IMG/VR virus record: IMGVR_UViG_3300018083_000086
Span: 1-33,365 of that record
Origin: a virus
Length of the DNA: 33,365 nucleotides
Strand: one strand, 5' to 3'
Shown: in pieces, positions 1 through 33,365 of the stretch
Layout of the letters: each line of letters begins with the position of its first letter
How positions within the stretch are numbered: position 1 is the stretch's first letter
Notes under the pieces: model-generated
Database searches by the model: none
What the model saw: only the letters and a program-made list of their open reading frames with translations
Told to the model about the DNA's origin: nothing
Made by a program: the position numbers and the translations under genes

Positions 1-430
1 CCACCACCGCCTTTTCCAAAACCCAATCCAGCGTGCGCGGCCGTTCGTCATAGGCATCGGGCGTGGACGACTGGAGAAAGCATTGCGTGGTCGCGAAATG
101 CTCGAAACTATCGAGGCTGCCGACCCACAATTTCTGGAGTTTGTCGCGCAAATAGGCTTCGTTTTCCGGCACATACATGAATGACCGGATGCCCTGCTCG
201 CGCGCTATTTTGGTCAAGACATTGAGCAAAAACGTCGACTTGCCGTGGCCCGCAATGCCGGTGCAAACCACAAATTGGCCTGCGTAAAACTTGAAAATCT
301 GGTCCAATTCCCACCAGCCCGTGCTGATGGCTTGCTTCTCGATCGACCCCCTTTGCGGTAATTCAGCGAGCGAATAATAGCCCGGCTGGTCGTGACGATA
401 GAGACCGGGCAACGGGACCACATTGGCCAT
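1..430 (-). CDS. DnaB/Twinkle-like replicative helicase, 3' part cut off by window edge
   Basis: The first 143 residues are visible and the gene runs off the left edge. A short lead-in is followed by STGWWELD and then a Walker A P-loop, GIAGHGKST, at about residues 58-66. After it comes a strand and turn (FMYVPENEA) like the Walker-A-to-H1a segment of RecA-fold helicases. The primase or N-terminal DnaB domain is absent, so this is a RecA-core-only, Twinkle-like helicase, which is common in phages. The ATG overlaps the stop of the upstream initiator gene by one base (TGATG), so the two are translationally coupled, as initiator and helicase genes usually are. The expected role is ATP-driven unwinding at the phage replication fork. 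The family is well supported; the Walker B motif and the rest cannot be seen. Confidence 0.85.
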   Translation of the reverse strand, partial: MANVVPLPGLYRHDQPGYYSLAELPQRGSIEKQAISTGWWELDQIFKFYAGQFVVCTGIAGHGKSTFLLNVLTKIAREQGIRSFMYVPENEAYLRDKLQKLWVGSLDSFEHFATTQCFLQSSTPDAYDERPRTLDWVLEKAVV

Positions 431-1068
431 CAAACTACTCCCTCAATGGGACCATTCCAGCGGAAGGCCGGATCGGTCTTGGCTTTGTCTTTTGCGGCTT
501 TGACTTCGCGGTTGCGCTTGGCGAGCGCGCCAGAAACGGCGGGGAACCAGCGATTACCTTGTTGTTCAGCCCATGCTGTTAGGCCGATTAATTCAGCCTT
601 GAGGTCGAGCTGAGAGAAAGCGGCTTGCCAATTATTGAAGTGCTTTTCGGTCAGCCGAATGATGCCGCTCTCGAAAGCGTAATCTTTGGTCGTTGCCACC
701 CCGTCAGGGGTATTCTTCTCTTCTCTTTCTCTCTCTCTTCTCTTCTCTGGGCTAGCATCTTGCTTGCAGGGTGCTAGCAAGTTGCTAGCAGAGATAAAAA
801 ACTCATGTTCAATCAGTGGCTTGAGAGCATCAATTAAATCGGACTCCGCCATTCTTAGTCGGAAGGCTATTTCCTCCGTCGTCGCCGTTATTTTTCCTTC
901 GTCGTATTCGCTTGCTAGCAGCCACAGCATCGGTGCTAGCGCCCTGCTAGCAACCGGCAAGCGGTGAAAATCAAAATTGTCGAGCAGATTGCGATGTAGT
1001 TTTATCCAAATAGGCGAGCGGTTTTTGTAGTGCTGAAATTCAGTCCAGTTTTTTGGTTCGAGGCTCAT
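430..1068 (-). CDS. Phage replication initiator / replisome organizer (lambda O-like role)
   Basis: 212 residues. The ATG at 1068 was chosen because it overlaps the preceding stop as ATGA and has an SD-like GGGGGAGGAC about 5 bases upstream; an in-frame ATG at 1095 would lie inside the upstream gene without such a site. The N-terminal 90 residues look like a winged-helix domain of the kind found in phage replisome organizers (PIWIKLHRNLLDNFDFHRL, then ITATTEEIAFRLRM as a probable recognition region). A highly charged linker (RREREREE) follows, then an alpha-helical C-terminus that could contact the helicase. The gene carries GCTAGC iterons and a polypurine tract, the same internal-origin arrangement as lambda O. 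The role rests on position, domain feel and iterons; no sequence search was possible. Confidence 0.7.
   Translation of the reverse strand: MSLEPKNWTEFQHYKNRSPIWIKLHRNLLDNFDFHRLPVASRALAPMLWLLASEYDEGKITATTEEIAFRLRMAESDLIDALKPLIEHEFFISASNLLAPCKQDASPEKRREREREEKNTPDGVATTKDYAFESGIIRLTEKHFNNWQAAFSQLDLKAELIGLTAWAEQQGNRWFPAVSGALAKRNREVKAAKDKAKTDPAFRWNGPIEGVV
749..792. repeat. Iteron array 1: four 11-bp units
   Basis: Exact GCTAGC occurs at 751, 773 and 784, and a one-mismatch copy, GCTTGC, at 762, so four units follow one another at exactly 11 bp. The fuller consensus is (T/G)TGCTAGCA(A/G). Eleven is not a multiple of three, so the periodicity is a property of the DNA and not of a protein repeat. One unit per helical turn suits cooperative binding by the encoded initiator. 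Confidence 0.8.
912..954. repeat. Iteron array 2: three GCTAGC units in the same phasing
   Basis: GCTAGC occurs at 914, 935 and 946, spaced 21 and 11 bp, nearly repeating the 22 and 11 bp spacing of the exact copies in the first array. A degraded unit could lie at about 923-932. Together with array 1 the window has six exact copies of this hexamer within about 200 bp. Confidence 0.75.
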
Positions 1069-1469
1069 GTCGTCCTCCCCCTTAAAAGCTGCCATTGCTC
1101 CAAAGCTTTAATTGCCTGGTCTATCCCCTCGGCCACGCACGTAAATCCGCCCGCCGCCTCGATGTCGGCGATGAACTCCAACTGCGCCACGGTCGGACGG
1201 CCGCCGGGGGCTTTCAGTTCAAGTGCGTAGAGTTTTGAGTTGTGGAAAATCAGCACGTCGGACACGCCGGCCCGCACGCCGTTCTTTTTCGCTATCGCGC
1301 CGGCGATCGAGGCCCCGCGGCGGTTGCGCTTGCCGCCCAGAAACCCGCCGTTATTTGTGTGCCAGTACACCGCCCCCGGCACCGCGCGGAAGCGGAGATG
1401 GTCGAAAACGGCCTGTTGAACAGTCTGCTCAGGACGAAGCACGGCGGCGCTTCCTCCTTCCCTTTGCAT
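1065..1469 (-). CDS. VRR-NUC domain nuclease
   Basis: 134 residues from ATG 1469, or 125 from an in-frame GTG at 1442, which has the better ribosome site (GGAGG about 10 bases upstream). The sequence shows a classic VRR-NUC pattern: RPEQTVQQAVFDHLR at the start, then NNGGFLGGKRNRRG, GVRAGVSDVLIF with the metal-binding Asp, LYALELKAPGG with the catalytic E-x-K, and an aligned AQLEFI helix. VRR-NUC is a PD-(D/E)XK fold used by structure-specific nucleases, often resolving phage replication or recombination intermediates. It overlaps the end of the HNH gene in another frame and its stop overlaps the initiator start (ATGA). The domain is confident; the substrate is unknown. Confidence 0.85.
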   Translation of the reverse strand: MQREGGSAAVLRPEQTVQQAVFDHLRFRAVPGAVYWHTNNGGFLGGKRNRRGASIAGAIAKKNGVRAGVSDVLIFHNSKLYALELKAPGGRPTVAQLEFIADIEAAGGFTCVAEGIDQAIKALEQWQLLRGRTT

Positions 1470-1755
1470 CCATGTCCCGCATGTTGTCGGACTGGGTGCC
1501 GAAGAAGAGATGGTCGACGTTGACGCAATACGGATTGTCGCAGGTATGAAGCGCCCACTTTCCAAGTGGGACCGGCCTGCCTGCTAATTCAAGAGCGATA
1601 TGCGTGGCTTGGCGAAGCGAGCGGCCTATTTTGAGTTTTCCATAACCGCGGGGACGGCAACACCCCAGCCATAAAAGGCACCCGCTGTTTGGCTCAGGAA
1701 TTGTCAACCGCTCAAATCGGATTCGAATATCTGTATTTTTGTTAGTTCTCTGCAT
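1429..1755 (-). CDS. HNH endonuclease, phage type
   Basis: 108 residues. The features are those of small phage HNH proteins: GCLLWLG and GYGKLKIG strands, an ATHIALELAG helix, then the core HTCDNPYCVNVDHLFFGTQ with the catalytic His and zinc-type Cys pair, and NMRDMDAKGRR at the end. Such proteins are metal-dependent nickases or homing endonucleases, and some act in packaging. This one sits in the early operon two bases after the preceding stop with no strong SD, so it probably relies on coupling. Its 3' end covers the start of the VRR-NUC gene. A free-standing homing nuclease is most likely. Confidence 0.85.
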   Translation of the reverse strand: MQRTNKNTDIRIRFERLTIPEPNSGCLLWLGCCRPRGYGKLKIGRSLRQATHIALELAGRPVPLGKWALHTCDNPYCVNVDHLFFGTQSDNMRDMDAKGRRKRRRASS

Positions 1756-1757
1756 GG

Positions 1758-1877
1758 CTAAATCATCTTCGCGATCATCATGCCGAGCGCTGTGATGCTG
1801 GCGATCGAGAGTGCCAAGACCACGACCAGGATCAGGAAGGCCGATCGGTAGGTGTCGAGGCTGTTGAAGCCGCTCAT
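1758..1877 (-). CDS. 39-residue single-pass membrane protein, unknown function
   Basis: A small gene whose ATG overlaps the previous stop as ATGA. It begins with about 12 polar residues (SGFNSLDTYRS) and continues as one hydrophobic helix rich in Leu, Val and Ile (residues 13-36), ending in a lysine. Coupling on the 5' side and the clean TM segment argue that it is real. Its place among early genes makes a lysis role less likely. Possibilities include superinfection exclusion or membrane anchoring of replication, but nothing in the sequence decides. Confidence 0.6.
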   Translation of the reverse strand: MSGFNSLDTYRSAFLILVVVLALSIASITALGMMIAKMI

Positions 1878-2077
1878 GGCTCGTTGCTCCCGGCCTCGGC
1901 CTTCCTCAGGAGTTTCACCATGGCGAGCTCGGCGCTGTCGGCTAGTTCCTGCCAGAGCTTGGCCTCGGCCCGCGTCAGCATCTGGCCAAGGTCGTCGGCA
2001 TCGCCAAAACTCGCGCGCCGCAGTTTCTCGGCCTGCGCCCGCGCCGCCTTGATGAGTTCCGCGATCGAGGTTTTCAT
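1874..2077 (-). CDS. Small helical protein, unknown function
   Basis: 67 residues, predominantly alpha-helical with many Ala, Glu, Leu and Arg (AELIKAARAQAEKLRRA, then LTRAEAKLWQELADSAELAMVKLLRKAEAG). No signal or membrane segment is present. It is coupled on both sides by four-base overlaps (ATGA) with the coiled-coil gene upstream and the small membrane protein downstream, so it is part of the early minus-strand operon. The family is not recognised. The helical pattern would suit a small dimeric partner protein, but this is only a description. Confidence 0.65.
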   Translation of the reverse strand: MKTSIAELIKAARAQAEKLRRASFGDADDLGQMLTRAEAKLWQELADSAELAMVKLLRKAEAGSNEP

Positions 2078-2469
2078 GGCCCATCCACCACGTCGCCTAG
2101 ATGCGGGTCGGCCGCCTGCGGAGACACCCCAATGTGCCGCAGCAAGCCGTAGATCGCCTCCAGGTGTCCGCCGATGGCGACGAGGCTCGTTTCACGTGCA
2201 ACACGCTCGGCCACCGCCTGGTCGCGCTCCAGCACGCAGGACGCCGTTCGGCTCTCCAGCGTGGCGATGTGGCTGCGCAGCGTTTCGTTCTCGGCCTCGA
2301 CTTGGCGGATGATGACCTTGGCGTTGGCGAGTTCGCGGTAAGCCGTGTCCAGTTCGTGCTCGCGCATCTGCTGGTGTTCCATCGACACCCGCATCGCGTC
2401 GAGCCGGAACGTCGGGAGCGGCAGCATCGGTGCCGGCGGCAGGGTGCCGTTGGTCTGGTCGTCGCTCAT
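2074..2469 (-). CDS. Coiled-coil protein, unknown function
   Basis: 131 residues. A Pro-rich N-terminus (LPPAPMLPLPTFRLD) is followed by a long coiled coil from about residue 28 to 90 (HELDTAYRELANAKVIIRQV, then ENETLRSHIATLESR) and a short Gly- and His-containing tail. GGAG lies about 9 bases before the ATG, and the stop overlaps the next gene by ATGA. The composition is that of a small cytoplasmic oligomer. No enzymatic motif is present and I do not recognise a family. Confidence 0.65.
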   Translation of the reverse strand: MSDDQTNGTLPPAPMLPLPTFRLDAMRVSMEHQQMREHELDTAYRELANAKVIIRQVEAENETLRSHIATLESRTASCVLERDQAVAERVARETSLVAIGGHLEAIYGLLRHIGVSPQAADPHLGDVVDGP

Positions 2470-2481
2470 TGGGGGTGTCTC

Positions 2482-2718
2482 CTATTGTTCGAAGTTGGAT
2501 TTCAGTCCGCTGTCGATCGACGGCGCCGACACTCGCCGCGGTAGTTTGGTCCCGGCCGGATGGCTCTCCGTGGCGCGCTCCGGATGCTCGCGGGCCAAGG
2601 CCTCCAACATCGCCTCGCCCGACCGCTCCCGTTCCGCCTGCTCGCTCGGGTCGAGCGCCACCGCCTCGCCCGGCACGGGCTTGAATTGCCGCTGCCTGCT
2701 CGGGATGCCGCCCCTCAC
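2482..2718 (-). CDS. 78-residue protein, unknown function, GTG start
   Basis: The gene starts at a GTG that overlaps the GcrA stop (GTGA), with GAGG about 10 bases upstream inside the GcrA coding sequence. The product is hydrophilic and basic, with a central Glu/Ala-rich helix (EQAERERSGEAMLEALAREH) and no membrane or cysteine motif. A longer reading in this frame begins at 3087 but is antiphase to GcrA and has the unnatural Arg/His/Pro composition of a shadow frame, so the GTG start was preferred. Function unknown. Confidence 0.55.
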   Translation of the reverse strand: MRGGIPSRQRQFKPVPGEAVALDPSEQAERERSGEAMLEALAREHPERATESHPAGTKLPRRVSAPSIDSGLKSNFEQ

Positions 2719-3143
2719 GAGTGGTGCGCCTCTTTGTGGTGGTCCGGGCAGTAGCTCGATCCCGTCCGCGCCGTTGCCCCGCAGTAGTGGTAGGGCGGCT
2801 CGCCGGTCGGCCACCGGCAGTGGTGGTCGAGCAGGTCCATGATGGTGAGGGTGCCAATCGGCAGTGGCTCGGGTGCAGGCAGCGGTGGTGCGGGCGGAAT
2901 GCGAGTGTCCATGGGTCTGACCTCCCTCGGCAGTGGACGACGCTTGCGTAGTGGCGGTGGTGGGCTGGTCGGCTTGGTGCGGCGCGGCGGGCAGGTGTAG
3001 CCCTGGCGGTGGCAGAGCCCGATGATGGAGTTGCGGCTCACGCCGAACACGGCGCCGATCTGGCTCGCCGTGTAGCCCTGCGCCCACAACTCGGCCACGC
3101 GGGCCTTGGCTTCAGCGGTCCAGATTGCGGTCTGCCACGGCAT
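2715..3143 (-). CDS. GcrA-family transcription regulator
   Basis: 142 residues with both ends of the GcrA family. The N-terminus is the helix-turn-helix (WTAEAKARVAELW, then YTASQIGAVFGVSRNSIIGLCHRQGY, residues 8-49). The C-terminus is the signature CRWPTGEP with CGA and YCPDHH (Cys109, Cys121, Cys132). A variable Pro/Arg-rich linker joins them. In Caulobacter, GcrA binds sigma70-RNA polymerase and activates promoters carrying CcrM-methylated GANTC (established knowledge). Here a phage early gene encodes it, suggesting that phage or host promoters are tied to the host's methylation and cell-cycle state (inference). The gene has GAGG 7 bases before the ATG and feeds into the next gene by a GTGA overlap. 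Confidence 0.9.
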   Translation of the reverse strand: MPWQTAIWTAEAKARVAELWAQGYTASQIGAVFGVSRNSIIGLCHRQGYTCPPRRTKPTSPPPPLRKRRPLPREVRPMDTRIPPAPPLPAPEPLPIGTLTIMDLLDHHCRWPTGEPPYHYCGATARTGSSYCPDHHKEAHHS

Positions 3144-3155
3144 GGCTAGGCCTCA

Positions 3156-3518
3156 TCATCGGCCAACCACGGGGCGATCGTTACGGCCAAGGTCGCGCAC
3201 CGCCTCCCGAGTTTGATCAATTGTCGGGCGATGAAAGTCCGGGTCCGTCTGAATGAGTAAGGCTTCAAGGCGGAGGAGCCGCGTTCGGAGGTCGTGAAGT
3301 TCATTGCGCGCGTGTTCCTCGGATTTGCGCCGTAGCGCGGCTTCAATGCGGTTGATTTCCGCGAGTTCGATCCGACGGGCTTTGCCGTACCAAATGTCGA
3401 AGGCGCGCCAGTAAGTGAGGTCAGCGGCCCGCGCCGCCCGCGCGATGGCCGCCTTGATCTTGTCGCCACGTTCCCACGGCTCCGAGAGTTCACGCAGGGA
3501 GGCAGAAATGTCCGTCAT
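3156..3518 (-). CDS. Early phage protein with helical, possibly DNA-binding region
   Basis: 120 residues from the ATG at 3518, which has GGGAG 7 bases upstream; an earlier in-frame start at 3590 would read through the palindromes discussed separately. The N-terminal half (RGDKIKAAIARAARAADLTYWRAFDIWYGKARRI) resembles conserved small proteins of rhizobial prophages and could be a helix-turn-helix. The second half is a coiled coil (NRIEAALRRKSEEHARNELHDL) and the tail is basic. It is the first gene after the Cro-like regulator and precedes GcrA, a place where an early regulator would be expected. Function is not established. Confidence 0.65.
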   Translation of the reverse strand: MTDISASLRELSEPWERGDKIKAAIARAARAADLTYWRAFDIWYGKARRIELAEINRIEAALRRKSEEHARNELHDLRTRLLRLEALLIQTDPDFHRPTIDQTREAVRDLGRNDRPVVGR

Positions 3519-3552
3519 TTGGGTCTCCCAAGACTTTTGGGAGAACTCCCAA
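3519..3552 (-). promoter_or_regulatory. Mutually exclusive hairpins covering the SD of the 3518 gene
   Basis: Reading the minus strand, four alternating half-sites (TTGGGAG, TCTCCCAA, TTGGGAGA, CCCAA) lie directly before the ATG. The middle one can pair upstream (TTGGGA-GTTC-TCCCAA) or downstream (TCTCCCAA with TTGGGAGA, 5-nt loop). The second pairing hides the SD GGGAG; the first frees it. In DNA the same palindromes could be an operator. Arms on the plus strand: 3524-3531, 3537-3544 and 3546-3552. Confidence 0.55.
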
Positions 3553-3597
3553 CATTTCGCTGCGATGGTTTGCGCATGAGTAGTCCTCACCCCGCGC

Positions 3598-3810
3598 TTA
3601 TGACGCTACAGTTTCGGATCGAATGAATGTCCGAACAGCGACGTCCCCGCCCGTGGCATCGCTCAGTCGCTGAGCCAGCGGTAGAGATACGCCGCGCTCA
3701 CCTTTCAAGATCAGCGACAGATGGCTTTCTGAACATCGAACGGCGCGCGCGAATTTGGCCTGTGTCGTGTTTGCTTCGATCCAGTCGGCGAGCGGATGCT
3801 TTTCAGTCAT
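3598..3810 (-). CDS. Cro/YdaS-like HTH repressor
   Basis: 70 residues from the ATG at 3810. The helix-turn-helix is in the first 50 residues: ADWIEANTTQAKFARAVRC, then SESHLSLILKGERGVSLPLAQRLSDATGG, matching small Cro or YdaS-type regulators (helix 2 about TQAKFARAVR, recognition helix about SESHLSLILK). A longer frame reaches 3846 but would start inside the operator region. It is the first gene of the leftward early operon and divergent from the CI-like gene, the classic Cro position. Its expected role is repression at the CTTTGC-N5-GCAAAG operators and the switch to lytic growth (inference from context). Confidence 0.8.
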   Translation of the reverse strand: MTEKHPLADWIEANTTQAKFARAVRCSESHLSLILKGERGVSLPLAQRLSDATGGDVAVRTFIRSETVAS

Positions 3811-3873
3811 CCAATAACTTTGCCACCAGCAAAGCCTTAATGTCAAGGCGAACTTTGCTGACAGGAAATCGAC
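3811..3873. promoter_or_regulatory. Immunity-region operator pair O1/O2 with leftward promoter
   Basis: O1 (3818-3834) is a perfect CTTTGC-N5-GCAAAG palindrome. O2 (3853-3869) has one perfect arm, CTTTGC, and a degraded arm, GGAAAT. Their centres are 35 bp apart. On the minus strand TTGACA (3846-3841) lies between them as a -35 box, and O1 covers the place where the -10 should be (17-bp spacing), so binding would block the leftward promoter. O2 also covers the SD of the CI-like gene on the plus strand. No good -10 hexamer is visible. Confidence 0.75.
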
Positions 3874-4206
3874 ATGAGCGGGTTGACGACGGAAAATCCC
3901 CTCATGAAGCCTAGCCCGTCAATTCTCGAACCAAAGCTTTATATTGGTGAATGGATCGAAGCTCTTGGCCTACAGGCGCGAGCGGTTGCTAAAGATGCTG
4001 GCGTTAGCGAGCCATATTTGAACCAACTTATACATAGAACCAAAGACAACCCTAGCTTGAAAGTTCTAGTTAAGATTGCAAGTGCTATGAGGATGGGGGC
4101 CAGGGACTTACAAAGCCCACCTCCTCCTCGTGCTGTACTTGAGGAATTAAAGAAAATCCCTTCCGATCAGCTTGAGCGACTAAGGCGTCGACAGTCCGCC
4201 CATTGA
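3874..4206 (+). CDS. CI-like XRE-family repressor
   Basis: 110 residues, ATG with AGGA about 8 bases upstream. An XRE-type HTH occupies about residues 24-82 (YIGEWIEALGLQARAVAKDAG, VSEPYLNQLIH, then SLKVLVKIASAMRMGARDL). A short C-terminal helix follows (VLEELKKIPSDQLERLRRR). There is no S24/LexA autocleavage domain, so induction cannot be by RecA-stimulated self-cleavage and some other signal or an antirepressor would be needed. It is divergent from the Cro-like gene, and a second operator pair lies between it and the rightward operon. Its likely role is lysogeny maintenance by repressing both flanking promoters. Confidence 0.8.
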   Translation: MSGLTTENPLMKPSPSILEPKLYIGEWIEALGLQARAVAKDAGVSEPYLNQLIHRTKDNPSLKVLVKIASAMRMGARDLQSPPPPRAVLEELKKIPSDQLERLRRRQSAH

Positions 4207-4255
4207 GCGCTGATTCTTCCACTAAAACCTTTGGTTGAGCCCTCAAAAGAAAATA

Positions 4256-4308
4256 CTTTGCTGAGCGCAAAGATTATTCTTGACGTTAAACTTTGCTGAA
4301 GGCAAAGT
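4256..4308 (+). promoter_or_regulatory. Operator pair O3/O4 with rightward promoter
   Basis: O3 (4256-4272) and O4 (4291-4307) are both perfect CTTTGC-N5-GCAAAG palindromes, centres again 35 bp apart. TTGACG (4280-4285) lies between them, five bases before O4. A 17-bp spacer puts the -10 on the right arm of O4. The order operator, -35, TTAA, operator is the same as at the leftward promoter in mirror orientation. Transcription would run into the operon starting at 4340. The -10 is a weak match, so activation or a non-canonical sigma interaction is possible. Confidence 0.75.
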
Positions 4309-4339
4309 ACTCCCCGTCAATCGGGAGCACGCCATCACC

Positions 4340-4939
4340 ATGGAACTGGTTCGCTACAACGCCATGTGCCGCGCGATCGCGGAAGCACACCGGGTCGACG
4401 AGGCGAAAGAAATTCATGACCAGGCAGTGGCGCTCGAAGCCTATGCGCGCCAAGCCTTAAACACCGATGCCGAGCGCGAGGCGACTGAAATTCGCCTGCG
4501 CGCGGAGCGCAAGGTGGGAAAGCTTCTCAGGGCCTCACCCAAAGCAACGGGGACATTGAAGCAAGGCCCCAATCTCCCGCGGTCGACCAGCACGACCACG
4601 GGAACACTCAAATCTCTGGGCATCACCAAAGACCAGTCATCGCGATGGCAGAAAATCGCTGACCTGTCGGACCATGAATTCGACTTGGCGATTGGCACCG
4701 CAACCTCAAAGCCATCGACCAACGGCATCCTGAAGGCGACCGCTCCACCGGAGAGGATGGTGGTTTCAAAAGATGCGCTCTGGCTTTGGGGGCGCTTACG
4801 CGATTTCGGCGGCGATGAGTGGCTGGCTAAGTCGCCTACCGACGTGATGTCGACCATGACACCCGAAATGAAAGACGACGTTCATCAACTCGCGCCGCGC
4901 TTTGCAGCATGGCTTAAGCGAATAGGAGAGATGCCATGA
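4340..4939 (+). CDS. First gene of rightward operon, helical phage protein of unknown function
   Basis: 199 residues from ATG 4340. A frame upstream begins at TTG 4280, but that TTG is the -35 box, so it is rejected. The N-terminal 90 residues are helical and charged (AKEIHDQAVALEAYARQALN, then EREATEIRLRAERKVGKLLR), a pattern seen in many phage and mobile-element proteins without a defined function. A Thr/Ser/Pro-rich linker and repeated GTLK/GILK motifs follow, then a C-terminal globular part with Trp-rich LWLWGRLRDFGGDEWL. The linker plus helical modules suggest a DNA-associated adaptor, but I cannot name it. The stop overlaps the next start (ATGA). Confidence 0.65.
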   Translation: MELVRYNAMCRAIAEAHRVDEAKEIHDQAVALEAYARQALNTDAEREATEIRLRAERKVGKLLRASPKATGTLKQGPNLPRSTSTTTGTLKSLGITKDQSSRWQKIADLSDHEFDLAIGTATSKPSTNGILKATAPPERMVVSKDALWLWGRLRDFGGDEWLAKSPTDVMSTMTPEMKDDVHQLAPRFAAWLKRIGEMP

Positions 4940-5379
4940 CCCACGAAGAAAGTCAGTTAGCGGATATTGTCGCGCGCATCATTGATGTTCGCCGCGTGCA
5001 ACCGAGGATTAATCCGTCATGGATAGCGACGGAAGCCCTTAAGGAGCTCGACCCGTCCGAAAGCTCGCACCCGCTGGTCCGGGCTGGATGTCATTTACAA
5101 TTACGCCAGATTGCGCGAGCGCAATGCCGCAAACTTTTCGACGATGACAGCGAAGACGATAGCTCGCCCCGCTTTACTGGCTTTAGTGGGCTGCAATGGC
5201 GATACCCGGCCGTTCATTCGAAAAACAATCCTGAGCCTGAGTATGTGCTTCTCGAACAGATGAGCCGGGCCGATATCGACTACAACGTCAATCGCCTTAC
5301 CCTTGAAGGCCACGCAAAACTAAAACACGCCGACGCACTTGAGGCGTGGGGCCTCTCGCGCAAGGCTGCCGTGGGATGA
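4936..5379 (+). CDS. Conserved-looking phage protein, unknown function
   Basis: 147 residues, coupled to both neighbours by ATGA overlaps. Residues 1-70 are helical (ESQLADIVARIIDVRRVQ, then NPSWIATEALKELD, and HLQLRQIARAQCRKLF). An acidic patch (DDDSEDDS) and an aromatic stretch (FSGLQWRYPAVHS) follow, then a helical C-terminus rich in His and Leu. Similar proteins occur next to recombination genes in alphaproteobacterial phages, but I do not know a biochemical role. No membrane segment or metal motif is visible. Confidence 0.6.
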   Translation: MTHEESQLADIVARIIDVRRVQPRINPSWIATEALKELDPSESSHPLVRAGCHLQLRQIARAQCRKLFDDDSEDDSSPRFTGFSGLQWRYPAVHSKNNPEPEYVLLEQMSRADIDYNVNRLTLEGHAKLKHADALEAWGLSRKAAVG

Positions 5380-5642
5380 CGGACCCCATCCGCAACCTCG
5401 TCGACCACCTGGCGAACCGCGCCGTGCTGTTCGAGGTCGACCCCGACCCCAGGCAGCCCAACCGCGTGCTCTACAAGATCACCGCCGCTAGCCGCGATGC
5501 GGTGCAAGACGCCATCTCAGAGATCATGAACCGCGTCGACGACACCAGCGGTTATGCGGTGTTCGCCGGGCCGCGCCGCAGCGGCGACGGGTTCATGGCG
5601 CAGGGTGCCGTTGTGATCTACGGCGCGGGGCGCGCGTCGTGA
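5376..5642 (+). CDS. 88-residue phage protein, unknown function
   Basis: Start at ATG 5376, overlapping the preceding stop as ATGA; an upstream in-frame ATG at 5346 would lie well inside the previous gene. The protein looks like a small alpha/beta domain: a helix (RNLVDHLANR), strand AVLFEV, strand RVLYKITA, helix DAVQDAISEIMNRVD, then strands GYAVFAG and GAVVIYG. It is soluble, without cysteines. Function unknown; it belongs to the coupled cassette leading to the exonuclease and RecT genes. Confidence 0.65.
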   Translation: MTDPIRNLVDHLANRAVLFEVDPDPRQPNRVLYKITAASRDAVQDAISEIMNRVDDTSGYAVFAGPRRSGDGFMAQGAVVIYGAGRAS

Positions 5643-5818
5643 CCTTCACCGACACCGAGAAACGAGAAGCCGCAGAGCGGGAAGCGAAGATGCGCCGCAA
5701 AGTCTATCCGCGCTGGGTGGAGCAAAAGAAAATGTCACTCGCACAGGCTGACAAGCAAATCGCGCTGATGGACGAGATCGCGGACGACTACCGCAAGAAA
5801 GAGTTGGTGCTCCTGTGA
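5639..5818 (+). CDS. 59-residue helical protein, GTG start
   Basis: This short gene begins with GTG overlapping the previous stop (GTGA) and ends TGATG with the next gene. The product is highly charged and helical (EKREAAEREAKMRRKVYPRW, then LAQADKQIALMDEIADDYRK). Perfect packing between neighbours, with no gap on either side, supports it being translated. Small acidic-basic helical proteins at this place in phage recombination operons are common and mostly uncharacterised. Confidence 0.7.
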   Translation: MTFTDTEKREAAEREAKMRRKVYPRWVEQKKMSLAQADKQIALMDEIADDYRKKELVLL

Positions 5819-5976
5819 TGATGCTCACCGACGACCAAGTTGAGAGTGCGATTGCCGCCTGCGACGCGATCATTGCCGCCATGGCGCGGATCGAACGGAT
5901 CGCGACCCAGGTGGAGCGCGATCTAGCCGACTGGAAGCGTGAGCTTGAGGTGATCAGCGAGCAGAGGAAAGCGTAA
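5818..5976 (+). CDS. 52-residue coiled-coil protein
   Basis: It begins at the ATG sharing one base with the previous stop (TGATG) and ends TAATG with the exonuclease gene. Almost the whole length is an amphipathic helix (VESAIAACDAIIAAMARIER, then QVERDLADWKRELEVISEQR), likely a coiled coil. Tight coupling directly to a YqaJ-type nuclease suggests a helper or modulator of the recombination pair, but this is inference from position only. Confidence 0.7.
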   Translation: MMLTDDQVESAIAACDAIIAAMARIERIATQVERDLADWKRELEVISEQRKA

Positions 5977-6770
5977 TGCTGTCGCCGGAACAGATCGCGG
6001 CGAGGAAGGGCAAGCTCACGGCGTCTCGTGTGGCATGTCTGATGCGCGGCGACACCGCCAAGATCATGCAATTGTATATGGAGATGACGGACGACCCGAG
6101 TTTCGTCGCTGAAAATTTGGAGGAGGTCTGGCCGGTTAGGCTCGGCGAAGTTACTGAACATCTCCAAACCATGTGGTTTGACCTCAAGCACGGTCCGACA
6201 TCGAGGCACGGCGAAGTTGTTGTACATGCCAACGGCTGGGCCGCCTGCACGCTAGATGCTTGGTCTGATCTGCACAACTGCGTCATTGAATGCAAACATT
6301 GCGGGGGACACGAACCGTTCGAGACATTGGTCGAGCGGTATCAACCGCAAATGCACTGGCAGATGATCGTGACCGGCACGAAACAGTGTGCGCTGTCAAT
6401 CATTCAGGGTGCGCGCGAGCCGATCGTGGACTTCGTCGACTACGATGAGGACTACGGTGCCGAGTTGATGCGGCGCGGGCAGGCATTCATGGAGTGCGTG
6501 TGGAGCAAAACGCCGCCGATCGACATCGGCGAGCCGGTGGCCGCGCCCGTGCCCGGCAAGGTCTACGAAATGTCTAGTTCAAACGCTTGGGCAGCGTCGG
6601 CGTTCTTATGGCGCGAGAACATCGCCGGCAAGAAGCTTGCCGAGATGGCCGAGAAAGAACTCAAGGCGCTGATGCCGCCTGACGGCAAGAAAGCATTCGG
6701 TCATTCGGTAGTCATCACGCGCGATCGTGCGGGTCGGCTATCACTTCGCGAAGAGGCAGAAGCAACATGA
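5976..6770 (+). CDS. YqaJ-type viral recombinase exonuclease
   Basis: 264 residues. The motifs of the lambda-exonuclease/YqaJ PD-(D/E)XK family are in order: KLTASRVACLMRG near residue 13, RLGEVTE with Glu58, TLDAW with the metal-binding Asp94, IECKH with the E-x-K pair Glu105/Lys107, and YQPQMHWQM at residue 122, the family's conserved Gln-containing helix. Such enzymes degrade the 5' strand of linear duplex DNA, leaving 3' single strands for the annealase encoded next. The gene's stop overlaps the recT start by ATGA. The C-terminal 60 residues are a variable helical and strand tail. Confidence 0.9.
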   Translation: MLSPEQIAARKGKLTASRVACLMRGDTAKIMQLYMEMTDDPSFVAENLEEVWPVRLGEVTEHLQTMWFDLKHGPTSRHGEVVVHANGWAACTLDAWSDLHNCVIECKHCGGHEPFETLVERYQPQMHWQMIVTGTKQCALSIIQGAREPIVDFVDYDEDYGAELMRRGQAFMECVWSKTPPIDIGEPVAAPVPGKVYEMSSSNAWAASAFLWRENIAGKKLAEMAEKELKALMPPDGKKAFGHSVVITRDRAGRLSLREEAEAT

Positions 6771-7666
6771 ACGAGATTGCAAAGATTGAACACGGGATGG
6801 CTGTCTCACTTGAGCCAACCAATATGCCAGAAGCCATGGCGCTGGCCAATCTTATGGCGGGCGCCAAGCTGGTTCCCACGGCTTTACAAAAGTCGCCAGC
6901 GGATTGTCTGATGGTGATTATGCAAGCCAAGCGGTGGAATTTAGACCCATTTGCCGTTGCGCAGGAATGCAGCGTCATCCAAGGCAAGTTGATGCACAGC
7001 GGCAAGCTCGTCGCCGCCGTCATCAACTCGCGCGGCGGTCTCACACAGCGGCTGTCATTCGAATACGATGGCGAGGGCGACAAGCGGACCATCACGGTCA
7101 GCGGCCAGCTCCGCGGCGAGCCAGAGCCGCGCACAGTGAACGTGACGCTGAAAGAAGCCCGCACGCCAAACAAAGTCTGGCAGACCCAGCCCGACCAACA
7201 GTTGATGTATCACGGCAGTCGCGTTTGGGCGCGACGGCACACGCCGGAGCTCATGCTCGGCGTTTGGTCGCCGGAGGAGTTCGACGATGGGCCAGCCAAG
7301 GAACGGCGAGCACCGACGCCTGCGCCACTAAAGATGGCCAAACTCGCCGAGGTCGCGCCCGACCCGGAGACGGGCGAGAACACAGATGACAATTCAGTAG
7401 TTCGGGAAGCCGACGCAGCCCCCCTGGTCGCTCCCGATGACTCCTCCGCACCGACTGGTAGGGAATACGGTGCGGAGGAGACCACTACCGACCGCATGGA
7501 GCGGCTCGATAAGCAGTTGAGTGTCGCCGCCACCAAGGGCACGGCCGCGCTCAAGGGGGCGTGGGATAAGATCGACAAAGACGACCAGGCCATCCTCAGA
7601 GCCGCCCTCGACAACCGCCACAGACCCACAGCAGCAAAAGTGGACAAGGCCGGGGCGACACCATGA
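6767..7666 (+). CDS. recT: RecT-family single-strand annealing protein
   Basis: 299 residues. The RecT core spans about residues 15-190, with family-typical segments: PEAMALANLMAGAKLVP, CLMVIMQAKRWNLDPFAVAQ, a conserved KLVAAVINSRG stretch, and WQTQPDQQLMYHGSRVWARRHTPELMLGVWSPEE near the end. A Pro- and acid-rich tail follows (residues 195-245), then a helical C-terminus. It is coupled to the YqaJ gene by ATGA; together they form a Red-like or RecET-like recombination pair. It would coat and anneal the 3' tails made by the nuclease, giving phage DNA repair and mosaic exchange. The stop overlaps the next start. Confidence 0.92.
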   Translation: MNEIAKIEHGMAVSLEPTNMPEAMALANLMAGAKLVPTALQKSPADCLMVIMQAKRWNLDPFAVAQECSVIQGKLMHSGKLVAAVINSRGGLTQRLSFEYDGEGDKRTITVSGQLRGEPEPRTVNVTLKEARTPNKVWQTQPDQQLMYHGSRVWARRHTPELMLGVWSPEEFDDGPAKERRAPTPAPLKMAKLAEVAPDPETGENTDDNSVVREADAAPLVAPDDSSAPTGREYGAEETTTDRMERLDKQLSVAATKGTAALKGAWDKIDKDDQAILRAALDNRHRPTAAKVDKAGATP

Positions 7667-7938
7667 AAGTCAGTGAACAGCGGTTGTTTTTTCCACCTTA
7701 TCAAGACATTGAAACTCTCTCACATCACCTCTGCGTCTCACGGCGCACTGTTGATTCATGGGTGAAAGCTGGCAAGCTTCCGCCCCCACGGGTGCAGTAT
7801 GGCAAGCGGATTTGGAAGTGGACAGACGTGGAGAAGTGGCTTGACGGCGAGTCCGCTATGGTGACGTCGTCTCCCGACGAGTTGGCTAGCCGAATAACGG
7901 AGGCGACCCGCAATGCCATCGCGTCCCGTTCTCGCTAG
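7663..7938 (+). CDS. Excisionase-like MerR/AlpA-type HTH protein
   Basis: 91 residues. A winged-helix HTH of the excisionase/MerR type fills residues 12-60: YQDIETLSHHLCVSRRTVDSWVKAGKLPPPRV, then KRIWKWTDVEKWLDG. It is wedged between recT and the integrase, overlapping the first by ATGA and the second by 26 bases, which is the usual place for Xis. The expected role is bending DNA at the attachment site to favour excision. A purely regulatory function cannot be excluded. Confidence 0.8.
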   Translation: MKVSEQRLFFPPYQDIETLSHHLCVSRRTVDSWVKAGKLPPPRVQYGKRIWKWTDVEKWLDGESAMVTSSPDELASRITEATRNAIASRSR

Positions 7939-8854
7939 GATCGATCCCGACAGTTTTGCCGCGGTGATCCGGGCCTACATCACGAGCCCCAAATTCCAGG
8001 CATATGCGAAAAACACCCGCATCATGTGGTTGCGTGAATTGTCGCTGGCCGAGATCCCTCCGCTCGGCGCGCTGCCGGCCGCGCAGATCCGGCCGTCGCT
8101 CATCCAGGCCTTCTTGGACGGCTACGCGGGGCGGCCCGGCAAGCAGATGGCCGCGCTGACGGCGCTCAAGCAGCTCGAGCGCTGGGCCGTGGTGCGCGAC
8201 CTGTTGCCAAACGCGATTACGCTCGGCGTGGAGGTCGAGCACTCGGACGGCGGGCATGTACCGTGGACGGACGAACAGGTGGCGATCGCGGAGGAGTTTG
8301 CGCGGCCCGACCTGGCGCGTGTCATCACGCTTGGCGCCAACACGGGCCAGAGGGGCAGCGACCTCGTGAAAATGAGGTGGACCGATATCGAAGAGTTCAG
8401 GGGCCGCCCCGGCATCAACGTCGTGCAGGTAAAGACCAAGCGGAAACTGTGGGTGCCGATGACGGGAACGCTGCAGACCGCCATGGCGACCTGGGAACGC
8501 GCCCCCGGCTTTATCCTGCTGCGGTCCACAGGAGGCCCGTGGACTCGCGAGGACTTGAGCCAGACTTGGAAGCGGGAGCGGGATGGCAACGCAGCCCTAG
8601 GGCCGCTACGGGCCGCTGGCCTCGTCCTGCACGGGCTGCGAGCGGCGGCCTGCGTGCGGCTGTCGCGCTCCGGTGCCTCGACCCGGCAGATTGCTGACAT
8701 GGTCGGCATGTCGGAGGATATGGTTGGCCGTTATTGTCGGCTGTCGAGCCAGCAGGAGAACGCCTCGGCGGCGATCTTGCATCTGGAGGGAACGCCGCGC
8801 GAGCATGTCACTAATCGGTGGCAGAGTGGCCGTGAACGCCCGAAGAACAGATGA
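7913..8854 (+). CDS. int: Tyrosine-recombinase integrase
   Basis: 313 residues with GGAGG 9 bases before the ATG. The N-terminal half holds a SAM-like core-binding region (residues 20-110, YAKNTRIMWLRELSLAEIPP). The catalytic domain shows Arg147 in NTGQRGSDLVKMRW, a beta-strand Lys near 174-178 (VQVKTKRKLW), the H-x-x-R box HGLR (His240, Arg243), and Tyr274 in MVGRYCR. All key residues are present, so it should be active. It would recombine phage attP with a host attB; with the preceding HTH it forms the integration/excision module. It is the last gene of the rightward operon. Confidence 0.93.
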   Translation: MPSRPVLARIDPDSFAAVIRAYITSPKFQAYAKNTRIMWLRELSLAEIPPLGALPAAQIRPSLIQAFLDGYAGRPGKQMAALTALKQLERWAVVRDLLPNAITLGVEVEHSDGGHVPWTDEQVAIAEEFARPDLARVITLGANTGQRGSDLVKMRWTDIEEFRGRPGINVVQVKTKRKLWVPMTGTLQTAMATWERAPGFILLRSTGGPWTREDLSQTWKRERDGNAALGPLRAAGLVLHGLRAAACVRLSRSGASTRQIADMVGMSEDMVGRYCRLSSQQENASAAILHLEGTPREHVTNRWQSGRERPKNR

Positions 8855-9029
8855 ACGAAAATGCCTGAATTCGAAGGCCGTAAGTCCTTGAAAACACTCG
8901 AATTACGCATACTCGGCTACTGTGGGAAATTTAAGGCATTACGACAACTTAGCCGTCGCTGCAATGCAACGGGCTACACCAGCAACGCAAAAAATCCAAC
9001 ATTGACCCACCCCAGAGAGGACGACGACG
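8855..9029 (+). other. Gap after integrase, possible attP region
   Basis: No convincing gene is seen. A 74-codon frame starting at 8861 lacks an SD and overlaps the next gene out of frame. The gap contains an inverted repeat AATTCGA (8868-8874) / TCGAATT (8898-8904) and is more AT-rich than its surroundings. Lying directly behind int, it is where an attP core or arm sites would be expected. No tRNA-like sequence is recognisable. The SD of the next gene (AGAGAGGAC) is at its right end. Confidence 0.35.
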
Positions 9030-9737
9030 ATGAAGACTCTAGCCGCAGCTTTGTTAGCCGCCACCGCCCTAGTAGCCTGCTCTAATCCGACCCGCGCCGA
9101 CATTATCCTCGATACCCACGGGTTAGGCGGTACTGGCGATAATGTCATCTTCAGCCAGCTCTTTCCCGGTCTCGTCCTGGGTCACCTCAATGGCCAGCAC
9201 GACGAGGTTGTTCGATTTCTGGACCGCTCCGTCTTCAATCCTGATGGCGGCATCCTGGGCGGTATTTTCTCCGGAGCGGCTAACGGCAATGACATCAAGA
9301 TCGTCAACACTAACGAACTGGATATCAAGGTTTACGATCCCACAAACGTCAACGTTGTCACCACCACCAGGGAGATATTCTCCCTAAAGGGGACCGGCGT
9401 TGCGTTTCTCACGGTGACGGCCTTGGAGGCGGACGGCACCACCAAGACGTTTCAGTTCAACCCGCTCACTCCCGGATTTTCTCTCGCGGACTTCCAACTC
9501 TCGGCCACTGCGCAATCGGGCTTCGATCTCAAAGCCATCAACGGCGAGCGCATCCTTGATCTGGACATCCGAATCGTCGGCGGCTCGATCGCCGATTTCG
9601 AGCATTATCGGATCGAGGTTGGCCCGACAGCGGCTGTACCCGGACCGATGGTCGGTGCCGGCTTACCGGGCGCGCTCGCGGGCGGACTGTTCCTGCTCGG
9701 GCTGGCACGCCGCCGCAAGGCTGCAGCAATCGGCTGA
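9030..9737 (+). CDS. Exported PEP-CTERM-like surface protein 1
   Basis: 235 residues. The N-terminal signal (MKTLAAALLAATALVAC) ends in LVAC, a possible lipobox, with an alternative type-I site after TRA. The body (25-200) is beta-rich, with no enzyme motif, and has Asp/Asn-rich turns (GAANGNDIKIVNTNELDIKV). The last 33 residues are a sorting-type tail: VPGPMVGAGLPG, a hydrophobic helix, then ARRRK. This matches the host-type PEP-CTERM variant used by exosortase systems of rhizobia (family knowledge; no search was run). It stands next to int with its own SD and terminator and is probably a moron gene picked up beside the attachment site. It may alter the lysogen's surface (inference). Confidence 0.75.
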   Translation: MKTLAAALLAATALVACSNPTRADIILDTHGLGGTGDNVIFSQLFPGLVLGHLNGQHDEVVRFLDRSVFNPDGGILGGIFSGAANGNDIKIVNTNELDIKVYDPTNVNVVTTTREIFSLKGTGVAFLTVTALEADGTTKTFQFNPLTPGFSLADFQLSATAQSGFDLKAINGERILDLDIRIVGGSIADFEHYRIEVGPTAAVPGPMVGAGLPGALAGGLFLLGLARRRKAAAIG

Positions 9738-9773
9738 CGCTCAAGGGTCGCTCCTAGTCGTCAGCACGATGGA

Positions 9774-9818
9774 CCCGCCGGTAACGGACCAACCCCCTGC
9801 GCCGGCGGGTTTCTCTTT
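9774..9818 (+). terminator. Rho-independent terminator after PEP-CTERM-like gene 1
   Basis: Stem CCCGCCGG (9774-9781) pairs with CCGGCGGG (9802-9809) around a 20-nt loop and is followed by TTTCTCTTT. The long loop makes it less than ideal, but placement 37 bases after the stop supports it. Confidence 0.6.
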
Positions 9819-9829
9819 AGGCAAGAGCC

Positions 9830-10177
9830 ATGGGATGGATATGGAAGATTGCGCTGGTCTGGGCCATGCCTGCCGTGGTCGCACTCGGCTTCGCGCTGTC
9901 GCCCCCGCAGGCGCGCGTGGAGCGCGTGGAGCCGCCGCCGCCCGTCGTGAGGACCGTGCGCACGGTGCAATACCTGCCGCCCACACCGGTCGCGGCGCCG
10001 CCCGTGCGGGTCGCGGAGGTCGTGCCGCTGCCGCGGCCTAAGCCGGCCATGTTAATTTTTGCTCCCTCAAATGAGGCGAAGAAAATTAACATGCCGCGCA
10101 GTGACGGCTTCTGCGCGCGCCACGGGCTGCGCAAGGTCGAAACCCGCGGCGGCAAATCATGGAGGTGTCGGCGGTGA
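9830..10177 (+). CDS. Membrane-anchored proline-rich protein with basic Cys motif
   Basis: 115 residues. An N-terminal hydrophobic helix (WIWKIALVWAMPAVVALGFAL, residues 3-23) acts as signal anchor. A Pro/Val-rich extended linker follows (VEPPPPVVRTVRTVQYLPPTP), and the C-terminus is a compact basic segment with two cysteines (FCARHGLRKVETRGGKSWRC). The C-terminal motif resembles small periplasmic-facing proteins seen in Bradyrhizobium genomes and phages. An AT-rich hairpin-forming stretch (10048-10093) interrupts the linker and adds about 15 residues. Role unknown; anchor, linker and terminal domain recall a periplasm-spanning protein, but spanin motifs are not evident. Confidence 0.55.
   Translation: MGWIWKIALVWAMPAVVALGFALSPPQARVERVEPPPPVVRTVRTVQYLPPTPVAAPPVRVAEVVPLPRPKPAMLIFAPSNEAKKINMPRSDGFCARHGLRKVETRGGKSWRCRR
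10048..10093. repeat. AT-rich nested inverted repeat within a gene
   Basis: CATGTTAATTTT (10048-10059) is exactly complementary to AAAATTAACATG (10082-10093). The 22-base interior itself contains CCTCA-AA-TGAGG (10065-10076). The segment is much richer in A and T than the GC-rich gene around it and keeps the reading frame open. Confidence 0.7.
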
Positions 10178-10201
10178 TAGCGCGGCACATATCAATGATA
10201 A

Positions 10202-10213
10202 GGGAATGAACGA
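10202..10213 (+). repeat. Leader box copy 1 (GGGAATGAACGA)
   Basis: This is the first of three identical 12-mers within 530 bases. Its last A is the A of the ATG at 10213, so GGGA serves as an SD about 8 bases upstream of the start. Confidence 0.6.
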
Positions 10214-10335
10214 TGGCGACAGAACTCGGCTTAGGAGTTGCCACACCAGAATTTGCGATGGCCTTCGCACTGGTCGCCGTCCCCCTAGTAATGGGGCTGC
10301 TGCTAATTGTTTGGTTTATGATGAAGCCGCGTTGA
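10213..10335 (+). CDS. 40-residue single-pass membrane protein
   Basis: A small gene preceded by the GGGAATGAACG leader. Residues 1-14 are polar to neutral (ATELGLGVATPEF). Residues 15-37 form one hydrophobic helix (AMAFALVAVPLVMGLLLIVW) and the end is basic (MMKPR). The size and single TM would fit a pinholin-like or inhibitory membrane peptide, but another holin candidate exists in the minus-strand lysis cluster, so the role stays open. Not recognised as a family. Confidence 0.6.
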   Translation: MATELGLGVATPEFAMAFALVAVPLVMGLLLIVWFMMKPR

Positions 10336-10337
10336 TG

Positions 10338-10349
10338 GGGAATGAACGA
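10338..10349 (+). repeat. Leader box copy 2 (GGGAATGAACGA)
   Basis: Second identical 12-mer. Here it lies 9 bases before the ATG at 10358, and an overlapping GAGG may serve as the SD. Confidence 0.6.
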
Positions 10350-10357
10350 GGATAATA

Positions 10358-10543
10358 ATGGCATTCAAACCTTACTGCCCAACGTGTAAAACTTGGCACT
10401 CTGACAAAGAGGGGCACCAGCTCCTCTACAGCGAAACTAAGACCTTGTGCAACAGGTGTGGCGGGACCGGATGGCTAGAGCCCATCGGACCTAAATCTGA
10501 CGGCTCATACATCACCAGCCGACCGTGTAGCTGTTCTCGTTGA
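10358..10543 (+). CDS. 61-residue zinc-ribbon-like protein
   Basis: The sequence has three Cys pairs: CPTC at residues 7-10, CNRCGGTGW at about 31-39 (a DnaJ-type CxxCxGxG knuckle), and CSC near the C-terminus. It probably binds one or two zinc ions. A short Tyr/Thr-containing helix separates the first two. It is part of the small-gene run sharing the GGGAATGAACGA leader. Similar small zinc proteins in phages often modulate host enzymes, but no target can be named. Confidence 0.7.
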   Translation: MAFKPYCPTCKTWHSDKEGHQLLYSETKTLCNRCGGTGWLEPIGPKSDGSYITSRPCSCSR

Positions 10544-10707
10544 TGCGTCGGCAGCGGGGGCATTTGCGGAGCGGCGGCGTGGAAAGCAGACACGCGCTCT
10601 CGTCCACACTGGCACCGCAGGCTTCGGCCGTCGCAGATGTGGTGGTTCACCCAGCCGGCGTAGCGCCCGGCCCGCTCCGCAAAGCGCAAACCGTTTGCAT
10701 CATATGA
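10543..10707 (+). CDS. Doubtful 54-codon ORF filling the gap
   Basis: This frame starts at an ATG overlapping the previous stop (TGATG) and would encode a basic Arg-, Ala- and Val-rich peptide ending TVCII. It is listed because of the coupling geometry. Amino-acid composition is poor and the opposite strand shows cysteine motifs, so it may well be non-coding. Confidence 0.25.
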   Translation: MRRQRGHLRSGGVESRHALSSTLAPQASAVADVVVHPAGVAPGPLRKAQTVCII

Positions 10708-10715
10708 GCGAGAAA

Positions 10716-10727
10716 GGGAATGAACGA
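10716..10727 (+). repeat. Leader box copy 3 (GGGAATGAACGA)
   Basis: Third identical 12-mer, placed as in copy 1 so that its last A begins the ATG at 10727. Confidence 0.6.
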
Positions 10728-10954
10728 TGTGCGCCAACAACGAGAGCCGTAGCGCGGGATGGCAAGAGCGGGGGCCAGAGGTGCTGGAGTTCATGGGGGA
10801 TACGCTCGGCTCTGACACCGCCCTGGATCTGTTGCGGCGCGGCGCTGGCGACCTAGGAAACGAAGCTCGCATTCGATGGAAACAAGAGGTGAAGGATTTT
10901 CTCAATGCCAAGGGAAAAAGCCGCCTCCAAAGAGACGGCTTTCCCGAAGACTAG
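10727..10954 (+). CDS. 75-residue acidic helical protein, unknown function
   Basis: The start is set by the third GGGAATGAACGATG leader. The product is soluble and helical: GWQERGPEVLEFMGD, DTALDLLRRGAGDL, then NEARIRWKQEVKDFLNAKG. Its last 14 codons overlap the terminator of the opposing minus-strand operon, and its TAG stop shares the palindrome CTAG with the stop of the convergent 27-residue gene. No family recognised. The shared leader argues for expression together with the two genes before it. Confidence 0.55.
   Translation: MCANNESRSAGWQERGPEVLEFMGDTLGSDTALDLLRRGAGDLGNEARIRWKQEVKDFLNAKGKSRLQRDGFPED
10913..10942 (-). terminator. Rho-independent terminator of the minus-strand lysis operon
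   Basis: On the minus strand, AAAGCCGTCTC (10942-10932), loop TTTG, and GAGGCGGCTTT (10927-10917) form an 11-bp stem with one G-T wobble, followed by more T (T-run opposite 10915-10919). It lies 9 bases beyond the stop of the last minus-strand gene and inside the 3' end of a plus-strand gene. Confidence 0.85.
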
Positions 10955-11034
10955 CGCGGCTGGTTAGGCTGTCCCGGTTTCGGGTTCTGCTTGTCGTCGT
11001 CCGGCTTGTTGGGATCGCGTGGATCGGCGGCCAT
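10951..11034 (-). CDS. 27-residue hydrophilic peptide
   Basis: A very short gene with an excellent SD (AGAGGAGG) about 8 bases before ATG 11034. The peptide is rich in Pro, Asp, Asn, Gln and Lys, with no hydrophobic stretch (AADPRDPNKPDDDKQNPKPG). It ends just before a strong terminator, so it is the last gene of the lysis operon. Tiny disordered proteins of this composition recur in alphaproteobacterial phages, but I know of no function. Confidence 0.6.
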   Translation of the reverse strand: MAADPRDPNKPDDDKQNPKPGQPNQPR

Positions 11035-11051
11035 GGTCGTTTCCTCCTCTT

Positions 11052-11068
11052 CGGCCCCAGATTGGGGC
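11052..11068 (-). promoter_or_regulatory. Hairpin just upstream of the 27-residue gene
   Basis: GGCCCCA (11052-11058) and TGGGGCC (11062-11068) form a perfect 7-bp stem with a 3-nt loop. No U-tract follows, so it is not a standard terminator. It lies right before the SD and may protect or process the mRNA. Confidence 0.45.
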
Positions 11069-11106
11069 CTGAGGCTGGGACAACGCCGCGATGGCCGTCA
11101 CCGTTC

Positions 11107-12654
11107 CTACGACATCGGCACGCTATTCACTGTCACCACGACATTGCCTTCCGCCTGAATGTCGACAACAACCGTCGCCGGTTTCTGGGGCGGCGGCTCT
11201 GGTTCTGGCGGTTCAACGATGGGCAGATCGCGCACCATCATCTCCACCGTTTTCAGAAAATCATCAGCCTCCTCCGTCAACTCGACCTCGCGCCGGTTGA
11301 TCGGACCCCAGTGCTGCCGCCTTGTCCGCAACCCGATCGCCGCGACCATGACCGCAAAGGCCGGGCTGTACTTGGCGAGGAACTGATACGCCGCACCTTG
11401 GCCGGTGCCAGCATTCTGTAGTTCATCGGCCGACGGTGTGATCCCATCCGAGAAAATATCCACAAACCCCTGCGGATCGGCCCAGTACGCCTCCAACAGC
11501 AGCCCCATATTGGGGCTGGCTGACTTGATGTTCCAACTAGCCTGGAACAACCCCGCCTCGCAGGTTTCCGCCGATGTATTGCTGGCGCTCATGTCGCGCC
11601 CTTCGCAGTAGCGGCCGGAGCTCTCCCGCATCCCCAAGCCAATCAGCAGCGCAAACAAATGCCGCAGCGTCTCTGCGCCCGGCTTCGAGTTGTCCATACC
11701 CATCATGGAAAACTCGACTTCGTACCAAGCCAGCGCATCCAGGTCGGAATCGCCCTCAGCTTGCGCCATCTCCACCGCCGCTGGATCGCCCGCCAACAGC
11801 CACGTCAGCGCCAGCGCAAACGACTGCCCCATCCCTGCCACATAACCGCTTGGCGAACGGCCCCGGTCATTCCAGACGTATTCCTGAAGCGGATGCGTTA
11901 TCGCCAACTCATCAATTTCTTTCTTTAATTCGTCGTCCAGCCCGTCACTGCCGGTGTCCATGCGCAGCACCAGGGCGTCGATCTTCTCCCAGGTAGCCGG
12001 ACCCACCACGCCATCCGACTTCAACCCGGTCGCGGTCTGAAATCCCTTCACGCCACTGGTCGTCACCGGACCAAACTCGCCATCGGCGGGAATGCCCAGC
12101 GCCGCTTGTAGGTATTCGACATCGGGACCCTCGTCACCCTCTCGGATGGTGCGGCGCGGCGCTGGTGGTGGTGGTCCGGCCGCCTTCGGCCACATCAATG
12201 CAATGACCGACGAGATCTTGTAGGAAGACTGATTGACGGCATCGCTTTGATTTCCCCCGCGACACACATAAGAACTACCTTCGGTGCGCTCGTAAAATGA
12301 AATGTGCCCGCCCCCGTCACGAGTCATGACCACTGCACAGCCGGGGCGCGGAGCACCCAACTGGTAGCCCCACTCAAGATTATTGAATGATTTTGCCCAC
12401 AGCCAACGATCCGTATCGGTAGGCCCCCAAACCGGACGAATGCCGGCCATGGTGAAGCAATACGCAGCAGTAAGACCACACCACGCGGTACTATCTTGGG
12501 TGTAGATAGAGCAATAGGAGGCCATGTCGGGATAAGCCTTCGCTATGGCCTCGGCCATCCCAAGAATTTTAGGGTTGTTTTCGGCCCCTGGAGCCTCAGT
12601 TAGTCCAGTCAATGACCTCATTGTTAGAAGCCAAGGAGGTGCGGGCTCGTTCAT
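11107..12654 (-). CDS. Multidomain endolysin: Cys/His amidase, PG-binding, lysozyme-like
   Basis: 515 residues in three parts. Residues 20-155 form a Cys/His peptidase-like domain of the CHAP/TIGR02594 kind, with TAWCG (Cys59) and GGGHISFY (His117). Residues 171-226 are a PG_binding_1 repeat (REGDEGPDVEYLQAALGI, DGEFGPVT, VKGFQTATGL, DGVVGPATW). Residues 250-450 are lysozyme/transglycosylase-like, with a probable catalytic Glu344 in MRESSGRYCEGRD and GLFQASWN after it. The C-terminus is a Pro linker and a small beta tail. It would cut peptidoglycan in two chemistries. No signal peptide is present, so holin-dependent export is expected. Its start overlaps the homing-nuclease stop (ATGA). Confidence 0.8.
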   Translation of the reverse strand: MNEPAPPWLLTMRSLTGLTEAPGAENNPKILGMAEAIAKAYPDMASYCSIYTQDSTAWCGLTAAYCFTMAGIRPVWGPTDTDRWLWAKSFNNLEWGYQLGAPRPGCAVVMTRDGGGHISFYERTEGSSYVCRGGNQSDAVNQSSYKISSVIALMWPKAAGPPPPAPRRTIREGDEGPDVEYLQAALGIPADGEFGPVTTSGVKGFQTATGLKSDGVVGPATWEKIDALVLRMDTGSDGLDDELKKEIDELAITHPLQEYVWNDRGRSPSGYVAGMGQSFALALTWLLAGDPAAVEMAQAEGDSDLDALAWYEVEFSMMGMDNSKPGAETLRHLFALLIGLGMRESSGRYCEGRDMSASNTSAETCEAGLFQASWNIKSASPNMGLLLEAYWADPQGFVDIFSDGITPSADELQNAGTGQGAAYQFLAKYSPAFAVMVAAIGLRTRRQHWGPINRREVELTEEADDFLKTVEMMVRDLPIVEPPEPEPPPQKPATVVVDIQAEGNVVVTVNSVPMS

Positions 12655-13205
12655 TTTGAGTGCTCTCGATAAAATTCGCCGTGAAGTTCTCGCGCCGCCT
12701 TCTCGTAGGCCAAAGAAGCTCCTTCGGCCGTATCAAAACGACCGAGATACCGTTGAACGCGGTGAATTTTGATTTGAGCTACCCACTTTCCGCGGGACCA
12801 ATTGACGCCACGATGACCGGACGTATTTCTCTTTCCGAGCCCCTTGTTCCACTTCTGCTGAGAGCCGTTGGCCACCCGAAGGTTGTCAAACCTGTTATTG
12901 CTGGGGTCTCCGTCAATGTGATCAATGGTGTTAGGCGGATCTTCCGCTGTTATGATTTTCCAAATCAAACGATGCGCACGATAGGTAATATAATCTAGAG
13001 CAACAGCAAAATATCCTTTCTTGTCTCTAGAGCTGGACGTCGTATTAGCAAACCGCGCATTCCAAGACGCCCACACTCTCGCATCAACAAAATGCTCTTT
13101 GGGACGGAACTTCCACCTCATCTCGCCGGTCCCTGGATCGTAAGTGAAGCATTCCCGCAGATATTCGACAGGCGGCAGAATCTTGGTAGGCTTACGTTTA
13201 GACAT
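12651..13205 (-). CDS. AP2-HNH homing endonuclease
   Basis: 184 residues from ATG 13205, chosen because AGGAG lies 8 bases upstream; the frame stays open to 13325 but without support. An N-terminal recognition region (PVEYLRECFTYDPGTGEMRW) leads to the HNH_3 core (AHRLIWKI, then TIDHIDGDPSNNRFDNLR). A C-terminal AP2 DNA-binding domain follows (SGHRGVNWSRGKWVAQI, RYLGRFDTAEGASLAYEKAA, LHGEF). Such proteins are selfish site-specific nucleases. This one is inserted between the holin candidate and the endolysin, overlapping the latter's start by ATGA. Codon use is visibly more AT-rich than the neighbours', a sign of later arrival. Confidence 0.92.
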   Translation of the reverse strand: MSKRKPTKILPPVEYLRECFTYDPGTGEMRWKFRPKEHFVDARVWASWNARFANTTSSSRDKKGYFAVALDYITYRAHRLIWKIITAEDPPNTIDHIDGDPSNNRFDNLRVANGSQQKWNKGLGKRNTSGHRGVNWSRGKWVAQIKIHRVQRYLGRFDTAEGASLAYEKAARELHGEFYREHSK

Positions 13206-13281
13206 CGAAGCATCTCCTGTGCTTTGGTGTTTAGAGGCGTCGCCCTGTGAAGAGGGCGGCGTCTCGCCTATTGTATCATCA

Positions 13282-13482
13282 TTATCGCAGGCTCGGCACA
13301 TGCAGGCCGCCCCCGCCCGTGGCACTCAACAAAATGCTTATCAGGGCGATAACACAGACAACGACAAACACGATCATGACGATCTTACCAAGCGGCTCCG
13401 GCAGCGGCACCTGCTGCAAAATCCACCAGATCAAAATCGCAAGGATGATGAAGACCGTGATATAGACGAGCAACTGGATCAT
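13282..13482 (-). CDS. Holin candidate, two-TM membrane protein
   Basis: 66 residues with a strong SD (AGGAGG) 5 bases before the ATG. Two hydrophobic helices, residues 2-22 (IQLLVYITVFIILAILIWWI) and 34-56 (IVMIVFVVVCVIALISILLS), are separated by a short polar turn with PLPEPLGK. The arrangement resembles the small Thivi_2564-type membrane proteins often found in phage lysis regions. The position between a coiled-coil membrane protein and the endolysin suits a class II holin. No experimental family is certain. Confidence 0.65.
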   Translation of the reverse strand: MIQLLVYITVFIILAILIWWILQQVPLPEPLGKIVMIVFVVVCVIALISILLSATGGGGLHVPSLR

Positions 13483-13491
13483 GGCGACCTC

Positions 13492-13776
13492 CTATGGATT
13501 GATGTTCAGCCTCTTGGTCATGACATCCACAATACGATCGATGCGTTGCTCGTTGCCGTGGGCAGTGGTTTCCAGCTTCGTCAGTCGCTCGTCGATTGTG
13601 GTAAGACGCCCAGCCGTGTAAGCGGCCCCGCGCGTCTCCATGATCGACACCCTTGTCTCAAGCCTCACCATGTACGTGATCACACTGACGCCCACGGTGC
13701 CGAACGCTATCGCCTGCGCCACCAGGAAATAGACGAGGGTGGAGTTGTCGCGCAGCCATGATTTGAGCTCGGTCAT
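13492..13776 (-). CDS. Membrane-anchored coiled-coil protein of the lysis cluster
   Basis: 94 residues. One TM helix (residues 13-37, LVYFLVAQAIAFGTVGVSVITYMV) is followed by a long coiled coil (RLETRVSIMETRG, then LTTIDERLTKLETTAHGNEQ, RIDRIVDVMTKRL). This is the XhlA/hemolysin-like layout of proteins that assist holins, or of an i-spanin. It is coupled to the tail-fibre gene upstream (ATGA) and directly precedes the holin candidate. No o-spanin partner was recognised. Confidence 0.65.
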   Translation of the reverse strand: MTELKSWLRDNSTLVYFLVAQAIAFGTVGVSVITYMVRLETRVSIMETRGAAYTAGRLTTIDERLTKLETTAHGNEQRIDRIVDVMTKRLNINP

Positions 13777-15236
13777 TTCTTCTTGCGCTTAGGCGCGGCC
13801 TTCGCGGCTGCCATCTTTGGCGCCGCCATCTTCGTTCCCTCTAATTCCTCGACGCGCGCCGCCAATTCCTTGCACGCGTTTATAAGGGCGAACACTAGCG
13901 GCGTGGTGTCGAGCTCACGCAAATCATCCACCGCCACACCATCAATATAGCCAGCGCGCAGGCTGACCATTTCGGGCATCGGCTTCTCGGCGTCCTGGGC
14001 AATCAGTCCGACAAATTCTGTCTCGCTGGCAGCAACGCCATAATGCCGGGAGTCCGCATAAGGGACGGCCGACTTGCCATCCGGCGGTGCCGGCGTGTCA
14101 TTGCCTTTGTAAGTGTAAATCTTCGGGGACAGCCGCAGTATTTCATCGAGCCCGCTCTTGTAATCCCCAATGATATTCTTGATGCGCGCATCGGACGGTG
14201 CCGTCCAAGAACCGCCGCCCGGCTTGTAGGCATTCGCGCCAAAGATGGCAAAGTTTCCAGTGTTGTCAAAGTTGCCGATAGTGCCGGTCGTGCCGTTTTG
14301 GAACCAGACGCCGCCGTTTCCACCAGCGTGAACGAATAACTCGCTATTATCGGTCGAGATACCAAATGTGCTCCCGGTGTTTAGCCAGAGAGCCCCTGCT
14401 ACCTTCAACGCACCGGTCATGGTGTCGCCGGCCTTGGCCACGCGCGACGTGTCGGTCGGATGGACATGATCCTCGCGCGTATACGCCGTCGCAACGCCAG
14501 GGGTCGCAACGCCGTCCACGATTGGATTGATGATGCTTGGCGTCCCGCCACCGCCGGACGAGTTGATTGTCAGCGTGTTGGCCACATCGTTGTAACTCAG
14601 CGTGACGTTGGTGCCGGCCACCAACAGTGAGCCGACGCGATCATCGACCGCCTCTGCGAAGTCGGTGATGGCTGACGCGGTGTGAGTGTGTGAGACTGCA
14701 GCACGCGATGTGTCGCTGGGGTGAATGTGGTCCGATCGCGCCCAGGTCGTTCCCACCCCGACAGCCGCCGCACCGTCCATTACCGGCGTGGTAGAGGAAG
14801 CCGGCAGCACCGTTGTCACGTCGCCGCTGGTCAGCGTGACCGCGCCGGTCCTGGTGTTGAACGAAGCCACGCCGGCCGTCACGGTGTCGATCGGCGTCCA
14901 CGCTGGAACACCGGCAACGCTTTGCCTGCCATACTGCACGCCGTCGATAGGAACATCCAGAAATCCACCGCCGCCACCGAGTAGCACGGTCGGCACCAGC
15001 GTGTAGATGTGCGATATGGCATCGTAGTTGAGAACATAGTTGGTCGAACTGGTGGGGGTAGACGAAACGGTTGCAAAGTCGCTCCAGTCCGTTTCAAACG
15101 TCCAAACACCGTTTTCCTTGGTGACCTCGATGCCGGTCGTGGCCGCGACCGTGCCGGGAAACTTGACGAGCGCCCGCAGTTTTGGCGTTGGAGCAGCCTT
15201 GGGCCGTTCGCTGAAAACCGGGATTGAGGGACTCAT
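13773..15236 (-). CDS. Tail fibre with C-terminal S74 intramolecular chaperone
   Basis: 487 residues. Residues 20-110 are a virion-docking module shared with the next gene upstream (TGIEVTK, ETDWSDF, LVPTVLLGG, GVQYGRQS). The middle has two related repeats around residues 154-180 and 241-266 (WARSDHIHPSDTSRA and YTREDHVHPTDTSRV), typical of trimeric fibre shafts. From about residue 345 comes a Peptidase_S74 chaperone: SDARIKNIIGDY with the Ser-Asp dyad, then YGVAASETEFVGLIAQDAE. It should trimerise the fibre and cleave itself off. A Lys/Ala-rich tail (MAAPKMAAAKAAPKRKKK) is odd for this family. It is the last fibre gene before lysis. Confidence 0.88.
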   Translation of the reverse strand: MSPSIPVFSERPKAAPTPKLRALVKFPGTVAATTGIEVTKENGVWTFETDWSDFATVSSTPTSSTNYVLNYDAISHIYTLVPTVLLGGGGGFLDVPIDGVQYGRQSVAGVPAWTPIDTVTAGVASFNTRTGAVTLTSGDVTTVLPASSTTPVMDGAAAVGVGTTWARSDHIHPSDTSRAAVSHTHTASAITDFAEAVDDRVGSLLVAGTNVTLSYNDVANTLTINSSGGGGTPSIINPIVDGVATPGVATAYTREDHVHPTDTSRVAKAGDTMTGALKVAGALWLNTGSTFGISTDNSELFVHAGGNGGVWFQNGTTGTIGNFDNTGNFAIFGANAYKPGGGSWTAPSDARIKNIIGDYKSGLDEILRLSPKIYTYKGNDTPAPPDGKSAVPYADSRHYGVAASETEFVGLIAQDAEKPMPEMVSLRAGYIDGVAVDDLRELDTTPLVFALINACKELAARVEELEGTKMAAPKMAAAKAAPKRKKK

Positions 15237-15257
15237 TGCACGGCCACTTTCTCCCTG

Positions 15258-17075
15258 TCAGGCAAGGATGGTGTCGGTATCCGTCACCGCCGTGGAAGTC
15301 CCGGCAATGGAGTTGACGCCGGAATTCCTGTTGATGCCCATATTGCGCAGCAGCCACACCTTCGATGCGCCGGTATTGGCCACCCGGATAAGACCCGCGC
15401 TGCCGTCTCCGTTGATAAAACGAAAGACATTGTCGCGGATGACGATGTCGCGCACGGTGACGGCGCCCGGATCGAGAATGAGGCCCCAGCTTCCGAGGTT
15501 GGTGAGAGTATTGTTGTCGATCTCAACATCATAGATGGGATCGGTGGACAACAGCGAGGTCATGGAAATGCCGATGGTGGTCAGCGAAATTCGGTTATTG
15601 CGAACCGCTATATTGGTAGATCGCCCGTCGATTTGAATGCCGCGGCCGTGCCCGGTGGGGGTGCCCTCGACGATGTTGTTGCCTTCAACGATTACGCTCT
15701 GCGCTGCCAAGACCAAAATTCCGGCCGTGGCCCCGTCGGCCGGGAAGGGGGCCGCAAAGGTTGGGTCGCCACTGTAGTGAAGACCGTACAACAGTATGGT
15801 GTTATTGGCGATCGTGATGAAATTGCAGGTATCGGAAGCGCCGTCTGGCGTGCAAGAAATTCCGGCTTGCGGGCAGCGTAGAATGTTGTTCCCGGTTATG
15901 ATGATGGCGTCGGACTGAAGAACGCGGATCGGCGTGGCCGAAGAGAGCGTATCGCGGATCGAATTGTTGGAGATGATGCCGCGATTTGCTTTCACCAGGG
16001 TTGGAAATGTAATTGGATCGTCGGTCACGAAATGAGCCTCGGTCACCGCGCAACACACGTCATCCGAAATGCGCAGGCAATCGTTGCCATGAATGATGAA
16101 CTCCGACGCTCCATTGCTCATCTGAAAACCACCACCGCTCAAATCGGTGATGCGGTTGTATAGGATGCGGATGTTCTTGCAGTTGAACAACCAAACGGCG
16201 TTGAGCAGATCGTGGATATCGCAATTTTGAATGAGGATATTGTCGCAGGCACCATAGATGGCAAAGTTTGCCTGGGCGCGGGGAAGCGCATCCCCTTTGA
16301 TCTCGATGTCCTGAAACGTCAGATTGTTGGCCGCAACATGGAATACCGGCGTCGATCCGGCTCCCGATAGCCCATCGCCGCGCAGCCAGACGCCGCCACC
16401 ATTATTCGACGTGAAGGTAATATCGGGCTGATCGATGATCAGGGTGTCGGTGCGCTGATACATCTTGTCGAGGATGACTTTGCCACCGCCGCGCACGCCG
16501 AGATAGGCCACACAGGCCCTGAACGCCGCATCATTGGCGGTAGTTGCGGTTGGGCTGCCGCCCATCGTCTCTGGCGTTATGACGTTGCCCTGCAGTTCCC
16601 ACCACTGCCCGTCTGCCGACTGAAAGTGCCAGGCCTGGACCGGAGAGGGCGTCGAGATGCGGGCATATGTTGCCGCGCCACCATCGCCCACCGAAGCATA
16701 GCCGCGCAGTTGGATTGTTGCCCCGCCGCCCAGTATGGTGGTGGCAATTGCCGTCGCACGGGTGTCAAAAGCAACCGGCGACCACACCCCGCTCTGCCGA
16801 CCATATTGCACGCCACCAGTTGGCGCGTCGGCGATGCCGGAGGCCGCACCGCCGAGCAGATGCGATGGAACCAGAACGTAAACGCCGGTCGCCGAGTCGA
16901 AGGTGAGGATAAAACTCGTCGGGCTGGTGGGAATGGCAGAGATCGAACTGAGATCGCTCCAGTCAGTATCAATTGTGACGGTGCCATGCGCCTTGGTCAC
17001 TTCAATGCCAACGCCGCCGACGATGTTGCCGGGGAAGCCGACGACCTGCCGCAGCCTGATGACCGGCATGCTCAT
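15258..17075 (-). CDS. Tailspike, right-handed beta-helix, probable polysaccharide depolymerase
   Basis: 605 residues. The first 95 residues repeat the docking module of the S74 fibre (GIEVTKAHG, DTDWSDL, LVPSHLLGG, GVQYGRQS). After a linker (about 105-200) a parallel beta-helix fills residues 205-560, shown by stacked N/D-x-I/V rungs such as NLTFQDIEIKG, NILIQNCDIHDL and NIAVRNNRISL, as in pectate-lyase-fold spikes. The start overlaps the previous stop by ATGA. It likely binds and perhaps degrades host surface polysaccharide. Catalytic residues cannot be assigned by eye. Confidence 0.85.
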   Translation of the reverse strand: MSMPVIRLRQVVGFPGNIVGGVGIEVTKAHGTVTIDTDWSDLSSISAIPTSPTSFILTFDSATGVYVLVPSHLLGGAASGIADAPTGGVQYGRQSGVWSPVAFDTRATAIATTILGGGATIQLRGYASVGDGGAATYARISTPSPVQAWHFQSADGQWWELQGNVITPETMGGSPTATTANDAAFRACVAYLGVRGGGKVILDKMYQRTDTLIIDQPDITFTSNNGGGVWLRGDGLSGAGSTPVFHVAANNLTFQDIEIKGDALPRAQANFAIYGACDNILIQNCDIHDLLNAVWLFNCKNIRILYNRITDLSGGGFQMSNGASEFIIHGNDCLRISDDVCCAVTEAHFVTDDPITFPTLVKANRGIISNNSIRDTLSSATPIRVLQSDAIIITGNNILRCPQAGISCTPDGASDTCNFITIANNTILLYGLHYSGDPTFAAPFPADGATAGILVLAAQSVIVEGNNIVEGTPTGHGRGIQIDGRSTNIAVRNNRISLTTIGISMTSLLSTDPIYDVEIDNNTLTNLGSWGLILDPGAVTVRDIVIRDNVFRFINGDGSAGLIRVANTGASKVWLLRNMGINRNSGVNSIAGTSTAVTDTDTILA

Positions 17076-17416
17076 CGCGCCACCACTCCCGCCGCGATCG
17101 GTAGCGTGCCGATCAGGGCCTGGCCGGTCTCGTCGTCATCGCCGATGGTGATGCCGAGGTCGTAGGTGCCGGGGCAGAGGTTGGTCATCTCGCTGCGGGC
17201 AAAAGTCACGATAAAGGTTCCGAGGTCGACCACCGTGATCTTGCCGTTGTCGATGGTCGCCGAGAGAACGGCGCGACAATCGGTCGGATGCTTGACCTCG
17301 AAGATGATGGTCTTGTCGGTCAGGTCGAGCAGTTCGTCGGTATCGTCGTCGACGATCTGAAACTCGCGCTGGAAGGTTGCGCGGTTGGATTGTGCCTCAA
17401 GGCGTCCAAAGTCCAT
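17072..17416 (-). CDS. Small beta-rich tail protein, adaptor or baseplate-like
   Basis: 114 residues composed of alternating beta strands: FQREFQIVDDDTDELLDLTDKTIIFEVK, then GKITVVDLGTFIVTFAR and GTYDLGITIGDD. This is the pattern of small phage proteins near fibre genes (BppU-like N-terminal domains). It lies two bases after the collar-type fibre and overlaps the tailspike start by ATGA, so it may form the socket for the two spikes that share a docking module. That role is inference. No enzyme motif. Confidence 0.6.
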   Translation of the reverse strand: MDFGRLEAQSNRATFQREFQIVDDDTDELLDLTDKTIIFEVKHPTDCRAVLSATIDNGKITVVDLGTFIVTFARSEMTNLCPGTYDLGITIGDDDETGQALIGTLPIAAGVVAR

Positions 17417-17418
17417 GG

Positions 17419-18417
17419 CTACAGCTTCACGTAAAACGTGCCCATCATGGTGCGCGGCGTGTTGTTGTGCCCGGCGCCAGAGCCGACAGTGGCGGTCGAG
17501 AATGTGTGGGTGTGGGATTGGCTCTCGTCGTCGGTGGCGCCACTGCCGCCGGCATTGACGGCGTTCACAACGAAGACGCCGCCGGCGGTTGCCGCAATGG
17601 TTCCGCCACCAACCTGATCTAAGAGCGAGCCGCCGCCGTGCGTATGACCGCGGTTGTTGTCGCCCGTCACGCCGGCTCCGGTATGATCGTGCGCCGCCAG
17701 TTCGGCGATCGTGAGCGGGTGGGTTATTTCGCCAATGATGCCGGCCGGGGTGGTAGAAACGTAGCGTTCGGTCGGCACGGCACCATAGCCGCCGCGGTAA
17801 CTATTGCCCATCTCGGACATGCCGCCGATCATGATCTCGCGGAAGTCGAGCGTGGCAATGGTCTTGCCGTTGGTCCAGTCGTTCTCGGCATTGCCAGTGC
17901 GACCGCCAGATACCGGGCAGGTTGTCTGGTCATAGGTGCCGTATAGGTACAGGAACAGGAAGTGGCAGTCAGCATTGGCGCGGGTCGCACCGCTGCCGGA
18001 ATTGCCAACAGTGAGGCCGTTGCTTTTGACCCAGCCGGAGCGGTCAACGCCCGTTGGCAACCACAATATGTCGCCGGTCTGGAAGATTTTGGTGGGGTCA
18101 ACCGAGGTGCCGCCGCCGCCGCCCCCACCGTCAGACGGCCCGACCACAAGAACAAAGTCCTCGTCGAACTGCACCACCCCGCCGCTGTCGGTCAGCCGGA
18201 CGTGGATCGAGCCGTCGGCGAAATACAGTTGCGGGATGCGGCCGTCAGAGGCCAGGATGATGGGGTTGGGGTGGACGAGGGTGAGCCCGGTGTCCATGTA
18301 GGCGTTCTGCGGCGCGTCAGTCCCGGCGGCGTAGAAATAGAGCCGACCGCCCGACAGCAGGGTGCCGTTGAGCTTGTCGAACTGCTGCGACAGCGAGAGA
18401 TTGATCGAGCCAGCCAT
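17419..18417 (-). CDS. Tail fibre, collar/MDP-like with HxH motifs
   Basis: 332 residues. The N-terminal 90 residues (NGTLLSGGRLYFYAAGT, NPIILASDGRIPQLYFADGS, IHVRLTDSGG) are a widespread phage tail-protein module. A Gly7 linker is at residues 97-103. The C-terminal half is a collar/microcystin-dependent-protein-like domain (GDILWLP, SGWVKSNG, ATLDFREIMIGG) with three HxH sites, HDH at 243, HTH at 258 and SHTHTF near 302. Such sites bind metal in the tips of T4-type fibres. The family ending TPRTMMGTFYVKL is clear. It probably forms a short trimeric receptor-binding fibre. Confidence 0.8.
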   Translation of the reverse strand: MAGSINLSLSQQFDKLNGTLLSGGRLYFYAAGTDAPQNAYMDTGLTLVHPNPIILASDGRIPQLYFADGSIHVRLTDSGGVVQFDEDFVLVVGPSDGGGGGGGTSVDPTKIFQTGDILWLPTGVDRSGWVKSNGLTVGNSGSGATRANADCHFLFLYLYGTYDQTTCPVSGGRTGNAENDWTNGKTIATLDFREIMIGGMSEMGNSYRGGYGAVPTERYVSTTPAGIIGEITHPLTIAELAAHDHTGAGVTGDNNRGHTHGGGSLLDQVGGGTIAATAGGVFVVNAVNAGGSGATDDESQSHTHTFSTATVGSGAGHNNTPRTMMGTFYVKL

Positions 18418-18444
18418 GGGCGCGAGAGTGGCCGAGGGGTCGGT

Positions 18445-18459
18445 TTGAGCAACGCACCA
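18445..18459. repeat. Intergenic repeat copy A
   Basis: TTGAGCAACGCACCA is identical to 27758-27772, and the flanks are also similar (GAGGGG before, GGG and GGC after). On the minus strand it lies about 30 bases upstream of the fibre gene's ATG; on the plus strand it lies 10 bases before ATG 18470. Confidence 0.6.
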
Positions 18460-18469
18460 AGGGGGCCAG

Positions 18470-18742
18470 ATGATCTACGTCGCCCAACTCCTCATCATCT
18501 TCGCGGTGGTCGCGGCCAACATCCACTGGGAGGCCACGCCCAACGGCCTAATCCCGGCTGCGGCCGGGGTGGGGTTGGCCTATGCCCTAACCGTTTGGCT
18601 GCCGACGCTCTTTCGTCGCCGAAGCATCCCCCTGCAGGATCAGCCTGGCAGCGATGGCACCGGCCTCATTGGAATTACGCGGCAACCCAGCCAGGCGCTG
18701 GAGCAGGGCCCCCGACGCTGGATCGGTAATAATCCGCGCTAG
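18470..18742 (+). CDS. Plus-strand two-TM membrane ORF in a minus-strand operon
   Basis: 90 codons, ATG with AGGGGG 6 bases upstream. Residues 1-17 (IYVAQLLIIFAVVAANI) and 26-48 (GLIPAAAGVGLAYALTVWLP) form two hydrophobic helices followed by FRRRS, so the first half is a plausible holin-like membrane protein. The second half overlaps antisense the last 156 bases of the ejection-protein gene at 18587 and looks like a shadow. The 5' part occupies an otherwise gene-free junction, which favours a real gene. Function unknown. Confidence 0.45.
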   Translation: MIYVAQLLIIFAVVAANIHWEATPNGLIPAAAGVGLAYALTVWLPTLFRRRSIPLQDQPGSDGTGLIGITRQPSQALEQGPRRWIGNNPR

Positions 18743-20620
18743 GCCGTTCAGGTTTTGACCCAACTGCCATTTGGTCCATTTGTCGTTGACGATACCCAAC
18801 CACTTATTCGGACTGGCGGCGGTCTTGGCGACCTCGGAGAGGTTTGTGCCGCCGGCCATAAGCTTTAATTCCTCGGCGTTGAAGGCAGTCAGGGAGCCCT
18901 TGGCTTGCCGCTCCCCGGTAGCTGCGGCGATCTCCAGCAATTGCTCCATCCCTCGCCAGCGGGCTTGCCCGTTCGGCAGCGCCTCGACGGCGGCCTGTAG
19001 GTTGGCGCGCTGCTGCGGGTTGCCGGTCAGGCGCACGGCCAGTTTGGCCCCCAGGGCTTGGTTGCCGCCGGTCTGCAGGTTGGTCGCCGCATCATTCAGG
19101 GTGTATTCGATATGGGAGCGAACCAGTTGGCTCGCGGCACCTGGATTGCGCGCGGCTACCGCACCAACGGCCTCGGAGATTTGCCGCTCGTTGGCGGTGG
19201 GGTTTTTCGGGAAAAGCGCATTAATCGCATCACGGGTTTTGATGTCGCGGTTGGCAAGTTGGCCGAGCGGCCCGTCCAAGAGCGGTTGCAGGATGCGTCC
19301 TCGGAGGTTTTCTTCAACGGCTAGTGCGGTTGTGTATTGGCGCGTCGGATCGCGCACAGCGTTTGCCGCTGCGTCTCGGACGGCCGTTGCGTCCTGTCCG
19401 AGCCCGGACGTGATCTGCATGTTGGGGTTCTGATACAGCGGCGAGCGTGAATTGATGGTCTGCTGGTCAAGATACTTTTTGACCTCATTGAGAAAACCGA
19501 TCGAGTCGTCCGGTAGATGCGCAACGTTCCGGTTTAACTGGACGTTGTTGCGGACAGCCTCGGCCGCCTCGCCATAGCCAGGAATGGCATATACCTGACG
19601 CATTTCCTGTGGCGTGAGGCGGACGTTCTCGGCCTGTTGATAAAACGGCCGGGCCTGTGTGTTGATGCCGCCACGCACGTCATTGACTGCGCCCTCGGCG
19701 GCCGTTCCGACCTCACGGCCGATGCTGGTGGGACTGGCTGGGCGTGGAGCAATGTTTCCGATTTCCGCCCGCGTGGCTCCCTCTATTTGCTGCGGTCGAT
19801 CGGCAAAGAAGTTTTGCATCGTAGTCCGCGATTGCGGCGTGCTTTCGAGGATGCGCTGCGTGTCGGTCAGGACCGGACGACCAGTGACCCGACTCAGCGC
19901 CTCTGGCCAGGTCAGACCCACGCCGCGGGCCTGTGCGTGGTTGATGAGGAGTTCAGCGCGCTGCACATGCGCCGGGGTGACATAGTCCGGCAGCTGGCTT
20001 CGGATGGCGGTAGATGTGGTGCGACCGGGGCTCGCCAGGATGGCCCCTGCTCCTGCCGTTAGGGCCGCAGCCGCGCGGGCATAGGGCTCGATATCTGTGC
20101 CCTCTGTGGCCTGCCCTGCGGTTTCTGACGCTGCTCCTGGGATGACCGCTCCGGCGATGACGCGGCGAGCTATGCCGCCGGGACCAGCGAGCGCGGCCGG
20201 TAAAAACGATCCGATCGTCTCAGCGTATTTCTCGCCCGTCGTCTGCGGCTTGCGAAACTCGCCGGTATAGTTTTCGATGCCTTTTTGAATGTCGGCAGAA
20301 CCTGGAATGGCAAACCCCTTTGCCGGATCGATCGGCGGAGGCGCGTCCATCCCTAATTTATCCATCACAAAGCGGGTTGCCGCGTCGATCCCGCGGGCCC
20401 CGAGGTTGCTCACATCGCCGGGCAGACCCGCCAATCCGATCGCGCCTTTGGCGAGGCCTACACCGCCAGCCTTGGCTAATCCCAGCGCGGTTGCACCGGC
20501 ACCGACCTCCGGATAGGCGTCCCAACTGTCGGGAGGATTTGCGTCCTGCGGGCGCACGGTGATCCGCGCCGGGTCAGATGACGGCGGGGTTACCTCGGGG
20601 TAGGCACTCCAGTCGCTCAC
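18587..20620 (-). CDS. Ejection/internal virion protein, P22 gp16 position
   Basis: 677 residues. A Tyr-Pro-Glu-Val motif occurs twice near the N-terminus (WSAYPEV and WDAYPEV). A hydrophobic Ala/Gly region follows at residues 40-72 (GATALGLAKAGGVGLAKGAI), then further Ala/Gly-rich segments around 130-195 and a long helical Gln/Asn/Ala-rich body. The amphipathic segments suit a protein that is ejected and inserts in the membrane. It is last of three large proteins following gp4- and gp10-like genes, the P22 order 7-20-16. Its start overlaps the previous stop by ATGA. The role comes from context and composition. Confidence 0.65.
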   Translation of the reverse strand: MSDWSAYPEVTPPSSDPARITVRPQDANPPDSWDAYPEVGAGATALGLAKAGGVGLAKGAIGLAGLPGDVSNLGARGIDAATRFVMDKLGMDAPPPIDPAKGFAIPGSADIQKGIENYTGEFRKPQTTGEKYAETIGSFLPAALAGPGGIARRVIAGAVIPGAASETAGQATEGTDIEPYARAAAALTAGAGAILASPGRTTSTAIRSQLPDYVTPAHVQRAELLINHAQARGVGLTWPEALSRVTGRPVLTDTQRILESTPQSRTTMQNFFADRPQQIEGATRAEIGNIAPRPASPTSIGREVGTAAEGAVNDVRGGINTQARPFYQQAENVRLTPQEMRQVYAIPGYGEAAEAVRNNVQLNRNVAHLPDDSIGFLNEVKKYLDQQTINSRSPLYQNPNMQITSGLGQDATAVRDAAANAVRDPTRQYTTALAVEENLRGRILQPLLDGPLGQLANRDIKTRDAINALFPKNPTANERQISEAVGAVAARNPGAASQLVRSHIEYTLNDAATNLQTGGNQALGAKLAVRLTGNPQQRANLQAAVEALPNGQARWRGMEQLLEIAAATGERQAKGSLTAFNAEELKLMAGGTNLSEVAKTAASPNKWLGIVNDKWTKWQLGQNLNGLARIITDPASGALLQRLAGLPRNSNEAGAIAARLILQGDASATKERRQPNG

Positions 20621-22107
20621 GGGACTTTCCGAATTTTTCCATCCCCAGCAATAAAGGTGTCGCCTCTACGGAGTTGCCCGCGGGCAACGGCGGCATCCGC
20701 GTCTGACTGGGTCTTAAAGACGGGCTGCGTTTTTACTGCTTGGGTGCCCTGCGCTGGAGCCTTCGGCAGTTCGGTTTGTAGTTTCGGTATCTTCAGGTCG
20801 TAAATTTTGTTGATGCGCTGATCACCGGTCAGCGACTTATCTGCCGCAACCCGCCCAACGTCCTCTTTGTATTTTGACAGGATTTGGAGATTGCTGATGG
20901 AGAGTTCTCGGCCTTCTGGCGTGGTCATCAGGCCGCCGAGCGCGCTCTTGAACGCGGTCAACTCGTTCTGCAGCAAGCGCCCCGAGCCGATCGGCCGCAA
21001 TTGCGGGGAGAAGAAATCGATGGCGCGTTCGTAGGCTTGGATGTCGCTCAAGCCCTTGGTTTCGATGCCGTAATGGCCAAGGAAACTTTGAACTTTCGGA
21101 ATGATGCCGTAAGGCACCCGTTGCCCAAGCCGCCGGATTTCTTCCAATTGAGCGTCGTGCCCGCGAGCATCGATGCCGCCCTCCACAAATTCTTTGAGGG
21201 TCTTGGAAAGTTCCTCGCCCTCCTTCGTGCGTGCGGAGCGCTCGATGCCAGAGTTTTTTTCCTGCCAATCCTCGACAGCCTTGATGGTCTTCTCGGTCTG
21301 CTCGCGCCCTTCCTTCGTTCCCATGCCCGATCGCAGGCGCAACCGGGCAAGATATTCGTTAACCCCATTTGCCCCCTTTGCCTGCCAAAACGCCGGAACG
21401 GGACTGTTCGGATCGATGACAGGGTTGGCCGCTACCGGCGGCCGGGTAATGGGGGCGTTGTCGGTGGCGACGGGAGCGACTGCGGGTTGCCGCTGTGGTG
21501 GCCGTGGCACTTGGGCGACAAATTGCTGGATCTCGGCGACCTGCTGGGGCGAAAGTTGTTGGGTCTGATCGACCTTAAACCTCTTCGCCACGGCGTTAGC
21601 GACGCGATCTGTCTGATCGCCAAAGTCCGTTGGGGATACGAGGCCAGTAATGGATTGCCCGGTGCCGTCGCTGGGAATGCGAGGGGCGGGAGGAGCCGTA
21701 ACCGTATTGCCGGGCGGGGTAGTGGTGCCGGTGGCTGGAGGAGCGCCTGGCACCGGATATCCGGCGCGCTCCCGTGCCGAGTTGAGGTCGGCTGCCACGT
21801 TCTGCCGGTTGATGTCGAGCCCGGCCAGGGTGGCAAACGGTGCCACGGCGGGAACGCCACCCATCTTCAGAGCAGTGACGCCGGCGGCGTTATAGTCGGG
21901 AGCTTGCGTAGGTTTCCCGTCCGGGCCTATTACCGTGATTGTCGGCACGCCGTTCTGGAACGCATCCTGCTGGCGCCGCTTGTAGGCCTCGTCGAGGCCG
22001 GCGTAGTAGGCCCCCGGCAACCCTGCGATCTGCTTGGCGAAGTCGGTCGCGTCCGGCGGGCCGTGGGCGATCAGGAGGTCGAGGCTGTCGGCGGGGGTGA
22101 TGGGCAT
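20617..22107 (-). CDS. Ejection/internal virion protein, P22 gp20 position
   Basis: 496 residues. The N-terminal 60 residues are helical (DFAKQIAGLPGAYYAGLDEAYKRRQ). Residues 110-245 are a disordered Pro/Ala/Thr/Gln-rich stretch, including two polar repeats around PPATGTTTPPG and PPQRQPAVAP. The C-terminal half (260-450) is helical, with GSGRLLQNELTAFKSALGGLM, a segment that recurs in ejection-type proteins of alphaproteobacterial podophages. The end (SDADAAVARGQLRRGDTFIAGDGKIRKV) looks like a small beta domain. It starts three bases after the frameshifted gene. No enzyme signature. Confidence 0.65.
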   Translation of the reverse strand: MPITPADSLDLLIAHGPPDATDFAKQIAGLPGAYYAGLDEAYKRRQQDAFQNGVPTITVIGPDGKPTQAPDYNAAGVTALKMGGVPAVAPFATLAGLDINRQNVAADLNSARERAGYPVPGAPPATGTTTPPGNTVTAPPAPRIPSDGTGQSITGLVSPTDFGDQTDRVANAVAKRFKVDQTQQLSPQQVAEIQQFVAQVPRPPQRQPAVAPVATDNAPITRPPVAANPVIDPNSPVPAFWQAKGANGVNEYLARLRLRSGMGTKEGREQTEKTIKAVEDWQEKNSGIERSARTKEGEELSKTLKEFVEGGIDARGHDAQLEEIRRLGQRVPYGIIPKVQSFLGHYGIETKGLSDIQAYERAIDFFSPQLRPIGSGRLLQNELTAFKSALGGLMTTPEGRELSISNLQILSKYKEDVGRVAADKSLTGDQRINKIYDLKIPKLQTELPKAPAQGTQAVKTQPVFKTQSDADAAVARGQLRRGDTFIAGDGKIRKVP

Positions 22108-22110
22108 GGG

Positions 22111-22798
22111 TTAGGCCGTCGGGGGTTTCGGCGGAACCGGCACCCCGGCAGCGGCAGAGGCCGCCGCTTGCAGAACACCCATCCCGGTCGTCCAGATGTT
22201 CTTGGAGGCGTTGTAGTCGGCCAGTTTGGCGTCCGCATTGGCGTTGCCGATGCCGGTCTGGGTCGCCTGTGCCGCCTGTCCCTGCTGCCCGTACAGGCCC
22301 GCAAGTCCCTGGCCGAGGTTGGCATACATGCCCGCCGCGCCGCCCACCGCGCCCTGGTTGGCGCCGAGATAGGGCTGCAGCCTGGAAACGTAGTCGCCAT
22401 AGAGCCGGTTGGTGTAGTCGGTCGCGAGCTTGGTGGTGTCGGCAATGGTGTTGCCTGAGTTGAGCATGCCGCGCGAGGCCGCACGCCGGTCGTTCTGGTC
22501 GAGCGACTGCGTGAGCCCCTCCTGATAGCCGGGGTTCTGCGTGAACAGCGCCCGCGCTCGCGCCAGGCCTTCCGGGCCATTGGCACCCGTCGCATCGCCA
22601 AAGGCACCAGCCCCACCCGAAGTGCTCGCGATGAGCGGATCGTAGAGGCTGATGCCCTGATTGACGTTCGAGGTCAGCGCGCTCGTGCCCCTGTCGTACA
22701 GGTCCGACAGTTGGCTGTAGCCCTGGTTGAGCCCGGCTACGCGCGCCGCGGCGGCGTCTTTAGCGGGTTTGCTCGAGAAGAAATCAAAACAGGCCCAT
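22111..22798 (-). CDS. Ejection-type protein (P22 gp7 position) with +1 frameshift at codon 5
   Basis: An SD (GGGAGG, 10 bases upstream) leads to ATG 22798, which reads Met-Gly-Leu-Phe and then UGA (22786-22784). One base further, the frame continues as DFFSSKPAKDAAAARVAGLN and stays open to 22111. MGLFDFFSS is a typical phage virion-protein start, so a T in the TTTT run (22789-22786) is either extra or bypassed. The restored product has 228 residues, is Gly/Ala/Asn/Gln-rich, and carries repeated GxAGxYANLGQGLAGLYGQQ helices. Without the shift the first ATG is at 22467 and gives 118 residues. The site UUU-UGA-U allows +1 slippage on UUU, as in the prfB type of recoding. Confidence 0.7.
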
Positions 22799-22821
22799 GG
22801 GGCTTCATCCTCCCTTTTAGG

Positions 22822-22838
22822 GTCGCCAACTTGGCGAC
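22822..22838 (-). promoter_or_regulatory. Perfect hairpin upstream of the frameshifted gene
   Basis: GTCGCCAA and TTGGCGAC flank a single base (effective stem GTCGCC/GGCGAC with a 5-nt loop). It sits 24 bases upstream of the ATG at 22798 and just before its SD. No U-tract. It might be an RNA processing or translation-control element. Confidence 0.4.
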
Positions 22839-22850
22839 TCTAACCATCCC

Positions 22851-22862
22851 TTGCAACGCACC
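22851..22862. repeat. Intergenic repeat copy C (partial)
   Basis: TTGCAACGCACC shares GCAACGCACC with copies A and B. It lies between a short late gene and the frameshifted gene; in minus-strand orientation GGTGCGTTGC is about 55 bases before the ATG at 22798. Confidence 0.45.
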
Positions 22863-22863
22863 C

Positions 22864-23010
22864 CTAGACCTCGGTGCGCAGCGTCCGCACGATGGTGTCG
22901 ACGAGCTTCAGCCACGAATACCATTCGGAGCTGATGAGGCCGGTCTTGGGGTCGATCACCGGCACGGTGACATTCGGCAACGGCGGCAGCTTGGGTGACA
23001 GCGTGGCCAT
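22864..23010 (-). CDS. 48-residue tail-region protein
   Basis: A short gene whose ATG shares one base with the gp10-like stop (TGATG). The product is LPPLPNVTVPVIDPKTGLISSEWYSWLKLV (given here only as segments LPPLPNVTVPV and GLISSEWYSWLK) followed by a helix TIVRTLRTE. The motif of a Pro-rich lead-in, then ISSEWYxWL, is common in small phage proteins adjacent to tail accessory genes. Its position matches the P22 slot between gene 10 and the ejection genes, where the tail needle gp26 lies, but it is far too short to be a needle. Confidence 0.7.
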   Translation of the reverse strand: MATLSPKLPPLPNVTVPVIDPKTGLISSEWYSWLKLVDTIVRTLRTEV

Positions 23011-24425
23011 CAGTTCGATCCCAGTATGGTGGCCTGGTCGCCGCCCACCAGGCCGACATGCACGGGGTCGGTGACGTCGAGCCGCCAGCGCCGTCCCATC
23101 GGTCCCGCCATGCCGGTGCGGGTGACGGTGACGCGCACCTCGCCGCGGCCCTGCGGTCCCAGTAGCCGGTGCAGCGGATTGCCCCACGACACCCCGCCGT
23201 CGTCCGACCAGGACACCCGCACCCGCGGCTGGGTGGCGATCGGGTCAGGGCCGGTGGCAATGCCGACACCGGAGGCGAAGTTGAAGTCGGCGCGCGGCAC
23301 GACGGTGCGGTTGGGAAACTTAGCCACCGGGCCGCTCTCGATGCGGTAGAGCAGCGGGTCGCCGTCCTCGGTATGCGCCATGTTGTCGACGGCCAAGAGC
23401 TTGTTGCCAGACACCGTATCGCCGACGATCCACTTGCCGAAGGCGAACAGCGCCTGGGTGCCGCGCCAGCGCGGGATCAGATAGGACGCGCGCTCGTTCC
23501 ACTTCTGGGTGTTGAGGTCGAACTCCCAGGTCCAGTCGGCGCACGACAGCACCCATTTGGGATGCCCGCCTGAGATGTAGCAGGAGGCCTCGAGCGTGTT
23601 CTTGTCGGCCACGGCCGCGATCAGGCGATCGAGATGCGGTGGCGACACCTTGTCGGGCTGGTAGCCCTTCAGGCGGCAGACCGTGTTGTCATCGGCCACC
23701 CAGAGCAGTTCCTGCCCGAAACCATCCTCGTGCCCGGCGACGGCGTAGCGGCCCGCTATTCCACGTGAAACAGTGGTCACCAACGAATAGGGAAAGGCGG
23801 GCGGCGTGTTGGCGGTGTCCTGATAGATTTCGATCGAGGCCTGGCCGAAGATATAGAGCTGGTCGTTCCAGGGAATGGCCCGCAGCGCGCCGTCGGGCTT
23901 GGCTTCCGCCGTCGTGAAGCCGAGCGAGTTCACGGTGACGGCGTTGAGGTCGCTGTTGAACACGCGGCCGTCGCCGATGGTGAAGAAGAAGTAGCCGTGC
24001 TGGAAGCACACGCTGTTGGGGGTCGGCAGGTCGATGTCGGCAAAGGCCGAGACCGCCGACGAGGTCACCGTATAGGCGCCGTTCTGCGGATCGACGAACA
24101 CGACATCGGGCGTGGATCTGTTGTTGCGCGCCCAGAAACCTTTGTTCGTGGTTGTCAGGAGCGTGCCGCTCAGTACCGTCTCGGTGCCGCTCGAGTTGAA
24201 CGTGGTCACCTTGCCGTCCCACGCCGTGTAGAGCGTGCCGGCGACCTGCAGCCCGCCGCAGAACGTCTCCTGGGTCGAGGTAGCGAACAAGGTGAGGCCG
24301 GGGCAGCGCGCCCACACGGCACGGCCGTCGCCGAGCGGTTCGGCGAAACAGTTGAGCAGGCGGCCGGCTCCCTCCTGCGGCACGCGGCCAGGGGCCGACG
24401 AGAGGGGGAAGGGGATTGCCACCAT
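23010..24425 (-). CDS. P22 gp10-like packaged-DNA stabilization / tail hub protein
   Basis: 471 residues. The family start (GRVPQEGAGRLLNCFAEPL, then RCPGLTLFAT) is followed by repeated beta blades such as QVAGTLYTAWDGKVTTF, DVVFVDPQNGAYTVTS, YFFFTIGDGRVFNSD and DQLYIFGQASIEIYQD, as in a beta-propeller. The second half includes WKWELDLNTQKW-type strands and RVRVSWSDDGGVSW. Proteins of this class plug the portal and carry the tail. It directly follows a gp4-like gene, the P22 order 4-10. The family call is by pattern memory, with the order as support. Confidence 0.8.
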   Translation of the reverse strand: MVAIPFPLSSAPGRVPQEGAGRLLNCFAEPLGDGRAVWARCPGLTLFATSTQETFCGGLQVAGTLYTAWDGKVTTFNSSGTETVLSGTLLTTTNKGFWARNNRSTPDVVFVDPQNGAYTVTSSAVSAFADIDLPTPNSVCFQHGYFFFTIGDGRVFNSDLNAVTVNSLGFTTAEAKPDGALRAIPWNDQLYIFGQASIEIYQDTANTPPAFPYSLVTTVSRGIAGRYAVAGHEDGFGQELLWVADDNTVCRLKGYQPDKVSPPHLDRLIAAVADKNTLEASCYISGGHPKWVLSCADWTWEFDLNTQKWNERASYLIPRWRGTQALFAFGKWIVGDTVSGNKLLAVDNMAHTEDGDPLLYRIESGPVAKFPNRTVVPRADFNFASGVGIATGPDPIATQPRVRVSWSDDGGVSWGNPLHRLLGPQGRGEVRVTVTRTGMAGPMGRRWRLDVTDPVHVGLVGGDQATILGSN

Positions 24426-24426
24426 G

Positions 24427-24771
24427 TCAGTAATAGTCCGAGCGCATGACCTCGTAGGTCGGGCCGCCGCGCGCCGCCACCCGCATCTGCTGCTTGGCGA
24501 TTTCCATCACGCCGATGTTGCCCGCGCGCCCGTAACCCGGCGCCGCAAGCTCCGTGATGTAGTGCACGAGTTGGTTAAAGATCGTGAGCGGAAACTCGTC
24601 GCTGTCGGCGAGCCGGATGACCTCCTGGCCCTCCAGATCGGCAAGCGCGGCATCGATCAATCCATCGACGGCATCGACATCCTCGGCGGACGCCGCATGC
24701 CCGACGCCGAGCACGCCGAGCTCTTTCAGAACCCCGTCAATGAGTTCAGGCCGCGTTTTGGTCGACGGCAT
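24427..24771 (-). CDS. P22 gp4-like tail accessory / head completion protein
   Basis: 114 residues, mostly helical: TRPELIDGVLKELGVLGVGH, DVDAVDGLIDAALADLEGQE, then FPLTIFNQLVHYITELAAPGYG and VMEIAKQQMRVAARGG. The end has YEVMRSDYY, aromatic like gp4-type adaptors that extend through the portal ring. The ATG overlaps the previous gene by 26 bases in another frame, with GAGAG as SD. The gp10-like gene begins after one base. P22 gp4 also has lytic activity; no such motif is seen here. Confidence 0.7.
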   Translation of the reverse strand: MPSTKTRPELIDGVLKELGVLGVGHAASAEDVDAVDGLIDAALADLEGQEVIRLADSDEFPLTIFNQLVHYITELAAPGYGRAGNIGVMEIAKQQMRVAARGGPTYEVMRSDYY

Positions 24772-25084
24772 TTGGCTTCACTCTCGGTGGCCGGCCGGGG
24801 CGGCGCTTGGGGACATCCGGCGCGTGGTCGGCGGGCTCGGGCGGCGGCTCGACTGCGGGGCTCTTGGCGTCGAGTTCGCGCTGCTCGGTGGCGGTCAGTT
24901 CGACTTCGAAGGACGGGTGCCTGACCGCTCTCCTGAGAATGGAGAGGTCGGTAACAATCGTCGGCTTGCCCTTCTCGAAGCGGATGTCGCCGAAGGCCGT
25001 AGTGAACCGCGGGCCTTGGCCGCTGCCGTCTTCCTTGATGTGCAAAAAATCCTCTCCCTTCCAAATTACTTTAGCCACTGACAT
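24746..25084 (-). CDS. Small head-tail region protein with AT-hook-like tail
   Basis: 112 residues. The N-terminal 70 residues are a small beta-rich domain (AKVIWKGEDFLHIKEDG, PRFTTAFGDIRFEKGKPTIV). An acidic Pro linker follows (AVEPPPEPADHAPD), then a basic AT-hook-like segment, KRRPGRPPRVK, which may touch packaged DNA. The start is odd: GGAGG is only one base before the ATG at 25084. It follows the strong terminator after the decoration gene, so expression should be below that of the capsid genes. Confidence 0.6.
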   Translation of the reverse strand: MSVAKVIWKGEDFLHIKEDGSGQGPRFTTAFGDIRFEKGKPTIVTDLSILRRAVRHPSFEVELTATEQRELDAKSPAVEPPPEPADHAPDVPKRRPGRPPRVKPNAVDQNAA

Positions 25085-25098
25085 GCCTCCATGTGCTG

Positions 25099-25129
25099 AA
25101 AAGGGCGTGGGGAATTGCCCCCACGCCCT
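25099..25129 (-). terminator. Strong intra-operon terminator after the capsid/decoration genes
   Basis: On the minus strand AGGGCGTGGGG (25129-25119), a 6-nt loop, and CCCCACGCCCT (25112-25102) form a perfect 11-bp stem ending in TTTT (opposite 25102-25099). It lies 9 bases past the decoration-gene stop and before the next gene. Confidence 0.9.
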
Positions 25130-25137
25130 GATGCTCG

Positions 25138-25521
25138 TTACTCGACGGGCAGATACTCGACGATCACGTAGCCAGCGCCTGCTGTCCCCGCAACGGTCGT
25201 GGCATGAGTGGCGATGACCGCGGTGTCGACCGTCGGGTTGACCGTCGTCGCCGTAGCCAGAGCCGTGCCGCCCGTGATGACACCGGCAGTGGCCGTCGAG
25301 ATGCCAGTGCCATAACTGGCATCGGACGCCACAGTGCCGATCTTGATTGTGTTGGTGGTGCCGTTAAACGCCGTGGTGATCACGACGTAGGTGCGCAACA
25401 CGATGGATTTGCCGGGAATGGTGCCGACTTGCACTATTCCCCCAACGCCATCGCTGAACGAGATGGGAGCGCGCAGGTAGTGAATAACCTGGTAGCCTAC
25501 TGATCGGGCTGGTGCTGCCAT
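25138..25521 (-). CDS. Head decoration (capsid cement) protein
   Basis: 127 residues, ATG with AAGGA 9 bases upstream. Almost entirely beta strands with small residues: GYQVIHYLRAPISF, VGTIPGKSIVLRTYVVITTAFNG, then TNTIKIGTV and a Thr/Ala-rich C-terminal region ending GAGYVIVEYLPVE. This is the composition of trimeric capsid-stabilising proteins. It lies immediately downstream of the major capsid gene and before a strong terminator, as expected for a protein made in large amounts. Confidence 0.7.
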   Translation of the reverse strand: MAAPARSVGYQVIHYLRAPISFSDGVGGIVQVGTIPGKSIVLRTYVVITTAFNGTTNTIKIGTVASDASYGTGISTATAGVITGGTALATATTVNPTVDTAVIATHATTVAGTAGAGYVIVEYLPVE

Positions 25522-25569
25522 GATGCTGTTCCTTGTCTATGGGTTTGAGGTTGCTGCTGTTGCCATAGA

Positions 25570-26703
25570 TTAGGAGTCAGCCGCGGCAGCGAAGTAGCCG
25601 GTGGCAATCGACCATTCCTTGAGGAGGCCGCCGGTGGTTTTCTTAAACATTTTGCCCACGCCGTAGGCCATTTCGACGCCGACGCCCTTGAGAAACTGGT
25701 AGTCGGTTTCGTCGCGCTGAGTTGGCCTTGCCATCTGGCCCCAGCCGAACGCCATTGCGCCCTGGCCGCACAGCCAGACCGGACGCGCATCGGCCGATCC
25801 GCCATAGTTGGCAGCGGTGAGGTAGGCCGGCGCCCTTGTATCGATTTCTGGAATCTCCCGATGTATGACTCCGTCATCGAGCAAATCCCCGTCCTGGAAG
25901 ATGGGATTTTTGCCGACATCGCGCGGGCGGGCGTTGGTGTTGATGGTCTCGAGATCCTGCTTGAGATCGCGGAATGTGCGCGAGCCGTGGAACGCCACGA
26001 AGTACTCGCGACCCTCCTCGGTCCTGTAGGGCCGCAGTTTCGGGACGGCGGCCTTAGCAATCCTCTTGAGCAAACGCAGGTTGGCGCGGTTGGCCTTGTC
26101 GTTGGTGGTGTCGAGAGTTTGCAAAGCGGTTGCGAAGGTAGCGCTGTAGTTGGATTTCAGTTGTCCAAACAGTACGCGGTCGACGTTATCAACCACCCAG
26201 GTATTGCGCTGGGCGGCGGTGGCGGCCTGGAACAGGATGCCGTTGACGCGCTGGCCGGCGCTGCTGTCGAGACTGACCGGGGATGACTCCGAAGGCAGTG
26301 CGTAGAAGGCATCGACGATTTCGTCGCGCTGCAGCGACTTGCCCCAGTCGCCCAGGAGCGAGCGGGCGATGTCGAAGATCTCGGCACTGTCCTTGCGGCG
26401 GCCGGCCTTGCTGGAAACGATGGCGTTGCGGGCGTAGTCGATCCACAGCCGCATGCCGTAGTCGTCGATTTTTTCTTCGTTGCCGACCAGTGTGCCGGAG
26501 CCGATCGCGGCGCCAGTGAGGGCGGCGACGAGCGGAATATTCATCTGATTTCCGGCGTCCGTCAGCTCGCGACGGATGCGGATGATGGCACCCATGTCCT
26601 CGCCCATGTACGGCGAGAACAGATTCTGGCGGACGAACTCTCGGTTGATATCCTTGGTGAACTTGAGGAGGACGTTATTAGTCTGTGGAGTGCTAAGGGC
26701 CAT
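25570..26703 (-). CDS. Major capsid protein, N4-gp56/DUF4043-like
   Basis: 377 residues, with AAGGA about 9 bases before the ATG. N-terminal NNVLLKFTKDINREFVRQNLFSPYMGED and IIRIRRELTDAGNQMNIPLV, a loop region GTLVGNEEKIDDYGMRLWIDYARN, and later FVAFHGSRTFRDLKQD and GGSADARPVWLCGQGAMAFG match the N4-gp56-type coat proteins with an HK97 fold. Position after the scaffold gene and before a decoration gene supports it. It would form the icosahedral shell. The match is by recognition of pattern; structure prediction would settle it. Confidence 0.82.
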   Translation of the reverse strand: MALSTPQTNNVLLKFTKDINREFVRQNLFSPYMGEDMGAIIRIRRELTDAGNQMNIPLVAALTGAAIGSGTLVGNEEKIDDYGMRLWIDYARNAIVSSKAGRRKDSAEIFDIARSLLGDWGKSLQRDEIVDAFYALPSESSPVSLDSSAGQRVNGILFQAATAAQRNTWVVDNVDRVLFGQLKSNYSATFATALQTLDTTNDKANRANLRLLKRIAKAAVPKLRPYRTEEGREYFVAFHGSRTFRDLKQDLETINTNARPRDVGKNPIFQDGDLLDDGVIHREIPEIDTRAPAYLTAANYGGSADARPVWLCGQGAMAFGWGQMARPTQRDETDYQFLKGVGVEMAYGVGKMFKKTTGGLLKEWSIATGYFAAAADS

Positions 26704-26735
26704 GGCCCAAATCCTTTCCTACAGACAGCGGGCTC

Positions 26736-27635
26736 TTAGCGCCGCATGCCTGTTGTCGCGTGCCGAAACAGGGCCTCGTCGGAGAGGTCGCCGCCGTCGT
26801 CGTCGCCGCCGTTGCTGGCGGCCCCGGACGGGGTGACGTTCGAGAGGGACGGGGGCAGGCGGACTGGGGAAGGAGAACGAGCGCCGTTGGTCGATGGCAC
26901 GACCGAGATGCGCGCGAAGGCAAGAGCTTGCTTAAGAAACTCTGGGTCTTTCAGAGCCTCCTCGCGAACCTTCTTGTTGTAGGCATCGAGATCGTCACCG
27001 ACGATCGTGGTGCGCTCATGCTGGGCATACCAGGCCAGCAGTTCTCGGCCGGGGTTAGGAGCGTCCTTGACCCGGAGGATTTCGGCGGGAGAGGCTTTCT
27101 GCACCGCGGCCAAAGCCTGATCGAACCGGGCGGGATTGGAACTGCGGGCAAACTCGAAACTGAGTTCACCGCGCACATTCTTGATCTCGCTCTGCCACTC
27201 GTTCCGGAGATGCGCTTGGTAGCCCGCCGGATCGAGGAGAGGATCTGGCGGCTCCGGAGCTTTTGGCGGTTCTGGCTTGGGTTGGCTGCGCCGCAGTTCG
27301 GCGATCTCGCGCTCGTACTGCTGGGCTCTGGCTTCGGCTGCGCGACGGTTCTCGGCTTCCTCACGCAGCCGCCAAGCGGGGATGTGCCCGCCATCGGCCT
27401 CGGGAGGTTGCTGGGCAGCAGGGGGCGTTGCCTCCGCGGGCGCGGGGGTATCCCCGGCCTTGGGGGCAAAGCGTCCATGCTGATCGCGCGGTTGTTCGCC
27501 GGTTTCGGGCGGTGGTGGCTCGCTCTCCGGGGTTTCGGCGGGTGCGGCCTCTTGGGCCGGCTCGTCCGCCATTGCCTCGTTGAACAGGTCCGCGTCCGAA
27601 ACGTCGACTTCAACCACTTGGGCGTCGTCTGCCAT
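26736..27635 (-). CDS. Capsid scaffolding protein
   Basis: 299 residues from ATG 27635 (GGGGA five bases upstream); an open frame up to 27770 lacks a start signal. The N-terminal 90 residues are acidic and Pro/Ala-rich (QEAAPAETPESEPPPPETG, RDQHGRFAPKAG). A central coiled coil (RLREEAENRRAAEARAQQYE, REIAELRRSQ) and helical C-terminus (YNKKVREEALKDPEFLKQAL) follow. This acidic-disordered plus helical layout is that of phage scaffolds. It directly precedes the major capsid gene. The C-terminus ends in a basic residue pair (GMRR). Confidence 0.75.
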   Translation of the reverse strand: MADDAQVVEVDVSDADLFNEAMADEPAQEAAPAETPESEPPPPETGEQPRDQHGRFAPKAGDTPAPAEATPPAAQQPPEADGGHIPAWRLREEAENRRAAEARAQQYEREIAELRRSQPKPEPPKAPEPPDPLLDPAGYQAHLRNEWQSEIKNVRGELSFEFARSSNPARFDQALAAVQKASPAEILRVKDAPNPGRELLAWYAQHERTTIVGDDLDAYNKKVREEALKDPEFLKQALAFARISVVPSTNGARSPSPVRLPPSLSNVTPSGAASNGGDDDGGDLSDEALFRHATTGMRR

Positions 27636-27757
27636 TCTATCCCCATTCCAGTTCGCGTTTCGCTCGCGACTGCGGAATCCACCCCTTGACGGCGGGCGTG
27701 CCGGTGCCTCGTTTCGTCGAGGCTCACGCGGCGGGGAGATTTGGCGGGAGGGGCGTC

Positions 27758-27772
27758 TTGAGCAACGCACCA
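27758..27772. repeat. Intergenic repeat copy B
   Basis: TTGAGCAACGCACCA is identical to 18445-18459, with similar flanks for about 30 bp. It lies 120 bases upstream of the scaffold gene (minus) and about 150 bases upstream of the second PEP-CTERM-like gene (plus). Confidence 0.6.
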
Positions 27773-27794
27773 GGGCGGCTGGCTGGGCGGGAGC

Positions 27795-27840
27795 GACTAG
27801 GCGCTAGAGGCCCATGCCGCCTAGCCTCTGCCGCCTAGTC
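27795..27840. repeat. Inverted and tandem repeats in a divergent intergenic region
   Basis: GACTAGGCG (27795-27803) is complementary to CGCCTAGTC (27832-27840). Between and within them TGCCGCCTAG occurs twice, 14 bases apart. The region separates the minus-strand scaffold gene from the plus-strand exported-protein gene and may hold operators for either promoter. TTGACT (about 27867-27872) downstream is a possible -35 for the plus strand. Confidence 0.5.
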
Positions 27841-27920
27841 TGGCCCTAATTTTTAGACGGCCGTTGACTTACAGAGTCCGGCGCGGTTGGGTGGGGGCGG
27901 CAAACTGATAGGAGATCACC

Positions 27921-28505
27921 ATGCACATCAGGATGGCGGCTGTGGTCGCCTGCGTTTTGACGCTGGGCATCACGCCGGCGGCGGCTGATACGATCACCAC
28001 GGTCTCGGCTTTTCCGAGCGTGATCCAGGCCGGCGAGACGGCCCGCCTCACGTTAATCGTGAGCGGCGACGTATCCGACTTCCACTTCTTTTTCCAAGGG
28101 GCCTATTGGGAAGCAATGCCGTGGGCAAACGATGTCACCTTTTATGATGGTCTTGGTGGCAGTTCCCATTTTTCCTCGGATTTTTTCACCGGCCTTCAGA
28201 CGGCATGGACGATACCAGTCACTTATCCTGACGCCGGAACGTTTTACCCGCGGTTCGACGCTGACATCGTGTTTCGCTTGACCAGAGGCCGATCTGATCC
28301 CTCCGACTGCCCGAACAATGGCCACGCCTTCTGTCTCACATTTGTGAATATGGGCGGGGACTATTCAACTTCGGTTACTGTCAACAATCTGGCCGCTGTG
28401 CCGGGACCAATCATCGGCACTGGATTGCCCGGCGTGCTGCTACTAGCGGCATGTGGTCTGCTTTTTACTTACCGACGACGGTCCAGCCGGTCGGCGTGTA
28501 TCTGA
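27921..28505 (+). CDS. Exported PEP-CTERM-like surface protein 2
   Basis: 194 residues, AGGAGATCACC before the ATG. A signal peptide (MAAVVACVLTLGITPAAA, cleavage after AAA-D near residue 23) leads to a beta-rich body of about 135 residues with an Ig-like feel (ITTVSAFPSVIQAGETARLTL) and one Cys pair (SDCPNNGHAFC). The last 35 residues are a sorting-type tail, VPGPIIGTGLPG, a hydrophobic helix, then YRRRSSR. It is on the plus strand between late minus-strand clusters, and its final 41 bases overlap tail to tail the end of the tailspike gene. It shares only the tail motif and general build with protein 1. Likely a lysogeny-expressed moron (inference). Confidence 0.75.
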   Translation: MHIRMAAVVACVLTLGITPAAADTITTVSAFPSVIQAGETARLTLIVSGDVSDFHFFFQGAYWEAMPWANDVTFYDGLGGSSHFSSDFFTGLQTAWTIPVTYPDAGTFYPRFDADIVFRLTRGRSDPSDCPNNGHAFCLTFVNMGGDYSTSVTVNNLAAVPGPIIGTGLPGVLLLAACGLLFTYRRRSSRSACI

Positions 28506-30210
28506 GATTTACATGATTTGATCCGGTACTAACCGCTGCCGCGCCCCACGTTGCCGTATCGGCGTTGCTGACGTTGAATTGGTAGCCTTCAAAAGTATTT
28601 GGGCGACCTGCATCGGAAACCACAGTAAAGAACCCCGTCCCAAAAACAGTCCCAGGACCACCCGGATCAGCCAACGGGAAGGTAATCGTAAAAAAGTTGG
28701 GAACGGACACATGCTCAAAAACACCATTATATCCAGATGGTGTCACGCCTGTAATGCTCACGTTTCCCAATTGCGCGGTTGGAAGATCGCCAGCACCCGT
28801 TAAAGTCACGGTCGCCGTGCCTGCCGACCATGATGCCGAGCCGACAGTGTAAGTTTTTGCTGGCAGACCTGCCATCGTCCAAACAGAGGCAACATTACAC
28901 TCTTCCAGGGTCATTGACATCGCGGTGGTTGGAAGTTCCCAATCCACGCCGCCCAGGGTGCTGGTATTGTCGACACTGACCGCGGCGAACCAACATGGCG
29001 ATCCCCCGCTTGCCATATACACGCCCGATTGTTCATACTGTCCGGTGATACTAATACCCTCAAACGCACACGACCCCCCAGCAACGGGATAAAGGCCGTA
29101 CTGTGGATCGCCTGGAATCGAACCCTCGGTCGCTTCTATGAAGATACCGGCATAGCGGCTGTTGCCAGAAGGGTAAGCAATCGCGATGCCATTGTTTTTG
29201 AAATGACACCCTGCAACCACCAATCCGGTGCCTCCGGTCGCACCGGGCGATGCCGGATAAGGCCCCGACGAATTGGAAATGCCAATGTTATTATGTTCAA
29301 AATAGCAACCTCGATATATCATCGCGCCTTGACCGCCATAGGTGCGAATTGCTGTATCAAAATCTTTGAAGGTGCAATTTCTTGTTTCGCCGTTTGCCCC
29401 CCTGGCAAGACCCGTAGAGCCTGTTGCGAGAGCGTCGTAGGCTCTGAAATGACAATTGCTCATCGTGACTTCAAGCGAATACCAATACGCGCCTGGATCA
29501 GTGGGCGTCCCAAACTGATCGTTGTTGTCTGTAGTAATTCCAAAATTCGCTGTGACATCACAATCAAAGATATGTATGCCGACGCTGGTGCCCGCGCGTA
29601 TGCCGCCCCCAAGGGCACCTCTATTAACGAGCGTTAGCTTTTCAAAGAAAGACCCGCCTCCGGCGAATGAGCCAAATAAATATCGTTTAATGATGTAATC
29701 ATCGAAGTCCCCAGTGATCCTCGATGCGCCCATGGAGCCGAGAAAATAGGCTTGCGTTACAATGGGGCTAATATCAATTGGGCCAGATACATAATAGTCC
29801 CCCGGGGGGAAATAGATCACGCCCTTGACGGGATGGTGGAAGGTTATAGTGTCGCCCTCCTCAACTACCCCAACGATGTTGTTGAACGTCACCGTCGTCG
29901 CGGTCTTGCCTTGAACCTGTGGGTAAACCATCGTGTCCGGGTCGGTGACGTTTGTAGCATACATTCCGACCGCAACGTTATCTGGGACGCTCTCGAACGT
30001 CAGTACATTGCCCAGGTTGGTGTCAGTAGTTACCAGAGTCACCTGCCCCCAATTGAAGGCAGCCATGATGGCGTCTAGATCATCGGTAACGCCATCCCCC
30101 ACGGCACCAAAGTCGCGGACGTTCTTTATCGACGCCAGCCGATCCGGCATGGTGCGATCTGTCGGCGCATCGGTTGCCGGAAATTCATAGGCCGTGAACG
30201 GGTTAGTCAT
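28465..30210 (-). CDS. Tailspike 1 of a paralogous pair, pectate-lyase-type beta-helix
   Basis: 581 residues. The N-terminal cassette (FTAYEFPATDAPTDRTMPDRLA) leads to the Pectate_lyase_3 signature IKNVRDFGAVGDGVTDD (residues 28-44) and VIYFPPGDYYVSGPI. A right-handed beta-helix follows, with rungs such as HIFDCDVTANFGI, MSNCHFRAYDAL and MIYRGCYFEHNNIGISN. The last 45 residues (NTFEGYQFNVSNADTATWGA, then GSNHVNLRY, WTVVGK) form a C-terminal cap shared with the upstream neighbour. It likely binds or degrades surface glycans. Its start overlaps the neighbour's stop by ATGA. Confidence 0.87.
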   Translation of the reverse strand: MTNPFTAYEFPATDAPTDRTMPDRLASIKNVRDFGAVGDGVTDDLDAIMAAFNWGQVTLVTTDTNLGNVLTFESVPDNVAVGMYATNVTDPDTMVYPQVQGKTATTVTFNNIVGVVEEGDTITFHHPVKGVIYFPPGDYYVSGPIDISPIVTQAYFLGSMGASRITGDFDDYIIKRYLFGSFAGGGSFFEKLTLVNRGALGGGIRAGTSVGIHIFDCDVTANFGITTDNNDQFGTPTDPGAYWYSLEVTMSNCHFRAYDALATGSTGLARGANGETRNCTFKDFDTAIRTYGGQGAMIYRGCYFEHNNIGISNSSGPYPASPGATGGTGLVVAGCHFKNNGIAIAYPSGNSRYAGIFIEATEGSIPGDPQYGLYPVAGGSCAFEGISITGQYEQSGVYMASGGSPCWFAAVSVDNTSTLGGVDWELPTTAMSMTLEECNVASVWTMAGLPAKTYTVGSASWSAGTATVTLTGAGDLPTAQLGNVSITGVTPSGYNGVFEHVSVPNFFTITFPLADPGGPGTVFGTGFFTVVSDAGRPNTFEGYQFNVSNADTATWGAAAVSTGSNHVNLRYTPTGWTVVGK

Positions 30211-31733
30211 TTACCAACGACCGTGTAGTTCGTGCCATTGAACCTCACCTTGACGTGGTTCGACCCACTACCGGCCGCAGTCGCACCCCACGTCGCCGTG
30301 TTGCAATCGGTGATGTCAAACTCGTCACCCTCCAGCACGTCGCCTCCGGTCGGTAGCTGAGAGTAGGTCCAGGTCGGGTTTTCGTTCGTGTTGTAAAACC
30401 TCGCCGTATAGGCGTTTGACGGGAACTCCCAAAACTCACCCCCACCACTTCCAGGAGTTGAGGATACTTCTCTAATTATGAGATTGGCACGACTAGACGC
30501 GGTGCCCACAGAAAATCCCGCTACTGTCGCATATTCGCCAATGGTACATCCCTGAAAAATCCCATTTCGCGCGCAATCATCTCTGATCCGAAATCCATAT
30601 TGAGAGCCGCTAATACCACTAACCACTCCTGAATTACCAGAGTCATGCCCAAGCGCACCACAGCCCGCAACGACAAAGCCATCACATAGTCCTCCGCCAG
30701 CACCTCCAAAATCATATGCCGTCCAACATCCTTCAGTACTAACCGCCTCGATGATGAACCCGCTCAAGCCTACGGGGTTGTCCCCACTATCAACGCCAAA
30801 CAGGAACGACGTATTGCATCGCTCACTGCGACAGCCAACAATGCTCAACCCAGAGCCATAGGCTCGCACCCCCGTGTCTGCACCCGACAACGTGCATCCC
30901 TGAATTACACCGCCGCCCCCAATGATGATATAATGAGACCCATCGACAGTTCCATTATTAGCAATCACACAACTATCAACGGATATATTTTGTGAGCTAA
31001 CACCAACGTCATCTTCTGTTGTTAGGCAAATAAAGCCGCCAAGGCCACAGTTACGAATGACCCCGCCAATAGTTGATCCAAGCCTGATGCAGCCCCCGGT
31101 CGCGCTGCCGTTTTGAATGGCTAGAGTCTCGAATATGCGGCCGCCAGAAGTGTTGTTTGCTATTCGCTTGTGAACCCCGGACTGCGATCCGGTCGTGGCG
31201 ATGACCGTGCCGCCAGGGGTGGCCGACAACGTATAAGTGTCAGCGGAAAGGACGGTCTTAATGTAGTAGGTAACCCCCGCCACAAGCCCGGTGGGCAATG
31301 CGCCCGTGGTTGATAGCTTAACCGGAGCGTCAGCAACCCGCCCGTGTCCAGTTTCGGTGACGACACCTGGGGACGCAATGGTGATCGTTACTGTGACGGA
31401 CGTGAAGTGTCGATCGAATACGTAGCCGTCGACGTTTCCAAAGAGGTTCGTGCCCTTCTCGCCACGAAAGCAGATGCTTAAATCACCGTCGTAATCGAAT
31501 GTGATTGGAGCTGAAACCTTGTATGCGCCGAGCGGGAAATAAATCACCCCGCGATCGGCACCATCAGTCCAATCAACGGCGGCCTGAATAGCTGACGTGC
31601 TGTCGGCACCTCCTAATGGGTCAGCACCAAAATCGACGACGTTTTTGATTTCGGCCAGCCGATCCGGCATGGTGCGCGGCGTGGGCGCGCCGGTTGCGGG
31701 GAACTCAAAGGTAGTAAAGGGGGTGTCGGTCAT
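30207..31733 (-). CDS. Tailspike 2 of a paralogous pair, beta-helix
   Basis: 508 residues with GGGGA 9 bases before the ATG. It has the same start cassette as its neighbour (FTTFEFPATGAPTPRTMPDRLA, IKNVVDFGADPLGGADST) and the same end (GDEFDITDCNTATWGAT, GSNHVKVRF, YTVVGK). The middle is unrelated in sequence, with a short beta insertion around residues 110-190 (TVTITIASPGVVTETGHGR, VTYYIKTVLSADTYTL) and beta-helix rungs rich in Cys and Gly (GGVIRNCGLGGF, SVDSCVIANNG, LSIVGCRSERCN). It is an alternative or partner spike using the same docking and capping parts. Confidence 0.85.
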   Translation of the reverse strand: MTDTPFTTFEFPATGAPTPRTMPDRLAEIKNVVDFGADPLGGADSTSAIQAAVDWTDGADRGVIYFPLGAYKVSAPITFDYDGDLSICFRGEKGTNLFGNVDGYVFDRHFTSVTVTITIASPGVVTETGHGRVADAPVKLSTTGALPTGLVAGVTYYIKTVLSADTYTLSATPGGTVIATTGSQSGVHKRIANNTSGGRIFETLAIQNGSATGGCIRLGSTIGGVIRNCGLGGFICLTTEDDVGVSSQNISVDSCVIANNGTVDGSHYIIIGGGGVIQGCTLSGADTGVRAYGSGLSIVGCRSERCNTSFLFGVDSGDNPVGLSGFIIEAVSTEGCWTAYDFGGAGGGLCDGFVVAGCGALGHDSGNSGVVSGISGSQYGFRIRDDCARNGIFQGCTIGEYATVAGFSVGTASSRANLIIREVSSTPGSGGGEFWEFPSNAYTARFYNTNENPTWTYSQLPTGGDVLEGDEFDITDCNTATWGATAAGSGSNHVKVRFNGTNYTVVGK

Positions 31734-31829
31734 TAGTTATGTTCCCCTAGAGGCATAATCCTGATTGCGTTTGAGGGTGCTGTGGCTCTCGCTAGCCCAA
31801 AGCACAGGCGCATTACCGCAGTCATGATC
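31734..31829. other. Short gap, no gene seen
   Basis: 96 bases upstream of tailspike 2. It contains the SD of that gene at its left end and nothing else that could be assigned; a promoter for the spike pair could lie here but no clear hexamers are visible. Confidence 0.4.
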
Positions 31830-32462
31830 TTAAGCCCACGCCGTATAGCCAGAGGGGATATGGGCGGGGTTGATGTTCGAGCCGGTTATCAGTTGGTATA
31901 TACCATTGCTTGCCCCCCACACGGTTAGCATGGGGCGAGCACCAGGCATTCCGCCATTCCCAACAGCACCGGTCCCAGTGGCACCAGACGTAGGATCGCC
32001 ACTGAGATACCAAACAGTATTTAGAGACACATAATAAAACTCATTGGTTGAATCGAGCGCAAAGCCCAGCACATCGTTGTCGGCCAAGCTTACAGCACCA
32101 CCTAAGTTTGTGCCATTCCAGCCGTTGGAGGCCTGATTACCGTTAAAAATATTGTTCCCAACGCTGTTAGCAAGCAAATCAGCATCCATAGCCGCACCAT
32201 TTGCGGTCGTATTATCCATTAGACCAAAATTAAAAATTGGCGTGACCGGCGCAGTTAAAACTTTGACTTCGAAATAATGCTTGCCGGTTGAATATGCCTG
32301 CGTTCCGCGCACCGTGCTTACAGAGCTTGCCAGTCCGGTGACCGTATCGTTAGCAATGGTTGTCGTGCTTAAGACTGAATTCGTGCCGTGATCGCCCCAT
32401 ACGCTGCCAGCGGCAGCGGCCGCAGCATTATCCCCCAGCATGACACTAAGAATGCCGCTCAT
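31830..32462 (-). CDS. SPRY-like domain virion protein
   Basis: 210 residues. After an Ala-rich N-terminus (DNAAAAAAGSVWGDHG) the pattern is that of a SPRY/B30.2 jelly-roll: STGKHYFEVKVL, FNFGLMDN, then NDVLGFALDSTNEFYYVSLN and VWYLSGDPTSG, ending with RPMLTVWGASNGIYQLITG and IPSGYTAW. SPRY domains bind peptides or glycans in eukaryotes and appear in some phage structural proteins. Located between fibre-like genes, it is probably a tail decoration or receptor-binding part. It begins at an ATG sharing one base with the previous stop. Confidence 0.72.
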   Translation of the reverse strand: MSGILSVMLGDNAAAAAAGSVWGDHGTNSVLSTTTIANDTVTGLASSVSTVRGTQAYSTGKHYFEVKVLTAPVTPIFNFGLMDNTTANGAAMDADLLANSVGNNIFNGNQASNGWNGTNLGGAVSLADNDVLGFALDSTNEFYYVSLNTVWYLSGDPTSGATGTGAVGNGGMPGARPMLTVWGASNGIYQLITGSNINPAHIPSGYTAWA

Positions 32463-33127
32463 CAGGTGAGCCCCGTGCCGCTAATCATCCACTGGCCGGA
32501 CGCGACCTTAATGGCGGTAGCAATGCCGTCCGCTGCAAGCGTGCGGTCGCCAGTCGTTCCAGCCCCAGCCAACCTCATCGCGTCCGTGGTGATCTTAATG
32601 GTGACAACGCCGCCCGAGTGTTGGTTGACGAACGTGATAACGGTCCCAACCGGATATGCCACGCTGCCGTCGATGGTAAAGTCGCGCGCCGTGGTGTCGG
32701 CAGAGGGGTGGAATACGTGCTTGCCAGCGTCGGCCAAAACGGTCGTGTAGTTGGCCGAGTTCGAGTTCTGCGGGAGTCCGATATAGCCAATTGACGCCGC
32801 GGTAGCTGTGGTGTGTGTGACACCGTTGATAATCGGCGAAGTAAAGGTCTGTGCGCCGGTGAATGTCTGTGCCGCGTCTGTCCTGGCGACCGTCGCGCTC
32901 GTGCCTGGGAACGTCATCGTGGTGCTGTCGGTGCCGGCCAATGTCAGACTATTGCTGCCGGTGAGCGTCTTGCCGGAAGCGACCGACACAGAGCCGGCGC
33001 CGATCGCCAGCGTCTTGATCTGCGTGGCGGTGATCTTCACGTCGGCGCTCGACTGCGTGCCGTAGATCAATTCGGTGCCGCCGAGCGTGGTGGCTGCGGT
33101 CATCGAGGCGAGTGCGGTATCGGCCAT
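32462..33127 (-). CDS. Fibre/decoration protein with repetitive beta shaft
   Basis: 221 residues, AGGA 8 bases before the ATG. Rich in Thr, Ser, Ala and Gly. Short beta repeats form a shaft: GKTLTGSNSLTLAGTDST, TMTFPGTSATVARTDAAQ, TFTGAQTFTSPIINGVTH. A C-terminal globular part follows (HVFHPSADTTARDFTIDGS, GTVITFVNQHSGGVVTI, ASGQWMISGTGL). Proteins with this exact build (TFTGAQTFTSP ... SGQWMISG) are common among phage head or tail fibres. It is coupled to the SPRY gene. Receptor or accessory role not determined. Confidence 0.78.
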   Translation of the reverse strand: MADTALASMTAATTLGGTELIYGTQSSADVKITATQIKTLAIGAGSVSVASGKTLTGSNSLTLAGTDSTTMTFPGTSATVARTDAAQTFTGAQTFTSPIINGVTHTTATAASIGYIGLPQNSNSANYTTVLADAGKHVFHPSADTTARDFTIDGSVAYPVGTVITFVNQHSGGVVTIKITTDAMRLAGAGTTGDRTLAADGIATAIKVASGQWMISGTGLT

Positions 33128-33137
33128 GGGCGTTGTC

Positions 33138-33365
33138 CTATGAGGCGATCAGTTGATTGCCAGAATTGTCCTCGAGCGGAACCCCGCTGCCGTCCACCAG
33201 CGTGGCGCCCGCGAACGAGCCGCCGCCTGCAAGAATGAGTTTCCCGGTTGCGGCCAGAACGAGATAGCTGGCGTTGTCGACGAGCAGCAGGTAGTTGGTG
33301 GTCTCGGCCACGTCGGTGACGGTAACAGCGATGTTGAAGCCGGATGACAACTCGCCGGTGGCTAC
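33138..33365 (-). CDS. C-terminal end of a beta-rich virion protein, cut by window edge
   Basis: The frame is open to the right edge. An internal TTG at 33350 could be read as a start but has no SD. The visible reading (VATGELSSGFNIAVTVTDVA, then TNYLLLVDNASYLVLAATGK, GGGSFAGATLVDGSGV) is beta-rich and looks like the last domain of a longer structural protein. I therefore treat it as partial. It ends 10 bases before the next gene's ATG. Confidence 0.6.
   Translation of the reverse strand, partial: VATGELSSGFNIAVTVTDVAETTNYLLLVDNASYLVLAATGKLILAGGGSFAGATLVDGSGVPLEDNSGNQLIAS

Follow-up and report, generated by a model that had tools for sequence, protein, structure and literature searches.

The window, a stretch of 33,365 bases making up one IMG/VR phage record and probably a fragment of a phage genome, carries near its first end a minus-strand gene for a putative replication initiator (Table 1); contig L005 is identical in sequence to window positions 1-6095. 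The start of this gene at 1068 is the family start codon, 117 nt ahead of the first iteron (the mechanical ORF extends to 1095), and agrees with the length of 212 residues given in the original prediction. Residues 1-131 match the profile of PHROG 26426, 'replication protein', over the N-terminal domain (E 2e-44), as do all 52 aligned relatives; a match to PHROG 186, 'DnaD-like helicase loader', is weak. The downstream gene matches PHROG 239 (primase/helicase, 1.6e-8) and PHROG 19 (DnaB-like, 3.5e-5), and a DnaB- or DnaC-like gene likewise adjoins the initiator gene in the phages PhiPLPE and Cr-LKS3; VRR-NUC-like and HNH-like genes lie upstream. Further along, the plus strand carries genes for RecE/YqaJ and RecT (5976-7666) and a phage integrase family gene (PF00589, 7913-8854), because of which the phage is probably temperate, with its own recombination system.

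Table 1. Features of the initiator gene and its surroundings, in window coordinates (nt, position within the gene).
Feature	Position	Strand	Remarks
Downstream gene, P-loop, DnaB-like / primase-helicase family	2..433	-	PHROG matches; cut by contig end
Initiator gene, 212 aa	430..1068	-	ORF, PHROG 26426, family start codon, AF2 model
Purine tract with AGAG repeats, encodes EKRREREREEK	713..748	-	candidate opening or strand-capture site
Array 2 site 4, GCTAGC	751..756		relatives often GCTATC
Array 2 site 3, GCTTGC (coding strand GCAAGC)	762..767		recurrent variant copy
Array 2 site 2, GCTAGC	773..778
Array 2 site 1, GCTAGC	784..789
Relatively AT-rich stretch beside array 2	790..850		alternative candidate opening site
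Codons of predicted recognition helix, residues 75-87	807..846	-	AF2 model
Array 1 site 4, GCTAGC, nt 149	914..919		exact in 45/80 relatives
Array 1 phased position 3, nt 138	925..930		vacant in window
Array 1 site 2, GCTAGC, nt 128	935..940		exact in 38/80 relatives; otherwise often GATAGC
Array 1 site 1, GCTAGC, nt 117	946..951		same position in 73/80 protein-found relatives

The gene contains six exact copies of GCTAGC and one near-copy, GCTTGC, in two helically phased clusters, at the positions originally predicted. In gene coordinates, the copies of array 1 start at nt 117, 128 and 149, and those of array 2 at nt 279, 290 and 312, with GCAAGC at 301 and the purine tract next. Only three copies lie outside the gene (at 5487, 7885 and 31791), so that the motif reaches a density of 9.4 per kb within it versus 0.09 per kb in the rest of the window; the total of 9 (5.8 expected) is not unusual, but the clustering is. 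The complete genomes of relatives with GCTAGC show the same concentration in two of three cases, with 5 of 5 copies inside the gene in PhiPLPE and 6 of 10 in Cr-LKS3; in phiV208 it is 3 of 16, still denser than in the rest of that genome. The phasing is kept in relatives down to about 40% identity in the N-terminal domain. Neither of the two outcomes that the original prediction named as refuting it, GCTAGC being equally frequent elsewhere or phasing being lost in close relatives, was observed.

With the protein kept and its codons redrawn from the phage's own usage, the initiator gene yields 0-4 copies of GCTAGC in 20,000 trials, versus the 6 observed; with the proteins likewise kept, across 49 dereplicated genes of the family the mean is 21 and the maximum 36, versus 198 observed, and the expectation at the individual sites 117, 128 and 149 is 2.7, 0.9 and 2.7 matches, versus 44, 32 and 30. 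For the sister set, in which the repeat is GATATC, resampling gives a mean of 14.8 and a maximum of 24, versus 66 observed. The distances between copies bunch at 10-11, 20-22 and 30-33, with a best period of about 10.3-10.5, and the copies occupy two codon phases. This excess, the helical distances and the two phases together argue that the DNA itself is conserved, which bears out the earlier claim of selection at this level.

The arrangement recurs widely. At least 120 IMG/VR contigs contain the exact pattern GCTAGC-N5-GCTAGC-N15-GCTAGC. A control pattern whose first two copies stand one base further apart gives 3 contigs, one of which (L218) is itself an initiator homolog. Among the contigs read in detail (84 found by the pattern, L005, and two phages), the array lies in frame 0 of an ORF in all except L096, most often 117 nt past the start codon; a second array is usual, 159-191 nt beyond the first copy, and 85 of the 86 encoded proteins resemble that of the window, leaving out one protein with an open start. 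Bacterial and archaeal genomes totaling 257 Gb yield 21 matches to the pattern, 8 of them within initiator homologs that are likely prophages: two each in Bradyrhizobium and Zavarzinella, and one each in Limnoglobus, Micavibrio, a Phycisphaerae and a Nanopelagicales assembly. A tblastn search of bacterial genomes with the window protein as single query found no close relatives, and a search of plasmids for the N-terminal domain gave no match.

Selection by the repeat is avoided when relatives are collected from a viral collection by protein profile. In the best 80 of at least 594 relatives found in this way, the GCTAGC copy at nt 117 is present in 73, that at nt 128 in 38 and that at nt 149 in 45, with array 2 at about 276-302. 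A second set chosen by protein, headed by Xanthomonas phage PBR31, lacks array 1 and carries GATATC at nt 264, 275 and 286 (in 54, 78 and 56 of 80); the two types are practically exclusive of each other. In a third set, with an L006-like sequence at its head, 66 of the 70 dereplicated genes are of the GCTAGC type; further phased positions are occupied at 87, 107 and 138, the last of which, vacant in the window, is filled by GCTTGC or GCTAGC. The degenerate copies have a pattern of their own: site 4 of array 1 reads GCTTGC in 12 of 49 dereplicated relatives, and of 48 genes, 31 have GCAAGC or GCTTGC at the third place of array 2, 9 have GCTATC there, and 12 have GATAGC one place earlier. The near-copy at 762 is thus present as predicted, but it is not a decayed copy, since GCTTGC recurs across the family. 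GCTATC and GATAGC, which occur in the GCTAGC group, combine one half from each of the two iteron types, and from their sequence such hybrids are a possible route between the two specificities.

Next to array 2, the plus strand carries a run of 36 pyrimidines at 713-748, that is, purines on the coding strand. Across the family, the tract past array 2 is strongly depleted in coding-strand T (3-8%, versus roughly 20-25%) and built from AGAGNN units (AGAGAC, AGAGAG, AGAGAA, AGAGGC), with an AT content of about 51-57%. It is read mostly as (TE)n, as RDRD in L150 and as RQRQ in L170, with frame changes inside; as AGAG is kept across several reading frames, it is therefore the DNA pattern, not one peptide, that is conserved. 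Of the polypurine mirror repeat originally described, the purine run is confirmed and the mirror symmetry is not supported: a mirror repeat, or triplex DNA, as the conserved property is rejected, since relatives have AGAGAC units with C. The relatively AT-rich spacer described between the clusters is found as such: between the arrays, GC content is lowest at 760-849 (40-43%, in a window of 60% GC), and the family average immediately ahead of array 2 is 60-63% AT.

An AF2 model of the window protein, built with the 52 relatives, predicts an N-terminal winged helix, a disordered linker and a C-terminal helical domain. Confidence is high for residues 31-90 (block pLDDT 94-97), with helices at 39-54, 64-70 and 75-87 and a short strand at 91-93; a low-confidence stretch at about 101-140 precedes the C-terminal domain. 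On this model, array 1 lies within the codons of the first helix of the winged helix (residues 39-54), while array 2 and the tract encode the linker (residues about 94-130, pLDDT mostly below 60 from residue 101). The model of the sister type with GATATC is poor (pLDDT 64). The best structural neighbors of the N-terminal domain are 4pql, 4pt7, 5kbj and 4pta (Z 6.7-7.5 over 80 residues; next 5.7), whose PDB titles name a Rep, initiator or DNA-binding N-domain and which we take to be staphylococcal RepA_N initiators; as Z is below the safe level of 8, this likeness is only a lead. Foldseek by itself gives no match at E below 0.3, and a PDB search with the sequence profile nothing meaningful. Pfam has no match to the window protein, including RepA_N, O and any replication-initiator family; for RepA_N (PF06970) specifically there is none at E up to 5, nor for the 52 relatives at 0.01. 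PHROG 678, 'replication initiation O-like', is matched by 14 of the 52.

These observations make it very probable that the segment is a phage replication origin inside its own initiator gene, of the kind represented by the lambda origin and pSK41 Rep. The original prediction of an iteron-type origin is in this sense supported as a reading of the sequence, from which we infer a working origin. The N-terminal winged helix would most likely bind cores of 6-8 bp (TGCTAGCA-like), which share one face of the helix and form two arrays separated by about 125 bp; array 2, which adjoins the tract, and array 1 would be filled cooperatively, wrapping or looping the DNA; the resulting strain would open either the purine tract, which lacks T, or the AT-rich stretch that flanks array 2; and the C-terminal domain would then recruit the DnaB-type helicase that the adjoining gene encodes. 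Binding, wrapping, opening and helicase loading are proposed here by analogy with lambda O, SPP1 gene 38 and pSK41 Rep. The tract lacks the AT-richness of a classic unwinding element, which speaks against the origin reading, as do a structural Z below 8 and the lack of a Pfam replication-initiator match for the window protein. GC skew lends it modest backing, confounded by gene orientation: the detrended minimum falls within about 0.6 kb of the site in Cr-LKS3, 1.5 kb in PhiPLPE (taken as circular) and 2.3 kb in phiV208, and misses it in ctEw122, so that three of four complete relatives have the skew inflection, originally proposed as a check, in the vicinity of the site; in phiV208 and Cr-LKS3 the minimum is also close to the point where transcription diverges. 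Our literature search on GCTAGC iterons, the phiPLPE origin and surveys of embedded phage origins found neither a description of an origin in this family, though one may exist, nor an experiment on the family.

Iteron initiators often autoregulate, and the fold of the winged helix is also like that of MarR-, ArsR- and CRP-type regulators, albeit at a low score; the arrays could thus be operators for repression of the operon by its own initiator or by a different regulator, with replication beginning elsewhere. We consider this improbable, as both arrays lie in coding sequence, at least 117 nt past the start codon and not at a promoter, as the conserved strand-asymmetric tract beside array 2 would be left without a role, and as the family goes by the name 'replication protein' and has a gene for a helicase or loader as its neighbor.

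The N-terminal domains of the family are joined to many C-terminal domains (39 PHROGs among the 52 relatives). In all six pairs compared, identity breaks off sharply at about nt 300-400. The pairs L148/L155, L180/L182 and L204/L211 have about 70-95% DNA identity (in 50-nt blocks) over the stretch between the start codon and nt 350, falling to background past nt 400; for the first two, identity is at background upstream of the start codon as well. Conversely, L200, L209 and L215, of the GCTAGC type, have the C-terminal half from about nt 350 in common with L283 and L256, of the GATATC type, while their N-terminal halves align at background to moderate levels. Judged from these alignments, the piece of about 350 bp from the start codon to the tract appears to behave as a movable unit between otherwise unrelated phages. 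A precedent is plasmid pPR9, a natural chimera in which N-terminal domain and origin were exchanged as one piece with phage-like sequence (PMC5703833). More tentatively, and with slightly more doubt than confidence, the family may constitute a system, widespread among phages, in which origin cassettes of about 350 bp are exchanged as units. Each cassette would comprise a winged helix, its own iterons and an AGAG opening tract that is not AT-rich, would move onto different helicase-recruiting C-terminal domains, and would alter its specificity by switching iteron half-sites (GCTAGC to GATATC), giving mutually compatible replicons.

The same breakpoints, together with the RecE and RecT homologs of the window phage, speak for a reading in which the repeats and the purine tract serve mainly as a recombination joint for swapping N- and C-terminal halves. 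This is less probable still than an operator function: a joint would need neither helically spaced iterons nor two separate arrays, nor would it need array 1 within the N-terminal domain, and the type of iteron tracks that domain, not the joint. Pure protein constraint, by which conserved peptides (ASxALAPxLWLLAS, DASxxLA) and repetitive linkers would yield DNA repeats by chance, can be dismissed almost entirely: conservation of the array 1 peptides, and the in-frame reading of GCT AGC as Ala-Ser, speak for it, but resampling already contradicts it (0.9-2.7 matches per site versus 30-44), CTA is a minor Leu codon, the copies are helically spaced in two reading phases, LIAS is retained with mixed codons in the sister subfamily, and the array 2 peptide varies while the DNA repeats stay.

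Origins inside initiator genes are a known kind, exemplified by lambda O, SPP1 gene 38 and pSK41 rep (PMC7466680, PMC6316719, PMC5703833). The lambda origin shares with the window its location within the initiator gene, iterons beside a stretch with purines on one strand, and an adjoining gene for helicase recruitment (PMC7466680, PMC5043065); the window has the lambda-type trait of a repeat array in the initiator gene beyond coding expectation. The iterons of lambda, four in number (six in some relatives), are inverted repeats to which O dimers bind, in the middle of O (PMC7466680, PMC5043065), whereas the cores in the family of the window are 6-8 bp long, one helical turn apart and in two arrays, the first of them in winged-helix codons. 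The parallel originally drawn to gene O therefore holds for a probable origin within the initiator gene and fails for the placement of array 1, in the codons of the DNA-binding domain; the view that the two-array layout is distinct from lambda is upheld. The element beside the lambda iterons is AT-rich and likewise strand-asymmetric (PMC5043065), unlike the family tract with its AT content of about 51-57%, and the window protein has no homology to O at the Pfam level.

pSK41 Rep, a RepA_N protein, is similar in having an N-terminal winged helix and an origin central in rep, the origin DNA encoding a linker that is dispensable as protein, and a DnaD-like C-terminal domain; it differs in its four Rep boxes in one central array, as against two, and in its occurrence on staphylococcal plasmids (PMC5703833). 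The window gene has the RepA_N trait of central repeats encoding a linker, but its protein lacks the Pfam match. SPP1 oriL in gene 38, compared by description, also has direct repeats within the gene of the origin-binding protein, and a separate loader and DnaB-type helicase; unlike the window, it has an AT-rich unwinding element, and SPP1 a second origin, oriR, elsewhere (PMC6316719). In the iteron plasmids RK2, P1 and F, repeats are also phased with the DNA helix (PMC5043065), but they lie outside the rep gene and accompany AT-rich unwinding elements (PMC5043065 and general knowledge).

New relative to these systems are the two arrays, one of them in winged-helix codons, the AGAG tract that is not AT-rich, the two iteron types per scaffold and the exchange of cassettes. 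A conserved candidate opening tract without AT-richness challenges the usual picture of unwinding elements, and since one protein scaffold naturally occurs with two iteron types, the way in which initiators recognize DNA can be tested directly, as can the evolution of this recognition by way of hybrid half-sites. The origins of uncultured phage genomes are rarely known, and the regular layout of iterons within a gene provides a sequence rule for probable origins in many of them.

A scan for CGTAGC/GCTACG as a general third iteron type matched 13 contigs, mostly unrelated coding repeats, and this type was rejected; the only family members among them belong to the L368 lineage (two contigs), L407 encoding an unrelated replication-type protein. 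Some relatives of the initiator that lack GCTAGC carry an HNH endonuclease domain (PF01844) as an insertion within the linker, at nt 270-600 in L368 (also in L367, L409 and L413) and at nt 285-630 in L388. Ahead of the purine tract, L368 has copies of CGTAGC/GCTACG at steps of 10-11-10-21, and L388 has GTTGCTAC repeats; by their sequence these are perhaps a third iteron type. In L407, at about 5060-5150, GCTAC/GTAGC repeats stand about 10-11 bp apart in the middle of the gene for its different phage replication-type protein, and the layout of iterons within a gene may be wider than the initiator family of the window. Two database records are also touched: in phage ctEw122 (L011, MW202640.1, 8.9-9.9 kb) the ORF of the initiator with GATATC iterons is unannotated, in a gap between 'homing endonuclease' and 'replicative helicase', and Limnohabitans phage DC33 (L012, PQ492659.1), at 39 kb, is recorded under Inoviridae, a misfit with both its size and its initiator.
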